64,000 nucleotides of DNA from Scytonema tolypothrichoides VB-61278 (GTDB lineage: Bacteria > Cyanobacteriota > Cyanobacteriia > Cyanobacteriales > Nostocaceae). Both the position numbers and the translations under genes were made by a program. Shown piece after piece: positions 1-64,000 of the stretch (position 1 is the first letter of the stretch; every line of letters begins with the position of its first letter). Below the pieces are notes generated by a model. That model saw only the letters and a program-made list of their open reading frames with translations, ran no database searches and was not told the origin of the DNA. Where the stretch lies: positions 497,378 through 561,377 of the forward strand of contig NZ_JXCA02000001.1 of the NCBI RefSeq assembly GCF_000828085.3, in the 5' to 3' direction.

Positions 1-1
1 T

Positions 2-118
2 TTGGATGAATTAAGAGATAAGCTCTCAAAAGAACTGAATAAGTTAACTCCAGAAACTATTCATTCTGTGACTGGATGGCAGTTTATTCTAGAGGCACTA
101 TCTGTAGCAAACATTTAG
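2..118 (+). CDS. 3' end of an unidentified gene (partial)
   Basis: An open frame enters from the left edge and stops with TAG at 116-118, giving the last 38 residues of a protein that ends VTGWQFILEALSVANI. The segment is hydrophilic with no motif I recognise. It is in a different frame from the helicase fragment that follows within 5 bases. It could be a separate gene or part of whatever displaced the helicase's first half. Function cannot be assigned. Confidence 0.3.
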   Translation: MDELRDKLSKELNKLTPETIHSVTGWQFILEALSVANI

Positions 119-140
119 GTAATCGATATTACGTCAATAC

Positions 141-1901
141 TTGGGTAAATCTCGCAAGCGCCAATTAGCCAAACCACCAACTCATGAACTCAGTTATGCG
201 CGTTATGGACTATGGAATTATGTTTTAAAACCGAAACAAAAGCAAGAACCTTATAACACTTTGCAACGCGCAGGCGCTAACTTGCGAGGACTCATGCGAG
301 TGCTGTTGTTTAAGCGCTTTGAATCGAGTGTTTACGCTTTTCAAGAATCTATCAAAAAACTCTTGGTAGTGCATGAAAGGTTTTTAAAAGCACTGTCTCA
401 AGGATTTGTCGCAGCCGGAGAAGAAGCCCAAACTCTGCTATCGGAAGATTATAACCAAGCAGAAGAACAAGATTTGATGGATGGATTGCAAAAAGTCTCT
501 GATAAATATCATATAGCGGATTTTGATGCAGAAAAGTTACAACAGCATATCGAGCATGATATTAAACTGCTAAAAAAGATTTTTGCATTAGTTGAACCTA
601 TCACCCCTGATAAAGATACCAAATTACAAACTCTTCTTAAGTGGTTATCTAAACCTACTCTGAAAAATAAAAAACGGTTAATCTTCACTCAGTATGCAGA
701 TACTGCAAAGTATCTATATGAGAACTTAAACCCAGGCGGACAACGAGATGATTTTGATGTTATTTATAGTGGTAGCAACAAAAATAAAGCGCGTTTAGTG
801 GGAAGATTCGCGCCGAACGCTAACAAGGAATATAAATTGAAACCAGGTGAATCAGAACTTAATACACTGATTGCTACTGATGTTTTGGCAGAAGGTTTAA
901 ACCTCCAAGACGGTGACCTCATAATGAATTACGATTTGCACTGGAATCCAGTAAAACTGATTCAGCGTTTTGGTCGTATAGACAGAATTGGTAGCGAGAA
1001 AGATGTCATTTATGGATACAACTTTTTACCAGAATTGGGTATTGAACGCAATTTAGGTTTGAAGCAAAAGCTGAAAAATAGAATTCAGGAAATTCATGAT
1101 ACTATCGGTGAAGATGCTGCGATTCTTGACCGAACTGAGCAACTCAACGAAGAAGCTATGTATGCCATTTATGAACAACAAGGCAAACAGTTGAGTCTTT
1201 TTGATATTGAAGAAGAAGAGGATTTCTTGGATTTAAATGAGGCTGAAGAAATTCTGAGAAAATTACAAAAAGATGACCCCGGAGAATTTGAACGCATTGC
1301 TCATTTACCGCATGGTATTCGTACAGCTAAATTCTCTATGCAACAAAAGGGAACATATGTTTTCTGTGAAGCTTCAGACCCAAATAGACCTGATATAAAA
1401 GGCTATCAGCAGTTATTTTTATTAGACGACAAAGGGGAAATCATCTCCAGGGACATTCCCCGCATCTTGGGTGCAATTAAAGCTGATTCCACCACTCCCA
1501 CCTCAAGACTTCCCCAAGAACATAACTCTACAGTCATGCGCCTCAAACGTCAATTTGCAGAAGAAGTGAAGCATCGTCAAGCCCAAAGGGAGTTTAACCA
1601 GCGTTTGACTCAAGGTCAAAGGTATATTCTGCGGGAATTGAGGATTTTTTTTCAAGCGATCGTAGATGAAGAACTCAAAAGTCAGGTCAATATTTTAGAA
1701 AAAACGTTTCGCGCTTGTGTGAATCAAGCAGTCAACCGAGAATTAAATAAATTGCGGCGTGATGGTTTCACAGGTCAAGAATTGTTCACTCAACTGGTGC
1801 AAATTTACCGTCAACATAATATGCACGAATGGCAAGATAACAGTTTACCTACATTATCTCACCCAATACCCATTATTGTTTGTAGTGAAGCTTTGGTATG
1901 A
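141..1901 (+). pseudogene. SNF2-type helicase, C-terminal half only
   Basis: The frame is open from 123 and the only plausible start is TTG at 141. The 586 residues carry the second RecA-like helicase domain: LIFTQYADTAKYLYENL near residue 180, then IATDVLAEGLNLQDGDLIMNYD and QRFGRIDRIG (motifs V and VI of SNF2/RapA-like helicases), followed by a long charged C-terminal region. The first RecA domain with the Walker A and DExH motifs, which ATP hydrolysis requires, is absent. Upstream codons reach a stop at 120-122 and the DNA before that is in another frame. Such proteins normally exceed 1000 residues, so this is probably a deletion remnant, although the remaining frame is undamaged. It may once have belonged to a DNA-processing or defence locus to the left, but the window cannot show this. 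Confidence 0.6.
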
Positions 1902-2004
1902 TTTCATGGAATTATCTCTCATTTCTCTAGCACTACCTTCTTTAACTTTTCAATATTTTGCTGTTTGATTGGCATAGTTCAACTCCTACTTTAAATCATA
2001 TCTC

Positions 2005-2604
2005 TTAAACTTTAGCTAGCGTCACTTTATGAGGCTGATCTTGATATTTTCCTGCACGATCTGCATAAGTGGTTCCACATGGTTCGCCTTCCATAAACAA
2101 AGCTTGAACGACACCTTCATTCGCGAATACTCGACAATCAGCACTAGAGGAATTCGACACCTCCAATGTCAGCCAGCCTGTCCAACCACTTTCTCCCGGA
2201 GTCAAGTTCCAGATTAACCCACAACGAGCATATGTAGATTTGCCAATAAATAAACAGGTAATATTAGCTGGGATGACAAGCCGTTCTAGTGCAACCCCTA
2301 AACCATAAGAGTGTGCAGGAATAATAAAATAATCACCATCTTCATCAGAGTGTAATGGTACAGATTCAAGATTATCAGGATTGAATTTTTTAGGATTAAC
2401 GACTGTGCCAGGAATATGACGGAATACCTTAAATTCTACAGGTGACAGCCTTATATCATATCCATAAGAAGAAAGTCCATAACTCAGGACTGGACGAAGT
2501 AAACCTGTGCTATCTATCGAAACCGCACGAACCAAACTAGGTTCAAAAGGTTCAATCATACCCAATTGAGCTTGCTCAATTATCCACCGGTCATTTTTTA
2601 ACAT
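2005..2604 (-). CDS. dcd: dCTP deaminase
   Basis: Deaminates dCTP to dUTP, the precursor route to dTMP, in the cytoplasm. The 199-residue protein has the family's fold and landmarks: GKSTYARCGLI (residues 121-131, with the Ser and Arg that position substrate), GWTGWLTLEVSN (140-151, with E148 matching the catalytic glutamate), and a C-terminal YADRAGKYQDQ that closes over the nucleotide. Length is normal for cyanobacterial Dcd. It is transcribed away from the CobO-like gene's end, with 420 bases between them, and stands alone. The loop before the catalytic strand reads TPGESGW, the form seen in many bacterial Dcd proteins. Nothing suggests inactivity. Confidence 0.93.
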   Translation of the reverse strand: MLKNDRWIIEQAQLGMIEPFEPSLVRAVSIDSTGLLRPVLSYGLSSYGYDIRLSPVEFKVFRHIPGTVVNPKKFNPDNLESVPLHSDEDGDYFIIPAHSYGLGVALERLVIPANITCLFIGKSTYARCGLIWNLTPGESGWTGWLTLEVSNSSSADCRVFANEGVVQALFMEGEPCGTTYADRAGKYQDQPHKVTLAKV

Positions 2605-3024
2605 TTACTGCTCCATATTAGGGTGTTTTAGACTTCATCATTTCTCTCCAATCCGTTCATCAGATTATTCACGGATTGAAGCTTTTCGTTTTGTTGTTTG
2701 GCTCTCAATTTATAACCTTCAAGGTAATTTTTTTTTGTTTTTATTTACATATATTTCATACAGAGAGGTAAAGCCTCTCTTTAAAGCTTGAGCAATCGTT
2801 AAGTTTTTGATTATACCGCATCTTGTAGAAGTGCTTTTACTCATGCAAATCACTGTAATATTATCATGTCGTTTCTAATTACTACTTTTTTGTTTATTTA
2901 AACTGAATAACTAGAATAGCGCGAACTCACGCTTGTTAAAGAAGAGTCACCGAATCCAAGTGCTAAGTCAGATGAACAACGAAACTCATCACTTAGGACT
3001 TAGCACTCGGTATGATACACTCAA
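2605..3024. other. Intergenic region, 420 bp
   Basis: AT-rich spacer between two minus-strand genes. Apart from the inverted repeat at 2960-3006 I see no gene, RNA or clear promoter. The sequence contains T and A runs near 2728-2760. Confidence 0.5.
2960..3006 (-). terminator. Hairpin downstream of the CobO-like gene
   Basis: GTGCTAAGTC (2960-2969) pairs perfectly with GACTTAGCAC (2997-3006) around a 27-base loop, just past the stop of the minus-strand gene at 3025. Its position suits a terminator, but there is no clear U tract, so it may only be a repeat. Confidence 0.35.
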
Positions 3025-3561
3025 TTACGGTTGATGACTTCGACGGATTTCGGTGATTTGGTCTGCTATTTCTAAAATAGATTTGGGCATTTGTGATCCT
3101 GTGAAGATGATATCCACATGAGGAGGGCGTTTTTCCAGAAATGCTAGAACTTCTGTTTCAGCAATTAAGCCAAAGTGAATGGCTAAGCTGAGTTCATCTA
3201 ATACAACCAGAGAATACTTAGCTTCAGAGACTACCTTTTGTGTATGTTGCCACAACTTTTGTAGAGATTGTGTTTCGCTTTCGTCCAAGTGTGGTGTATC
3301 AATACAACGAGGCAAATCACAGCGAATCCAATCTAACTTTTGCCCCAGTCGAATGGGGTTTTCTTGTCCTTGACGTATCCCACCCTTGAGAAACTGTACT
3401 ACTAACACTGCTGTGCCTTGACCTGCGATTCTCAGTGCTTGAGACACGACGCTCGTAAAAAAGCTACGATGAGAGCTAGTGAAAACTTGTATTATACTTT
3501 CAACGGAGTATGGAAAATCGAGGGTTGAATTTAAGCTCGGGGTTTCTAATTGAGCAACCAT
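3025..3561 (-). CDS. CobO/BtuR-like P-loop NTPase relative without Walker A
   Basis: The 178-residue protein follows the fold of corrinoid adenosyltransferase CobO/BtuR: AVLVVQFLKGG at 51-61, a Walker B-like SLVVLDEL at 117-124 (D122), and a C-terminal strand with VDIIFTGSQMP. The N-terminal phosphate loop, normally GxGKGKT, is replaced by TSSHRSFFTSVV (residues 28-39), with no lysine or glycines. ATP binding by the usual mode is therefore unlikely, and the cobalamin-adenosylating reaction should not be assumed. It may be a structural or regulatory paralogue, as P-loop-less relatives do occur in cyanobacteria. It lies alone, divergent from the kinase gene at 3826. Confidence 0.75.
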   Translation of the reverse strand: MVAQLETPSLNSTLDFPYSVESIIQVFTSSHRSFFTSVVSQALRIAGQGTAVLVVQFLKGGIRQGQENPIRLGQKLDWIRCDLPRCIDTPHLDESETQSLQKLWQHTQKVVSEAKYSLVVLDELSLAIHFGLIAETEVLAFLEKRPPHVDIIFTGSQMPKSILEIADQITEIRRSHQP

Positions 3562-3825
3562 AATAATATTTAAAATAATACAACCAAATAAAGTGCTTTT
3601 GCTGAGATTTTTTCTGGCGGACCTAGACTGTATAACCTAGCTGCTTTTGACGTTACGTAATGTATTTGCGTGCGTTGCATTCTTAGTCAAACACTACATT
3701 TATCCTGAAGTCAAGAGTTATCGAAACCGAGATGATTGCCTTTTTTCGGAAAGTAGTTGTAAAAATGAAAACATATAACTGAGCAGCATAGTGAGTTCTG
3801 ATCAAAAAATGAGGAGTAAATTGTT

Positions 3826-4515
3826 GTGAAATTGGTGATTATAGGAGGTTCAGGAGCAGGGAAAAGCACTCAAGCACAAGGGCTTTGCACATACTTTAAT
3901 ATTCCTCTTATTTCCAGTGATGAAATATTACGAGATGCGATCTGCGCACAGCGCAGCAGCGAAGCTATCGCCATTTTATACCCAGAGGGTTTTTCTCCAG
4001 AAAATTCTCTCCCTGAAATAAGCGCAGGGCAAGATACGGCAAACCTGTTGGGTCACCAGCGCCGCTTTGCAATTCCATCTTTTCCGTATCTCGGTCATCT
4101 TCCACAGTCATACATGGAGACAGGGGAACTCGTCACGAACGAAATGATCATTGAATCGATTCAGATTCAGCTAAAAAAGCCTGATTTTAAGGATGGTTGG
4201 GTATTGGAGGGTTATCCCCGTACAGCAGACCAAGCTGAAAAACTTGACTTTTTGTTAAACAATCTAGGGCACAATTTGGACTGGGCAATTTATTTACAAG
4301 TCCCACAAGCGGTTATGGTGAATCGTTCAATGGGGCGTTTTCTTCCAGATGATCTACCGGAAATTGTGCAGCGTCGTGTCGAAACTTTTTATGATCGTAC
4401 TGTTCCTATTTTAGAGTACTACGACCGTCACCGCCGCTTATTAACTATCAACGGAGACCAGTCACCAGAAGCGGTGCAGCAAAATATAATTACTTTGCTG
4501 ATAACTTCTCAATAG
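3826..4515 (+). CDS. Adenylate-kinase-like nucleoside monophosphate kinase
   Basis: Transfers phosphate from ATP to a nucleoside monophosphate. The 229 residues begin with MKLVIIGGSGAGKST (P-loop 7-15). They also contain the NMP-binding signature LEGYPRTADQAEKL near 125-138 and a C-terminal YDRTVPILEYYDRHRRLLTI resembling the end of adenylate kinases. The LID region is short and the stretch after residue 40 is longer than in E. coli Adk, so this is a divergent paralogue. The true substrate is not certain. The start is GTG, supported by GAGGAG at 3811-3816, nine bases upstream. It is followed after 116 bases by RNase PH on the same strand. Confidence 0.82.
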   Translation: MKLVIIGGSGAGKSTQAQGLCTYFNIPLISSDEILRDAICAQRSSEAIAILYPEGFSPENSLPEISAGQDTANLLGHQRRFAIPSFPYLGHLPQSYMETGELVTNEMIIESIQIQLKKPDFKDGWVLEGYPRTADQAEKLDFLLNNLGHNLDWAIYLQVPQAVMVNRSMGRFLPDDLPEIVQRRVETFYDRTVPILEYYDRHRRLLTINGDQSPEAVQQNIITLLITSQ

Positions 4516-4658
4516 GTTTTGAGACAAAAGTTTTGAGCTTATCTTTTTTAGAGTACCAAATTCTTGGCTAAAAAATGAGTGAAGCTTTATAATATTTAAG
4601 CCCTAATACTCAAACCATAACCGACTGTATTGTGGATACAAATTTTGAGGCAAACCCA

Positions 4659-5399
4659 ATGGCTTGGCAGCGTCCAGACGGTCGGCAATCCTACCAACTA
4701 CGTCCTATTAGCTTTCAGCAAAATTTTACGCGCTTTGCGCCTGCTGCTGTTCTCACAAAATGTGGCGACACTCAAGTACTTTGTAGCGTCAGCGTGACAC
4801 AGGGAGTGCCTAAGTTTCTAGAAGGAACTGGTAAAGGTTGGCTAACTGCTGAATATCGAATGTTACCAACAGCTACGCCACAACGGCAAGAACGAGAATT
4901 TCTGAAGTTGTCTGGACGAACTCAAGAAATCCAACGTTTGATTGGACGTAGTTTGAGAGCAGCATTAGATTTAGAGGCGATAGGAGAACGCACGCTGACT
5001 GTCGATGCGGATGTGTTGCAAGCAGATGCAGGAACGAGGACGACTGCGATTACAGGCGGGTTTGTGGCGTTAGCTCATGCAATTTCTACATTGTTGCAGC
5101 AGGGAGTGTTAGAGCGATCGCCCATCATTGGACAGGTAGCAGCGATTTCTGTAGGATTGTTGCAAGGTGAGCCTTTTTTGGATCTCAACTACATTGAAGA
5201 TGTCAGGGCTGAGGTAGATTTTAATGTGGTGATGAATCAGCAACTTGGGATAATAGAAGTTCAGGGAACTGCTGAGTCCGGTAGTTTTAGCCGTACCCAA
5301 CTCAATTCTCTACTGGATTTTGCCCAAAAAGGCATTCAAGAATTGTTAATTGTTCAACGTGAAGCGATCGCAAACTGGAATGAGTTGTACCAAGGCTAA
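4659..5399 (+). CDS. rph: Ribonuclease PH
   Basis: Phosphorolytic 3'-5' exoribonuclease that trims tRNA 3' ends. The protein starts [16 protein letters not shown], the standard opening of cyanobacterial RNase PH, and continues with [22 protein letters not shown], the phosphate-site stretch [17 protein letters not shown] and [19 protein letters not shown] chose the ATG at 4659 (246 residues) over the upstream in-frame GTG at 4632, because homologues begin close to the RPDGR motif and GAGG sits ten bases upstream. The gene contains two HIP1 sites. Nothing appears damaged. Confidence 0.95.
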
Positions 5400-6137
5400 A
5401 ACAGCTCTGTACTCTCAAGAGTCGCAAATTCAAACAAGATTCCGCTTCTTATATCCAAAACTAGTCGAGTTAAGCGCCTCACCCCCTTATACCGTTTCAC
5501 TTTAAGATTGATACAAATAGGCAGCGCTTGGGTGCAGAGGAGCAGGGGAGCTTCAGGTGCAGGGGAGCAGAGGAGAAAGAATTAGAGACCAATCATTTGT
5601 ATCAAGTATTTCGTGAAATGGTATTAGCCGAAAACAACCGAGTGATATTTCCGGAAAATTTCCTGAATTGCAGGTAAAGTGCTCAGCTTTCCCTTCTAGA
5701 AAAAACTAAGAAAACGTGAACCTCGCACTGGGCAGAAGATTCTGTCCGGCAGACTTCACGCGCGACACGCAGTGCGCTTCCTCGTTCTACCCAGAGCGTG
5801 TTTGATCGTGAAGTGGCTCAAATTCAGCCACTTTCTCGAAAAAACTTTCAATTAATATTAAAAAAACCTGCTTAATTTGTTGTTGGGTTGCGTATTTTGT
5901 ATGGATGAGTGGATCCTCTCATTTATGGTGGGCTGTACTAAGAGCATCATCGCCATCCGAAGCCCTCTTGCTTTTCAAAAGAGCGCGTTCTACTGCCTAA
6001 CCGCAAATCAATAAGTACAAAGTTTTGTTAAGAAATCAGAGTGGATTTGCATAAAACTCGTCAACTGAACTGAAGGTTAAAGGAGACAACCAGGGAGCAT
6101 CTGACGAGTATTTCACGCTCTATTCATAGACAACGAG
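5400..6137. other. Intergenic region, 738 bp, with G-rich repeat and hairpin
   Basis: No convincing gene. A purine-rich stretch near 5533-5582 repeats GCAGAGGAGCAGGGGAG-like units, a common filler in these genomes. A perfect 8-bp hairpin, AAGTGGCT (5811-5818) with AGCCACTT (5826-5833), follows a GC-rich segment. The rest is AT-rich and unremarkable. Confidence 0.5.
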
Positions 6138-7037
6138 ATGCAAAAACAAGCCAAACTCAATCAACTCTCCGAGCGACAAAAACAAACTCTGCTTGTGGCG
6201 CTGTGGGTGTCCGAGAAATCATCAATAGATAAGGAAGAGACTGTTTTTGTTCGGAGCATGAAACAGTTATTGCTACGTGCATTTGTGATTCACAAGCGTT
6301 ACGAGCAGCTATCACCGGATACTTTATACAAATATCATTGTGACTTCCAACGTCGGTTAAAGCAGTGTTTGGAATTGCACCCAACCAACAAGAGGGAGTG
6401 GGGATTGAGGAGATATTGTCCCAAAATTCCTTACTACTTATTTTTGTTCTTGGAAGAGACAAAAAGCTCTACTCCTGTTGATCACAAGCAAACTTTAGAG
6501 ATGAAGAACAATGCTCAAATAACTGATACTATCGCATTACAGAACATACAGACAGTCTTTTTATATTACTATTACATAGCTTGGATAAATTTGGTAAGAC
6601 GCGTCATAGAGATCTCTGCAAAAAACTCCAATATTGTCAGCTTCAAGAAAGCATTAGGTTGTATCAGCTTAATTCCAATCAAAATTGGCAATGAACACCT
6701 GATATTACGAGGTTTTTGCATTAACTATCACGATTTATATCACCTTGAGGTGAGTCAGCTAGAGAGAATTAAGATAGGAAAAAGCTGGGTGAGTGGAATT
6801 CATGGGATTAACTCACCAGTGTTTCACAATTCTCCAATTGTAGAAGAGTATGACGGTTATTTAGATGAAGCTCGGATTGCAATTCATGAGGGGTTAACTC
6901 GACCTTCTGCTTTCAGCTTGCTTAAAGGACTGTGTTGGATAATTTTGTTAATCTTAAAGGGCATCGATCCTTTGGCAGTTCTTATTCGTCATATTAAGAG
7001 TATGGAGAAAAAACAGCAAGAATTATGGTATCAATAA
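6138..7037 (+). CDS. Uncharacterised protein, 299 residues
   Basis: I do not recognise a family. The protein is basic. Its first 110 residues look helical (LSERQKQTLLVALWVSEKSS, then an HKRYEQLSPDTLYKYHCDFQ segment). The middle is charged. A hydrophobic stretch near 261-279 (FSLLKGLCWIILLILKGI) could be one membrane-associated helix. Codon use is somewhat AT-rich compared with flanking housekeeping genes. Start is ATG with no strong ribosome site. It stands alone between two repeat-rich gaps, which suggests an accessory gene of restricted distribution. A remnant of a mobile element is possible but no transposase motif is visible. Confidence 0.5.
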   Translation: MQKQAKLNQLSERQKQTLLVALWVSEKSSIDKEETVFVRSMKQLLLRAFVIHKRYEQLSPDTLYKYHCDFQRRLKQCLELHPTNKREWGLRRYCPKIPYYLFLFLEETKSSTPVDHKQTLEMKNNAQITDTIALQNIQTVFLYYYYIAWINLVRRVIEISAKNSNIVSFKKALGCISLIPIKIGNEHLILRGFCINYHDLYHLEVSQLERIKIGKSWVSGIHGINSPVFHNSPIVEEYDGYLDEARIAIHEGLTRPSAFSLLKGLCWIILLILKGIDPLAVLIRHIKSMEKKQQELWYQ

Positions 7038-7511
7038 ACATCGGATGCCAATTCAACATCTCGTGGCTGCTGCTCTCTAGCCCACTCAGAAATAAGGTCA
7101 ATGCTATGTTACAGGGTTTCTCGCCGAGCAAAGTGCAATGTGCTCTCGCTCCCTAGCCGAAGCATTCCTGAGCGCCACATTTGTTTCCAGACTCATTTTT
7201 TCTCAAGAAGAAAAAGGCCCTACTCCCCGCAAGGGGGTAGCTTTGCAAGTGTTGCGCTGACTGATATGATTGTAGTACAGGGATCTAAATCGCTTTCGCC
7301 GCTACATCCGCCCTTGAAAAAGAGGCGGTTTAGTTCCTGTCGTTGTTTAGAAAAATTTTTGTTACGATTTGGCAAAAATTTTGTACAACGGCTCACCTAG
7401 GGTATAGCTCTATTCAGAGATAATGATGTTAAAAGTTTCAAAAAGTAAAAACGGAAGTTGTCATTATTTCGCTATTGTATTGCTGGAAGTCGCTAGTGTG
7501 ATAATGACGCG
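7038..7511. other. Intergenic region, 474 bp
   Basis: Contains a 99-codon open frame (7101-7400) whose translation is rich in Ser, Arg and Cys with no family resemblance and no ribosome site; I do not call it. A weak inverted repeat (CCGCC with GGCGG near 7309-7328) is present. No RNA gene is recognised. Confidence 0.4.
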
Positions 7512-8243
7512 ATGAGCAAAAAAGTTGAAGTTCTTTGTGATCAAAAAGCGCTAATTGCGCGAGCGCTTGAATTGATCTTGTCTAAAATAGAAATAGCTAT
7601 CAAACAGCGTGGGCAGTTTACCATTGCGCTGTCTGGTGGCAGTACACCTAAACCGTTGTACGAAGCAATCTCTACCCAAAAACTGCCTTGGGACAAAATT
7701 CACGTGTTTTGGGGAGATGAGCGTTACGTTGCACCTGACCATCCAGATAGCAATCAGCTGATGACGCGTCGTGCGTGGTTAGATCGCGTTGAAATGCCGC
7801 CAGGTAACATCCACCCCATACCTACAGATGAAGCTGACCCCGCAGTAGCAGCGGCTAAGTACGAAAGACATCTGCAAGAATTTTTTCACGCTTCACCGGG
7901 AGAATTTCCTGCTTTAGATGTCAATTTATTAGGAATGGGAGATGATGCTCACACCGCATCTTTGTTTCCTCATACGGAAGCTTTAAAGGTTACAGATAAG
8001 CTGATCACCGTAGGGAACAAAGATGGAAACCCTCGCATCACCTTCACATACCCATTCATTAACTCTGCCCACTGCGTTATCTTTGTTGTAGCTGGTGCGA
8101 ACAAAAGACCAGCTCTTGCTCAAGTCTTTGCACCAGTGGCGGATGAATTGACTTACCCATCCCGCTTAATTCAACCTCAAGGAGAACTTTGGTGGTTGCT
8201 AGATGCAGCAGCTGGAAGTGACCTACAAAAGGACGCAGGATAA
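7512..8243 (+). CDS. pgl: 6-phosphogluconolactonase
   Basis: Hydrolyses 6-phosphogluconolactone, the second step of the oxidative pentose phosphate pathway, which supplies NADPH in the dark and in heterocysts. The 243 residues show the sugar-phosphate-isomerase-like fold: FTIALSGGSTPKPLYEA near 36-52, then FWGDERYVAPDHPDSN and LLGMGDDAHTASLFP with the His used in catalysis, and a C-terminal FVVAGANKRPAL. ATG start at 7512. The family is usually 240-270 residues, so this is full length. It stands apart from zwf, with which it is sometimes paired elsewhere. Confidence 0.94.
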   Translation: MSKKVEVLCDQKALIARALELILSKIEIAIKQRGQFTIALSGGSTPKPLYEAISTQKLPWDKIHVFWGDERYVAPDHPDSNQLMTRRAWLDRVEMPPGNIHPIPTDEADPAVAAAKYERHLQEFFHASPGEFPALDVNLLGMGDDAHTASLFPHTEALKVTDKLITVGNKDGNPRITFTYPFINSAHCVIFVVAGANKRPALAQVFAPVADELTYPSRLIQPQGELWWLLDAAAGSDLQKDAG

Positions 8244-8255
8244 AACAACAGGGAT

Positions 8256-8304
8256 GAAGTATGAGGCATTGAGTTCTATCACACTTCATAAAACTTCATA
8301 CTTC
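8256..8304 (+). terminator. Inverted repeat after pgl
   Basis: GAAGTATGA (8256-8264) pairs with TCATACTTC (8296-8304), 12 bases past the pgl stop codon. The loop is long (31 bases) and no T run follows, so termination is only a possibility. Confidence 0.3.
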
Positions 8305-8403
8305 TGCCTTCAAACAGACTTGTTAGAATCGAAAGCTAGAGTTGCTCCTCTGCTTCAAGGCACTATTATACCATTGAACATCAACAAAGGCTAACTTAAC
8401 CTC

Positions 8404-9402
8404 ATGATCGTCTGTCCTAATTGCCATCACCCAAACCCAGACGGCGCTGTCCAGTGTGAAGCTTGCTATACCCCATTACCAGCTACTAGTAACTGTCCCA
8501 GTTGTGGGGCAACCGTGCAAGCAGATGCAGCTTTTTGCGGTCAGTGTGGTTATAACCTGCGTGCAGCTACTCCCACTGCAGTTGCCGCCGCAACTGTCGC
8601 ACCTGATATTGCACCAGATGTACCGCCTCTGGTTAACCCTGATCCACTTGTACAACCACAACCTATGTCGGTTAATGGTGCTGATTACACATCCCCTCAT
8701 TCCGCATCCATACCACCAACAGCAGTTACGTTTGGTGATCCATTCGTAGAGACAACACAAAGCAGCCCCCCGCCACCAACTATAACTACGCCACCTCCAG
8801 CACCTGCTGCCAGCGAACTATCAGCACCACCAACTCCACCACCCGCACCAACTCCACCACCACCCCCAGTACAGGAACTATCAGCACCACCAACTCCACC
8901 ACCCGCACCAACCCCACCACCACCCCCAGTACAGGAACTATCAGCACCACCAACTCCACCACCCGCACCAACCCCACCCCCCGCACCAACCCCACCCCCC
9001 GCACCAACTCCAGCAGCCCAAACTCCACCGCCAACTGTGGTCTCGTCTAGTTCTTCTAGAACTCAATTGCAACAGGAGACAGCAAGACTGATCCACGTTC
9101 AAACAGACAGGATAATTGAGTTGCCGCAAAACCTTTCTGTTGTTCATATGGGCAAGCCCAATGATCGCATTCCTCCAGATGTGGATGTTTCAGGATTTCC
9201 CAATTCGGAAATTGTTTCGCGAATTCATGCTGATATTCGTTTAGAGGGAGGCGCTCATTATATCGAAGATGTAGGAAGTTCCAATGGTACCTACATCAAT
9301 AACTTGCCCTTATTGCCAGGAAATCGGCATCGTTTACGCCCAGGCGATCGCATCAGTTTGGGTAAAGGAGATTTAGTAACATTCCTGTTTCAAGTTTCCT
9401 AA
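8404..9402 (+). CDS. Zinc-ribbon, proline-rich, FHA-domain protein
   Basis: The 332-residue protein has three parts. Residues 1-50 form two zinc ribbons with Cys at 4/7/18/21 and 31/34/45/48. Residues about 85-215 are a proline/alanine/threonine linker with 20-residue repeats. Residues about 240-332 form an FHA domain that includes NSEIVSRIHADI and EDVGSSNGTYINN, the residues that bind phosphothreonine. It is expected to be cytosolic and to dock to proteins phosphorylated by Hanks-type kinases, which are abundant in such cyanobacteria. No signal peptide or membrane span. The partner is unknown. Confidence 0.85.
   Translation: MIVCPNCHHPNPDGAVQCEACYTPLPATSNCPSCGATVQADAAFCGQCGYNLRAATPTAVAAATVAPDIAPDVPPLVNPDPLVQPQPMSVNGADYTSPHSASIPPTAVTFGDPFVETTQSSPPPPTITTPPPAPAASELSAPPTPPPAPTPPPPPVQELSAPPTPPPAPTPPPPPVQELSAPPTPPPAPTPPPAPTPPPAPTPAAQTPPPTVVSSSSSRTQLQQETARLIHVQTDRIIELPQNLSVVHMGKPNDRIPPDVDVSGFPNSEIVSRIHADIRLEGGAHYIEDVGSSNGTYINNLPLLPGNRHRLRPGDRISLGKGDLVTFLFQVS
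8815..9013 (+). repeat. 60-bp tandem repeat coding the proline-rich linker
   Basis: GAACTATCAGCACCACCAAC-starting units recur at 8815, 8875 and 8935 with near identity. They then break into an 18-bp period coding PTPPPA. Because the period is a multiple of three, copy-number change would alter linker length without a frameshift. Confidence 0.9.
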
Positions 9403-9426
9403 AATAACTTGTGTCTGGTGCTTAAG

Positions 9427-9493
9427 ACAGTGAACAGTGAACAGTTAACAGTTAACAGTGAATAACTGATAACTGATAACTGATAACTGGTTA
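9427..9493. repeat. STRR heptamer repeats
   Basis: Runs of the 7-mers AACAGTG/AACAGTT followed by ATAACTG, four or more copies of each. This matches the short tandemly repeated heptanucleotides known from heterocystous cyanobacteria. Confidence 0.85.
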
Positions 9494-9573
9494 ATTATGC
9501 TACTAGACACAAACAACGGATAGATACAACTACAATCAAAATGATAGGGGTATAACGTTGAGGAAAGTGATCG

Positions 9574-10317
9574 ATGACCAACCTTGGAAAAAATTTTGAA
9601 CCCTTGCTAACAAGAGTTGCCCCAAAAACAGTTGACAGGATGGGTCTATTTTGGCTTCTTGCTGCAGCGATCGCCACTATTGTGCTGTGGCAAGTTCCAG
9701 GAGGAAATTACATTTTATACCCATTCACCATCCTGGCAACTTGGTTTCATGAAATGGGTCACGGCTTGATGGCACTTTTGTTAGGAGGACAGTTCCAGCA
9801 ATTGCAGATTTTTTCCAATGGTTCGGGTGTCGCCTTTCATAGCGTTCCGTTGTATTTGGGACCCATAGGTCGTGCTTTGGTTGCTGCAGCAGGACCTATG
9901 GGTCCACCTATCGCTGGTGCGGGTTTAATTTTGGCTTCGCGTAGTTTTAAAGCAGCCCATCTGAGTTTGACCTTCTTGGGGGGTTTTTTACTTCTTTCAA
10001 CCCTGATCTGGGTACGATCGCCATTTGGAATCGTTGCAATTCCCCTACTTGGTCTGATTATACTTGGTGTTGCACTCAAAGCTCCTCGTTGGATGCAGGG
10101 ATTTGGAATTCAATTTCTCGGTGTGCAAGCTTGTGTGAGTACTTACCATCAACTAGACTACTTATTTAGCGCCTCTGCAGGTCCTGGTTTGCTCTCTGAC
10201 ACTGCGCAAATGCAGCAGCAATTGCTTTTACCTTATTGGTTTTGGGGTGGATTGATGGCGATCGCATCTCTCGTTATTTTAGTCCAAAGTCTCCGTCTTG
10301 CATATCGCTCTAAGTGA
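9574..10317 (+). CDS. M50-type membrane metalloprotease
   Basis: Integral membrane protein of 247 residues. HEMGH at 59-63 lies in a hydrophobic helix (ATWFHEMGHGLMALLLGG) and provides the zinc-binding histidines and catalytic glutamate of site-2-protease-like M50 peptidases (the M50B-like group). About six hydrophobic stretches follow, including FLGGFLLLSTLIWV and WGGLMAIASLVILV. The third zinc ligand is not obvious to me. Some members of this group have no proven protease activity, so the substrate is unknown. ATG start at 9574. The next gene is convergent 11 bases away. Confidence 0.8.
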   Translation: MTNLGKNFEPLLTRVAPKTVDRMGLFWLLAAAIATIVLWQVPGGNYILYPFTILATWFHEMGHGLMALLLGGQFQQLQIFSNGSGVAFHSVPLYLGPIGRALVAAAGPMGPPIAGAGLILASRSFKAAHLSLTFLGGFLLLSTLIWVRSPFGIVAIPLLGLIILGVALKAPRWMQGFGIQFLGVQACVSTYHQLDYLFSASAGPGLLSDTAQMQQQLLLPYWFWGGLMAIASLVILVQSLRLAYRSK

Positions 10318-10328
10318 TCATCACCTCT

Positions 10329-10547
10329 TCACTCAAAGTCCTCTTGATAAAACGTTTGCAGCAAATTTTCCAATTGATCTTGCGGACAGCATTCTATCAG
10401 CGCTTCAAAAACCTCTAGCAATTTTGCTGCACTATCTCCCAACATTGGACTCAACCCCCACACATCCTGCACCCAGTCATGAGGACGTTCGTCATCAAAA
10501 ATAAGACGTTCTAGCAGTTGCTTTGCTTCTGTTTTGGAGATGGACAT
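10329..10547 (-). CDS. Small conserved-looking hypothetical protein
   Basis: The 72 residues begin MSISKTEAKQLLERLIFDDE and are acidic and apparently helical, with the composition of a genuine small soluble protein. The overlapping plus-strand frame has an unlikely composition. No domain is recognised. The coding strand has an A-rich weak ribosome site (AAAGAAAAATA) before ATG. It lies tail-to-tail with the metalloprotease gene. Confidence 0.6.
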   Translation of the reverse strand: MSISKTEAKQLLERLIFDDERPHDWVQDVWGLSPMLGDSAAKLLEVFEALIECCPQDQLENLLQTFYQEDFE

Positions 10548-11246
10548 ATTATTTTTCTTTATATAAATAAATTTTTGAGTTTAATGGTTGATATTAAGTC
10601 ATTTTAAGTATAAAGCTTAACTGCTTATTCTCAACCCGCGAAAAATTTGTTCTGCTTTCAACTAAAGCTCAATACTATCCTTTGAGTATGAGATAGTCAC
10701 TTTCCTAACAGAGTTATGGTTGTTGATTCTGCAGAAAAATCAGGATATCTACTCCTAAGAAACACAGGGAACAGGGAACAGGGAACAGGGAAAGAGTGTT
10801 TCTTTCATATGTTACTAGCGGTTTCTTGCGCTAGTCAGAGGCTCATATCGTGTTCGGTCAAAGACTTATCATTAAGACTGTAGCAATGCTTAAGGCGCAG
10901 GGCGCTTTGTTTAGAAAATTTTAAGGTTTTTGCACAAACCCTCCGAATCATAACTTATGAACCGGATTTGATATCAAAAGTCAAACTTGGGCATAAATGT
11001 TACATAAGCTACAAAATATGAAAACTTGCTCCTAAAAATTACTGGGCTATACTTGTTTTTGATATTCAACAAATACCTAAAACCTTTCTGTAGAACCTGA
11101 ACCTTCAAGCGAGATATGCGCTAACGTAGGGGGTGAATCATTATCTGTGGTTCTTCTTTTGAAAATCGTTAGACGGAAGGAGAGTTATTTTCAGGACAAG
11201 TGTAGAAACATGAGGTATTGGTCTAGTTAATGTTTAGGAATTTGCC
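10548..11246. other. Intergenic region, 699 bp, before sucrose synthase
   Basis: Holds a GGGAACA heptamer array (about 10764-10791, four units) and otherwise AT-rich DNA. It must contain the promoter of the sucrose synthase operon, but I cannot point to a convincing -10/-35 pair or an NtcA site. No gene is supported. Confidence 0.5.
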
Positions 11247-13658
11247 ATGCATGAACTGGTTCAAACTATCTTAAATAGTGAAGAAAAGACTGCTCTGCGT
11301 CATTTAATCAAGACTTTGAGTGCCTTGGATCAAAGGTACTTTCTGAGAAACGAAATTTTACAAGTTTTTGCTGAGTACTGTCAAAATTCAGAAAAGCCAG
11401 GTTACTTCTTTTACTCTTCTTCTGTAGGGAAACTCATACACTACACGCATGAAATGATTGTGGAAGGGGAAAGTACCTGGTTTCTTCTGCGACCAAGGAT
11501 CGGTAGCCAAGAGGTTTGGCGGCTTGGGGCAAACATGACAAGTTTTGAGCAGATGACGCCACAGGCATTATTAGATGCGCGCGATCGCTTAGTCAACCGT
11601 TCTCAACCCCAAATTCTAGAAATTGATTTCAGCCCATATTACCACGGTTACCCCAAAATTAGCGACCCGAGAAACATTGGTCAAGGTCTCGGGTTTCTCA
11701 ACCGTCACCTATGCGCCCAAGTGTTGACTGATCCTGACTACTGGTTAGAGGTCTTGTTTGATGTTTTTCAGCGACACTCCTATGATGGTATCCCGTTGCT
11801 GATTAACGCTCGTATTGACTCAGGTAAACAGCTCGCCAAACAAGTCAAGCAAGCCCTAAATTTCCTCAACGAACGTCCTGGTGGCGAACCTTACGAAAAA
11901 TTTCGCTTTGACCTTCAAGAACTCGGTTTTGAACCAGGTTGGGGTAACACAGCATCGCGAGTGTGTGAAACCCTAGAACTTCTCAACCGACTGATTGACA
12001 CTCCAGAATCAGCCATTCTAGAAGCCTTCGTATCGCGTGTTCCGACAGTTTTTCGTGTTGTTCTGGTTTCCATACACGGCTGGGTTTCCCAAGAAGGTGT
12101 TTTGGGAAGACCTGAAACAACAGGTCAAGTGATCTACGTTCTTGAACAAGCGCGCCACTTAGAAAATAAACTGCAAGAAGAAATCAAACTTGCAGGATTA
12201 GACGTGCTTGGTATCCAACCCCAAGTTATTATTTTGACTCGCCTTATCCCCAACTGCGAAGGAACACTGTGCAATCTACGCTTGGAAAAAGTTGAGGGAA
12301 CAGAAAATGCCTGGATCTTGCGCGTTCCTTTTGCTGATTCTAATCCTAATGTCACTCAAAACTGGATTTCCAAATATGAGATTTGGCCTTATCTAGAAAG
12401 ATTTGCCCTTGATGCAGAAACAGAACTCCTCGCCCAATTTCGGGGTAGTCCAGATCTGATCATTGGTAACTACAGCGATGGTAACTTAGTTGCTTTTCTG
12501 TTGGCGCGCCGTCTGAAAGTGACTCAGTGCAACATTGCTCACTCTTTGGAAAAACCCAAACACCTGTTCAGTAACTTGTACTGGCATGATTTAGAGGAGA
12601 AATACCATTTTTCAGCACAGTACACTGCTGACCTCATTGGTATGAACTCAGCAGACTTCATCATTACATCAACCTATCAAGAAATTGTAGGGACACCCGA
12701 TACCCTGGGTCAGTATGAGTCTTACAAATGTTTTACCTTGCCCCAACTGTATCATGTGGTAGATGGTATTGACTTGTTCAGTCCCAAGTTCAACATGATA
12801 CCACCAGGGGTCAATGAACATATCTTCTTCCCTTATAACCAGATACAAGACCGAGATATTACCGTCAGCAAAAGAGTTCAAGATTTACTGTTTACCCGTG
12901 AAGACTCCCAAATTCTTGGACACCTAGAGAACCAAAGCAAACGACCCATATTTGCTGTTGGTGCTTTGACTGCTATTGATAACCTTGCGGGTTTGGCAGA
13001 ATGCTTTGGTAAAAGTCAGGAATTACAACAGAGTTGCAATTTAATTATTGTGACTGACAAGCTGCATCCCCACCAAGCCAAAAATTCAGAAGAAGCAGAG
13101 GAAATCGAAAAACTCCACAATATTATCAACGAGTATAATCTTCACGGTCACATTCGTTGGGTAGGAATACAGTTCCCTCTTGCTGAGTTGGGAGAAGCAT
13201 ACCGTATTATTGCGGATTTTCAAGGAATTTTCGTCCACTTTGCCCGATTTGAAGCCTTTGGACGAACCATTCTCGAAGCTATGAGTTCCGGATTACCAAC
13301 TTTTGCCACTCAATTTGGCGGATCCTTAGAAATCATCGAAGATGGAGAAGATGGTTTTCTGCTAAATCCAACAGACCTAGAAGGAACAGCCAAGACGATA
13401 TTAAGCTTTATTGACCAGTGTAATGCTTATCTAGAACACTGGTATAAGATATCGGAGTTGGTGATTCAGCGTGTCCGTAACAAATATAATTGGCAATTAC
13501 ACACCAAGCAGTTGTTACTGCTAGCTAAAGTCTACAGCTTTTGGAACTTTGTGAACCAGGAAATTGGCGAAGCCAAAGCTCGCTACGTGGAAACTTTGTT
13601 CCATCTGCTCTACAAACCTAGGGCTGAAAAAATTTTGGAACAACATATGAAAAGATAA
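11247..13658 (+). CDS. susA: Sucrose synthase
   Basis: Reversibly converts sucrose and UDP (or ADP) to NDP-glucose and fructose. In filamentous cyanobacteria it works mainly in the cleavage direction, feeding polysaccharide synthesis and respiration. The 803-residue length matches plant and cyanobacterial sucrose synthases. The N-terminal 250 residues form the regulatory part. The GT4 glycosyltransferase follows, with VVLVSIHGWVSQEGVLGRPE near 272-291, HSLEKPKHLFSNLYW, and the nucleotide-sugar E-x7-E motif in ARFEAFGRTILEAMSSGLP near 669-687. The gene is the first of a two-gene unit: the disaccharide phosphorylase fusion begins 30 bases after the stop. Confidence 0.95.
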   Translation: MHELVQTILNSEEKTALRHLIKTLSALDQRYFLRNEILQVFAEYCQNSEKPGYFFYSSSVGKLIHYTHEMIVEGESTWFLLRPRIGSQEVWRLGANMTSFEQMTPQALLDARDRLVNRSQPQILEIDFSPYYHGYPKISDPRNIGQGLGFLNRHLCAQVLTDPDYWLEVLFDVFQRHSYDGIPLLINARIDSGKQLAKQVKQALNFLNERPGGEPYEKFRFDLQELGFEPGWGNTASRVCETLELLNRLIDTPESAILEAFVSRVPTVFRVVLVSIHGWVSQEGVLGRPETTGQVIYVLEQARHLENKLQEEIKLAGLDVLGIQPQVIILTRLIPNCEGTLCNLRLEKVEGTENAWILRVPFADSNPNVTQNWISKYEIWPYLERFALDAETELLAQFRGSPDLIIGNYSDGNLVAFLLARRLKVTQCNIAHSLEKPKHLFSNLYWHDLEEKYHFSAQYTADLIGMNSADFIITSTYQEIVGTPDTLGQYESYKCFTLPQLYHVVDGIDLFSPKFNMIPPGVNEHIFFPYNQIQDRDITVSKRVQDLLFTREDSQILGHLENQSKRPIFAVGALTAIDNLAGLAECFGKSQELQQSCNLIIVTDKLHPHQAKNSEEAEEIEKLHNIINEYNLHGHIRWVGIQFPLAELGEAYRIIADFQGIFVHFARFEAFGRTILEAMSSGLPTFATQFGGSLEIIEDGEDGFLLNPTDLEGTAKTILSFIDQCNAYLEHWYKISELVIQRVRNKYNWQLHTKQLLLLAKVYSFWNFVNQEIGEAKARYVETLFHLLYKPRAEKILEQHMKR

Positions 13659-13687
13659 CAGTCTTATCTCAAAAACCCCGGTGTGCC

Positions 13688-16564
13688 ATGGATACAACAC
13701 AAAATTCCCACGACTTTATTTATACAGATTGGACACTTATCGAAACCCAGCTTAACCCGAACCAGACTCAGCACAGAGAAACTGTTTTCACTATTGGCAA
13801 CGGTTATCTGGGAACGCGGGGAAGTTTTGAGGAAGGTTCTACTGGTGCAGTGCCAGCGACCTTCATTCATGGGGTTTATGATAATGTTCCTCTTGTCTAC
13901 ACCGAACTTGCTAACTGTCCCGACTGGTTACCATTGATTGTTACTGTCGATGGTGACCGCTTCCGCACCGAACGCGGCGAGATATTGAGCTATGAGCGAC
14001 AACTTGACCTCCAGCGCGGTGTTCTCAGGCGTAAGATACGTTGGCGCAGTCCACACGGAAAGACAATAGACATCTTTTTTGAACGCTTTGCAAGTCGAGC
14101 TGATGAGCATGTGTTATGTCTACGCTGTCAGGTGACACCAGTAGATTTTGACGGGTTGATTGAAATTCAAGGTAGCATTAATGGCTATCCTGAGAATCAA
14201 GGTTTCAACCACTGGGAATTGATAGACCAAGGCAAGACAAACCGAGGAGCCTGGTTGCAACTCCAGACTCGCAACACCCGCATCAACTTGGGCATGGCTG
14301 TTGGAATGACGGTATCCGGAGCTGATGCGCCAGTACAAGTCAGTAGTCCTCCGGGTTATCCAACTTTGAGCACCGTATTTCAAGCTTCTTCAGGACAGAC
14401 GGTCACAGTGGATAAATTTGTGACAGTTTTTACGTCACGAGATGTGGATAACCCTGTAAAAGAAGCGAATGAAAAGCTTGCTCAACTCCCAGACTATGAA
14501 GCGTTGGTAGATGCCCATGCACAAGCATGGGTCCAGGCTTGGGATAAAAGCGACATCTTAATTGAAGGAGATACTAAAGCTCAACTTGCCGTCCGGTACA
14601 ATATCTTTCAATTGCTGATCTCAGCCCCAGAGCATGATGAGAAGGTGAGTATCCCAGCGAAAACACTTTCAGGTTTTGGCTATCGTGGTCATGTGTTTTG
14701 GGATACGGAAATCTTTATTCTGCCCTTTTTCATTTACACTCAACCAAAACTCGCTCGTAACTTACTCACTTACCGCTACCTGACCTTAAATGGTGCCAGA
14801 CGCAAAGCATCTCATTACGGGTATAAGGGAGCAATGTATGCTTGGGAAAGTGCGGATACTGGGGATGAAGTGACACCGCGTTGGTTACCTCCTAACGATT
14901 TTTATGGAGAAGACATCAGGATTTGGTGTCGCGATCGCGAAATCCACATTAGTGCTGATATTGCTTATGCGGTTTGGTACTATTGGAAAGCGACTGACGA
15001 CGACGAGTGGATGCGGGACTGCGGTGTGGAAATTATTCTCGATACTGCTGTTTTCTGGGGGAGTCGTGTTGAGTATGACACCAAGGACGAACGGTATGAA
15101 ATTCGTGGGGTAATTGGAGCGGATGAGTACCACGAGATTGCAGACAACAATGCCTTTACGAACCGGATGGTGCAATGGCACCTAGAGAAAGCGCTCTTTG
15201 TGTATGACTGGTTGCGTCATACTTACCCCGACCGCTTTAGCACACTTGTCAAAAAATTGCAACTGACTCCAGGACGACTTTCTCGTTGGCAAGACATTAT
15301 CAATAATATATGGATTCCCTACGATCCATCGACAGGACTTGTCGAGCAGTCCGAGGGATTCTTTAAATTAGAAGATATCGACTTGGCTGAGTACGAACCA
15401 CGTAACCGCTCAATACAAATGATTTTGAGCATTGAGGAAACAAATAAGCGGCAGGTGCTCAAACAGCCAGATGTGTTGATGCTTCTGTATTTAATGCGCC
15501 AATCACAGGAATTTCCCTACACCCAAGAAACGCTGGAAAAAAACTGGGACTACTACGCACCCCGTACAGACATCACTTATGGTTCCTCTCTCGGACCCGC
15601 CATTCATGCCATTTTAGCCTCAGATTTGGGCAAATCAAAAGAGGCTTATGAACGGTTTATGCATGCCGCATTGGTGGATATTGAAGATGTTCGTGGCAAT
15701 GCTCACGAAGGAATTCATGGTGCTAGTGCTGGTGGTGTTTGGCAAGCTGTGATTTTGGGGTTTGGGGGAGTCCAATTTGCAGAACATGAACCAACAGCAA
15801 CGCCACAATTGCCGCCTGGGTGGAAACGTCTAAAGTTCAAGCTTCACTGGCGTGGCGAGTGGCACGAAATTGATCTACGTCCTACAGCACAAGATACTAT
15901 GACACTTCCAGATATCCGAGGAGTTATTTTCGATTTGGATGGTGTTCTCACAGATACAGCAGAATACCACTACTTAGGCTGGCAGAAGCTAGCCGATGAA
16001 GAGGGATTACCCTTTAATCGTCAGGCAAACGAAGCGCTGCGGGGTGTGTCTCGTCGCGGGTCACTGCTGAAGATAGTTGGTAAAAAGCAGTACTCAGAAG
16101 CACAACTCCAGGAGATGATGGATCGCAAGAACCGTTACTATGTGGACTTTATCCAGACAATGACGCCGGTGGATTTATTGCCAGGGACAATTGCATTGTT
16201 GGATGAGTTGAAGCAAGCTGGCATTAAGATAGCCCTTGGTTCTGCTAGCAAAAATGCTCAAACAGTGCTCGATAAACTGGGGATTAGCGATCGCTTTGAT
16301 GTGATTGCTGACGGTTACAGCGTGACGGAACCCAAGCCAGCACCAGACTTATTTCTGTTTGCTGCCCAACAGCTAGGACTCAAACCAGAGCAATGTGTCG
16401 TTGTCGAAGATGCAGCATCAGGGATTGAGGCTGCACTTGCGGCTGGTATGTATGCTGTAGGACTTGGTCCTACTGAACGGGTGGGAGCAGCACACGTTGT
16501 CTTACCTAGTTTAGCGGGCGTTCGCTGGACGGAATTACGGGAGAAATTGAGCAGCGATCAGTAA
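13688..16564 (+). CDS. GH65 disaccharide phosphorylase fused to beta-phosphoglucomutase
   Basis: Two enzymes in one 958-residue chain. Residues 1 to about 735 are a GH65 alpha-glucoside phosphorylase (maltose, trehalose or kojibiose phosphorylase type), with IGADEYHEIADNNAFTN near 476-492. E480 matches the general-acid glutamate of the family. Residues about 743-958 are a HAD-family beta-phosphoglucomutase: FDLDGVLTDTAEYH holds the nucleophile D749 and acid/base D751, followed by GSASKNAQTVL and VVEDAASGIEAA. The inferred flow is disaccharide plus phosphate to glucose plus beta-glucose-1-phosphate, then to glucose-6-phosphate in the same protein. It sits 30 bases after sucrose synthase, implying co-transcription. 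Which disaccharide is used cannot be told from motifs. Confidence 0.92.
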   Translation: MDTTQNSHDFIYTDWTLIETQLNPNQTQHRETVFTIGNGYLGTRGSFEEGSTGAVPATFIHGVYDNVPLVYTELANCPDWLPLIVTVDGDRFRTERGEILSYERQLDLQRGVLRRKIRWRSPHGKTIDIFFERFASRADEHVLCLRCQVTPVDFDGLIEIQGSINGYPENQGFNHWELIDQGKTNRGAWLQLQTRNTRINLGMAVGMTVSGADAPVQVSSPPGYPTLSTVFQASSGQTVTVDKFVTVFTSRDVDNPVKEANEKLAQLPDYEALVDAHAQAWVQAWDKSDILIEGDTKAQLAVRYNIFQLLISAPEHDEKVSIPAKTLSGFGYRGHVFWDTEIFILPFFIYTQPKLARNLLTYRYLTLNGARRKASHYGYKGAMYAWESADTGDEVTPRWLPPNDFYGEDIRIWCRDREIHISADIAYAVWYYWKATDDDEWMRDCGVEIILDTAVFWGSRVEYDTKDERYEIRGVIGADEYHEIADNNAFTNRMVQWHLEKALFVYDWLRHTYPDRFSTLVKKLQLTPGRLSRWQDIINNIWIPYDPSTGLVEQSEGFFKLEDIDLAEYEPRNRSIQMILSIEETNKRQVLKQPDVLMLLYLMRQSQEFPYTQETLEKNWDYYAPRTDITYGSSLGPAIHAILASDLGKSKEAYERFMHAALVDIEDVRGNAHEGIHGASAGGVWQAVILGFGGVQFAEHEPTATPQLPPGWKRLKFKLHWRGEWHEIDLRPTAQDTMTLPDIRGVIFDLDGVLTDTAEYHYLGWQKLADEEGLPFNRQANEALRGVSRRGSLLKIVGKKQYSEAQLQEMMDRKNRYYVDFIQTMTPVDLLPGTIALLDELKQAGIKIALGSASKNAQTVLDKLGISDRFDVIADGYSVTEPKPAPDLFLFAAQQLGLKPEQCVVVEDAASGIEAALAAGMYAVGLGPTERVGAAHVVLPSLAGVRWTELREKLSSDQ

Positions 16565-16591
16565 AACGACGAAGAAAGGCAAATTATATAC

Positions 16592-16638
16592 AAGGCAGAA
16601 GGTAGAAGGGAAAAAGCACAACTTCTACTTTCTGCCTT
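16592..16638 (+). terminator. Strong hairpin after the sugar operon
   Basis: A 17-bp arm (16592-16608) pairs with 16622-16638 with one G-T pair and a 13-base loop, 30 bases past the GH65 stop codon. No long T run follows. A terminator or RNA-stabilising hairpin is likely. Confidence 0.5.
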
Positions 16639-17366
16639 CTGCTTTATGGGAGGAGATAACACCCGAACGCTTAACAGAGCGACGAATCCCCGTAGAATTT
16701 AGTAAACTTCTTGCAAAAGTCGGGAACGCTTAACTCTTAACACCCGAACGCTTAACAGAACCTCGTAAAATCTCACTTTTGCAAGAGGTCTAGTCTAAAA
16801 AACGACCTTTATATTAACCATAATTCAGAAAAAACCGATTGTGACAGTGCCAGGTGCGGAATGTAGGTTAAATAATATTGTCATTAGTCATTGGATCCCA
16901 CTGTTGCGTGATTCCCTAAATAATTTTTCTTTGCAGAACTTTAAGTGATAAGATAACCACTATGGAATACTCGTAGTCAAAATAAAAACCGTTTCTTCAA
17001 ACAAGCGACAAAATAATATTGACAATCATTTCAATTTATCAAAGCTTAGTCAAAACGAGATAGCAGCTTTTGTTGAAAGGTTTTTTACGTATTATAATTT
17101 CCTAGATGAGTAAAAAGATATGCTTATTGGTTAATTCATATTTTTCTACAGTAGTAAGAGCAAATACTTAATACTGTTGAAAAGTGTATTCATTCCTCTT
17201 TTCAACTGGAACTCATATTCCAAACTGTAGTAGAGGAAGTAGACCCCTTTTTTTGTTTCATGTTTCATAACTATCAATCAGATAGTAAGGTGAAAGCGTA
17301 GAACTATAATGCCTTGCGTTCCTAAACGCAATAGAATCTGTAAGCTAGATATAGATAAGCTTATCT
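16639..17366. other. Intergenic region, 728 bp, with a 21-bp direct repeat
   Basis: The 21-mer starting AACACCCGAACGCTTAACAG occurs at 16658-16678 and again at 16739-16759. A relative lies near 50561-50593. The rest is AT-rich, including ATATT runs around 17000-17200. No gene or RNA is recognised. Confidence 0.55.
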
Positions 17367-17966
17367 ATGACTTCAACTATTCCCCAGAAAAATCGTAAGT
17401 TACCAACTCAAGCAATAGCAGCCAAAATTTTCCACTGGATTAACATTATCAGTTTATTTATTATGCTCACCAGTGGACTGCAAATTTATAACGCTAATCC
17501 TGTTTTTGGTGGGCGATCAGGTTGGCATATTCCTCCTATATTTACTTTAGGAGGTTGGCTTGCTGGCGGTAGACACTGGCATTTTGCTGCTATGTGGTTA
17601 TTTTCGCTGAATCTTTTGTGGTATGGAATTTATATTTTCATCAGTCGGCGTTGGCGACATCGATTTGTCGGTATCAACGATTTAAATGCATTGCAAAAAA
17701 GTAAAAATTCCAAACGCCTAATTTATGCTTGGCACCGGATTGTCTACACAGGCATTATTCCTATTTTACTACTAGCCATATTCACAGGTGTAGGAATGTA
17801 TAAACCTGCTCAATTTCCTTGGATTGTAGATACTTTTGGCAGCTGGCAAGCACTACGAATTGTTCACTTTTCCTCAGTTCCAATAATTATTTTATTTGTC
17901 GTCGCTCACTTTTTGCTAGGACGTCAGGCTGGAGGTGAGAAATTGACAGAATCAATGTTTTGGTAA
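17367..17966 (+). CDS. b-type cytochrome membrane subunit
   Basis: A 199-residue integral membrane protein of the cytochrome b561 / hydrogenase-thiosulfate-reductase b subunit type. Four hydrophobic segments carry paired histidines suited to haem b: KIFHWINIISLFIM near 21-34, RHWHFAAMWLFSL near 69-81, YAWHRIVYTGIIPILLL near 118-134 and RIVHFSSVPIIILFVVAHFL near 167-186. It lies 18 bases upstream of a molybdopterin oxidoreductase, so it is inferred to pass electrons between the quinone pool and that enzyme. The natural substrate is unknown. Confidence 0.82.
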   Translation: MTSTIPQKNRKLPTQAIAAKIFHWINIISLFIMLTSGLQIYNANPVFGGRSGWHIPPIFTLGGWLAGGRHWHFAAMWLFSLNLLWYGIYIFISRRWRHRFVGINDLNALQKSKNSKRLIYAWHRIVYTGIIPILLLAIFTGVGMYKPAQFPWIVDTFGSWQALRIVHFSSVPIIILFVVAHFLLGRQAGGEKLTESMFW

Positions 17967-17984
17967 ATCAACAGCATTCATCCT

Positions 17985-18707
17985 ATGAATATAATTAGCA
18001 TCAAGCGTCCTCAACTATCGCGCCGTCAATTTCTAAAAATTTCTGGATTGTCTGGCATGAGTTTTGTTCTTGGTGGATGTGGAACACCTTTGTTTGAAGA
18101 TGTTGTAGGCAAACTGTCTGAACCACTCAACCAAAAGTTTGAAGCGTTAATTTTGAATCCACAAAAGCCAGTTCCGGAATTTTCTCAAAGTGAAATTGAA
18201 CCAGAGGCTTTGCTGATTAATAGTTTCAGGTATACTCCAATTATTGACCAAGCCAAATATCGTTTAGTTGTTAATGGTGAAGTCAATAATCCCTTCAGTT
18301 TGAGTTTAGCAGAAATTCAATCTTTACCTCTAACGGGCATGATTATTCGTCATGTTTGTGTAGAGGGTTGGGCAGCAATTGTACAATGGGGAGGCGTTCG
18401 GTTACGGGAAGTTATTGCTCTTGCTCAGCCGAAAGCAAATGTTCGATACGTGTATTTTCAATCAGCTGATGGCTATTATTCAAGCTGGGATATTGCTTCA
18501 AGTTTACATCCTCAAACTTTATTAGCTTATCAGAAAAATGGGGAACCTTTGCCAGTAGAAAACGGTGCACCATTACGTTTGGCTTCTCCCATTAAACTTG
18601 GATATAAGCAAAGTAAGTGGATAACTCAAATTACATTAACAAGCCAATTATTTTCTTCTAGGGGATACTGGGAAGACCAAGGATATGAATGGTTTGCAGG
18701 ACTGTAA
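17985..18707 (+). CDS. Sulfite-oxidase-type molybdopterin oxidoreductase
   Basis: 240 residues. The N-terminus has a twin-arginine signal (SRRQFLKISG, about 12-21) followed by a lipobox-like VLGGC, suggesting Tat export and perhaps lipid anchoring. The catalytic domain includes RHVCVEGWAAIVQWGG, in which C125 matches the cysteine that ligates molybdenum in the sulfite oxidase/MsrP fold, and GAPLRLASPIKLGYKQSKW near the end. The C-terminal dimerisation domain of true sulfite oxidases is absent, as in MsrP/YedY. Paired with the cytochrome b gene just upstream, it resembles an MsrP-MsrQ arrangement but is not obviously orthologous. The substrate is open. Confidence 0.85.
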   Translation: MNIISIKRPQLSRRQFLKISGLSGMSFVLGGCGTPLFEDVVGKLSEPLNQKFEALILNPQKPVPEFSQSEIEPEALLINSFRYTPIIDQAKYRLVVNGEVNNPFSLSLAEIQSLPLTGMIIRHVCVEGWAAIVQWGGVRLREVIALAQPKANVRYVYFQSADGYYSSWDIASSLHPQTLLAYQKNGEPLPVENGAPLRLASPIKLGYKQSKWITQITLTSQLFSSRGYWEDQGYEWFAGL

Positions 18708-18924
18708 TTTTAAAATATAAATTATGAATACTCAAAATTTTCCTTAATTGACAAAACCTGTCTTCAAAGACTACTTTTCTTTTGCACAATTGTTTTTAAA
18801 AATAAAATGACAGATAAAGACAGATAATTCATTTGTGTACCTTGCATAAAGCCACCTCCGGCGTCTATATGTGCCTTTATCTGCAGTTTAAAATACTCTT
18901 TAACAAAATTTTTTAAAAGCAACT

Positions 18925-20367
18925 ATGAACTTTTTTGACAAGTTAAACCAAGCAATTTCACAAAATCAAAGTTTACTTTTTGTCGGGTTAGATCCTAATC
19001 CAGAAATGTTACCTACTCGCTATCAATCTCAAAATATCATTTCTGGGTTGTGGGATTGGTTGCAATTCATTATTTCTGAAACAGTCGATCAAGTCTGTGC
19101 TTATAAACCTACACTTGGATTTTATGAGGCTTTAGGTGCTCCCGGTTTAGAACTCTTGCAGGAAACTCTAGCAGCTATCCCCTCTCACATTCCAATTATT
19201 TTAGATGCAAAACATGGTGATTTAAATACCAGCACGATCTTCGCTCAAACTGTCTTTGCCCAATGGGGTGTTGATGCTATAACTTTGAGTCCATATATAG
19301 GACAAGAGCATGTAGCCCCTTTTTTGGTTTACCCAGACAAGGCTGTTTTTATTTTGTGTTGTACTTCTAATTCTACTGCTATCAGTTTACAGCAATATCC
19401 TTCGATTGAGTCACCTTTTTATTTACAGGTTGTCAAAGAATCAAAAAACTGGGGAACTCCGGAAAAAGTGGGTTTAGAAGTCGGAACTACAAATCCTGAT
19501 GTTTTGTCGCGTATTCGTGCAGTTTCTCCTGAACGAATTATCATGACTCGTAGCATTTGGGCAGAAGGTAACAATCTTTCTCAAATTTTAACGGCTGGTC
19601 TGACGGCAAACGGAGATGGTCTTTTGATTCCTGTTCCTCTAGATATGTTGACACGGGAAGATTTATCTGAGCAAATCCAGTCTTTACAAGCAGAAATTAA
19701 TCAAGCCAAAACCGAAATTACCCATAATGCTTCTAGTTGTTCTGTATGGTTTCCTGATGTTTGTTTGTTAGAACAACATCCTCAACTAGATTTAATTTTG
19801 CAACTGTATGATATTGGTTGCATTATGTTTGGTAGCTATGTGCAAGCATCAGGTAAGACATTTCCTTATTATGTCGATTTACGGAAAATTATTTCTAATC
19901 CGCAACTTTTTAATCAAGTTATCAATGCCTATGAAGATATTTTGAAGAGCTTAAAATTTGATAGAGTTGCAGGTATTCCTTATGGATCTTTACCCACGGC
20001 TACTGGTTTAGCTTTACGTCTCAATTGTCCCATGATTTTCCCTCGCAAAGAAGTGAAAGCACACGGAACTCGAAGGTTAATTGAAGGTGAGTTTTTCCCC
20101 GGAGAAACGGTTGTCGTTGTTGATGATATTCTCATCAGTGGTAAAAGTGTTATGGAAGGAGCAGAAAAGTTAAAATCTGTTGGATTAAATATCAATGATA
20201 TTGTCGTCTTTATCGACCATGAACAAGGGGTGAAAGACCGACTACAAGAAAATGGTTATCGAGGTCATTCTGTTTTAACAATGTCAGAAATTACAGAAAC
20301 GTTGTATCAAGCAGGACGAATTAATGAAGAGCAATTTTCTGCTTTAAGTGAATCATCAAATGTGTAG
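18925..20367 (+). CDS. pyrF: Bifunctional OMP decarboxylase / orotate phosphoribosyltransferase
   Basis: Catalyses the last two steps of UMP synthesis. Residues 1 to about 270 are a class-II OMP decarboxylase, with LLFVGLDPNPEMLP at 17-30 and the catalytic ILDAKHGD at 92-99 (K96). The C-terminal ~170 residues are orotate phosphoribosyltransferase, with the PRPP loop VVVVDDILISGKS near 395-407. The 480-residue fusion has the decarboxylase first, the reverse of animal and plant UMP synthase and the order known in cyanobacteria and trypanosomatids. Monocistronic as seen here, with 217 bases of AT-rich leader. Confidence 0.94.
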   Translation: MNFFDKLNQAISQNQSLLFVGLDPNPEMLPTRYQSQNIISGLWDWLQFIISETVDQVCAYKPTLGFYEALGAPGLELLQETLAAIPSHIPIILDAKHGDLNTSTIFAQTVFAQWGVDAITLSPYIGQEHVAPFLVYPDKAVFILCCTSNSTAISLQQYPSIESPFYLQVVKESKNWGTPEKVGLEVGTTNPDVLSRIRAVSPERIIMTRSIWAEGNNLSQILTAGLTANGDGLLIPVPLDMLTREDLSEQIQSLQAEINQAKTEITHNASSCSVWFPDVCLLEQHPQLDLILQLYDIGCIMFGSYVQASGKTFPYYVDLRKIISNPQLFNQVINAYEDILKSLKFDRVAGIPYGSLPTATGLALRLNCPMIFPRKEVKAHGTRRLIEGEFFPGETVVVVDDILISGKSVMEGAEKLKSVGLNINDIVVFIDHEQGVKDRLQENGYRGHSVLTMSEITETLYQAGRINEEQFSALSESSNV

Positions 20368-20426
20368 TAGGCACAGTACGTAAATAAATATACCATGCTA
20401 AAAAAAGCATGAATGGACAAATTTAA

Positions 20427-20675
20427 GACTCTGAACAGCGTAAAAAATTCCCGCCACTGACACCTGACTTTGTAATTGAACTGTGACCAGAGACTGACCC
20501 CTGCAAGATAAAATGCAAGAATACCAGGAAAATGGCTTACGCTTAGGTTGCCTTATCAATCCTCAAGATGAGCAAATAGAGATTTACCGGACTGGGGAAC
20601 GCTGTAGAAGTAGTTCAAACCCCAGCACTCCTTTCTGGGGAAGAGGTTTTACCTGAGTTTGAGTTACAGGTGTGA
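20427..20675 (+). pseudogene. Decayed Uma2-family endonuclease-like gene, 3' half
   Basis: Three reading frames together spell the C-terminal half of a Uma2 (DUF820) protein. First comes SEQRKKFPPLTPDFVIEL, then an in-frame TGA where an Arg is usual. After a shift, LQDKMQEYQENGLRLG and LINPQDEQIEIYRTG follow. After a second shift, VEVVQTPALLSGEEVLPEF ends at TGA 20673-20675. At least one nonsense change and two frameshifts are present. The PD-(D/E)xK-like core residues (PDFVIE) are recognisable. Uma2 genes are highly multiplied in cyanobacteria. Confidence 0.85.
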
Positions 20676-20686
20676 CAAAATTTTTG

Positions 20687-21229
20687 CTAACTCTCCACTC
20701 TCTTTTCCAAATATTGACCAATCATCAACTGTTCTCCAGCCCGAGAGATAATAGACTGGCGCGTACGGTATTTGCTGCCAATCAGCTTTAACTCTTCCTC
20801 AAACACTGAATTGTTGTATTCTGTTCGCAAACACAATGTTTTAGAGTTGGGGAAGTAATATTGGGCAGTCACTGGTTTGGTTGTGGCGAAACCGCGATCG
20901 CGATACAACGTGCTTCCCAAAGCACCAAATATTGTTGAACCCTGAGACTCCTTTTTTCCCGTCACAGAATTCTCACTTTCCCAAATCACTTCAGTGCCAC
21001 ACCTCAAACTGAGTGTATCAGCTAGATCGTGCATCTGAGCTAGTTTTTGCAGTTCATCGCATCCCTGTGTCAAAAACCGAATAGTGATCAGACTCACCAT
21101 TTCCTTGGTTTCTCCGTCTGGTAGTGTGTAGTAGCGTCGTTCCGAACGCCATTTACCAACTGATTCTTGAAAAAACTCTGCCAGTAGAGATTCGTCAGCA
21201 GTTTGTGTGATTTTAATCTGTGATGTCAC
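20687..21229 (-). CDS. Phycobiliprotein lyase, CpcS/CpeS family
   Basis: Attaches a bilin chromophore to a cysteine of phycobiliproteins in the light-harvesting phycobilisome. The 180 residues have the lipocalin-like family pattern: FFQESVGKWRSERRYYTL near 19-36, a central block of beta strands, and the closing RTRQSIISRAGEQLMIGQYLEKR. Which phycobiliprotein and bilin are served cannot be decided from sequence. It stands apart from the phycobilisome operons. The decayed Uma2 gene abuts its 3' end. Confidence 0.88.
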   Translation of the reverse strand: MTSQIKITQTADESLLAEFFQESVGKWRSERRYYTLPDGETKEMVSLITIRFLTQGCDELQKLAQMHDLADTLSLRCGTEVIWESENSVTGKKESQGSTIFGALGSTLYRDRGFATTKPVTAQYYFPNSKTLCLRTEYNNSVFEEELKLIGSKYRTRQSIISRAGEQLMIGQYLEKRVES

Positions 21230-22212
21230 TGGTATCCTTCCTCGCTTAAAGTAAATTTACAATCAGTTCAAAATTTACTACACTATCTGTGTACTAAATT
21301 CCAGACTTCTTTACTTTTCTTAAGGATATCTTGATTTTATGAGAATTGCTGATAGTTTTGCTACACCAGGAGAAATAGATAAACTGTTGCGCTTATATAG
21401 CAATCCGCGCAGGAGTTCTAAAAACACCGGGTCGTACCTAAACATTTTTGGAAAATCGAGTCTTTGATAGTGAGTCACGAGTTCAAACAATCTTTTGATA
21501 TAGTTATGACTGATCATTTGTCAAGAGTAAAAAGTCAATAATTATTCAGGAGTTTTGATTCTTGTCGACTCTCACAAATCAGTATTAACGTTAAAGCGTT
21601 ACAGCTTGTTTTTGTTTCTTTGAGAATTATTTGAAGCAAAAAGCAAAAATACAAAAGTAGAGTTTATCCAAAGAAAAATTTGCAGTCTTGGAACCAGTAG
21701 ATAGAAAGTGTCATCTGTATAGACAGAGCTTGTTTTCATTTGACTTTTGACTGGTTTTGCTCCCAAGTCGTCTTCCTTGTCCTTCTTCGTCACCAAGACG
21801 GGGAATGTCTGTTATATATAGAGTTTAACCACCTTTTTGCTATTTAAGCCTGTCGTATTTTCCTTTCAGACGAGATGAGATAGCTGACCTATAGATAGAG
21901 TCAATAAAAGTTAAAAATAGTTAGAATAAACTTAAGAAAATTTGCATTCTTATAACAGAAAAAACAATATATCTCGCAAAACTGTAGAAGGTACAGGAGG
22001 TGTTTATCTTGAGTAGTCATTTTTATTGAGAGTATTAAATTTAAGAAAATCATTAGAAAATCAAACGACTAGGCTAACCCAAAACAGCCTGATAGGGACG
22101 TGCATAGATAATTAAGTAAGAAAATCAGCAGCGGAAAGTAGCACACAATTTCACACACAGCGAAAGGTAGAAAAATAGAGACTGTTTTTTGAGACAGCCA
22201 ACATCTAAAAAA
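21230..22212. other. Intergenic region, about 980 bp
   Basis: Two minus-strand 65-codon frames (21320-21517 and 21599-21796) occur here, but neither has a ribosome site, family resemblance or convincing composition. The rest is AT-rich DNA leading to the efflux genes. I see no transposon end, RNA gene or clear promoter. Confidence 0.45.
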
Positions 22213-23535
22213 ATGCAACTCTTAAGAAAGAACATTTTAATTACTTCTGTAGTAAGCATAGGACTACTGACAGCAGGTTGCGGTTCACTTCCCAAGGAAG
22301 AATCAGCCCAAGCTCAATCACAGCGTCCTGGAGGTAAGCAACAGGGAGGCGGTGCGGTTCCTGTCGATGCATTGATTGCCCGTACTGGTGTGTTGCGAGA
22401 AGAGCCAGAATATACAGGGACTACCAATCCATTTCGTACAGTGTCATTGCGATCGCAAGTGGAAGGGCGGCTTTTGGCATTGAACGTAGATGTGGGAGAT
22501 GCTGTTAAGCAAGGACAAATTATTGCACAGTTGGATGATGCCCTCTTAAGAACTGCTCAAAATCAAGCAGAAGCAGAACTAGCAGCTCTCAAGTCAGAAG
22601 TCGCACGGGCGAACGCTCAGATAAGTAATGCTCGTGCACAGGTAGGTAGCGCACGAGCAGAACTAGAGCAAGCACAAGCAGACTCACAAAGGCAGCAGAA
22701 ACTTGTGAAGGAGGGGGCGATCGCACAACAAGTAGCCGAACAAGCACGCACCGAAGCCCGAACAGCTGCCCAAGCACTTCGTGCAGCACAAGAGCAAGTT
22801 CGCACACAACAGCAAGCCCTCGCAGCCGCCCAAGGTAGAGTCGTCGCCCAACAAGCTGTGGTTGCAGAAGCGAAAGAACGCCGTTCTTATGCAAGGCTTA
22901 CATCCCCGATTACTGGGGCAGTTTTAGAAAAGGTGACAGAACCAGGAAATCTTCTCCAACCGGGGAATGAAGCCTTGAGAATAGGTGATTTCAGTCGTGT
23001 CAAAGTAGTGGTTCAAGTTTCAGAGTTAGAACTGGGGAAAGTTCGAGTAGGGCAATCTGTAAAAGTGCGCTTAGATGCCTTCCCCAACCAAACATACACC
23101 GGGCAAGTGACACGCATTTCCCCAGCCGCCGATACAACAGCTCGCTTGGTACCAGTTGAAGTCGTCATTCCCAACAGGGACAGTAAAATTGGTAGTGGTT
23201 TGTTGGCACGAGTCAAGTTTGAAACCCAAACACAAGCGCGAGTCATCATACCTGAGATAGCGCTTCAGGGGACTTCAGGAGACAAGGGACAATCTGCTTC
23301 CTCATCTTCTCAATCCCCAGTCTCTAAGCGTCAAGGAACGGTATTTGTTGTGACACAAGCAGGTGATAAAGTAACGGTGACAGCGAGAGCTGTAACGCTT
23401 GGGGAAAGATCTGATGGGAATGTAGAAGTTTTATCTGGCTTGCAAGCAGGAGAAAGATTTGTAACTCGTAGTGGCAGACCATTAAAAGATGGCAGCATTG
23501 TACGTCTTTCTATTCTTTCTGAGCAACCATCGTAG
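22213..23535 (+). CDS. RND efflux periplasmic adaptor (HlyD/MFP family)
   Basis: Periplasmic lipoprotein that links an inner-membrane RND pump to an outer-membrane channel. It has a signal anchor with lipobox (LLTAGC), a biotinyl-lipoyl half (VEGRLLALNVDVGDAVKQGQ), a long alanine/glutamine-rich coiled-coil hairpin (about residues 115-220 of the open frame), the second lipoyl half (YARLTSPITGAVLEK), then beta-barrel and membrane-proximal domains. I prefer ATG at 22213 (440 residues, starting MQLLRKNILI) over TTG at 22189 because the signal peptide then has normal length. The pump gene follows after 53 bases. Confidence 0.9.
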   Translation: MQLLRKNILITSVVSIGLLTAGCGSLPKEESAQAQSQRPGGKQQGGGAVPVDALIARTGVLREEPEYTGTTNPFRTVSLRSQVEGRLLALNVDVGDAVKQGQIIAQLDDALLRTAQNQAEAELAALKSEVARANAQISNARAQVGSARAELEQAQADSQRQQKLVKEGAIAQQVAEQARTEARTAAQALRAAQEQVRTQQQALAAAQGRVVAQQAVVAEAKERRSYARLTSPITGAVLEKVTEPGNLLQPGNEALRIGDFSRVKVVVQVSELELGKVRVGQSVKVRLDAFPNQTYTGQVTRISPAADTTARLVPVEVVIPNRDSKIGSGLLARVKFETQTQARVIIPEIALQGTSGDKGQSASSSSQSPVSKRQGTVFVVTQAGDKVTVTARAVTLGERSDGNVEVLSGLQAGERFVTRSGRPLKDGSIVRLSILSEQPS

Positions 23536-23588
23536 AGCAGTATTCAATATACCAAGACAATAATACTTTGTAGTCAGCACTTAGTATC

Positions 23589-26500
23589 ATGCAGCAGGTA
23601 AACCAGACTAGCGGATTTAGTATTAGCGCCATTTCAATTCGCCAGCATATAGGCACACTCATGCTCACCGTGGCGGTGATTGTTGTTGGGATATTTTTTC
23701 TGACAACCATCCAAGTAGATTTACTACCATCAATTACTTATCCGCGAATTGGTGTGCGGCTGGAAGCACCTGGTATATCACCTGAAGTGGCGGTAGATGA
23801 AATAACTAGACCTTTGGAAGAAGCTTTATCAGCTACAGAAAATGTCGTCCAAGTTTTTTCGCGTACTCGTGAGGGACAGGTTAGCATCGATTTATTTTTC
23901 CAGCCAGGAGGTGATATTGAACAAGCCCTAAATGATGCTACTGCTGCTTTTAACCGAGGCAGAGGACAACTGCCAGACACTATCGAAGAACCGCGTATAT
24001 TTAAATTTGACCCTTCCCAACAACCAATCTATGAATTGGCGTTAACATCTCCTTCTCTACAAGGTAAAGATTTGCGGGTATTTGCAGATGAGGAACTGTC
24101 TCGCGAACTCAGTGTTGTACAAGGAGTTGCTTCTGTTGATATTTCTGGTGCTGCTGAAGAAGAAGTGCGAGTACTTGTTGACTTAAACCGTTTGCAGGCG
24201 TTGGGTGTTGGGTTAACTGATGTACTCAATCAACTCACAGCCAGAAACCAAGATATATCTGGTGGTCGAATTTTAGGGAAAAATTCTGAACCATTAACTC
24301 GTACAGTGGGACGGTTCAAAAACGCAGATGAAATCAGCAACCTCTCTTTTCAAGTCTCTTCCTCTTCCCCTACTTCCCCTACTTCCCTCACTCCCTCCCT
24401 CTCCCCCTCCTCTTCTTCCCCTCCTCGCCGCGTTTATCTACGAGACTTCGCTGAAGTCAGTGATGGTACAGAAGAACAGCGAATCTTCGTTTATTTAAAC
24501 CGTCAGCCAGCGGTCAAAGTTTCAATTCAAAAGCAGCCTGATGCTAATACAATCAACGTTGTAGATGGCGTGAAGAAACGGATTGAGCAATTGCGAGGTT
24601 CTGGCTTGATAGCACAGGATATGGTTTTGACCCCCACAACAGATGAATCTCGCTTCATCCGCAATTCGTTGAATGATGTAATTACATCAGCAGTTTCTGG
24701 GGCGTTGTTAGCAGCAGCAGCAGTGTTGTTATTTTTGGGATCAATACGGCAAACATTTATTATTAGTTTGGCAATTCCGCTGTGTACTTTGGCGGCGATC
24801 GCCTTAATGAAACTATTCGGCTTGACTTTAAATGTGTTCAGTTTAGCAGGTCTTACCTTAGGTATCGGTCAAGCAATTGACACATCAGTCGTCATTCTGG
24901 AGAACGTTGCAGAAAAAACAGGCATGACTCCCAATCAGAAGGAGACGGAGAAATTGGCAGATAAGGAAATGGGGAAAAAACCCAATTCAAAATTCTTTAT
25001 CGAGACAACCATTGCATCCTCCCAAGAAGTCGAATCTGCATTAGTCGCTGCGACTGCTGCTAACTTGGTTTCTGTAGTCCCATTCTTGCTCATTGGCGGC
25101 TTTATCTCACTGCTATTTAATGAGATGATTCTGACGATCGCCTTTGCAGTCGCCGCCTCTTTGGTTGTTGCCGTTACAGTAGTACCGATGCTGTGTTCTC
25201 GACTTCTGGCAATACCTTGGTCTAGTCGTATCAGAGAGTTTTGGCTACTGCGCCAGTTTAATCGCCGCTTTGAAGATGCAACAATCTTATACGCTAAGTT
25301 TTTAAAAAATGTTATACGTTATCGGATAATAGCCGTCACTATCGTTTTTCTGATTTTAGGCGGTGGCAGCTTGTTCATGGCAGGTCAAATTTCTCAAGAA
25401 ATTTTACCGCGCATCAATACTGGACAAGCCAATTTAAGAGTGCAGTTTCCTCCAGGTACACCTTTGGCAACTTCTCAGAAAGTGATGCAGGTTGTGGATG
25501 ATATCTTGATGAAGCAGCCAGAAACTGACTATGTTTTCTCCAGTGTAGGTGGTTTTCTCTTTGGTAGCAACACAATAGAAAATCCTCTGCGCGCCAGCAG
25601 TACTATCAATCTCAAACCAGATAAGGATGTTGAGAAGTTTGTCCAAAAGGTTAATCAGGAATTTAACAAACTCAATTTAGCAGGAATTTTGCTGCGCTTG
25701 AGTCCTGGTCAGGTACGAGGTTTAATCTTGAGTAATACCCCAGCGCAAGGTTCAGAAGTTGATGTTATTCTGCAAGGTAACGATGAACAAAACTTACAGC
25801 AAGCAGGTAGACAACTGCTGCAAGCTTTAGAAGAAAAGGCGACACTCGCGAGATTCCGACCAGATGCTGACCCCCGTCAACCAGAAGTACAAATTCGTCC
25901 TGACTGGGAAAGAGTTGCAGCTTTGGGACTGACAGCGCAACAAATTGGTGAAACGATTCAAACAGCTATTGAAGGTTCAGTTCCTACGCAAATTCAACGC
26001 GGTAACCGCTTAGTTGATGTGCGCGTAGAGTTAAATCAAGAAGCCATTGAACGTCCTTCTCAGTTACAAGGATTACCGCTATTTACGCAAAATAACCAGC
26101 AAGTCCGCCTTTTGGATGTTGCGCGTATTGAGGAGGGTCAAGCACCAGGAGAGGTTCAGCGAATTAACCAACGTCAAGTTTTCGTTATTGCAGGGAACTT
26201 AAGCGAGGGAGCTAGTTTAGGTGACGCGATCGCACAAGTGAATGAAGTCGTTAAGACCATTAAGTTACCTGATGGCGTAACGCTTATACCAAGTTCTGCA
26301 CAGGAAACGAATCAGCAGTTGCAAAACTCTTTAAAAACTATGGGTGCGCTAGCGACGTTCTTAATTTTCGTCGTCATGGCTGTGCAATACAACTCGCTGA
26401 TTGACCCTTTAATTATTATGTTTACTGTACCACTAGCTTTAGCTGGGGGAATTTTTGGACTTTACATCACTCAAACAGCTATTGGTGCAACAGTGATAGT

Positions 26501-26870
26501 CGGTGCGGTGCTGTTGGTGGGTATTGTGGTGAACGCGGGAATTCTCATGGTAGAACTGGCAAACCAAATTCGAGAGGAGGAAGGTTGCGATCGCCGCACT
26601 GCCATTCTTAAAGCTGCGCCTCAGCGTTTGCGTCCGATTATGATGACTACAGTCACAACTATTTTGGGACTGTTCCCCTTGGCTTTAGGTATTGGCGAAG
26701 GTTCAGAGTTTTTGCAGCCATTGGGGATTGTCGTGTTTTTTGGGATGGCGATCGCCACACTCTTGACACTATTTCTCATCCCCTGTTTTTACATTCTGCT
26801 GCACGATTTGCTGGGTGGGAAATGGGCAAAACCCGTGTTCGGTAGGCTGGGTAAGTTGAGGAAATGGTAA
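23589..26870 (+). CDS. RND-family efflux permease
   Basis: Inner-membrane proton-driven exporter of 1093 residues, in the HAE1/AcrB-like group by its start (VDLLPSITYPRIGVRLEAPG) and duplicated 12-helix plan. The proton-relay helix TM4 reads GIGQAIDTSVVILENV with a single aspartate (D431) followed by Thr, where AcrB has two adjacent aspartates. Two stretches look inserted: a Ser/Pro/Thr run at about 256-281 in the first periplasmic part, and QKETEKLADKEMGKKPNSKF near 451-470 in the TM4-TM5 loop. Both are coded by repeat-like DNA. The substrate is unknown. It forms an operon with the adaptor gene upstream; no outer-membrane channel gene is near. Confidence 0.9.
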   Translation: MQQVNQTSGFSISAISIRQHIGTLMLTVAVIVVGIFFLTTIQVDLLPSITYPRIGVRLEAPGISPEVAVDEITRPLEEALSATENVVQVFSRTREGQVSIDLFFQPGGDIEQALNDATAAFNRGRGQLPDTIEEPRIFKFDPSQQPIYELALTSPSLQGKDLRVFADEELSRELSVVQGVASVDISGAAEEEVRVLVDLNRLQALGVGLTDVLNQLTARNQDISGGRILGKNSEPLTRTVGRFKNADEISNLSFQVSSSSPTSPTSLTPSLSPSSSSPPRRVYLRDFAEVSDGTEEQRIFVYLNRQPAVKVSIQKQPDANTINVVDGVKKRIEQLRGSGLIAQDMVLTPTTDESRFIRNSLNDVITSAVSGALLAAAAVLLFLGSIRQTFIISLAIPLCTLAAIALMKLFGLTLNVFSLAGLTLGIGQAIDTSVVILENVAEKTGMTPNQKETEKLADKEMGKKPNSKFFIETTIASSQEVESALVAATAANLVSVVPFLLIGGFISLLFNEMILTIAFAVAASLVVAVTVVPMLCSRLLAIPWSSRIREFWLLRQFNRRFEDATILYAKFLKNVIRYRIIAVTIVFLILGGGSLFMAGQISQEILPRINTGQANLRVQFPPGTPLATSQKVMQVVDDILMKQPETDYVFSSVGGFLFGSNTIENPLRASSTINLKPDKDVEKFVQKVNQEFNKLNLAGILLRLSPGQVRGLILSNTPAQGSEVDVILQGNDEQNLQQAGRQLLQALEEKATLARFRPDADPRQPEVQIRPDWERVAALGLTAQQIGETIQTAIEGSVPTQIQRGNRLVDVRVELNQEAIERPSQLQGLPLFTQNNQQVRLLDVARIEEGQAPGEVQRINQRQVFVIAGNLSEGASLGDAIAQVNEVVKTIKLPDGVTLIPSSAQETNQQLQNSLKTMGALATFLIFVVMAVQYNSLIDPLIIMFTVPLALAGGIFGLYITQTAIGATVIVGAVLLVGIVVNAGILMVELANQIREEEGCDRRTAILKAAPQRLRPIMMTTVTTILGLFPLALGIGEGSEFLQPLGIVVFFGMAIATLLTLFLIPCFYILLHDLLGGKWAKPVFGRLGKLRKW
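24350..24430 (+). repeat. Pyrimidine-rich repeat expanded inside the RND permease
   Basis: A C/T-only stretch of ACTTCCC, TCCCTCACTCCC and CTCCCCCTCC units, coding Ser/Pro/Thr/Leu residues about 256-281. It shares the 12-mer TCCCTCACTCCC with a segment inside the hybrid kinase gene (coding strand, near 52000-52026). Confidence 0.8.
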
Positions 26871-26991
26871 ACCACTCCGTTCTTTTCTCCACCCCTGCTT
26901 CTGTTGTCCCTCTTCCTCGGTGCTTGCAAAGGGATAGATACCGACACTACCGAACCGTATTGCCTGACTACCTGCTTGGTTTGACGAATTA

Positions 26992-27798
26992 CTAAACCTT
27001 TGTGCGGTCAGTTAAGATTTCGTATCCATTGTCAGTCACAAGCAATGTATGTTCAAACTGAGCAGCTAAAGATTTGTCTGATGTGACTACAGTCCAACGG
27101 TCTGATAAAATACGAGTTACTTTTGAACCAGCACTCACAATGGGTTCGATTGTCAATGTCATTCCAGCCCAGAGTTTCACATTTGGCATTTCACGAGTAC
27201 GAAAGTTGAACACTGAAGGTTCTTCGTGCATATTGCGACCAATCCCATGCCCAGTATAGTTTTCAAGAACACTGAAGCCCTGTGCCTCTACACAATCTTG
27301 AACAGCACCCGCAATATCCATCAGATACGCTCCTGCTTTGACTTGTTCAATTCCTTTGTAGAGTGCCTCTTCGGCAACCTGAATCAACTTTTCTGCTTTT
27401 GGGGACACCTTACCCACGGCAATAGTGATACAAGAATCTCCGTGATAGTTCTGATAACAAGCTGCTGTATCAACCTTCAAAACATCTCCAGGTCGAATCA
27501 TCCGCTTAGGACTAGGGATGCCATGCACGGCTTCATGATTAATCGAAGCGCAGATAGAGCCAGGAAAACCGTGGTATCCCTTGAAACTGGGTATTGCACC
27601 CATTTCTCGGATGCGTTTCTCTGCGTAAGCATCTAAGTCACCAGTCGTCATCCCAGGCTGCACTATTTGAGAAATCTCTTTTAAAACAGTTGCAACAATC
27701 AAAGATGCTTGACGCATGATTTCAATTTCACGTTGAGACTTGACGCTAACACCATGACTTTGCCGACCCGGGTGGGTAAAGAGGCTGTGATTGCTCAT
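26992..27798 (-). CDS. map: Methionine aminopeptidase, type I
   Basis: Removes the initiator methionine from nascent proteins. The five metal ligands are recognisable: both aspartates in [17 protein letters not shown], His in [12 protein letters not shown], Glu in MTLTIEPIV and Glu in [10 protein letters not shown]. The open frame begins further upstream at 27843, but the preceding 15 residues ([15 protein letters not shown]) are unlike the family. I chose ATG at 27798, giving 268 residues. Cyanobacteria often carry several map genes and this one stands alone. Confidence 0.92.
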
Positions 27799-27928
27799 AC
27801 AGAGAGATAAAATTTCACGACACTTGCTAGTGTAGCATAGCACAGCTTATGGTAGCTAAATATAATACAGCAAAAGCTGTTGTAAGGTGCTATGATAAGT
27901 ACTATCTACGCAATACATAAATTTTGAA

Positions 27929-28117
27929 ATGGGCGGCAAAACTCTATTGTCTGGTGTGACAACGTACATTTCCCCGGAACTGAAAGCAGAGTTAGAGGCA
28001 TGGGCAAAAGAGGAAGAACGCTCAATTTCCTGGCTTCTTGCCAAACTGATTGAAAATAAACTTCAGGAACGACGACAAAAAGTATCACAAGCGTTGAGTG
28101 TGGGCAATCAGGATTAG
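27929..28117 (+). CDS. Ribbon-helix-helix (CopG/Arc-type) small protein
   Basis: The 62 residues match the ribbon-helix-helix DNA-binding fold: a beta strand (GVTTYISPELKAELEAWAKE) and two helices ending SISWLLAKLIENKLQERRQK. Members act as dimeric repressors, often as antitoxins. No toxin gene is adjacent, so it is an orphan or a stand-alone regulator. Start ATG at 27929; a HIP1 site follows the stop. Confidence 0.75.
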   Translation: MGGKTLLSGVTTYISPELKAELEAWAKEEERSISWLLAKLIENKLQERRQKVSQALSVGNQD

Positions 28118-28285
28118 CGATCGCACAAGCGCCCTAGCCGCCAATCGTTCTGAAAGAGATGGGGAAGGGCTATACGGGCGATCGCCTTCTTAGGAAAAAT
28201 CTTGTTATTCTACCCGTTGTCACAACTACATGGTCTTCCTCGTCTAGTTTAATGAGTCCTTTATGGAAGTAGATGAGGAAGAGCC

Positions 28286-28883
28286 ATGACAGTGCAAAGA
28301 ATTGACCTAAAAACCGTTGAACCAGCCGCCTATAAAGCAATGTTTGAGCAGGAGAAGTATCTTGCTGCAAGCAGACTTAGTAAAACCTTGCTGGAATTGA
28401 TCAAAATCCGGGCATCTCAAATCAACGGTTGTGCCTTTTGCATCGATATGCACACTAATAGCATCTAGGCGACCTCGTTTTGAAGTTTTACCACACTCCC
28501 GAGAACAAATAACCGAGCAATTCTTGCAAGCTTGCAATGTAGGAGACTTGCAAGGATTGATTACTTTGCTAGCAGAAGACGTTACCCTTTGGTCAGATGG
28601 CGGAGGTCAAGTGACAGCTGCCTTGAAACCACTACATGGAACTGTTAAGGTTGCTAAATTCTTGCTGGCAATTCGGAGTAAGAAACTTGGAAATTATATG
28701 TCTCGAATTGCGAAGGTCAACAATTAACCAGGCATTATTAATTATATGGGCGATCGCCTCCACAGTGTTATGATATTTGATTTTAGGGATGACCGGATTC
28801 AATCTGTTTTCATTGTTGTGAATCCAGACAAACTCAAACAATTGGCTGACTCAGATATCAAATTTTCACTCAACAGTTTATAA
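28286..28883 (+). pseudogene. AhpD-like 5' part joined to ECF41 sigma 3' part
   Basis: Residues from 28286 give MTVQRIDLKTVEPAAYKAMF and the peroxidase signature INGCAFCIDMHTN of an AhpD/carboxymuconolactone-decarboxylase protein, and then stop at 28466. Overlapping from about 28466, another frame continues RPRFEVLPHSREQITEQF, QACNVGDLQGLITLLAED and VTLWSDGGGQVTAALKPLHG, the SnoaL-like C-terminal domain of ECF41 (SigJ-type) sigma factors. An in-frame TAA at 28725 (probably from CAA) interrupts it. The same frame then goes on through IINYMGDRLHSVMIFDF to TAA at 28881-28883. The sigma-70 regions 2 and 4 are missing, so a deletion joined two neighbouring genes. Confidence 0.85.
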
Positions 28884-28906
28884 CCCTCTCCTTAATAAGG
28901 AGAGGG
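28884..28906. repeat. Palindromic repeat CCCTCTCCTT/AAGGAGAGGG
   Basis: A perfect 10-bp inverted repeat with a 3-base loop, followed by a G-rich tail (GTGCCGGAGGCGGGTGAGG). It begins directly after the pseudogene's stop. It resembles palindromic intergenic repeats common in Nostocales and could also act as a terminator. Confidence 0.7.
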
Positions 28907-29239
28907 TGCCGGAGGCGGGTGAGGTTCTTCGTCAAAAAAATAGTTTCAATTTCAACACAAATAGTGGACATAGAATAGTTAAAGTTTTCAACAGTTATTT
29001 GTTATCAGTTATCAGATAAAGAAGGTTGATTCTTTCATCGCGAGTTAGAGTTTGGCACCAAGAGGTGTGCTGTGTTTTAATCGGGGTCTAAATCGCTGTT
29101 TGAAACCTTGATCACTGTTAACTGTTAACTGTTCACTGATTTCATTTCTCTGGTTTTGGCAAAGCTAGCAAGTTCTCAGCGAAGGTGCGATAACCATTTG
29201 AGCAGTGCGCTTTGCGCAATTGCCCAACTGAAAAACGGT
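28907..29239. other. Intergenic region, 333 bp, with heptamer repeats
   Basis: Contains short STRR-type arrays near 28989-29016 (TTATCAGTTATCAG) and 29115-29139 (ACTGTTAACTGTTAACTG). No gene is supported. Confidence 0.5.
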
Positions 29240-29902
29240 TCAAGACGGGATAAAAAGTCGATAGCTTTCACTTTTCATCAAAATAGAGAATCCCAACCAG
29301 ATTAAGACAAGTGGGAAGATTTTTCGACCATAGCGAGCCAGAAGGGGAGCCATCAGAGGATTACGAGTCATGAAGTAAGACAGACAGCACCACACCCCAA
29401 CAGTCATATAGCAGACACACAGTATAACACCCAAACTTGGGAGATTGCTACTGGCAAACAACGGCACATAGATCCCAATGTTATTTCCTCCATTTGCAAT
29501 GGTGACTGCGGAAACACGGTAAGTTTGAGGATCGCGTAATGTTTCTAGTAGTGATTTCTTATGGTGCTTGGATTGGACACCAGAGGGTAAGTCAACTGAT
29601 ACTGTCTGCAATGCGAGTTCTTGTTGGTCTTCTCGACTCATGAGATTATTAATACCAATAGCAATCGGAAGCAAGCCTAGCAATCCAATCCAAGCCTCTG
29701 GAATCACTAAACCACCAAAGAAACCAGGCAGACTTGCAAACACTAATGCAGTGAATCCAACAAATTCACCGAGAATGATATGTTTTGGACGAAAAGTGCG
29801 ATTGACTTTTCCGAAGAAGGCTGTCAGGTATAAATTGTCATCAAAAGTGGTTGCAAAAGCCGCAGAGATTCCAATAACTAATGTACTAATTAGCCAATTC
29901 AT
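29240..29902 (-). CDS. CadD-like cadmium resistance transporter family protein
   Basis: Integral membrane protein of 220 residues with about six hydrophobic helices. The start WLISTLVIGISAAFATTFDD and the central VSAVTIANGGNNIGIYVPLF fit the CadD/LysE-superfamily transporters. The family is linked to cadmium export in staphylococci, but cyanobacterial members are untested and the ion is uncertain. ATG start at 29902. No metal regulator gene (ArsR/CadC) is adjacent. Confidence 0.82.
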   Translation of the reverse strand: MNWLISTLVIGISAAFATTFDDNLYLTAFFGKVNRTFRPKHIILGEFVGFTALVFASLPGFFGGLVIPEAWIGLLGLLPIAIGINNLMSREDQQELALQTVSVDLPSGVQSKHHKKSLLETLRDPQTYRVSAVTIANGGNNIGIYVPLFASSNLPSLGVILCVCYMTVGVWCCLSYFMTRNPLMAPLLARYGRKIFPLVLIWLGFSILMKSESYRLFIPS

Positions 29903-30391
29903 GATCGTTATTCACTATTATTCAATACTGTTTTTCCTTGTCCTTCTCTGCTTCTTGATGTGAGGGCACCTCAAGAGATTGCTCAATCATCAACGATATT
30001 GGTGATTTTTTTTCAGGAAGGTACTTACCTTGACCGCGCATGGCTTCAATATTAAGCGCTTCAACTAAATGAAAGCAAATCTTCTTTTTTTTCAAAACGA
30101 TAAATAAAAGTGATGAACAACTTAACGATAAAGTGACGACATTTGAAGAGTTGAGTTTTAGTTATTAGCGAGGAGTGAGTTTTCACAAAATGAGCAATGC
30201 ACACTCCTGACTTCAAACAAGCAAATTCGTTTCTATACTTTACTTCTTAATGCAGAAAGTTGATTGAGAATGTTGTACATACTCATTCAACAATGGTATA
30301 CTCATTTATCTTGGAAACTTTTAGCTAGGAAATGTAGGAATGAAACAGTGTTTGCGCTTTGAGTTTTTTCCTATTGCATATTGCTGCAACT
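29903..30391. other. Intergenic region, 489 bp
   Basis: AT-rich DNA between the CadD-like gene and the tandem repeats. No gene, RNA or clear site is recognised. Confidence 0.4.
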
Positions 30392-30644
30392 GTTCGTGTA
30401 AGCTTAGAGGGAATCAATCAAAGGCAATACTGGTGCATAGAGTCGTGCAAAGCGTTATGCAACAGAGCGCTCAGCCTGTTGAACGGCAATCATTTCGATC
30501 ATGAATTCTTCAATACGTATGTTCGTGTAAGCCTAGAGGAAATCAAAGGCAATACTCCTGCATAGAGCCGTGCAAAGCGTTATGCAACAGAGCGCTCAGT
30601 CTGTTGAACGGCAATGATTTCGATCATGAATTATTCAATACGTA
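30392..30644. repeat. Two adjacent ~125-bp imperfect direct repeats
   Basis: Copy 1 (30392-30519) and copy 2 (30521-30644) both start GTTCGTGTAAGC and end CAATACGTA. They share long identical blocks such as GCAAAGCGTTATGCAACAGA, and differ by a few substitutions and a short deletion. Each holds CAACAG...CTGTTG, which could form a small hairpin. They end 93 bases before the sulfate-type binding protein gene. No coding frame is shared by both copies. Confidence 0.9.
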
Positions 30645-30737
30645 ACAAAACGTAAAGGCAAAGAAACATCACTGTTCTATTACCCTATAATTCAGATCAC
30701 GGTAATATCGCTCAAACTACCGTACATTCAGGGGGAA

Positions 30738-31907
30738 ATGTTGATGAGATTGATGAGTAAGTCGCTACATCTAATCAGGTTAGGTTATAACGGAATTGAG
30801 CGAATGCAAACTTATTTTGTCAAAGCTTTGCGGGCTATGCAACTGTCATGGCAAGGAATAAGCAGAAATTGGTTGTATGGACGTGTGCAAAGATTTTTGT
30901 GTCTATTTTTAGTAGGTAGTATTTTAAGTGTGGCGATCGCCTCCTGTTCAGGAAGTAGTTTAGCGAACAAGGCAGATGTCAAACTCAGACTCGTTTCCTT
31001 CTCAGTTACCAAAGCTGCTCATGACCAAATTATTCCTAAATTTGTCGAAAAGTGGAAGAAAGAACATAACCAAAACGTCACCTTTGAGCAAAGTTACGGG
31101 GGTTCCGGTGCTCAAGCAGCAGCTGTCATTGCAGGTTCCCAAGAAGCAGATATAGTACATCTAGCACTTCCCTTAGATGTAAACAAAATTCAGCAAGCAG
31201 GTTTGATTAAACCAAATTGGGAAATCAAAGCTCCTAGAAATGGTATTGTTAGTAGATCTGTCGCTGCGATTGTAACTCGTGAAGGCAATCCCAAAGGGAT
31301 TAAGACTTGGGCAGACTTGGCAAAAGATGGCGTGCAAGTGATTGCAGCTAACCCAAAAACTTCTGGTATTGCTATTTGGGAATTCCTAGCTTTTTGGGGT
31401 TCGGTGACTCAAACAGGAGGTGACGAAGCGACAGCACTAGATTATGTCACCAAAGTTTATAAAAATATTCCTGTCCTGACAAAAGATGCTCGTGAAGCTA
31501 GCGATTTATTTTTCCAACAAAAGCAGGGGGATGTTTTAGTTAACTACGAAAACGAAATCATTTTGGCAGAACAAACTGGACCAAAGTTACCTTACGTAGT
31601 ACCACAAGTTAATATTTCCATTGATAATCCTGTAACTATAGTTGATAAAAACGTTGACAAGCACGGAACAAGAGAAGTTGCGCAAGCATTTGTTGATTTT
31701 CTTTACTCAACAGAAGCTCAACGGGAATTTGCAAAATTAAGATATCGTTCTGTTAACCCCACTGTGAGTCAAGAAGTCAAATCCCAGTATCCCCCAATTG
31801 AAACTTTATTCACAGTTCAAGATTTAGGGGGTTGGGAGATTATCCAGAAAAAGTTTTTTGCAGATGGGGCAACTTTTGATAAGATTCAAGCTGCCAAGAA
31901 AGCATGA
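30738..31907 (+). CDS. Sulfate-type ABC transporter substrate-binding protein
   Basis: Periplasmic or lipid-anchored solute-binding protein of the Sbp family (sulfate/thiosulfate). Family landmarks are VTFEQSYGGSGAQAAAVIAG, EADIVHLALPLDVNKI, VQVIAANPKTSGIAIWEFLA and a C-terminal FADGATFDKI. The first ~50 residues precede a signal helix and lipobox (FLCLFLVGSILSVAIASC), so the true start may be a later ATG such as the one at 30837. It lies directly before pstS-pstC-pstA-pstB with no sulfate permease genes nearby, an unusual pairing. A GGGGGAA ribosome site precedes 30738. Confidence 0.88.
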   Translation: MLMRLMSKSLHLIRLGYNGIERMQTYFVKALRAMQLSWQGISRNWLYGRVQRFLCLFLVGSILSVAIASCSGSSLANKADVKLRLVSFSVTKAAHDQIIPKFVEKWKKEHNQNVTFEQSYGGSGAQAAAVIAGSQEADIVHLALPLDVNKIQQAGLIKPNWEIKAPRNGIVSRSVAAIVTREGNPKGIKTWADLAKDGVQVIAANPKTSGIAIWEFLAFWGSVTQTGGDEATALDYVTKVYKNIPVLTKDAREASDLFFQQKQGDVLVNYENEIILAEQTGPKLPYVVPQVNISIDNPVTIVDKNVDKHGTREVAQAFVDFLYSTEAQREFAKLRYRSVNPTVSQEVKSQYPPIETLFTVQDLGGWEIIQKKFFADGATFDKIQAAKKA

Positions 31908-31980
31908 GTGTTTGTAGGGTAGAAAGATTTTCCTAGCAATTTTGTCTTCAATATTCTTAGAAATACAAGATATTTGGCTT

Positions 31981-32982
31981 ATGAGATTTTATAACAAATT
32001 GAAAAATAGATTTTTTCTAGCATTCTTAATGCTGAGTAGTTATAGTATTACGGGTTGTAACAGTAGTCAGCTAAAGCAAAGTCAAGTAAGTATTGATGGT
32101 GCAGCTGTAGGTTTCCCTATTTCGCTTGCAGTTGCAGAAGAATACGGAAAGGTGAAATCGGAAGCTAAAGTTAGCGTTGCTTCAAGTGGTACTGGTGGTG
32201 GGATCAGTAAGTTTTGTGCTGGCGATATTGATATTGTTGGTGCTTCTCGTACAATCAAAGATGAAGAAATTGCCAAGTGTAAGAGTAAGAAAATTGACTT
32301 TGTCGAATTGCCCATAGCATTAGACGGAATTGCTGTTGTCGTTAATCGTCAAAATAACTTCGCGAAATGTTTAACGATTAAAGAACTTGACAAGATGTGG
32401 AATTCCAAAGCAGATGGCAAAGTATTGACTTGGAATCAAGTGAATCCCAAGTTTCCTAAGCAAAAGCTGAAACTCTATGCACCCGCATCTGATACTGGGA
32501 CGTTTGATTATTTTAGCCAAGCGATTAGTAAGAAAGTCAAAAATAGCCGTACAGACTACAATCCCAGCCATAATCAAAATCTTCTTGTTCAAGGAGTCGC
32601 AGGTGATGCATCAGCTTTAGGCTATATAGGGATATCTTACTATATTCAAAATCAAGACAAACTCAATCTAGTTGCTGTAAAAAGTCCTACAGGAGAATGC
32701 ATAAAACCAGTACCAGTAGACAATGTGGTGAAAAATGTCTATACACCATTGTCTCGCCCTCTGTTTATTTATGTTAGTAAAAAATCCTTAGACACCAAAC
32801 CAGCAGTAAAAGAATTTGTCGGTTTTTACCTCGAAAATTCTTGGAAGTGGGTAGATAGTGTTGGTTATGTCGCATTACCTGATGAAGCTTATGTCAAGGT
32901 AAAACAAAAATTGGCAACTGGTGAAACTGGTACGAAATTCAAAAAAGCAAAACCAGGTCAGCCAATCACAAATTTCATCTAG
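31981..32982 (+). CDS. pstS: Phosphate ABC transporter binding protein PstS
   Basis: Captures phosphate in the periplasm for the Pst high-affinity importer. I chose ATG at 31981 over an in-frame upstream TTG. The resulting 333-residue protein begins with a lipoprotein signal ending SITGC. Phosphate-binding stretches are visible: SSGTGGGISKFCAGDIDIVG near 61-80, and APASDTGTFDYFSQAI, where the S-DTGT loop contacts the anion. It follows the Sbp-type gene by 73 bases and precedes pstC by 110. Confidence 0.93.
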   Translation: MRFYNKLKNRFFLAFLMLSSYSITGCNSSQLKQSQVSIDGAAVGFPISLAVAEEYGKVKSEAKVSVASSGTGGGISKFCAGDIDIVGASRTIKDEEIAKCKSKKIDFVELPIALDGIAVVVNRQNNFAKCLTIKELDKMWNSKADGKVLTWNQVNPKFPKQKLKLYAPASDTGTFDYFSQAISKKVKNSRTDYNPSHNQNLLVQGVAGDASALGYIGISYYIQNQDKLNLVAVKSPTGECIKPVPVDNVVKNVYTPLSRPLFIYVSKKSLDTKPAVKEFVGFYLENSWKWVDSVGYVALPDEAYVKVKQKLATGETGTKFKKAKPGQPITNFI

Positions 32983-33092
32983 TCTACTATCTTTTAGATT
33001 TCGTGAGAAATCCGTAGACAAAATGAAATAGCAATAAAAAATATTTTTACTCTTAGTGTAGGTGTCTTCTACTTAGTCAAAAATCACTGTCT

Positions 33093-34037
33093 ATGCAAAG
33101 CAGAAGTTATTCAGATAACGGTTTTGATCCAAACTCCAGGGACTTACTGGAGACAAAAGCATCTGAAGATATTCAAGAAAAGGTTGTTGCAGCAATTTTA
33201 TTTGCTTGTGGTTTAGTTTCTGTACTAACTACCTTTGGTATTGTTGTCATCATCTTTCAGGTAGCATTTGAATTTTTCCAAGAAGTATCGTTCGCTGACT
33301 TCTTTCTTGATACGAAGTGGACACCTTTATTTGCAACCAAACATTTTGGTATTTGGCCCTTAATTAATGGCACTTTTTTGACGACAGCTATTGCGATGGC
33401 AGTTGCTATTCCTTTAGGTTTATCCTCTGCTATATATTTAAGTGAATATGCTCAACCTAAAGTAGCCGCAATTTTACGTCCTGCGGTGGAATTGCTGGCG
33501 GGAATACCCACGGTAGTCTATGGGTACTTTGCGCTGTTGTTTGTCACACCATTGCTGCGAAATATTATCCCTCTAGAAATCTTCAATGCTTTAAGCGCGG
33601 GGTTAATGATGGGGATTATGATTACCCCTACTGTTGGTTCCATCAGCTTAGATGCTATTCGAGCAGTTCCACGTTCTTTACGAGAAGGAGCTTATGCTTT
33701 AGGTATAACTAAACTGGAAACCATTTTTAAAATCGTTCTCCCAGCAGCACTTTCTGGAATTACAGCCTCAATTATTCTCGGTATTTCTCGCGCGGTTGGT
33801 GAAACCATGACTGTTCTCATCGCCGCCGGACAACAGCCAAAAATGACTATTAACTTTGCAGAGTCAGTAGAAACAATGACAACTTATATGGCGCAAATCT
33901 CTGGTGGAGATAGTCCCCGTGGTAGTCTGAATTTCAATACCTTATATGCTGTCGGCGCTGTTTTGTTTTTACTGACCTTGGCTTTGAATATTGCAAGTTA
34001 TTGGATTTCTAATCGCTTTAAAGAAAAATACGATTAA
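33093..34037 (+). CDS. pstC: Phosphate ABC transporter permease PstC
   Basis: Inner-membrane channel subunit, 314 residues and about six helices. The binding-protein-dependent permease motif is EGAYALGITKLETIFKIVLP, which contacts the ATPase. FGIWPLINGTFLTTAIAM and ELLAGIPTVVYGYFALLFV are typical PstC segments. The stop is five bases before pstA, so the two are translated together. Confidence 0.93.
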   Translation: MQSRSYSDNGFDPNSRDLLETKASEDIQEKVVAAILFACGLVSVLTTFGIVVIIFQVAFEFFQEVSFADFFLDTKWTPLFATKHFGIWPLINGTFLTTAIAMAVAIPLGLSSAIYLSEYAQPKVAAILRPAVELLAGIPTVVYGYFALLFVTPLLRNIIPLEIFNALSAGLMMGIMITPTVGSISLDAIRAVPRSLREGAYALGITKLETIFKIVLPAALSGITASIILGISRAVGETMTVLIAAGQQPKMTINFAESVETMTTYMAQISGGDSPRGSLNFNTLYAVGAVLFLLTLALNIASYWISNRFKEKYD

Positions 34038-34042
34038 TAGAC

Positions 34043-34936
34043 ATGACTACAACTTATAAACGAGACGATTCTTTGAATTCTGCGGCAGAATTTACGGACA
34101 ATATTGATAGTAGAGAGAAAACAGGAAAAGTATTTGAAATACTTTTTTTGATAGGGTTGCTCATAGGTTTATTTGTCCTAGCTTTGCTACTTTTTGATGT
34201 CTTACGAGATGGATTAGGACAATTTCTTTCACCTGGTTTTTTGACGGAAACTCCTTCTCGTTTTCCTGACCAAGGTGGTATCCGTCCTGCTATTGTCAGC
34301 AGTATTCTTTTGGGAATAATCGTTATTTTAATCACTGTACCCGTTGGTGTAGGTTCTGCTTTATATCTTGAAGAATATGCACCCAAAGCTTGGTGGACAG
34401 CGATTATCGAGATTAATATCAGCAATCTTGCAGGCGTTCCTTCTATTGTTTATGGATTGCTTGGTTTAGGAGTTTTCAACTACTTACTTGGATTTGGTCC
34501 AACTTTAATTTCTGGTGCTTTGACTTTATCTTTGTTGTCTTTACCAGTTATTATTGTGACAGCTAGAGAAGCGATTCGCGCAGTTCCGGATTCCTTAAGA
34601 CATGCTTCCTACGGCTTAGGTGTTACTAAATGGCAAACTATCACCAACCATGTCTTACCTTATGCTGTTCCTGGTATCCTTACAGGAGTTATTATTTCCG
34701 TATCTCGCGCCATTGGTGATGCAGCATCTCTGATTGTGGTAGGCGCTGTGGGTTTCCTCACCTTTAACCCTGGTTTGTTCAACAGATTTATGGCATTACC
34801 CATTCAAATTTACAGTTACATCACTCGTCCAGAACCGGGTTTTGCTAATGCAGCAGCAGCAACAATTATTGTGTTGATACTCTTAGTTTTAGCTTTAAAT
34901 GGTATAGCAATTTATATCAGACAACGCTTTTCATAA
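34043..34936 (+). CDS. pstA: Phosphate ABC transporter permease PstA
   Basis: Second channel subunit, 297 residues. It has the EAA-type loop RHASYGLGVTKWQTITNHVL and the conserved LEEYAPKAWWTAIIEINISN and LAGVPSIVYGLLGLGVF. It starts five bases after pstC. The ATPase gene is separated from it by 364 bases of repeat-rich DNA, which is long for this operon. Confidence 0.93.
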   Translation: MTTTYKRDDSLNSAAEFTDNIDSREKTGKVFEILFLIGLLIGLFVLALLLFDVLRDGLGQFLSPGFLTETPSRFPDQGGIRPAIVSSILLGIIVILITVPVGVGSALYLEEYAPKAWWTAIIEINISNLAGVPSIVYGLLGLGVFNYLLGFGPTLISGALTLSLLSLPVIIVTAREAIRAVPDSLRHASYGLGVTKWQTITNHVLPYAVPGILTGVIISVSRAIGDAASLIVVGAVGFLTFNPGLFNRFMALPIQIYSYITRPEPGFANAAAATIIVLILLVLALNGIAIYIRQRFS

Positions 34937-35300
34937 CTAGCCTTATGAGTTGCGTACACTCCCAAGCATTCCGCGTAGCGGTACTAGTAGCCTAGTAAGG
35001 CAACTTTAATACGCGCGTTGCATTCATACACAGAATTTTTCCTCTGCCTATCTCTTTCTCTCTTTTTCTCTTTCTCTGTGTTCTCTGTCTTGAAAAGTTT
35101 GCTCTGTCGGGAAACCAACGCCAGATACCAAGTGAGGGAGACCCTCCTGCAGTACTGGCTCCTCCTTACAACTTTTCGCTGCGCTCTCTGCGGTTTTTTT
35201 TCTTCTCTCTCAACGCAACTTGGTATTAGCAGCAATCATTTTTGGGAATGATTACTCACTCGAAAAATTTTGCCATCATAAATATTAGGAGACAGGCAAT
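34937..35300. other. Repeat-rich insert between pstA and pstB, 364 bp
   Basis: Contains a C/T-rich run (about 35037-35093, TCTTTCTCTCTTTTTCTC-like) and a segment GGGAAACCAACGCC...GAGGGAGACCCTCCTGCAG near 35108-35149 of the sort repeated between genes in Nostocales. No convincing gene on either strand; the two open frames are low-complexity. It may separate pstB expression from the permease genes. Confidence 0.6.
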
Positions 35301-36131
35301 ATGACCTACAACAACAGTCAAAATCAACTAAATAATGTCACACTCAACCCAGAAGATCATGCCGTATTTAATGTTGAAGGTGTGAAAGTGTACTATGGCA
35401 GTTCTCTGGCTCTTGTTGATGTTTACATGAAAATCCCTGAAAAACAAATTATTGCTTTTATTGGACCTTCAGGATGTGGTAAAAGTACTCTACTACGTTG
35501 CTTCAACCGCATGAATGATTTAATCACTGGAGCTAGGGTAGAAGGTAGGCTGATTTACCGCAATTGCAATGTTTATGATCCCAACATCAATTCTGTCAAA
35601 TTACGACGGCAAGTAGGAATGGTTTTTCAAAAACCAAATCCTTTTCCCAAGTCAATATACGAAAATATTGCCTTTGCACCGCGTGCTAACGGTTATAAAG
35701 GTAACCTTGATGAATTAGTAGAAAGTTCCCTCAGACGCGCTGCTATTTGGGATGAAGTCAAAGACAAGCTCAAACAAAAGGGGACTGCATTGTCTGGTGG
35801 ACAACAGCAACGTCTTTGCATTGCACGTGCGATCGCCATGAAGCCAGACGTCTTATTAATGGATGAACCTTGCTCCGCTCTTGACCCAATTTCTACCCGT
35901 CAAGTTGAAGAACTCTGCTTAGAACTTAAGGAGCAATATACCATTATTATGGTGACTCATAATATGCAACAAGCAACAAGAGTCGCAGATTGGACAGCGT
36001 TTTTCAACACAGAAACCGATGAACATAACAAACGTCGCGGAAAATTAGTTGAGTTCAGCCCCACAGAACAAATGTTCAATTCTCCTCAAACTAAAGAAGC
36101 AGCAGAATACATCAGTGGACGTTTTGGTTGA
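35301..36131 (+). CDS. pstB: Phosphate ABC transporter ATPase PstB
   Basis: Powers phosphate import. The 276 residues contain Walker [10 protein letters not shown] near 53-61, the Q-loop [20 protein letters not shown], the ABC signature [16 protein letters not shown], Walker [13 protein letters not shown] and the switch histidine in [14 protein letters not shown] at 35301 is preceded by TTAGGAGA. It is last in the sbp-pstSCAB series; no phoU is seen. Confidence 0.95.
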
Positions 36132-36324
36132 TGATAAATCACAGTTCACTCGAAAGATCGTAGTTAAGTAAGTCGGTGCTAAATAGGTAGGCATAAATAA
36201 ACATAACTATGTTAAGAAAGGTAAACTTTCTAAAACCCTTACCAATGACTAATGACTGCCTTCACTAGTTAACTTTATTTGTACCGATCTACTTAATCTT
36301 TCAAACTATGTTAATAAATTTAAA

Positions 36325-36404
36325 TGTAGGGTGTGTTGTTGCGGAGCGCAACGCACCGTCAAGAATTCAAGGTGCGCGATTCCTACGGCATAACACACCC
36401 TACA
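36325..36404. mobile_element. Small MITE-like element with 13-bp inverted ends
   Basis: TGTAGGGTGTGTT (36325-36337) is repeated inverted as AACACACCCTACA (36392-36404). The 80-bp element also has inner complementary segments (GCAACGCACCG and CGGTGCG-like). It has no coding capacity. The same 'TGTAGGGTGTGTT' ends are common in intergenic repeats of filamentous cyanobacteria. The remaining DNA from 36132 to 36545 shows nothing else. Confidence 0.65.
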
Positions 36405-36545
36405 GACAATTTATATTTCTTCATATACATTGAAATTTTCTCGCCGACTTACTTAGAAACCAGGGTTTACAAGCAAAACGCTGTTTTTGATTTCTCAAAA
36501 TATCTATAAGTAGGTGTCGTTGTCAATAATATCAAGTCCGCTTAA

Positions 36546-37901
36546 TTATTTATGATGAAACCCAGTTGCAAAGTTTTGCGATCGCGTCGGTGACAAAGCA
36601 CGCGCTTTCACAATTGCAGCCCCAAGCAAGGCGTAAGATATACCCCCAACCACTATCAACAACAATAGGACAAAGATTCCCAAAATATTTGATAGTCCCG
36701 TACAACTATTCCACAAGCCGTGAAGTCCAGCCGCACTCAAGTATCCCAAAGCCAGAATTTGCCAACCTTGACGCGGTTTTAGCACACTCAAGCCAATACA
36801 ATAGCCAAACCATCCACTCCAAGCCATGTGACCTGCGACATCACCTAAAATTCGTGGAATCAGAAGTTCTAACCCTGCTCGCCAACCAGCATCTGCTCCC
36901 ATTTTTTGTGCAACTTGTGCAATAGTACCGGGTACGTACTGACCTAGAGTTTCAAACAGGGTGAAGCCAGTCGCAGAAGCGCTTGCGATCAAAATTCCAT
37001 CTAGAGGTTCTCCAACGCCAATCCGTTCACGCATGGGAGATGCAAATGCTCTTCCTAAAAGATAAAATCCAATAACTGGTAAAGCCTTAAGAAGTTCTTC
37101 TAATAACCCAGCACCAAAAAAGTACCGGATAAACAACTCAATAAAAGCTATAGCACTAGTATTATCAGGCACTTCTCCTGGAAGAATGTTACGAAATACA
37201 AAAATAAATAGACTTAATACAGGACTACTTAAAATCAATATAGTAAAAACAGCAGATGCAATAAGTACCCACCAAGGTTTATACTTGCCACATAACTGGT
37301 AAACAAAATATAAAGCAGCTCCAGCCAAGTAGGCACCTAATAGTATTTGATATAAAAATCCTTGTACAAAAAACAGGAATACCACGAAGATTACTGTGAT
37401 AATTCCTGGTATTAAGTAAGCCTTGCGAGTTAAATTTTTTGGTCGAAAAAGAATAGGAAGCATCTGCGACCAACTCGCATCAGTGTCTGTGCTTGTAAAT
37501 TTTGTGGAATTTACATCTACCGCGTCTGGAGTTTGGGTGACTGGTGGTTGTGGTTTATTCAATGATTGAATGTTGTGTTGATACTCGAAGACAAATTCTG
37601 GACCACTAGTGCCAAACGTCAGGCGATCGCCTGCGTGCAATTCTTGACATCCCTGCAAAACCTGTCCATTTAAATATGTCCCATTGGCACTATTCAAATC
37701 ACACAGCACGTAGCTTGTTGTGCCTTCTGGCGTTGTAGATGGGCGAACAGTAGCATGACGCCGTGAAACCACTCCAAAATCATTTGAATTCAAGATAATT
37801 TGGCAACTCGGATCGCGCCCAATAATAACCTCACTCGTCGTCAGCAGTGAGTAAGAAGTTTCTCCACCTCTGGAGATTAATCGTAGAAATGCATGACTCA
37901 T
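36546..37901 (-). CDS. FHA domain fused to PrsW-family membrane protease
   Basis: 451 residues. The N-terminus is a cytosolic FHA domain with IIGRDPSCQI (about 26-35), VVSRRHATVRP and DLNSANGTYLNG, which should bind phosphothreonine. A linker follows, then eight or so hydrophobic helices with the PrsW/CPBP-like pattern: GAGLLEELLKALPVIGFYL (the E-E-x3-K motif near 263-270), TGFTLFETLGQY, DVAGHMAWSGWFGYCIG and AAGLHGLWNS, giving the Glu and His residues of the predicted metalloprotease site. The inferred role is regulated intramembrane proteolysis controlled by Ser/Thr phosphorylation. It is monocistronic. Confidence 0.87.
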   Translation of the reverse strand: MSHAFLRLISRGGETSYSLLTTSEVIIGRDPSCQIILNSNDFGVVSRRHATVRPSTTPEGTTSYVLCDLNSANGTYLNGQVLQGCQELHAGDRLTFGTSGPEFVFEYQHNIQSLNKPQPPVTQTPDAVDVNSTKFTSTDTDASWSQMLPILFRPKNLTRKAYLIPGIITVIFVVFLFFVQGFLYQILLGAYLAGAALYFVYQLCGKYKPWWVLIASAVFTILILSSPVLSLFIFVFRNILPGEVPDNTSAIAFIELFIRYFFGAGLLEELLKALPVIGFYLLGRAFASPMRERIGVGEPLDGILIASASATGFTLFETLGQYVPGTIAQVAQKMGADAGWRAGLELLIPRILGDVAGHMAWSGWFGYCIGLSVLKPRQGWQILALGYLSAAGLHGLWNSCTGLSNILGIFVLLLLIVVGGISYALLGAAIVKARALSPTRSQNFATGFHHK

Positions 37902-38250
37902 TCAGACAACTTCCCTCGCCCTTTTTATAGTAATTAATAGTACAAAAACTATTCTTTATTGAGATCAAAATATGTAGACTGTTGCTGTATGACTTTTGTT
38001 GACTTCATGGCGATGGTAACCCAACCGGAGATTCCTATGCCTGCGGTACGGCTACGCCGACAGGATATCTCATTGACGAAAACTATGTTGTATGGATCAG
38101 TAACGCTTGGCGCTGACGCCAGTCACCAACGCGCGGGACACGTTGGTGCATAGGGCTGGCTTACTGATAACTGAGTAACTGGTTTAAAATGACTAGACTG
38201 TAAGATAGTTATCGATTTATTATTGTTGATTGTGAGTTTTTTCCTGGACT
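37902..38250. other. Intergenic region, 349 bp
   Basis: Holds GC-rich repeat-like fragments (GCCTGCGGTACGGCTACGCCG near 38040-38060, and CCAACGCGCGGGACACGTTGG near 38126-38146, the latter partly palindromic). The divergent promoters of the FHA-PrsW and L19 genes must lie here but are not clear. Confidence 0.45.
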
Positions 38251-38613
38251 ATGAATACCCAAGAGATCATCCGCTCCATTGAAGCGGAACAACTAAAATC
38301 TAATTTGCCTGAAATCTTTGTGGGCGACACAGTGAAAGTTGGAGTCAAAATTAAGGAAGGTGACAAATACCGCGTACAACCGTATGAGGGAGTTGTGATT
38401 GCTAAGCGCAATGGTGGTATAAATGAAACTATTACTGTTCGTCGTGTTTTCCAAGGTGTGGGAGTTGAACGAGTGTTCCTCATACATTCTCCTCGGATAG
38501 ACAACATCAAAATATTGCGTCGTGGTAAGGTAAGGCGTGCTAAACTTTACTATCTACGTAATCGTGTTGGTAAAGCTACCCGAATCAAGCAGCGTTTTGA
38601 CCGCGCTTTATAA
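38251..38613 (+). CDS. rplS: 50S ribosomal protein L19
   Basis: Large-subunit protein at the 30S-50S interface. The 120 residues include [32 protein letters not shown] and the C-terminal [20 protein letters not shown] that defines the family. Full length. It precedes tRNA-Trp and the secE-nusG cluster, a usual cyanobacterial order. Confidence 0.97.
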
Positions 38614-38651
38614 TTCAACAGAGCAAGATGTGGGAGAAGGGTTTAACAAAA

Positions 38652-38667
38652 AGCGGCTCCCGCCGCT
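38652..38667 (+). terminator. Short GC hairpin after rplS
   Basis: AGCGGC (38652-38657) pairs with GCCGCT (38662-38667) around TCCC, preceded by an A run and followed by CATTTGTT. Weak terminator-like hairpin 40 bases past the L19 stop. Confidence 0.45.
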
Positions 38668-38777
38668 CATTTGTTCCCTAAATCAAGCTCAAAAAAATCA
38701 AGGTCAAAGAAAAAAATTGCCAACTTGTGTTAAAATAGGTTAGATTAAGTGTAATAACTGAGTAAAGCCCAGCCTGT

Positions 38778-38850
38778 GCGCTCTTAGTTCAGTTGGTAGA
38801 ACGCAGGTCTCCAAAACCTGATGTCGGGGGTTCAAGTCCTCCAGGGCGCG
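38778..38850 (+). tRNA. trnW: tRNA-Trp (CCA)
   Basis: 73 bases folding as a cloverleaf. Acceptor GCGCTCT pairs with AGGGCGC (one G-T), D-arm includes AGTTGGTAGA, anticodon loop TCTCCAAAA has CCA, T-loop is GGTTCAAGTCC, and the discriminator base is G. The 3' CCA is not encoded. It lies between rplS and secE, as in many cyanobacteria. Confidence 0.95.
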
Positions 38851-38888
38851 CTGTTACCAAAAATCAAGCCCGAAAATTATGCAAGATA

Positions 38889-38927
38889 TGCTACAATAGC
38901 ACTATGCTTGCAAATTTCGGGTATAAT
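38889..38927 (+). promoter_or_regulatory. Possible secE promoter elements
   Basis: An extended -10-like TGCTACAAT (38889-38897) and a TATAAT (38922-38927) lie in the AT-rich DNA between tRNA-Trp and secE. Neither has a well-spaced -35 hexamer, so this is only a suggestion. Confidence 0.25.
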
Positions 38928-39043
38928 TTTTGTGTTTGCAGCTTATTGCTTCGGACAAGTTAAGTTTGAGTACTAAATCTTAACAAAAGGTAGAAATTAA
39001 CGGGCAACAGTTGTTTGTATCAGGAATCGGGGAGAGAAGCGAC

Positions 39044-39265
39044 GTGACTAAAAAAAGCGAAGCAGAAATAACAGAAGCAAGCAATGGGTCTGGCATAACG
39101 AACTTTTTCAATGGATTAAAAGAAGAGTTCGATAAAGTTGTCTGGCCCAGTCGGAAACAGCTAGTGAGTGAATCAGCGGCTGTACTGTTAATGGTAACCC
39201 TCTCCGCATCTTTGATATTTTTGGTAGATAGATTCTTTTCTTGGGCAGCACAACAGGTGTTCTGA
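39044..39265 (+). CDS. secE: Preprotein translocase subunit SecE
   Basis: Small membrane subunit of the SecYEG translocon. The 73-residue form starting at GTG 39044 is preceded by GGGGAGAG at 39029-39036. The longer frame from 39011 lacks a ribosome site. The signature FFNGLKEEFDKVVWPSRKQL leads into one membrane helix (ESAAVLLMVTLSASLIFLVD). The stop overlaps the nusG start by one base (TGATG), so the two are translationally coupled. Confidence 0.93.
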   Translation: MTKKSEAEITEASNGSGITNFFNGLKEEFDKVVWPSRKQLVSESAAVLLMVTLSASLIFLVDRFFSWAAQQVF

Positions 39266-39906
39266 TGAGTTTTGCAACAGACGGAGATTACAATGCGACG
39301 CTGCAGTCAGAGGATGCCGCAGATACAGCGTCAGATGCTTCTCACGAAGCCCGCTGGTATGCAGTGCAAGTAGCCTCTGGCTGTGAGAAGCGTGTCAAGA
39401 CAAACTTAGAGCAGCGCATTCAGACCTTTGATGTAGCTGAGAAAATCCTCCAGGTGGAGATTCCACATACACCAGCGGTAAAAATCCGTAAAGACGGTAG
39501 TCGCCAGCATACAGAAGAGAAAGTCTTCCCTGGCTATGTGCTAGTCAGGATGATGATGGATGACGACAGCTGGCAAGTAGTAAGAAACACCTCTCATGTG
39601 ATTAATTTCGTGGGAGCAGAACAAAAACGTGGCACTGGCAAGGGTCGCGGTCACGTAAAACCTATGCCGCTGAGTCATACAGAAGTAGAAAGAATCTTCA
39701 AACAGACCAGCGAACAGGAGCCAGTGGTCAAAATTGACATGGCTACAGGTGATAAGATAGTCGTGCTTTCTGGTCCGTTTAAAGACTTTGAAGGTGAGGT
39801 GATTGAAGTCAGTCCAGAACGGAGTAAACTTAAAGCCTTGCTTTCGATTTTTGGACGGGATACACCAGTAGAATTGGAATTTAATCAGGTTCAGAAACAG
39901 AGCTAA
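39265..39906 (+). CDS. nusG: Transcription termination/antitermination factor NusG
   Basis: Binds RNA polymerase and affects pausing and termination. The 213 residues have the NGN domain (RWYAVQVASGCEKRVKTNLE, then KVFPGYVLVRMMMDDDSW) and a KOW domain (GDKIVVLSGPFKDFEGEVIE). I chose ATG at 39265, which overlaps the secE stop, over an upstream TTG inside secE. The N-terminus has a 25-residue acidic tail. L11 follows six bases later. Confidence 0.95.
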   Translation: MSFATDGDYNATLQSEDAADTASDASHEARWYAVQVASGCEKRVKTNLEQRIQTFDVAEKILQVEIPHTPAVKIRKDGSRQHTEEKVFPGYVLVRMMMDDDSWQVVRNTSHVINFVGAEQKRGTGKGRGHVKPMPLSHTEVERIFKQTSEQEPVVKIDMATGDKIVVLSGPFKDFEGEVIEVSPERSKLKALLSIFGRDTPVELEFNQVQKQS

Positions 39907-39912
39907 ATAAGA

Positions 39913-40338
39913 ATGGCGAAGAAAGTCGTAGCGGTCATTAAATTGGCCCTAAATGCTGGGAAAGCCAACCCAGCACCGCCAGTGGGTCCCGCTTTGGGTC
40001 AGCACGGCGTTAACATCATGATGTTCTGCAAGGAGTACAACGCCAAGACATCCGACCAAGTTGGAACGGTGATTCCTGTAGAAATTTCGGTCTATGAAGA
40101 CCGGAGTTTTACATTTGTCCTCAAAACTCCTCCGGCATCAGTCCTCATTACCAAGGCAGCTAAAATTGACAAAGGCTCCAGTGAACCTAACAAAAGAAAA
40201 GTTGGGTCAATTACTAGAGAGCAATTGAGGCAAATTGCCCAAACTAAATTGCCTGACCTTAACGCCAACGATGTAGAAGCGGCGATGAACATCATCGAAG
40301 GCACCGCGAAAAACATGGGCGTAACAGTCACAGATTAG
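39913..40338 (+). CDS. rplK: 50S ribosomal protein L11
   Basis: Part of the GTPase-associated centre with L10 and L7/L12. The 141 residues have the thiostrepton-site N-terminus [20 protein letters not shown] and the 23S-binding C-terminal domain ending [12 protein letters not shown]. Same transcription unit as nusG. Confidence 0.97.
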
Positions 40339-40435
40339 TCATGAGTCATTAGTCAAAGACAAATGACAAAGGACGAATAACAAAATTATTCGGGGGAGAG
40401 CTAAAGCCTCGCAATTGACCCCAGGAGAGAGAAAA

Positions 40436-41152
40436 ATGGCAAAAAAACTATCGCGTCGAATGCAGGCGCTACTAGAAAAAGTTGAAGACAGGGATTATAC
40501 ACCCATAGAGGCGTTATCCCTTCTCAAAGAAACAGCAACAGCAAAGTTTCCCGAAGCCGCAGAAGCGCATATCCGCTTAGGCATTGATCCAAAATATACT
40601 GATCAACAGCTGCGGACAACAGTCGTACTGCCCAAAGGAACAGGACAAACAGTACGAGTAGCAGTGATTGCAAGAGGGGAAAAGGTCACAGAAGCAACCA
40701 ATGCTGGTGCTGATATCGTTGGTTCAGAAGAACTAATTGACGAAATTCAAAAAGGTAGAATGGACTTTGACAAGCTGATTGCCACACCTGATATCATGCC
40801 TCAGGTGGCGAAGCTTGGTAAGTTACTTGGTCCGCGTGGTTTGATGCCGTCACCAAAAGGTGGGACAGTGACATTTGACTTAGGAAGTGCGATCGCAGAA
40901 TTCAAAGCTGGTAAATTAGAGTTCCGAGCTGATCGAACTGGCATTGTCCATGTTATGTTTGGTAAGGTGTCGTTCTCACCAGAAGATTTATTAGTGAACT
41001 TGAAGGCGTTGCAAGAAACAATCGACCGTAACCGTCCTTCAGGAGCTAAAGGTCGTTACTGGCGTACAGTGTATGTGTCTGCCACGATGGGACCATCAAT
41101 TAGGGTAGACATTAACGGCCTACGCGATTTGAAACTCACAGAAGCAGCATAA
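40436..41152 (+). CDS. rplA: 50S ribosomal protein L1
   Basis: Builds the mobile L1 stalk and in many bacteria represses its own mRNA. ATG at 40436, with AGGAGAG just upstream, gives 238 residues; the frame open from 40415 is an over-extension. Landmarks are [39 protein letters not shown] and a C-terminal [15 protein letters not shown]. Confidence 0.96.
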
Positions 41153-41225
41153 TATCGTTATGTCATGAGTGATGAGCACATGACAAATGGTAAACAACTG
41201 AAGGCAACTAACAAAATTAAATAGG

Positions 41226-41420
41226 CAACAGCCGGAGACAGCAGGTGCCATAAGCTTAATATCCTGCCGAGGTTTTCGCCCCAATTGCTACCAGTACCGT
41301 TCATGATGAACGTGAGTACTGGGGCATAAGGATGATAAGGTATAGACGCACTGTACAGGGCGTCCATACCACTAAACCCCGGCTGCGAGAGCTGGGGTTT
41401 ATTGTTTTCAAGCAGTCACT
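41226..41420 (+). ncRNA. Ribosomal protein L10 leader
   Basis: The 340 bases between rplA and rplJ contain a structured leader like the known L10 leaders. CAGCCGGAGACAGCAGGTGC (from about 41228), TTAATATCCTGCCGAGG, and a long hairpin with CCAGTAC...GTACTGG (about 41291-41325) precede an attenuator hairpin. In other bacteria the L10-(L12)4 complex binds such a leader at a kink-turn and lowers rplJ-rplL expression. Exact boundaries are inferred. Confidence 0.8.
41374..41400 (+). terminator. Attenuator hairpin of the L10 leader
   Basis: AAACCCCGGCT (41374-41384) pairs with AGCTGGGGTTT (41390-41400), followed by ATTGTTTTC. It sits 95 bases before the L10 start, the expected place for attenuation. 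Confidence 0.75.
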
Positions 41421-41494
41421 GTCATGGTGGTCAGCAGTTGGCAAAAACCTAACAGCCAATACCTGAAAGCTGATTTGTTAAGGAGGTGAGATGG

Positions 41495-42046
41495 ATGCCT
41501 AGAACGATAGAAGACAAAAAAGCTATAGTTACTGAGATCAAAGAAACTTTGAGTCAGTCTCAACTAGCACTAGTCATTGACTACCAAGGACTAACGGTTG
41601 CTGAAATCACAGACCTGCGGCGACGTCTGCGTCCCTCTGGTACTGTTTGTAAGGTGACTAAAAACACCCTGATGGGCATTGCCATTCAAGACGACGAGAA
41701 ATGGCAAGTGTTGTCAGAATTGCTCAAAGGCTCTTCTGCCTTTTTGCTGGTTAAAGACGATTTCTCTGCAGCAATTAAGGCTTACCAAGATTTCCAAAAA
41801 GCCAGCAAGAAAACAGAACTTCGCGGCGGCGTTATGGAAGGTCGCCTGCTGCAAGAGCCTGATGTCAAGGCTTTGGGAGATTTGCCATCCAAAGAACAAC
41901 TCATGGCACAAATTGCTGGAGCGATCAACGCCTTGGCTACCAAGATTGCTGTGGGTATCAACGAGGTTCCCAGTTCGCTGGCTCGTGCTTTGCAGGCTGT
42001 CGCTGATCAGGAAAAAGGCGGCGAATCCGAAGAAAGTGCTTCCTAG
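41495..42046 (+). CDS. rplJ: 50S ribosomal protein L10
   Basis: Anchors L7/L12 dimers on the ribosome stalk. ATG at 41495 with a strong AAGGAGGTGAG before it gives 183 residues ([12 protein letters not shown]...). The frame's GTG at 41486 lies within the ribosome site and is not used. [20 protein letters not shown] and a C-terminal helix for L12 binding are present. Downstream of its leader and 64 bases before rplL. Confidence 0.96.
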
Positions 42047-42110
42047 TTAGTCGTTAGTGCTAAGTAGAACAACTAACAAATAATTTATCAACATTACAGG
42101 AGTTATATCA

Positions 42111-42503
42111 ATGTCTGCTGCAACTGATGAAATTTTGGATAAACTAAAAACCTTGAGCTTGCTAGAAGCCGCTGAGTTGGTGAAGCAAATTGAAGAAGCC
42201 TTTGGCGTAAGTGCTGCTGCACAAGTTGGAGCTGTTATGGCAGTTCCTGGTGCTGGTGCACCTGCTGCTGCTGAACCAGTAGAAGAGCAAACCGAGTTTG
42301 ACGTCATTCTTGAATCAGTCCCAGCTGATAAGAAGATTGCTGTACTCAAGGTTGTACGGGAATTGACAGGTTTGGGTCTTAAGGAAGCGAAAGACATGGT
42401 AGAAGCTGCGCCGAAGCCAGTTAAGGAAGCGATCGCCAAGGAAGCTGCTGAACAAGCTAAGAAGCAGTTGGAAGATGCTGGCGGTAAGGTAACTATCAAA
42501 TAA
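42111..42503 (+). CDS. rplL: 50S ribosomal protein L7/L12
   Basis: Multi-copy stalk protein that recruits translation factors. 130 residues: an N-terminal dimerisation helix region, an alanine-rich hinge ([18 protein letters not shown]), and the conserved C-terminal domain EKTEFDVIL-like ([20 protein letters not shown]) to [18 protein letters not shown]. Good ribosome site ACAGGAGTT. Ends the cluster. Confidence 0.97.
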
Positions 42504-42530
42504 TTCATAACTCGTAATTAAAAATTACGA

Positions 42531-42580
42531 AAAGGCAGCAGTCCAGTAACCAGTTTGGTGTGGGCTGCTGCCTTTTTTTC
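42531..42580 (+). terminator. Rho-independent terminator of the rplJ-rplL unit
   Basis: A 15-bp stem (42531-42545 with 42561-42575, one G-T pair) of the form AAAGGCAGCAG...CTGCTGCCTTT is followed by a T run to 42579. It is a textbook terminator 28 bases past the L7/L12 stop. Confidence 0.92.
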
Positions 42581-42915
42581 ATTGAGAAGAAATCAACACG
42601 GTATTATGGGTGCTATGTCCGTATTCCCCCAGGAATGTTCAGGCTTGAAGTATCTGATGACTTGGACAAACAAAAACCAACACACAAAAAATCTTTGCTT
42701 AAACGAGTTGAGAAACTTGACTATCAAGTTTCACTCTCCAAATTTTTTTGAATTTTGAATTTTGAGAGAAGTTTGAGCGGAGGTTTCCTCCGTAAGCGCA
42801 AGCGCACGCCAAGGGCGAACGCGCAGCGTCTGGTGGAGGAGATTCAAATCTATGCCCTTCGGGCACGCTGCGCGAACGGTGATTTTAAATTTTAAATTTT
42901 TGCAAAGCGACTGTT
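42581..42915. other. Intergenic region, 335 bp, with repeats
   Basis: AATTTTGAATTTTGAG (about 42749-42765), a GGAGG/CCTCC palindrome near 42779-42791 and a GC-rich segment (GCGCAAGCGCACGCC...GAACGCGCAGCG) form a typical repeat-filled gap. The overlapping 60-70-codon frames here are not convincing genes. Confidence 0.5.
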
Positions 42916-44097
42916 ATGGGTCTTTCACCTTTTGACTTACTAAATATTACCTTTCGCTCCTTGGGTAAAAACCCTTTGCGTTCTGGGCTAACGGCTTTAG
43001 GAGTGTTTATGGGTGTGGCTGCTGTCAGTGCTACGCTTGCTGTTGGTAACATTAGTCGGGCAGTTATTGCTCAGCAACTAGCAAAACGAGGTGCACCTCA
43101 AGCCTCAGTCTATCCACAGTCGGGTTCTGGTCGTCGAACCACCCCACTTAAATTGGAAGACATGGAATTTTTACAACAACGCTTGGTGGGCTTGCAGGCA
43201 ATCAGTGCTTTTAATTGGGCTGGTTCTATGCCAACTATATTTCAGGACAAAGAATTAACTCCACCCATGTCACCTGTTTCCCAAGGTTTTTTGCTGACTT
43301 CAGGAAAAACACTAGTCTCGGGACGATTCTTTACAGTTGAAGATTTTGCCAGGTACCGACCAGTAGCCGTGATCGACCAACTGTTGGCAGAACAACTTTT
43401 CGGTGGGCAGAAAGCTTTGGGTAAGATGATTTATGTTGGGGACAGACCTTATGTGGTCGTGGGGGTGGTGACGACTAATCTGGATGAAAATGCACCTCCT
43501 AATGGTCAACTTTATATACCAATCTCTGTTTATAACGCCCTGACTGGTAGCCGCGACATTGGTAGCATCCAAATGCGTCCCTACAAACTCGAAGACGTGG
43601 AAAACTTGAGCAAGCAAGCTGAGGAACTGCTAAAGCAGCGATTCCCAGGTCAAAAATTTAAGTCTTGGAACAATGTCTCAGATATCCTAGACCAGCAGAA
43701 AACTCTTGAGATGGCGTCCCAAGGACTAGCAGTGGTGGGAGTGATCGCGCTGTTGGTCGGCGGTGTGGGGATTGCGAATATCATGATTGCCTCGGTGTCA
43801 GAACGAACTGCTGAAATTGGTTTGAGACGGGCAATAGGAGCGACCCAAAAAGAAATCATGCTGCAATTTATTCTCGAGGCTACGCTTTTGAGTTTTATTG
43901 GAGGAACTGTCGCTCTTGGTGTGGTGCATGGATTGACAATCGTAGTCACGAATACCTTTAACTTGCCCTACGAGTTTGACGGTTCTATTGCAACACTAGC
44001 GTTAGGCTCAGCATTATTAGTTGGAGTGGGAGCTAGTTTGACCCCCGCCCTACGAGCGAGCCAAATCGACCCAGTCAAAGCCTTACGCTCAGAATAA
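42916..44097 (+). CDS. MacB/FtsX-type ABC transporter permease
   Basis: 393 residues: one N-terminal membrane helix (LRSGLTALGVFMGVAAVSAT), a ~220-residue periplasmic MacB core domain, then three helices with VVGVIALLVGGVGIANIMIASVSERTAEIGLRRAIG as the FtsX-like signature (quoted in part: LLVGGVGIANIMIASVSE). Such proteins transmit ATP-driven movement across the membrane rather than conduct substrate. The usual partner ATPase and HlyD-like adaptor are not adjacent, so it is an orphan here. ATG at 42916 follows a repeat-rich gap. Confidence 0.85.
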   Translation: MGLSPFDLLNITFRSLGKNPLRSGLTALGVFMGVAAVSATLAVGNISRAVIAQQLAKRGAPQASVYPQSGSGRRTTPLKLEDMEFLQQRLVGLQAISAFNWAGSMPTIFQDKELTPPMSPVSQGFLLTSGKTLVSGRFFTVEDFARYRPVAVIDQLLAEQLFGGQKALGKMIYVGDRPYVVVGVVTTNLDENAPPNGQLYIPISVYNALTGSRDIGSIQMRPYKLEDVENLSKQAEELLKQRFPGQKFKSWNNVSDILDQQKTLEMASQGLAVVGVIALLVGGVGIANIMIASVSERTAEIGLRRAIGATQKEIMLQFILEATLLSFIGGTVALGVVHGLTIVVTNTFNLPYEFDGSIATLALGSALLVGVGASLTPALRASQIDPVKALRSE

Positions 44098-44692
44098 TTT
44101 CACTGTCATTGAGCTTTTGGTACTGGGGAGGTTGTAGTTCTTGTTGAGAATGGTACAAGATTTCAGTTAAAAAGAATTTTCGGTTAGGTAGAGCTTTAGC
44201 TGATACTGTTGGCGAATCTAACTTCGGGTGGGCATTGGCTATCTTGCTACGTCATTGATGTGTGATGGTACTACTGCCCACCCTACAAATTAAGATTTTT
44301 AGTAATTTGCGCTCCAACCTGTCGGAACTCTACCCAAGCTACGGCTTTTTCTGTTTTTAGTTATAACTGAACCGTGTTGCTTTTTAAGGTATTTATGCGT
44401 TGAAGTTGTGTTACACAACTTTACATAAAGAATCTGTTTTTAAAACCAAAAATCACAATTCTGTTGAGAATTGTTAAAACTCAAACTTCCAAGTAAAGTT
44501 TATTTTCTTTTCATGCAAGAACAAGCTAAATACTGTTAGCCTGTGAATTAAGAAAAGCATCAATTTAACTCTAATTACAGGTGTTTTTAGATTCTTACGT
44601 AAGCCAAATAGTACTTGAATAATCTTTAGTTTTATACCAATTGGTAGATTTATTAAAACAACCAGAAAAATTATATTTAGTTTCTAAACGTC
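44098..44692. other. Intergenic region, 595 bp
   Basis: Contains an inverted repeat GGGTGGGCA (44226-44234) / TGCCCACCC (44275-44283), a frequent cyanobacterial intergenic repeat, and otherwise AT-rich DNA. No gene or RNA is recognised. Confidence 0.5.
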
Positions 44693-45034
44693 ATGCTGAT
44701 TCCAGTTCCCAGCCCAAACATGAAACATTATCGTAATGAATGGATTGAAGAATGGTGCCAAGAAAATGGCTGGACAGATTTATTTGAAGAGCGGTGTAAT
44801 AACTATTGGGCATTTCCTCCAGGGGCAGTTATGCCGGAGCCAATTCCTACCCATATATTGAGATTGATTAAAACTCAAAAGGGACTGACATCTCAGGAAA
44901 AGTTTTGGTCACTATCAGCAGTATTTGGCACAATTGTAGCCGTCGTTTCTACTTACTTATTTAAATGTCCAATACCTCTGGTTTTGGCTTTTGCTTTTGA
45001 TGCAGTGACGGCAGCGCAACTTGAGGTAGAGTGA
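44693..45034 (+). CDS. Small membrane protein, unknown function
   Basis: 113 residues. The N-terminal 70 are soluble and aromatic-rich (NEWIEEWCQENGWTDLFEE near 15-33, and WAFPPGAVMPEPIP). A single hydrophobic segment, SLSAVFGTIVAVVSTYLF followed by PIPLVLAFAFDAVTA, lies near the C-terminus. It has the look of a conserved cyanobacterial protein, but I know no function. ATG at 44693; a second ATG nine codons later is also possible. Confidence 0.65.
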   Translation: MLIPVPSPNMKHYRNEWIEEWCQENGWTDLFEERCNNYWAFPPGAVMPEPIPTHILRLIKTQKGLTSQEKFWSLSAVFGTIVAVVSTYLFKCPIPLVLAFAFDAVTAAQLEVE

Positions 45035-45133
45035 TCTCAAGAATGAGTCATTATCAGTAGTACTGAGTGCTGTAGACGCCACAGAACAATTGGCACATAG
45101 TACTTTGCTTGGGGGCTATTTCATGATTTGCTG

Positions 45134-45242
45134 GGGTTGCTTTAAATCTGTAAAAATCTGGGCAACCCTTAACTTCTTCGTCGTAAGTCCCCCGGTATAG
45201 TGGTACTCCACTTAGCGCGAAAAGAGGCGACGGGTAACGACG
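45134..45242. other. Structured segment upstream of the HEARO-like RNA
   Basis: Three nested or adjacent perfect stems occur in 110 bases: GGGTTGC/GCAACCC (45134-45140 with 45162-45168), CGTCGT/ACGACG (45179-45184 with 45237-45242) and AGTGG/CCACT (45199-45203 with 45208-45212). It could be a terminator for the gene at 44693, a separate small RNA, or part of the same mobile unit. I cannot name it. Confidence 0.4.
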
Positions 45243-45354
45243 ATTGTATCTTTGACTGAATCATCGGACCGTAGGGGAGACAGGGAGAAGATGCATGAGG
45301 AGTTACCAATCCTTCAGGAATTTGTGCACAGCATGTTGTATCCTATTATTGGTT

Positions 45355-45735
45355 GATAACCCACCTGATTGTGACGCCCAGACAGGCTAATCCGAAGTAG
45401 CAGTAATATGCTTGCCGCAGAAAGTTCAAAGTTCAGGGAAAGAGCATGACCGCTGGTTAGCCCGTCTTACAAAGGCTGTAAAACTAAAAAACCAAGACAT
45501 GTTGTACGAAAAACAATTAAAACAACCTGCGGGAGACGGGTTGCTGCCAGGGTACACACGGGTGTATGGGAGTAAGGGAGGAGTTCCAAACCTCCGGACG
45601 CCGAGTAAGACCATTATCGGATTTGGTTCCGAACTCCTAGCAATAGGAATCCCCAACGTGGCATCGACGGATGAAACTGGAAGCCCTCACCATAAACGGT
45701 ACTCCGTTTTGGTGATGGGTACTTCACTAGCTAAG
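45355..45735 (+). ncRNA. HEARO-like (IscB omega-RNA type) structured RNA without IscB
   Basis: A ~360-base segment that folds repeatedly. GTGACGCCCA at 45371 faces TGGGTACTTCAC at 45716-45727 (GTGA/TCAC and GCCCA/TGGGT pairing). Inside are TACAC/GTGTA (45553-45566), GGAGG/CCTCC (45577-45595) and a strong 11-bp hairpin CACCATAAACGG/CCGTTTTGGTG (45688-45714). The opening CAGGCTAATCCGAAGTAGCAG-like stretch and the GAAGCC-hairpin-GGGTACTTCAC ending resemble, from memory, the HEARO RNA that guides IscB nucleases. In those RNAs the guide is the ~16 bases just upstream (here about 45355-45370). No iscB or tnpB gene is in this window. A 109-codon frame overlapping it is best read as an artefact. Confidence 0.6.
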
Positions 45736-45749
45736 ATTTAGATAAGTAA

Positions 45750-45779
45750 AAAGCGCTCTCCTCAAGGGGGCGTTTTTTG
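45750..45779 (+). terminator. Terminator-like hairpin after the HEARO-like RNA
   Basis: AAAAGCGCTCTCC pairs with GGGGGCGTTTTTT around a short loop (about 45750-45778), with a closing T run. It lies 20 bases past the structured RNA and could end its transcript. Confidence 0.65.
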
Positions 45780-46083
45780 CATTGGTTGTTTTACCTACTT
45801 TTCTCAGCTTCCTTCCGATCACCAACTTACAACTTGTAAAAATAAAGACATCCCAAAAAGACCTTACCTCGAACTGTCAACCTGTGGAATATCGGTTGAC
45901 AAAATGCTATCTAAAATACCAACAGTACTGATAAAATGTAGTCGAAACGACATTTATTTTCATAAAAAGACATAGCAAAATTACTAAAACATTATTTTTT
46001 ATAAGTAATTATGCTATGTAGCAGTTCAATGTGCAGAATGTGGGAAATACTCTACACCTAACAAATAAAAGGAACTTAAATCT

Positions 46084-48480
46084 ATGAATCTCTTACCTGA
46101 ATCAGCCTTAGACAATCTTCAAGCTTCTCAATCTACATTCAACTCATCCACGACATCTAACTTAAATTTTGGGACTCCACAAGACATTATCAGTGGAGCA
46201 AACTTCCAAGGAAGCGGCAGTTCCATCTTTACGGTCAACAGCATTGCCGATGTGGTGGACGATAACGATGGAGTGACGACGTTGCGTGAAGCGATTAACT
46301 TTGCAAACGCGCTGATTGGAGAAGACTCAATTGTATTTGACTCTTCGGTGTTTAGCTCTGCACAGACGATTAGTTTAAGCCTGGGACAACTGAGTATTAC
46401 CGACAGCTTGAAGATCAACGGCTTAGTCGATCCATTGACAGGTACAGACTTATTAACGATTAGTGGTAACAACGCGTCACGGGTGTTTGAGATTGGAACA
46501 GGAGCAACAGTCAACCTCTCGGGGTTAATTATTGCTGATGGTAGTGTGACGGATGGCAACGGTGGTGGGATTAAGAACAGTGGGACTCTCACCTTAGAAA
46601 ATAGTATTGTTAGCAATAACACCGCCACAATTCTGAACTCAAACAATGTTTATGGTGGTGGCATTTACAATACGGGCACCCTGACGGTGAGCAACAGCAC
46701 CCTTATTGGTAACTCATCAACCGGTACCTCACTCACCACTAACATTGGCTTAGGCGGCGGTATTTACAATGCAGGCACCCTAACGGTGAACGACAGTACT
46801 CTGATCAACAACTCGGCAAGTGGACCGAACAGTGGTAGGGGCGGGGGCATTTACAACGCGGGCACCCTAACGGTGAGCGACAGCACCTTCAGTGGCAACT
46901 CAGCAAACGGTAGGTTTAACACTGGTGCCAACGCCTATGGTGGCGGTATTTACAACACAGGCATCGTAACGGTGAACAATAGCACCCTCAGTGGCAACTC
47001 AGCAAATGGCTATAATCCCAACAGCGGCGGCGGGGGCATCTATAACAGCGGCGGTACTCTTGAAGTCAGCTATAGTACCATTAGTGGCAACAAAGCAAAC
47101 AGCCGTGAAGCCGATCCCATTGGCGGTGGCATCTATAACGAAAGCGGCACCGTGATGGTGAAGTACAGCCTTTTGAATGACAACTCCGCACAGGGCCGAA
47201 GGAGCAGCGGTGCTGGTGGCGGCATCTATAATCGCAGCGGCATTCTTGAGGTGAGCCATAGTAATATCACCGGTAACTCAGCAAGCAATGGCGGCGGTAT
47301 TTTTAACGGTGGCACGGCTTCAGTGAGCGACAGCAGCATCAGCGGTAACTCGTCAATTCAGAGCACTTACTTCCCTCATGGCGGCGGCATCTCTAATACT
47401 GGCACTCTTGAGGTAAGCTACAGTAGCATCACTCGTAATTTGGTAAGCGGAGGCGGATTCGGATCACCCGGTGGCGGCGGCATCTATAACAGTGGCACTG
47501 TTAAGGTGAGCTACAGCGACGTCAGTGGCAATGTGTTAAGTGGCGTTGGCGCATACCCTGGTGGTGGTGGCATCTATAACACTGGCGGCACTGTTGAGGT
47601 GAGCAACAGTTCCATAGACAAGAACTCAGCAACTAACAATGGCGGCGGTATCGCCAACTTCAGCGGCACGATTGAAGTTAGTAGTAGCAGCATCAGTGGC
47701 AACTCGTCAGGAAATGGCAGCGGCATCTTTGACAGTAGCGGCACGGTTCGGGTAAGCAACAGCACCATCAGCAACAATTCGGGAAGATATGGCGGTGGTA
47801 TCTTCACCAATCCCAACAGCACTGTTGAAGTCAGTAACAGCACTCTTAGTGGCAACAAAGTTAGCGATCTCGGCGGTGGTATTTTTAACAGTGGTACTGT
47901 AAATGTAAGCAACACTACTTTTACGGCGAACGAGGCATTAGTCAGTGGTGGTGGCATTTGGAACGGCAAAACTCTGACGGTGAGCAACAGCGCTTTGAGC
48001 AATAACAGATCAGGGTTTGAGGGCGGTGCTATCACTAACTTCAGTGGTAATGTAACGGTAAGCGGTAGCATTCTCAGTAACTTCAGTGGTAGCACCCTCA
48101 CGGTAAGCAATACCACTATCAGTGGTAACACGGCAGAATCTAACGGTGGAGGTATATATAATAATTCGGAACTGACACTACTTTTCAGTAGGATCACCCG
48201 AAACCAAGCCGCAAATGGTGGAGGCGTGTTCAATAATACTTCTGGTACAGCCAGAGTGGGAAACACGATTATTGCCGCTAACCTTGCTAGTTCGGATGGT
48301 GTCAACCCCGATGTGGCAGGCAACTTCATCAGCGATGGCTACAACTTGATTGGCGACAGCACGGGCAGCAGTGGGTTTGGAGCCACTCGAGACATCGTTG
48401 ATTTCAGTATTAACCCGATCGCTTTTGCTGTGACCAGTGACAAAGCTGATATTGAGGCGTTGGAATTTTCATTTGCCTGA
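46084..48480 (+). CDS. Beta-helix repeat protein with a CSLREA-like start
   Basis: 798 residues. The N-terminal FTVNSIADVVDDNDGVTTLREAINFAN matches the CSLREA-type leader of secreted repeat proteins (in short: GVTTLREAINFAN near 73-85). About 25 repeats of the type GGGIYNxGTLTVSNSTxSGNSA follow, building a right-handed parallel beta-helix like bacterial pectin-lyase-fold and Pmp-like adhesins. No classical signal peptide is visible. The C-terminus departs abruptly from the usual ending after NLIGDSTGSSGFGATRD, finishing IEALEFSFA, so it may be truncated or shifted. Likely extracellular or surface-bound; role unknown. Confidence 0.8.
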   Translation: MNLLPESALDNLQASQSTFNSSTTSNLNFGTPQDIISGANFQGSGSSIFTVNSIADVVDDNDGVTTLREAINFANALIGEDSIVFDSSVFSSAQTISLSLGQLSITDSLKINGLVDPLTGTDLLTISGNNASRVFEIGTGATVNLSGLIIADGSVTDGNGGGIKNSGTLTLENSIVSNNTATILNSNNVYGGGIYNTGTLTVSNSTLIGNSSTGTSLTTNIGLGGGIYNAGTLTVNDSTLINNSASGPNSGRGGGIYNAGTLTVSDSTFSGNSANGRFNTGANAYGGGIYNTGIVTVNNSTLSGNSANGYNPNSGGGGIYNSGGTLEVSYSTISGNKANSREADPIGGGIYNESGTVMVKYSLLNDNSAQGRRSSGAGGGIYNRSGILEVSHSNITGNSASNGGGIFNGGTASVSDSSISGNSSIQSTYFPHGGGISNTGTLEVSYSSITRNLVSGGGFGSPGGGGIYNSGTVKVSYSDVSGNVLSGVGAYPGGGGIYNTGGTVEVSNSSIDKNSATNNGGGIANFSGTIEVSSSSISGNSSGNGSGIFDSSGTVRVSNSTISNNSGRYGGGIFTNPNSTVEVSNSTLSGNKVSDLGGGIFNSGTVNVSNTTFTANEALVSGGGIWNGKTLTVSNSALSNNRSGFEGGAITNFSGNVTVSGSILSNFSGSTLTVSNTTISGNTAESNGGGIYNNSELTLLFSRITRNQAANGGGVFNNTSGTARVGNTIIAANLASSDGVNPDVAGNFISDGYNLIGDSTGSSGFGATRDIVDFSINPIAFAVTSDKADIEALEFSFA

Positions 48481-48517
48481 TGGATTAGGTAGTGGAAGAT
48501 TGGGGTAAGTCAGGGTA

Positions 48518-48547
48518 CAGTGGAGTCAAGTGAACAAAACTCCACTG
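48518..48547 (+). terminator. Hairpin after the beta-helix gene
   Basis: CAGTGGAGT (48518-48526) pairs perfectly with ACTCCACTG (48539-48547), followed by CTTCGTTTTC. It lies 38 bases past the stop and suits a terminator. Confidence 0.65.
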
Positions 48548-48716
48548 CTTCGTTTTCATTGGTTGATCAAAATCGGAACTTAATCGTAAGTGATTTACCG
48601 GACATGAGATGATAGACGCTTGAAAGTTTTTTGCTCAATAGACACTCCTCTCACCCAAAACCTTAACTATATATAGAGAGATCGCGCGATTTTTGACATG
48701 AATGAGGTTACCAAAG

Positions 48717-50417
48717 TTACTTGATAATTCCCAAAACGGGCGCTACTTCAGGTTCTGCGATTTTAGGAGCTAAGAAACTCTTGGCATATATACGGGGATT
48801 CGTTTGCGCGATTTGGGTATATGATTGGCGAACTTGAGTGTTGACTGCAACAGTCTTTACATCATATATTTGGGTAGCTAACTTGGGATAGAATCCGATG
48901 GCGATAATTGGTACCAGAAAACAGGCAGCGATGAACAACTCACGCGGTCTAGCATCTTCATAAATTGATTGGTTAGGTAGGAGACAGTCAGTACCGAAGC
49001 AAACTGAGCCTTCATCATCCTGATTCTCTGAGTCGGCATTACCAATCTCACACGAGAGTGCTGCACCTGAACCGTAAAAGACTTGTCGCAGCATTGAGAG
49101 CAAATAAATCGGCGTGAGGATAACTCCCACTGCTGCTAAGAAGACTGTCACTGTGCAGAAAGTTGAACTGTAGATGTCGCTGGTTGTTACGCCAACGAAG
49201 ACTGCAAGCTCACTAGCAAAGCCGCTCATACCAGGGAGAGCCAGCGACGCCATTGCACCAGCCGTAAACAGGGCAAACACTTTGGGCATTAGCTGACCAA
49301 TACCACCCATCTTTTCCATGACCATTGTATGGGTGCGATCGTAGGTCACGCCTGCCAAGAAGAACAGCACCGCTGCGATTAAACCGTGTGAGATCATCTG
49401 CAACATTGCACCGCTGACTCCCACGTCGGTGAAAGACGCAATACCCAACAACACGAACCCCATGTGGGAAACTGACGAATATGCTAGGCGACGCTTCATA
49501 TTGGACTGGGCAAAGGAGTTCAACGCGCCATAGATAATATTGACGACACCCAGAATGGCGAGAACCGGTGCAAAGTAAATATGTGCATCAGAGAGAAGTT
49601 CTAAATTCAGGCGAATCAGTCCGTATCCGCCCATTTTCAGGAGTACACCCGCCAAAATCATTGACACGGGAGCAGAAGCCTCACCATGTGCGTCAGGTAG
49701 CCAAGTATGCAATGGGAAAACAGCTAATTTGACACCAAATGCAATCAGCAATCCTGCGTAAAGGGGCAGTTCTAGCGCCAGCGGGTAATTCTTCATGGCA
49801 AGGTCTACTATATCGAAAGTCATATTGTCGCCGTAGAGTGCCATTGCCAACGCCGCTACCAAAATGAAGATAGAAGCTGCTGCAGTATATAGTAAGAACT
49901 TCATTGCTGCGTAGCGACGCTTTTGTCCACCCCAAATCGAGACGAGTAGGTAGACGGGAACCAGTTCCAGTTCCCACATAATGAAAAACAGCAGCAAGTC
50001 TTGCGCGACGAATACCCCTATCTGTGCAGAATACAGGACCAGCATCAGAAAATAGAACAAGCGAGGCTTGATATTAACTTGCCACGCTGCAAAGATCGAA
50101 AGTGTCGTCACTACTCCTGCCAGAAGCACGAGTGGTACAGATAGTCCATCGACCGAAACTGCCCAGCTAAAACCTAACTGAGGCACCCAGGCATATTTTT
50201 CTGCGAGTTGAAAAGTAGCGCTGCTTGCATCATAATGCGTCAAAAAGGCATAGCACATCAAGACAAAGTCCGCAAATCCTACACCTAGGGCATACCATCG
50301 CACAACCTTGCCGTCTTTATCAGGCAATACGGGAATGATTAGGGAAGCAATGAGTGGGAGGAGGATAATCGCGGTCAGCCAGGGAAATCGATCCGCTATC
50401 ATAATTCCAATGAGCAA
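48717..50417 (-). CDS. ndhD: NAD(P)H-quinone oxidoreductase chain 4 (NdhD)
   Basis: Proton-pumping membrane subunit of the photosynthetic NDH-1 complex used in respiration and cyclic electron flow. The 566 residues form about 14 helices with the antiporter-like motifs [44 protein letters not shown] (in part) and [20 protein letters not shown]. Between two late helices, around residues 447-485, a polar, Cys-containing stretch ([20 protein letters not shown]) appears longer than in typical NdhD. ndhF is not adjacent. The start may be the ATG five codons later. Confidence 0.93.
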
Positions 50418-50516
50418 AAATACTTATCTGTTAATAATCTCATTCTACTAAACTTTATAAAAATTTAAAAATCAGTCTTTATCTCAGATAAGCATATAGA
50501 AAAGTCTATCTTACGA

Positions 50517-50593
50517 GGGAACAGGGAACAGGGAACAGGGAACAGGGAACAGAGAACAGGGAACGCTTAACACCCGCACGCTTAACTCTTAAC
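50517..50593. repeat. GGGAACA heptamer array
   Basis: Six consecutive 7-base units (GGGAACA, with GAGAACA and GGGAACG variants) run from 50517, followed by CGCTTAACACCCGCACGCTTAACTCTTAAC-type sequence related to the repeat at 16658. STRR-type repeat between ndhD and the kinase gene. Confidence 0.85.
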
Positions 50594-50710
50594 AAGGAAT
50601 AAAGGTGTCATACGGTACAATATAAAAATAAAACTGAACTCTTTAATGAAGTTTTAGCCGTTTTTCAATCGTTGTGATCCAACCTACAAAGGGCGCTAAC
50701 AACACTCATT

Positions 50711-53700
50711 TCACCGATATAACCAAACGCGCAACAGCGAAAGCAGCTGTTCGATGTCTACAGGTTTGCTAACATAATCTGATGCACCTGCTTCAATACA
50801 CTTTTCTCTGTCACCTTGCATTGCCTTTGCGGTGAGTGCAATGATTGGCAGGGATTTAAATTGATTGTTCTGGCGAATCAGGCGCGTTGTTTCATAACCA
50901 TCCATTTCTGGCATCATGATATCCATCAAAACGACATCAATATCTGGTGTGTTTTGCAAAACTTCAATGCCATCTCTACCATTTTCGGCATATAAAACCT
51001 GCATTTGATAACGTTCTAGCATACTCGTGAGGGCAAAGATATTGCGCATATCGTCATCTACGATGAGAACTTTTTTGCCCACAAGTACAGGATCATTGGA
51101 ATGCAATTGTTCTAGAATTTGTCGCTTGGGCGCAGGCAAATTGGCTTGAACTCTATGCAGGAATAAAGCTGTTTCATCAAGGAGACGTTCGGGCGATCGC
51201 ACATCTTTTATAATAATCGTCTCTGCCAAACGCCTCAGTTGAGTGTCTTCTGCCCGACTCAACTCTCTGGCTGTATAAACGATAATTGGTAGTGCTTCAC
51301 CATTGGGATGTTGTTTGATTCTTTCAATCAGTTCAAACCCGTTCATGTCGGGTAAACCCAAATCGAGAACGACACAATCAAAATAGCCATCACCTATGGC
51401 TTCTAGCGCTTCAGCCCCTGTCCTCACAGCAGTGGTTGCAACATCGCTGTTACCAATTAATTCTACAATGCTGTGCCGTTGATTATCGTCGTCTTCCACC
51501 ACCAGCAGAGTCTTCTCTCTGCGTTCAACGAAACCTTTGATTTTGTTCAATGCTTGATACAACACCTCAGTGGTGATTGGCTTTTGCATATAAGCAATTG
51601 CACCTAATTGCAATCCGCGTTGTCGCCCCTCCTCAACGGTCATGATGTGTACTGGAATATGACGGGTGCTTGGGTGATGCTTGAGGCGATCCAGCACCAT
51701 CCAACCATCCATTCCTGGTAGGCGGATATCCAAAATGATCGCTGAAGGCTGAAATTGTTGTGCCAGTGCAAGACCCCCGCTACCATTATGGGCGACAATG
51801 ACTTTAAATTCATGTTCTCGTGCCATGTCTAAAAGGATACGGGCAAAATTGATGTCATCTTCAATGATAAGAAGTATGCTATCGCCTTGTTCAATATTGC
51901 CTCTGTCGTCGGTGAGGGGAGTAAGGGAGTCAGGGAGTGAGGAGGCAGCGTTATAGGCGGGTTCCCCGACTTGTGGCGACTGCTGTGGAGATGAGGGAGT
52001 AACGGAGTGAGGGAGTGAGGGAGAGACTTCTAATTTTGAATTGATTTGTTCGCCGGACTGGGGTAAGTATAGTGTAAAAGTACTACCTTCCCCAAGACGA
52101 CTGTGAAGTTTAATTTCTCCACCAAGAAGGCGGGTGATTTCGCGACTCACTGATAAGCCTAACCCCGTACCGCCATATCTGCGACTTGTGGTGCCATCAG
52201 CTTGTTGAAACGCCTCGAAAATTATCTTTTGCTTATCTGAAGCAATGCCAATGCCTGTATCGCTGACTGCAAATGCTATCACAGTTTGAGCACGATTCAA
52301 ACTTTCCTGGTCGTGACTCCAGCCTTGTGTTGTCACAAACACCTGCAAGCGGACTTCTCCACGATCTGTAAATTTAAAAGCATTGGCGAGGAGATTTTTC
52401 AAGACTTGTTGTAAACGCTTTGGATCGGTGTAGATGCTTCTTGGCAGTTCGGGAGCGAAATTTATCGTGAAATTGAGTCCTTTATCAATGGCGATTTGTC
52501 GAAAAGTTCGCTCAATGTGTTCTTGTAATTCTGTAAGCAGCATCTGGTCTATGTCAATTGACATTGTTCCAGATTCGATTTTTGCTAGATCCAAAATGTC
52601 ATTGATCAGCGTCAAAAGGTCGTTTCCTGACGAGTAAATCGTACGGCTATACTCAACTTGTTTTGCAGTCAGGTTTTTCTCAACGTTATCTGTTAGCAAT
52701 TTCGCTAAAATCAACAAGCTATTTAGCGGTGTCCGCAATTCATGGGACATATTCGCCAAAAACTCAGACTTGTATTTTGACGAGAGTGCTAGTTGTTCGG
52801 CTTTCTCTTTTAAATCTAAGCTTGCTTGTTCAATTTCTTCATTTTTGCGCTCAACTTCTTTGTTTTGCAAAGCTAATAATTCCGATCTTTCTTCTAGTTC
52901 CGCATTTGTCTCTTGTAATTCTTCTTGCTGCTTCCTCAATAAATCCTCGGAGGCTTGCAGGGATTTTGCTTGTTCTTCTAGACGCTTGTTCGTTTCCCTG
53001 AGTTCGTTTTGCTGACTTTGTAACTCGTGTGCTAAAGACTGCGACTGTTTGAGTAACTCTTCAGTACGCATACTGGCAGCAATGGTATTCAACACAATCG
53101 CTATACTTTCAGTCAGTTGGTCGAAGAATGACAGATGAATCTCGCTAAAGCGTCGGAATGAGGCTAGTTCAATCACTGCTGTGACTTGTCCTTCAAATAG
53201 GACAGGTAAGACAACAACATTCAGCGGAGTCGCTTCGCCTAAGCCAGAACCAATTTTGACATAATCATGCGGTACCTCCGTCAGCAGAATACGTTCTTTT
53301 TCTAAAGCTGATTGTCCGACCAAACCTTCACCCAAGTAGAAGCGGTTCGCAAGCTGCTTGCGCTCACGGTAAGCGTAGCTAGTAAGCAACTTTAAGCACT
53401 GTGTTGTATCCGCATTTTCCATTATGAAGAAAACGCCATGCGAAGCTCCAACAAGCGGTGCCAACTCGGAAAGTATTAGTTTAGACACAGTTTCTAGGTC
53501 ACGCTGACCTTGAAGCATGCGGGTGAATTTAGCTAAGTTAGTTTTCAACCAGTCTTGTTCAGTGTTTTTCTGCGTTGTCTCGCGCAGGTTGGCAATCATT
53601 TGGTTGATGTAGTCTTTAAGCATGGCGACTTCACCTTGCGCCTCAACGGAAATTGAACGCGTTAAGTCGCCTTTGGTGACAGCAGTTGCGACTTCGGCGA

Positions 53701-56700
53701 TCGCCCGCAACTGAGTTGTCAGGGTAGCAGCCAGTTCATTCACGTTGTCAGTCAAATCTTTCCAAGTTCCCGCAGCCCCCGGCACTTTCGCTTGTCCGCC
53801 CAACTTACCTTCAATTCCCACCTCACGCGCCACGGTTGTTACCTGGTTAGCAAACGTCGCCAGAGTACCAATCATCTCATTAATTGTTTCTGCCAAAGTT
53901 TCAATTTCTCCTTTGGCATCCAGCGTGAGTTTCCGCTTCAAGTCACCATTCGCAACCGCCGTCACAACTTTGGCAATGCCTCGCACTTGTGCGGTTAAGT
54001 TACCCGCCATCGAGTTCACATTATCGGTTAAATCTTTCCAGGTACCCGCCACACCGACAACCTGTGCTTGTCCACCTAGCTTACCTTCAGTTCCCACTTC
54101 ACGTGCAACCCGCGTCACTTCAGAAGCGAAAGACGAAAGCTGATCCACCATCGTATTGATGGTGTTCTTGAGTTCTAAAATTTCGCCTTTAACATCAACA
54201 GTAATTTTCTTCGACAAGTCACCATTTGCCACCGCCTTCGTCACTTCGGCAATATTCCGCAATTGTGCCGTCAAGTTGCCTGCCATTAAGTTGAAGTTGT
54301 CGGTCAAATCTTTCCAAGTTCCGGCAACACCTCTGACGTAAGCTTGCACACCCAACTTACCTTCAGTTCCCACTTCACGGGCAACCCGCGTCACTTCCGA
54401 TGCAAACGAGTTGAGTTGATCCACCATCGTGTTGATGGTGTTCTTGAGTTCTAGAATTTCACCTTTAACATCAACAGTAATTTTCTTTGATAAGTCACCA
54501 TTCGCCACCGCCGTTGTGACTTCAGCAATGTTCCGCACTTGTGACGTCAAAGAACCCGCCATTGAGTTCACACTGTCGGTTAAGTCCTTCCACGTTCCCG
54601 CAACGCCTCGAACTTCAGCTTGCACGCCCAGTTTTCCTTCAGTTCCCACTTCACGGGCAACCCGCGTCACTTCAGAAGCAAACGAATTGAGTTGATCCAC
54701 CATTGTGTTCACGGTGTTTTTCAACTCCAAAATCTCACCTTTGACATCAACAGTAATTTTCTTCGACAAGTCACCAGTCGCCACCGCCGTTGTCACAGCA
54801 GCAATGTTCCGCACCTGCGCCGTTAAGGAACCCGCCATGAAGTTGACGCTGTCGGTTAAGTCTTTCCAAGTTCCAGCAACACCGCGCACATCTGCTTGTA
54901 CGCCCAGCTTTCCTTCAGAACCGACTTCCCTAGCAACCCGCGTCACCTCAGAAGCAAAAGAGTTGAGTTGATCCACCATAATATTGATGGTGTTTTTCAA
55001 CTCCAAAATTTCCCCTTTCACCTGTACAGTTATTTTCTTAGAAAGGTCACCGTTTGCGATCGCTGTCGTCACATCAGCAATATTCCGCACTTGCGCCGTC
55101 AAGGAACCCGCCATGAAATTCACACTGTCGGTCAAATCTTTCCAAGTTCCCGCAACACCCGGCACATCTGCTTGTACACCCAGTTTGCCTTCAGTTCCCA
55201 CTTCACGCGCGACTCGCGTCACCTCAGATGCAAAGGAACTGAGTTGATCCACCATCGTGTTGATAGTATTTTTTAACTCTAGAATTTCGCCTTTGACATC
55301 AACAGTGATTTTCTTTGATAAGTCACCAGTTGCAACTGCTGTCGTCACTTCCGCAATGTTCCGGACTTGCGCCGTCAAAGAACCCGCCATGAAGTTCACA
55401 CTGTCAGTCAAATCCTTCCACGTACCAGCTACACCCCGTACTTCTGCTTGTACGCCCAGCTTTCCTTCTGCACCCACCTCGCGCGCAACCCGCGTCACTT
55501 CACCCGCGAAAGAGTTGAGTTGATCCACCATCGTGTTGATAGTATTTTTCAACTCCAGAATTTCGCCTTTGACATCAACAGTGATTTTCTTCGATAAGTC
55601 ACCATTCGCCACCGCTGTTGTGACTTCGGCAATGTTCCGCACCTGCGCCGTCAAAGAACCCGCCATGAAGTTCACACTGTCGGTCAAATCTTTCCAAGTA
55701 CCAGCACCACCTTTGACATCCGCTTGTACGCCTAGCTTTCCTTCAGAACCCACTTCCCTAGCAACTCGCGTCACCTCAGAAGCGAAGGAACTGAGTTGAT
55801 CCACCATGATATTGATGGTGTTTTTGAGTTCTAGAATTTCACCTCTGACATCAACAGTGATTTTTTTGGAGAGATCACCGTTGGCGATCGCCGTCGTCAC
55901 TTCCGCAATATTCCGTACCTGCGCCGTCAAAGAACCCGCCATCAAATTCACATTATCGGTCAAGTCCTTCCAGGTACCAGCAACACCTCGCACTTCTGCT
56001 TGTACACCCAGCTTCCCTTCGGTTCCCACTTCCCTTGCAACCCGCGTCACTTCAGAAGCAAAAGAATTGAGTTGATCTACCATCGTATTGATAGTATTCT
56101 TCAACTCCAAAATTTCACCTTTAACATCAACAGTAATTTTCTTCGATAAGTCACCATTCGCCACCGCTGTTGTGACTTCCGCGATATTCCGCACCTGCGC
56201 CGTCAGAGAACCCGCCATGAAGTTCACGCTGTCGGTCAAATCCTTCCAAGTTCCAGCAACACCCCGTACTTGGGCTTGACCACCGAGTTTACCATCTGCA
56301 CCCACCTCACGCGCAACCCGCGTCACTTCCGATGCAAAAGAATTGAGTTGATCCACCATAATATTTACGGTGTTCTTCAACTCCAAAATTTCACCTTTGA
56401 CATCAACAGTAATCTTCTTCGATAAGTCACCATTCGCCACCGCCGTTGTTACTTCAGCAATATTACGGAGTTGTGCCGTCAAGTTTCCTGCCATCAAGTT
56501 GACGCTGTCGGTCAAGTTTTTCCAAGTCCCAGCAACACCCCGCACTTGTGCTTGTACGCCCAGCTTACCTTCTGTTCCGACTTCCCTAGCAACCCGCGTC
56601 ACTTCAGAAGCAAAAGAGTTGAGTTGATCGACCATTGTATTGATGGTGTTTTTCAACTCTAGAATTTCACCGTTCACATCAACAGTAATTTTCTTCGAGA

Positions 56701-57355
56701 GGTCGCCATTTGCCACAGCGGTTGTTACTTCAGCAATATTACGAACTTGTGCGGTTAAGTTTCCCGCCATTAAATTTACACTGTCCGTCAAGTCCTTCCA
56801 AGTTCCAGCCACACCTGGAACTTCTGCTTTCACTCCCAGCTTGCCTTCAGTTCCCACTTCCCTGGCAACTCGTGTGACCTCGCTGGCAAACGAATTCAAC
56901 TGACCCACCATTGTATTGACCATTTGGGCAGTTTGCAGAAATTCTCCTTTTAGGGGTCTGCCATCAATTTCTGGTGCGATCGCTTGAGATAAATCACCAT
57001 TTGCCACAGCCCGGATCACACGCGCCGTTTCCGCTGTCGGCTGAACCAAATCTGTCACTAGGGTGTTGACAGAATCCACACACACTGACCAAGAACCACG
57101 AACATTTCCCAAAGACGCGCGTTCACTAATTTTGCCATCTTTACCAACAACATGACTAATCCTGTGTAACTCTGTTGTTAGCCGCTCATTTTGTTCAATA
57201 ATATCGTTGAGCGTATCAGAGATTTTTCCTGCTATGCCTGTTTGGTCTAAAGGCATACGGGCAGAAAAGTCACCTTTTTTAACAGCTACCAGCGTTTTCA
57301 GTAGCTGTTTTAAATCTAAATTATCGTTTTCTCTGGTTAACTGTTCAGTGGACAT
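50711..57355 (-). CDS. Giant poly-HAMP hybrid histidine kinase with three receivers
   Basis: 2214 residues, with no membrane span seen, so probably cytosolic. Order: two diverged HAMP units (about 15-158); twelve ~92-residue repeats (about 159-1263), each with [10 protein letters not shown]-x-EGKLG and a [20 protein letters not shown] segment, i.e. a canonical/divergent HAMP pair; a GAF domain (about 1280-1420); a coiled coil; HisKA with MSHELRTPL (H1538); HATPase_c with [15 protein letters not shown] and [13 protein letters not shown]; and three receiver domains with D1876, D1998 and D2145. The plan resembles fungal group III osmosensing kinases (Nik1 type). The low-complexity linker before the first receiver is coded by repeat DNA. 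It sits alone with no response regulator beside it. Confidence 0.95.
53570..56880 (-). repeat. Twelve 276-bp repeats coding the HAMP array
   Basis: The HAMP array is coded by near-identical 276-base units; neighbouring units differ by scattered synonymous changes. The periodicity also creates long plus-strand open frames of ~88 codons every 276 bases, which are artefacts. Copy number could change by recombination without shifting frame. Confidence 0.93.
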
Positions 57356-58015
57356 GGTGGCGGGGCAATAATATCTATATTAATTATCTTTGCTATTGCT
57401 TGCTATCAGTTCCAATTGCGTTCTTTACACAAAGGGCATATCAAATTATGACGCAAAAAAGAAACTTTGGTTTTCAATTAACTTGTTCTGCCAAAGAATA
57501 TGTCGTATAAAATATAACGAATATCAAACATTTTCAGAAAGATATTTTATAGAAATCTATCTGAGGGATGAAAAGCATCGAGCAGTCCGGTAGATTATTT
57601 ATAATTCCTCCGTTCCGTTCTACAACACTTGGACAACACTAGACAAAGTTTAACTTTGTTAGACACTGCCCGGATTGCTTCGGAGTTTCATCCTGGCAGT
57701 GATAGTAGGGGTTCTCCCGCATCCCACTTGAAGCCTGATAGATTTCAATGCCTGTTACTGATGCCCAGTAGCTTCACTTCGGAACAAATTTATCCGGACG
57801 GGATACATTCGAGTTTACTGATCGTCAAAGGTTTTGGTGTACATATTCATAAGGGGTGAGTATCTGGTGGTGGGAGTTTGTTGGTTTCTAATAGTTCTTG
57901 TAAGGATTTATACAGACCACTATTCTTGCCTTTATCTATTAAGCCCGAACTAACTGTACACTGTCCTGTTGGGCTGCGTTATATTCTATCCGAATGAGAT
58001 CTGAGATAATGGAGC
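57356..58015. other. Intergenic region, 660 bp, with paired hairpins
   Basis: Two adjacent inverted repeats, CTAGACAAAGTT...AACTTTGTTAG (57639-57662) and CACTGCCCGGAT...ATCCTGGCAGTG (57664-57701, one mismatch), are followed by more partly self-complementary sequence to about 57860. A 76-codon frame (57629-57859) covers them but has no family resemblance. This may be a structured RNA or a mobile-element end. The remaining DNA is AT-rich and should hold the promoters of the two flanking divergent kinase genes. Confidence 0.45.
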
Positions 58016-60073
58016 ATGACAACTAAGCTGCTGAATAATCGCTATCAAGTTCTCCAGGTACTAGGTGCCGGTGGATTTGGTGAAACTTTTTTGGCGGAAG
58101 ATATTCATATGCCTTCTCGCCGTCGCTGCGTAATTAAGCAACTCAAACCCGTAGTCAACAACCCGCAAACTTATCAAATCATCCAAAACCGATTTGAACG
58201 AGAAGCTGCAACCTTGGAGTATTTGGGCGAAGGTAGTGACCAAATTCCCAAACTGTTTGCCTACTTTTCTGAAACAGGGCAATTTTATCTGGTTCAAGAA
58301 TGGATTCAAGGTCAAACTCTAGCACACATCATTAAGTCACAAGGGGTACTTAGCGAAACGACTGTTAGGGAAATGTTATTGAGTTTGCTGTCCGTATTGG
58401 ATTATGTCCACAGTAAAGGGATTATTCATCGGGATATCAAACCTGACAACATCATTATCCGCTCCTCGGATGGCAAACCTGTTTTAATTGATTTTGGTGC
58501 GGTAAAAGAAACAGTACGTTCAGTGGTGAGTCCTGCAGGATATCCCGCACAATCACTGGTTATTGGTACACCAGGCTATATGCCGAGTGAGCAAGCTATT
58601 GGACGCCCAGTTTACGCCAGTGATATTTATAGTTTAGGCATGACGGCAATTTACTTGCTCACGGGTTTATACCCAAGTGAACTACAAACGGATCCTCAAA
58701 CTGGTCAAGTGACATGGCATCACTTCGCCCCTCAAGTATCCCAAAACTTGGTGATGATACTCAATCAGGCAATTAGGCCACATGCAAGCGATCGCTACAC
58801 TACCGCCAGCAAAATGCTGTATGCTTTGAGATCTGCAACTTCTCTCCCCACAGTGGAACCAACAGCAGCCTCTCAACCAACAGTACCCCTAACGAGTAGG
58901 GGTTCTGGTGCATCATACTCGTCACAGTATACCCAACCACCATTGCCCTCCAATCGAAAAGCTGCTGTTATTCCGGTTTCTTCCACTTCAGCGAACTGGC
59001 AAAAACCTGCTTGGATTGTAGGCAGTATGGTTGTGGGTAGCTTAATTGGTGGAGTCGCCATTGGCAATATAAATCGTCAAACCTCTGAAGTTCCGATTGT
59101 GACATCGCCCACCTCTACACCGCTTCCAGCAGCTAACGAAACAAATCCAATTCCTGCAACCGCGTCCCCAACTCCTACTTCTCAAGCTAGGATACGTAGA
59201 AATAGGAGGATTATGACACCAGATCCAGTTGTCATTGCACCTAGCCAGTCGCAACAGCAGCCAGAAGCTTATATATCTGCTTCACCCTCAGTTGTTCCTG
59301 ACTCGAAATCACAGTTATCAACAATTGAGCCTGTGCCGGAACAACAAGTCCCTGAACAATTGCAAACTCCAGCTATTTTCACTCCACAAGAAACCATACC
59401 GCAAGAATCTATTCCACAACAATCTACACCACAAAAAACGGAACAACCACCTACATCACAAAAACCACAACAACAATCTATTCCACAACAACAACCTACA
59501 CCACAAAAAACGGAACAACCACTTACATCACAAAAACCACAACAACAATCTACACCACAAAAAACGGAACAACCAGTGCCTTCTCCTACTCTTACCTCAA
59601 CTCCACAAGTTTCCACTCCACCTCCACAGCCGGAAAAACAAAGTACTGCAATTCCCAATACCAGTAGTCATGATGTTCCTGCATTTCCCGTTGGTTCTTC
59701 AGAAGATACTGTTACAGCAGCCTTAGGAAAGCCAACTAAGGTTTCAAGAGGTGCGTTTGGGAGAACTCGTGCTTACCTTTACCAGCGTGATCCAAATCGC
59801 TTTGATCTTGGTTATTTGTTTGATCGTCAAACAAAACTGCTGCGTCAAACAGAAGTTTCTTTTGCCCAATCTGTTGGATCCGAAGTGATGCAGAATACAT
59901 TGCAGGGGATGCTAGGAGGTAATGCTTCTGGTGACATTAAGCAAGGACTACAACAAGTTTATGAGCGGAAAACGAATCGGTACTCTTTTAATGTTGGTGG
60001 ACTCAAAGGGTCGATAGAACGCAATTCAGAAGACCAAATTTACATTGCAATTTGGGATGCTAACTTGCATTGA
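58016..60073 (+). CDS. Serine/threonine protein kinase
   Basis: 685 residues. The N-terminal Hanks-type kinase (about 10-270) has the glycine loop GAGGFGETFL (17-26), Lys K41 in CVIKQLK, HRDIKPDN (138-145, catalytic D140) and DFG (159-161). A single membrane helix near 333-350 (WIVGSMVVGSLIGGVAIG) is followed by a Gln/Pro/Thr repeat linker (about 460-540, units like TPQKTEQP) and a C-terminal domain of about 120 residues (FPVGSSEDTVTAALGKPTKV onward) with no clear name. The tail is predicted outside the membrane as a sensor. It could phosphorylate proteins read by the two FHA proteins in this window, but that is only a guess. Confidence 0.93.
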   Translation: MTTKLLNNRYQVLQVLGAGGFGETFLAEDIHMPSRRRCVIKQLKPVVNNPQTYQIIQNRFEREAATLEYLGEGSDQIPKLFAYFSETGQFYLVQEWIQGQTLAHIIKSQGVLSETTVREMLLSLLSVLDYVHSKGIIHRDIKPDNIIIRSSDGKPVLIDFGAVKETVRSVVSPAGYPAQSLVIGTPGYMPSEQAIGRPVYASDIYSLGMTAIYLLTGLYPSELQTDPQTGQVTWHHFAPQVSQNLVMILNQAIRPHASDRYTTASKMLYALRSATSLPTVEPTAASQPTVPLTSRGSGASYSSQYTQPPLPSNRKAAVIPVSSTSANWQKPAWIVGSMVVGSLIGGVAIGNINRQTSEVPIVTSPTSTPLPAANETNPIPATASPTPTSQARIRRNRRIMTPDPVVIAPSQSQQQPEAYISASPSVVPDSKSQLSTIEPVPEQQVPEQLQTPAIFTPQETIPQESIPQQSTPQKTEQPPTSQKPQQQSIPQQQPTPQKTEQPLTSQKPQQQSTPQKTEQPVPSPTLTSTPQVSTPPPQPEKQSTAIPNTSSHDVPAFPVGSSEDTVTAALGKPTKVSRGAFGRTRAYLYQRDPNRFDLGYLFDRQTKLLRQTEVSFAQSVGSEVMQNTLQGMLGGNASGDIKQGLQQVYERKTNRYSFNVGGLKGSIERNSEDQIYIAIWDANLH

Positions 60074-60920
60074 TGAAGTCCCCAGGTTCTGGTACGCTAT
60101 GTCTAAAAGCGCTCTGTGAATGGAGTTTGACTGAATCGGTCTCATTTGAGAGCCAATGAAACTATCAAAAAATAAATCGCATTTTTAATGAGTGATTACA
60201 TGGGTATATCTACTTTCATTATCACCTTGTAAGTATTTCTGACTTTTCATGGTATGTGAAAAAGGTAATTTTGAGGGTTTTCCAAGTCTGGATTTTTCCG
60301 TTAGTCACTTTCATTAATTAACCACTATTGAGAATAGGGGTTTACATAGTTGTGATACGGACTTGGAGGTAAAATGAGTTGACTTAGAGATGCGATGCCT
60401 GCGATGGGTACAAAGCGTGATCGCTTAAGTTGGGAAAAACGGGTGGTTACGCTCAAGCTCGTTCAAAATTTATAGTCACTAATTCTACGGAAATTAGGAT
60501 TAGGGCAGGGCGATAGCCTACGACAGAGCTACGCTTAACGCGTGATTCATATTGTGATTCAGTAACCCCCAATTAGTAACCTCGCGTAAAATTAACACCA
60601 CTCATTTAGACAATAGCATCAGGTATTTTTGATTTTAAAGTGATATAAATCACATAGAAATTGTGACGAAAAGCGTTGTTTAAATGAAAAGTCTTAAAAA
60701 GCAAGCATTCCCGCTTATTCACTAATATTTTATATTTGTATTAAATATACTGAAGTGATATTACTAGGATATTAGGCTGATAATCTCTTACGATATTATG
60801 CAGTCAAAACGCTGAATATTTACTTATGCTTATAGCCCTAGAACTATATTTATCAGTAATTTTAGAGTATTAAAAATAACTATATTTTGAACGTACTTAT
60901 TTAGTAGGAGAATCTTCTGA
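60074..60920. other. Intergenic region, 847 bp, before the TIR genes
   Basis: AT-rich, with a GC-richer repeat-like piece near 60505-60545. No gene or RNA is recognised. The promoter of the TIR/GUN4 unit must lie in its last part; AT-rich DNA near 60700-60900 offers several possible -10 hexamers and no clear choice. Confidence 0.4.
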
Positions 60921-61769
60921 ATGACAAATCAACCCGATTTCGATGTTTTCCTCGCTCATAATAGTCAGGATAAACCCCTGGTTAGAGCCATTGCAAGCAA
61001 ATTGAAACGGCGTGGTTTGAAGGTGTGGCTAGACGAAGAGCAAATTGCACCAGGACGCGCATTTCAGGATGTGATTCAACAGGCAATTTCCAATGTTAAA
61101 TCTGCTGCTATCTTCATTGGAACGGGGGGATTGGGAAAATGGCAGATACTGGAGTTGCGGTCACTTATCAGCCGACTTGTAGAAGCAGACATTCCTGTGA
61201 TTCCTGTCTTATTACCAGAGGTTGAGGGAATTCCACAAGATTTGCTCTTCCTCCAAGAACTAAATTGGGTGAGTTTTGCAAATGGAATAGATGATATTGA
61301 AGCGTTAGACAAATTGGAGTCGGGCATTAGGCAAAAACAGGTAAAAAGCTTACCAAAAACTTCTGGACGCTTCGATGTTCTCTTGTGCTACAACGACGAA
61401 GACCGCAACGAAGTAAAGCAAATTGCCGAACAACTCAAGGAAAGGCAGATTCGACCTTGGCTTGATATATGGGAAGCTTTTGCTGGCACTTCCTGGCAAC
61501 AATTACTGGAAACTCAAATAGCCAAAATAAACTCACTAGCAGTTTTTATAGGCAGAAGTGGAGGACCTTGGCAACAAGAGCAAATAGAGCCTTTCATATG
61601 GGAATTTATTGAACAAAAACGTCCTGTTATCCCTGTTATTCTGCCGAATGTCCTGCAAGAGCCGCAACTTCCCATCTACCTCCGACGCCGAACTAGGGTT
61701 GATTTTCGTCAGCAAGACCCTGAACCGATAACCCAATTAATCAATGGCATACCTGAAGTTAATGAATAG
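60921..61769 (+). CDS. Tandem TIR-domain protein
   Basis: 282 residues made of two TIR domains (about 6-135 and 150-272). The first opens FDVFLAHNSQDKPLVRAIAS and has GLGKWQILELRSLIS, where E78 sits where TIR NADases carry the catalytic glutamate. The second (FDVLLCYNDEDRNEVKQIAE) reads GPWQQEQIEPF, with Gln at the matching position, so it may be non-catalytic. TIR proteins signal in immunity, often by consuming NAD. AGGAG lies at 60906-60910. The paralogue starts 16 bases after the stop, so they are co-transcribed. Confidence 0.9.
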   Translation: MTNQPDFDVFLAHNSQDKPLVRAIASKLKRRGLKVWLDEEQIAPGRAFQDVIQQAISNVKSAAIFIGTGGLGKWQILELRSLISRLVEADIPVIPVLLPEVEGIPQDLLFLQELNWVSFANGIDDIEALDKLESGIRQKQVKSLPKTSGRFDVLLCYNDEDRNEVKQIAEQLKERQIRPWLDIWEAFAGTSWQQLLETQIAKINSLAVFIGRSGGPWQQEQIEPFIWEFIEQKRPVIPVILPNVLQEPQLPIYLRRRTRVDFRQQDPEPITQLINGIPEVNE

Positions 61770-61785
61770 TAGGAGGAATCTTTAG

Positions 61786-63207
61786 ATGGTAAATCAGCCA
61801 GAATTCGATGTTTTTTTGGCTCACAATAGTCAGGATAAGCCTCAAGTGAAAGCTATTGCATCTGAACTTAAAAGGCGTGGTTTAAAAGTATGGATAGATG
61901 AAGAGCAAATTTTGCCAGGACGCCCATTTCAGGATGTGATTCAACAGGCGATTTCCAATGTCAAATCTGCTGCTATCTTCATCGGTTCACAAGGGCTGGG
62001 AAAGTGGCAGGTTATGGAACTGCGGATACTTATTAGCCAATGTGTAGATGCAGATATTCCTGTAATTCCCGTTTTGCTACCAGGAGTAGAGGGCATTCCA
62101 GCGGATTTGCTCTTTCTCCACCAATTCAATTGCCTAAGTTTTGCTAGTGGCATAGATGATGTAGGAGTACTAGATAAACTAGTGTCAGGAATTACCCAGC
62201 AGCAACCAAAAAGCTCATCAAAAACTGCCGAACACTTCGATGTTCTCCTGTGCTATGACGACGAAGACAGAAGCGAAGTTCAGCAGATTGCGGAGCAGTT
62301 AAGACAACGGCAAATTAGACCTTGGCTGAATCTGTGGGAAGTGCCTCCAGGCAGATCGTGGCAAGAATTACTGGCTGCTCAGATAGCGCAGATCCACTCA
62401 GTAGCCATTTTTATTGGTAGTAAATCAAGTCCCTGGCAGAAAGAGGAAATAGAGTCTTTCATATGGGAATTTATTGAACTAAAGCGTCCTGTTATCCCTG
62501 TTATTCTGCCGAATGTCTTGCAAGAGCCGCAACTTCCCATCTATCTGCGAAGCAGAACTAGGGTTGATTTCCATCAGGATAAGGCTGAAGCATTTTACAA
62601 CTTAGAATGGGGCATTACCCAAAGAAAACCAAAAAACAGGCTGAAAACCTTAGACGAAAGCAACTCTTCTGTACAGCAAACGAATTACTATGCTCATCTA
62701 GAGGAGTTACTAGCAGCAGAAAAATGGCAAGAAGCTGACCAGGAAACTAAAAAACTTCTGCTAGAGTTATCTGGGAAAAAACAAAATGAAAAGTTGGGAG
62801 TAGAAGAAATTAGAAACTTTTCCTGTGAGATTCTATGTACTATAGACAAACTATGGGTGAAATACAGTAACGGACGCTTTGGCTTTAGTGTCCAGAATAG
62901 TATCTGGCATAAAACTAGAGCAAAGCCTTGGTGGCAGAAGTTGAAAACTAAGTTTTTAGGTAATAGTGGTAATGACAATAATAATGAAAAAGGCTATTGG
63001 TACAGATTTGGAGAAAGTGTCGGATGGTACAAAGAACTCAAGAAAGATCAAAAAAATTGGGTTCAATATAAAGATATAACATTTAATATTAATGCTCCTG
63101 AAGGACACCTTCCCTATTGTAGGGAATGGTGGAAAGGAATGCGGTATGAGCATGAGGCTGGACGTTTTTCTGCCCTAATGTTGAGACTTGAAAATTGTAA
63201 AAAATAG
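61786..63207 (+). CDS. TIR-TIR-GUN4 fusion protein
   Basis: 473 residues. Residues 1-270 duplicate the upstream protein: TIR1 has GLGKWQVMELRILIS with the candidate Glu, and TIR2 has SPWQKEEIESF. Residues about 300-470 form a GUN4 domain: YYAHLEELLAAEKWQEADQE, FSCEILCTIDKLWVKYSNGR, FGFSVQNSIW and INAPEGHLP are all typical. GUN4 domains bind porphyrins in the Mg-chelatase activator, so here the domain may sense a tetrapyrrole or act as an adaptor for the TIR part. AGGAGG at 61771-61776 precedes ATG. A separate GUN4 gene follows after 82 bases. Confidence 0.92.
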   Translation: MVNQPEFDVFLAHNSQDKPQVKAIASELKRRGLKVWIDEEQILPGRPFQDVIQQAISNVKSAAIFIGSQGLGKWQVMELRILISQCVDADIPVIPVLLPGVEGIPADLLFLHQFNCLSFASGIDDVGVLDKLVSGITQQQPKSSSKTAEHFDVLLCYDDEDRSEVQQIAEQLRQRQIRPWLNLWEVPPGRSWQELLAAQIAQIHSVAIFIGSKSSPWQKEEIESFIWEFIELKRPVIPVILPNVLQEPQLPIYLRSRTRVDFHQDKAEAFYNLEWGITQRKPKNRLKTLDESNSSVQQTNYYAHLEELLAAEKWQEADQETKKLLLELSGKKQNEKLGVEEIRNFSCEILCTIDKLWVKYSNGRFGFSVQNSIWHKTRAKPWWQKLKTKFLGNSGNDNNNEKGYWYRFGESVGWYKELKKDQKNWVQYKDITFNINAPEGHLPYCREWWKGMRYEHEAGRFSALMLRLENCKK

Positions 63208-63289
63208 CAACTATATCAAATCAGTTAACACAAACAAAAGCTGCACAGTCTTATAGTAAAAAAGAAGTATCAGAATAAATCCTCACAAC

Positions 63290-63940
63290 ATGGTGGAGCA
63301 ACAAGATAGCGAACTCTTAACACACCTAGCTTATTTATTGGAAGCAGGAAGATGGCAAGAGGCTAACATAGAAACAAAGAAGATAATCCTTAAGGTAGCT
63401 GGTCAAGAAAAAGAAGGCTATCTAACCGATGAAAAAATTCAACAATTTCCTAGTCAAATTCTCCGCCAAATTGACACACTGTGGAATAACTACAGCAATG
63501 GGAAATTCGGCTTTAGCGTCCAGAAGCGCATCATGAGAGAGTCAAAAAAAGACCCTCAAGCTTTTGGACAGCGCGTAGGATGGCGTGACCAAGACGGCTG
63601 GATTTCTCCTAGTCGCATAATTTATAACCCTATTACTGCCCCAGAGGGACATCTCCCTTGGGGAGTTATACAAGTAATTACCTTAGATAATGCGGGTTTG
63701 GATGCTATTGTTGGCACTATCAGATGGGGAACAAAAGCATTAGCTAAACAAGACTGGCAGAGACAGCTAATTGTAGATTTTGTCGATTTTATGAATACGG
63801 TGACAGGAGATAAAAGTGATAAGGAAGTAATGAGAAGAAATTTAGAATATGAACTATCTCATGATGAAGCGTGGTGGAAAGGACAAAGACTCGAAGAACA
63901 TAAGGTTAATAAGCTGTTTTCTCTCCTTGTCATTTTTTAA
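63290..63940 (+). CDS. Stand-alone GUN4-domain protein
   Basis: 216 residues: LLTHLAYLLEAGRWQEANIE, FPSQILRQIDTLWNNYSNGK and FGFSVQKRIM mark the GUN4 fold, and APEGHLPWG the late loop. After that loop about 70 extra residues (DNAGLDAIVGTIRWGTKALA and onward) separate it from the closing WWKGQRLEEHKVNKLFSLL, an insertion not usual in the family. No TIR domain. It closely resembles the GUN4 part of the gene upstream and probably belongs to the same unit. Confidence 0.88.
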   Translation: MVEQQDSELLTHLAYLLEAGRWQEANIETKKIILKVAGQEKEGYLTDEKIQQFPSQILRQIDTLWNNYSNGKFGFSVQKRIMRESKKDPQAFGQRVGWRDQDGWISPSRIIYNPITAPEGHLPWGVIQVITLDNAGLDAIVGTIRWGTKALAKQDWQRQLIVDFVDFMNTVTGDKSDKEVMRRNLEYELSHDEAWWKGQRLEEHKVNKLFSLLVIF

Positions 63941-63974
63941 GATTTTTGACTAACAAGGATTTAGGATTTCAAGA

Positions 63975-64000
63975 ATGAGTAACAGAGATAAAAATGACTT
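63975..64000 (+). CDS. Possible start of a further gene (partial)
   Basis: ATG at 63975 opens a frame MSNRDKND that runs off the right edge. No strong ribosome site is present, only A/G-rich DNA upstream. It lies 34 bases past the GUN4 gene and may continue the same unit. Confidence 0.35.

Follow-up and report, generated by a model that had tools for sequence, protein, structure and literature searches.

The window analysed here, a stretch of 64,000 nucleotides from Scytonema tolypothrichoides VB-61278, contains three genes in close succession, all on the + strand. The first, p1 (60921..61769), encodes a TIR-TIR protein of 282 aa, the second, p2 (61786..63207), a TIR-TIR-GUN4 fusion of 473 aa, and the third, p3 (63290..63940), a GUN4-EXT protein of 216 aa. 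The three open reading frames were found exactly where the original prediction had placed them, with gaps of 16 bp between p1 and p2 and 82 bp between p2 and p3. Pfam recognised two TIR_2 domains in p1 (2e-42), two TIR_2 domains (4e-41) and a GUN4 domain (5.5e-37) in p2, and a GUN4 domain in p3 (1e-33), in agreement with the predicted families. The TIR-TIR part of p2 (its first 280 residues) is 73% identical to p1, which indicates that this pair of tandem TIR proteins arose by duplication, as had been anticipated. The expected arrangement of one fused and one free GUN4 was found in so far as p2 is a fusion and p3 a separate gene; p3 is, however, not a bare GUN4. Its core (63317..63661, +) is followed by 92 residues (125-216; 63662..63937, +) that form EXT, a conserved C-terminal extension which recurs in other sampled genomes and is common to a GUN4 clade of nine members (support 100/100 in the GUN4 tree). 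The AlphaFold models of the window proteins matched solved GUN4 and TIR structures, and Foldseek matched the p2 model to the TIR structures of AbTir and SARM1 as well as to solved GUN4. Model confidence was low for the second TIR domain of p2 and for the EXT of p3.

A Ser/Thr kinase gene (58016..60073, +; ORF and Pfam match) lies 847 bp upstream of p1 and is probably a separate transcription unit, outside the TIR/GUN4 system. Scanning the unit for promoters and terminators gave results no better than those obtained with shuffled sequence. Downstream of the unit, genes with membrane-fusion, sugar-nucleotide, glycosyltransferase and ABC functions (judged from sequence) are of the exopolysaccharide type and do not constitute a defence island. 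Inspection of the approximately 40-46 kb downstream revealed no recognisable EAD, MoxR, vWA or other gene of defence, and Pfam detected no EAD in p1-p3. A trypsin-GUN4 gene with a Trypco1 neighbour is located at C1:599 kb, 40 kb from the unit.

Bacterial TIR domains are often NAD-cutting suicide enzymes. They can serve as scaffolds too, which counts against an effector reading. Conservation of the catalytic Glu was scored at the AbTir WxxxE position in the aligned TIR domains. The residue is kept in three of the four window domains, namely the first TIR of p1 (60945..61316, +; WQILE) and both domains of p2 (61801..62148, +; WQVME, and 62242..62595, +; WQKEE). In the second TIR of p1 (61371..61718, +; WQQEQ) it is replaced by Gln. 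The fold itself is that of TIR NADase/cyclase effectors according to both Pfam (TIR_2) and Foldseek (AbTir, SARM1), as the original prediction had supposed. When the comparison was extended to other loci, the Glu was found in 16/16 aligned TIR domains fused to GUN4. In contrast, of ten TIR domains in free TIR-TIR proteins five have lost it, the substitutions being Gln in p1, Gly, Gln and Pro in G210, and Val in G024. On these residues a division of labour may be proposed, in which the GUN4-bearing protein would be the enzyme and the free TIR-TIR protein a partner whose active site has relaxed.

GUN4 is a protein of the chlorophyll pathway, where it is a cofactor of Mg-chelatase. The source genome has 14 GUN4 matches, one of them of the chlorophyll type (L018, 'GHLPLSNQLRG'); the remaining ones are found on kinases and on TIR, KAP-type NTPase, trypsin and AAA_35 proteins, among others. 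Rockwell and Lagarias described LxNxLR, located right after GHLP in Synechocystis numbering, as a bilin motif that is lost in paralogues (PMC10156173). Among 143 distinct GUN4 domains examined, this motif was present in the chlorophyll-type copy (L001/L018) alone, and each of the other 142 kept at most two of its four residues. The GUN4 fold of p2 (62674..63129, +) and p3 was recognised by Pfam and by structure matches, and the position of the motif reads YCREWW in p2 and WGVIQV in p3.

Three of the five TIR_2 genes of the genome are fused to GUN4 or lie beside it (p1, p2 and a TIR-GUN4 gene at C2:1024 kb), and the association is therefore far beyond chance. It had been predicted that relatives would also carry GUN4 beside TIR genes, and the linkage does recur in more than 12 genomes. 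Single TIR-GUN4 fusions were found in Brasilonema, Calothrix, G267 (two), G077, G128, G274, G236, G155, G243 and G242, besides the C2:1024 kb copy of the source genome, and the fusion of G054 carries EXT and a HipA-like part. The exact p1-p2-p3 trio was present in this genome only, among the genomes sampled. The nearest locus, in a genome of another GTDB family (G210), has TIR-TIR, TIR-TIR and TIR-TIR-GUN4-EXT genes in a row, the third of which joins a p3-type GUN4-EXT to a p2-type TIR-TIR. Both this gene and the many other TIR-GUN4 fusions agree with the co-function that had been suggested. On the GUN4 tree, the TIR label changed at least 13 times among 148 sequences, in an alignment of few columns with many poorly resolved forks. 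This suggests that the union of GUN4 and TIR was made or broken on many occasions, GUN4 being a repeatedly recruited module.

The GUN4 domains of p2 and p3 belong to different, well supported clades of the same tree. A relative of the p2 domain (L065) is an EAD8-GUN4 protein adjoining EAD8-iSTAND, EAD8-trypsin, MoxR-like AAA and VWA_CoxE. In the p3 clade, GUN4-EXT is fused to EAD10, EAD1, trypsin or TIR..HipA; one of the EAD10 fusions adjoins a caspase-EAD10 gene and another, on a Tolypothrix plasmid, a MoxR ATPase. These EAD fusions in sister domains place both window GUN4s in branches that are used in predicted conflict systems. Together with the kept catalytic Glu, the sister fusions to EAD8, EAD10 and EAD1, of which two adjoin a MoxR ATPase gene, support the effector or conflict role that was originally predicted.

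A further partner of TIR genes was found at other loci. SML is a protein of 165 residues with the motif PFGIG..W.AD.TE. that is present in 25/293 genomes of the order and gave no Pfam or PADLOC match. Of its 30 loci, which include the C2:1024 kb TIR-GUN4 locus of the source genome, roughly two thirds have a TIR gene directly adjoining it. The C-terminal part of the SML-linked TIR protein is exchangeable and may be GUN4, GUN4-EXT, an FGE-sulfatase domain (Pfam 5e-59 and 3e-61) or repeats. The FGE-sulfatase domain is of the kind used as variable domain in DGRs. Neither SML nor a remnant of it was detected at the window locus. The absence of this partner, the occurrence of the exact trio in one genome and the lack of a nearby defence gene count against an effector module.

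Most GUN4 paralogues outside the window end in a C-terminal tail that cannot be aligned between relatives. In the DNA, the tail is bounded upstream by the GHLP codons and downstream by a conserved element, TCTCTTCTCTCGCGTCGAGACTTGTAAACTGTAACATATAAGG, after which many copies have ...TACCTGGCACTG at a fixed distance. A search with the 24-nt core of the element (up to 2 mismatches) gave matches in 97/283 genomes of the order, compared with 3 control matches; in other orders of the class, about a dozen of the roughly 215 genomes had a match. In the DNA examined, 92 of 105 distinct sites followed a GUN4 domain, the rest being truncated loci, weak matches or unassigned. Four cyanobacterial plasmids carry the element; three of them were checked, and in each it lies at the end of a GUN4 gene. 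No copy was found in viral contigs or phage records. RNAalifold detected no conserved RNA structure in the element and Rfam gave no match. All three reading frames of the element are used among 82 scored paralogue genes (by 37, 23 and 22 of them), giving protein ends such as FSRVETCKL, SLASRLVNCNI and LLSRRDL, with the stop supplied by the element in each frame.

The tails measure 22-175 nt and differ in length between near-identical genes. Their G+T content is 0.71, compared with 0.51 in the adjacent GUN4 coding DNA, and 73 of 77 distinct tails are G+T-rich. A single in-frame stop was observed where 91 were expected from shuffling, which indicates that the tails are translated and selected. 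Unrelated tails follow GUN4 DNA that is 90-94% identical in three pairs (L212/L213, L250/L251 and L241/L242). Similarly, a tandem kinase-GUN4 pair of G253 is 97-99% identical over most of the first kilobase and has identical element cores and different tails. In G237, two elements 70 nt apart enclose a short G/T-rich stretch. Some close orthologues have stable tails (L181/L204 and L241/L246). Silent cassettes were rejected as the source, since the two tails searched, those of the C2 GUN4 of the source genome and of G243 C59, had no second copy in their own genomes.

The tails resemble DGRs in that a bounded variable C-terminal segment precedes a conserved 3' DNA element. They differ from them in changing length, in using all reading frames, in being G/T-rich and in having no equal-length template. 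Among the loci read in the source genome, the reverse transcriptases were one adjacent to cas1 and others of the group II type, none being of the DGR kind. A DGR origin was rejected on account of the missing equal-length template, changes that are not confined to substitutions, and the lack of an RVT_1 match in G253. The tails of p2 and p3 are conserved, and a possible degenerate remnant of the element (GAGACTTGAAAATTGTAA; 63168..63200, +) is located within the p2 frame, a weak match (E=2.7) at the expected position. The window unit is thus a fixed branch of the GUN4 family. We propose tentatively, with slightly less than even confidence, that GUN4 paralogues including TIR-GUN4 effectors (e.g. 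C2:1024 kb) are variable receptors. An undescribed non-DGR process would replace their C-terminal segment at the former position of the tetrapyrrole motif, installing DNA that is G/T-rich, varies in length and apparently has no template, ahead of a conserved element of about 125 bp with a stop in every frame, and p2 and p3 would be fixed-tail branches. If so, diversified receptors would control the TIR, kinase, AAA and KAP outputs.

As for the unit itself, the reading that we favour, at somewhat better than even confidence, is that of a TIR effector module, one of the conflict systems (for immunity or programmed cell death) predicted in filamentous cyanobacteria, with GUN4 as a repurposed sensor/adaptor. 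Its observed basis consists of the domains, the catalytic residues, the missing tetrapyrrole motif, the recurrent TIR-GUN4 linkage and the kinship with EAD-linked GUN4s. NADase activity, assembly, trigger and defence outcome are suggested by the families involved. The likely effector would be p2, with two TIR domains that are predicted to be catalytically competent and a C-terminal GUN4-derived domain that may sense or dock something other than a tetrapyrrole. Its duplicated TIR-TIR partner p1, with one dead TIR, probably belongs to a TIR filament, as a subunit that co-assembles or regulates. The second GUN4 with its own extension, p3, could act as sensor or adaptor in trans, a role that would be fused to TIR-TIR in G210. 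The trigger might be an invader product or a p2-p3 GUN4 contact, met by the GUN4 of p3 or p2; such a GUN4-GUN4 contact is possible. Once triggered, p2 and p1 would assemble by contacts between their TIR domains; p2, with its two active TIR domains, would cleave NAD or produce a signal of the cyclic ADP-ribose type, and the cell would stop growing or die.

Alternatively, GUN4 could be purely an adaptor, that is, a homotypic docking domain like the EADs, with p3 bringing p2 and p1 to a core sensor whose gene lies at another locus of the genome. The candidates for this sensor would be the other GUN4-kinase, GUN4-KAP-NTPase and GUN4-AAA proteins, and the distribution of the 14 GUN4 domains over kinases, AAA/KAP NTPases, trypsin and TIR would fit such a role. 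The unit does pair a GUN4 copy with another in the adjacent gene, and EADs have been proposed to act by homotypic pairing; however, neighbour-encoded EAD pairs tend toward mutual closest kin (PMC7159879) and the p2 and p3 domains do not share a clade. We regard this alternative as rather unlikely.

It had also been predicted that a tetrapyrrole gates the effector, an idea that Kaur et al. 2020 raised in a general way too. GUN4 would then read the pigment or bilin pool and fire the TIR domains when photosynthesis collapses, for instance upon infection. The intact GUN4 fold in the p2 and p3 models would allow it, as would the aromatic Tyr found in p2 at the position of Synechocystis Trp192 (by offset count). 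The N219G variant of Chlamydomonas GUN4 loses bilin binding and keeps porphyrin binding (PMC10156173), so a porphyrin could still bind if the Asn were the only residue lost. However, p2 and p3 lack all four motif residues, the Arg included, the other paralogues examined keep two at most, and the segment in place of the motif varies more than any other part of the family. Mutation of R211 in Arabidopsis GUN4 lowers porphyrin affinity several-fold (PMC8967248), and the Arg of LxNxLR appears to be its counterpart. With the motif missing and this Arg gone, tetrapyrrole gating of the unit is unlikely, and the prediction was not supported in this part; we consider it improbable as an explanation of the locus. 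That the genes form a duplication cluster, decaying or incidental and without a shared function, is very improbable, for although a trio confined to one sampled genome, one lost TIR active site and the absent SML would suit it, the p1, p2 and p3 frames are all intact, three of the four TIR active sites have Glu (both p2 sites included) and a similar unit persists in G210, which belongs to a different family.

The effector module had been thought to be of a design not previously described. This did not stand for the union of TIR and GUN4 in one polypeptide, which is already published (PMC7159879). With respect to the open-licence literature, it is above all the variability of the GUN4 tails that is apparently new. 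The same holds for the tandem TIR-TIR unit with its GUN4-EXT partner, for the division of TIR domains into intact and degenerate ones, for the finding that p2 and p3 are kin to EAD-linked GUN4s, and for SML as a partner. Many orphan cyanobacterial GUN4 genes may thus be recruited sensor/adaptor domains on TIR, kinase and protease outputs and not pigment sensors, and a concrete TIR system of two or three genes can be named for testing. The tail pattern, if programmed, would constitute a bacterial receptor-diversification mechanism that alters both sequence and length, for which we know of no close precedent.

Regarding known systems, Thoeris offers a weak similarity between its ThsB TIR and the window TIRs, and inspection of the neighbours revealed no ThsA-like partner (SIR2/SLOG or TM). 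The GUN4 domains of p2 and p3 match the GUN4 part (profile positions 295-450) of the PADLOC PD-T4-6 model PDLC04062. This family is a kinase, and Pfam found no kinase domain in p1-p3; the match was rejected as defence evidence, since the model includes a kinase-GUN4 protein and its GUN4 part alone is matched. A phage-resistance study with a mutated GUN4/kinase gene was likewise set aside because its strains carried several mutations each (PMC10811720). Canonical GUN4 (1Y6I, 4XKB, 7E2T) has the same fold as the p2 and p3 domains, which differ from it in lacking LxNxLR, in the fusion to TIR (p2) and in EXT (p3). The EAD-linked MoxR-vWA ternary systems (Kaur 2020; PMC8195603) include members of both the p2 and the p3 subfamily of GUN4, fused there to EAD8 and EAD10. 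The unit is not a member of that class, having no EAD, MoxR, vWA or VMAP in reach. A close precedent is found in Kaur et al. 2020 (PMC7159879). That paper records GUN4 fused to TIR, kinases, caspases and trypsin in cyanobacteria, with Davison 2005 cited, and proposes a conflict role for its GUN4 fusions, in which GUN4 and TIR likewise share one polypeptide. The trypsin-GUN4 and Trypco1 pair of the source genome resembles the one reported there. The window unit goes beyond the text available from that source in that its TIR-TIR is tandem, a GUN4-EXT partner is encoded by a gene of its own, and the effector-linked GUN4 copies have lost the tetrapyrrole motif.

The ends of GUN4 paralogue genes were found to carry hypervariable, G/T-rich tails, bounded by the codons for GHLP and a conserved 3' DNA element that is read in three frames. 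Such tail-bearing paralogues occur in the genome of Scytonema tolypothrichoides VB-61278 itself (contig positions C2:1023825, C4:521182, C6:622500 and C10:143834) and at loci L166-L255 and L283-L290. In genome G237 the element is present in two copies, 70 nt apart and separated by a G/T-rich spacer (L290, 8180-8460), as if a new tail and element had been added upstream of the old one.

GUN4 was also observed in other contexts. At L104 (G054, 7985-10435), TIR-GUN4-EXT, with the conserved C-terminal extension, is joined to a HipA-like kinase (Couple_hipA + HipA_C). Locus L105 encodes an EAD8 system comprising EAD8-trypsin, EAD8-GUN4, EAD8-iSTAND, a MoxR-like AAA protein and VWA_CoxE; a TIR-iSTAND protein is encoded in the Scytonema genome (C1:1419 kb, L126). 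A GUN4 protein on a contig labelled Lentisphaerae (L048) is either a paralogue from outside cyanobacteria or the result of mis-binning.

The 165-residue SML family, without a Pfam match (L096:10597-11094; L020:4967-5464; loci L136-L165), adjoins TIR genes whose C-terminal partner differs, being GUN4, an FGE-sulfatase domain or repeats. The TIR fusions to an FGE-sulfatase/C-type lectin-like domain (L141:1958-3340; L149:1-1477; L143; L162) occupy the same operon position as TIR-GUN4, and this domain is of the kind that diversity-generating retroelements diversify.

Elsewhere in the window, a 2214-residue protein (50711-57355) contains numerous near-identical HAMP-like repeats, followed by apparent GAF, histidine kinase and receiver domains. 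At L116 of the Scytonema genome, a cas1-like gene and a predicted reverse transcriptase are directly adjacent. Reverse transcriptases in this position are associated with CRISPR systems that take up spacers from RNA.
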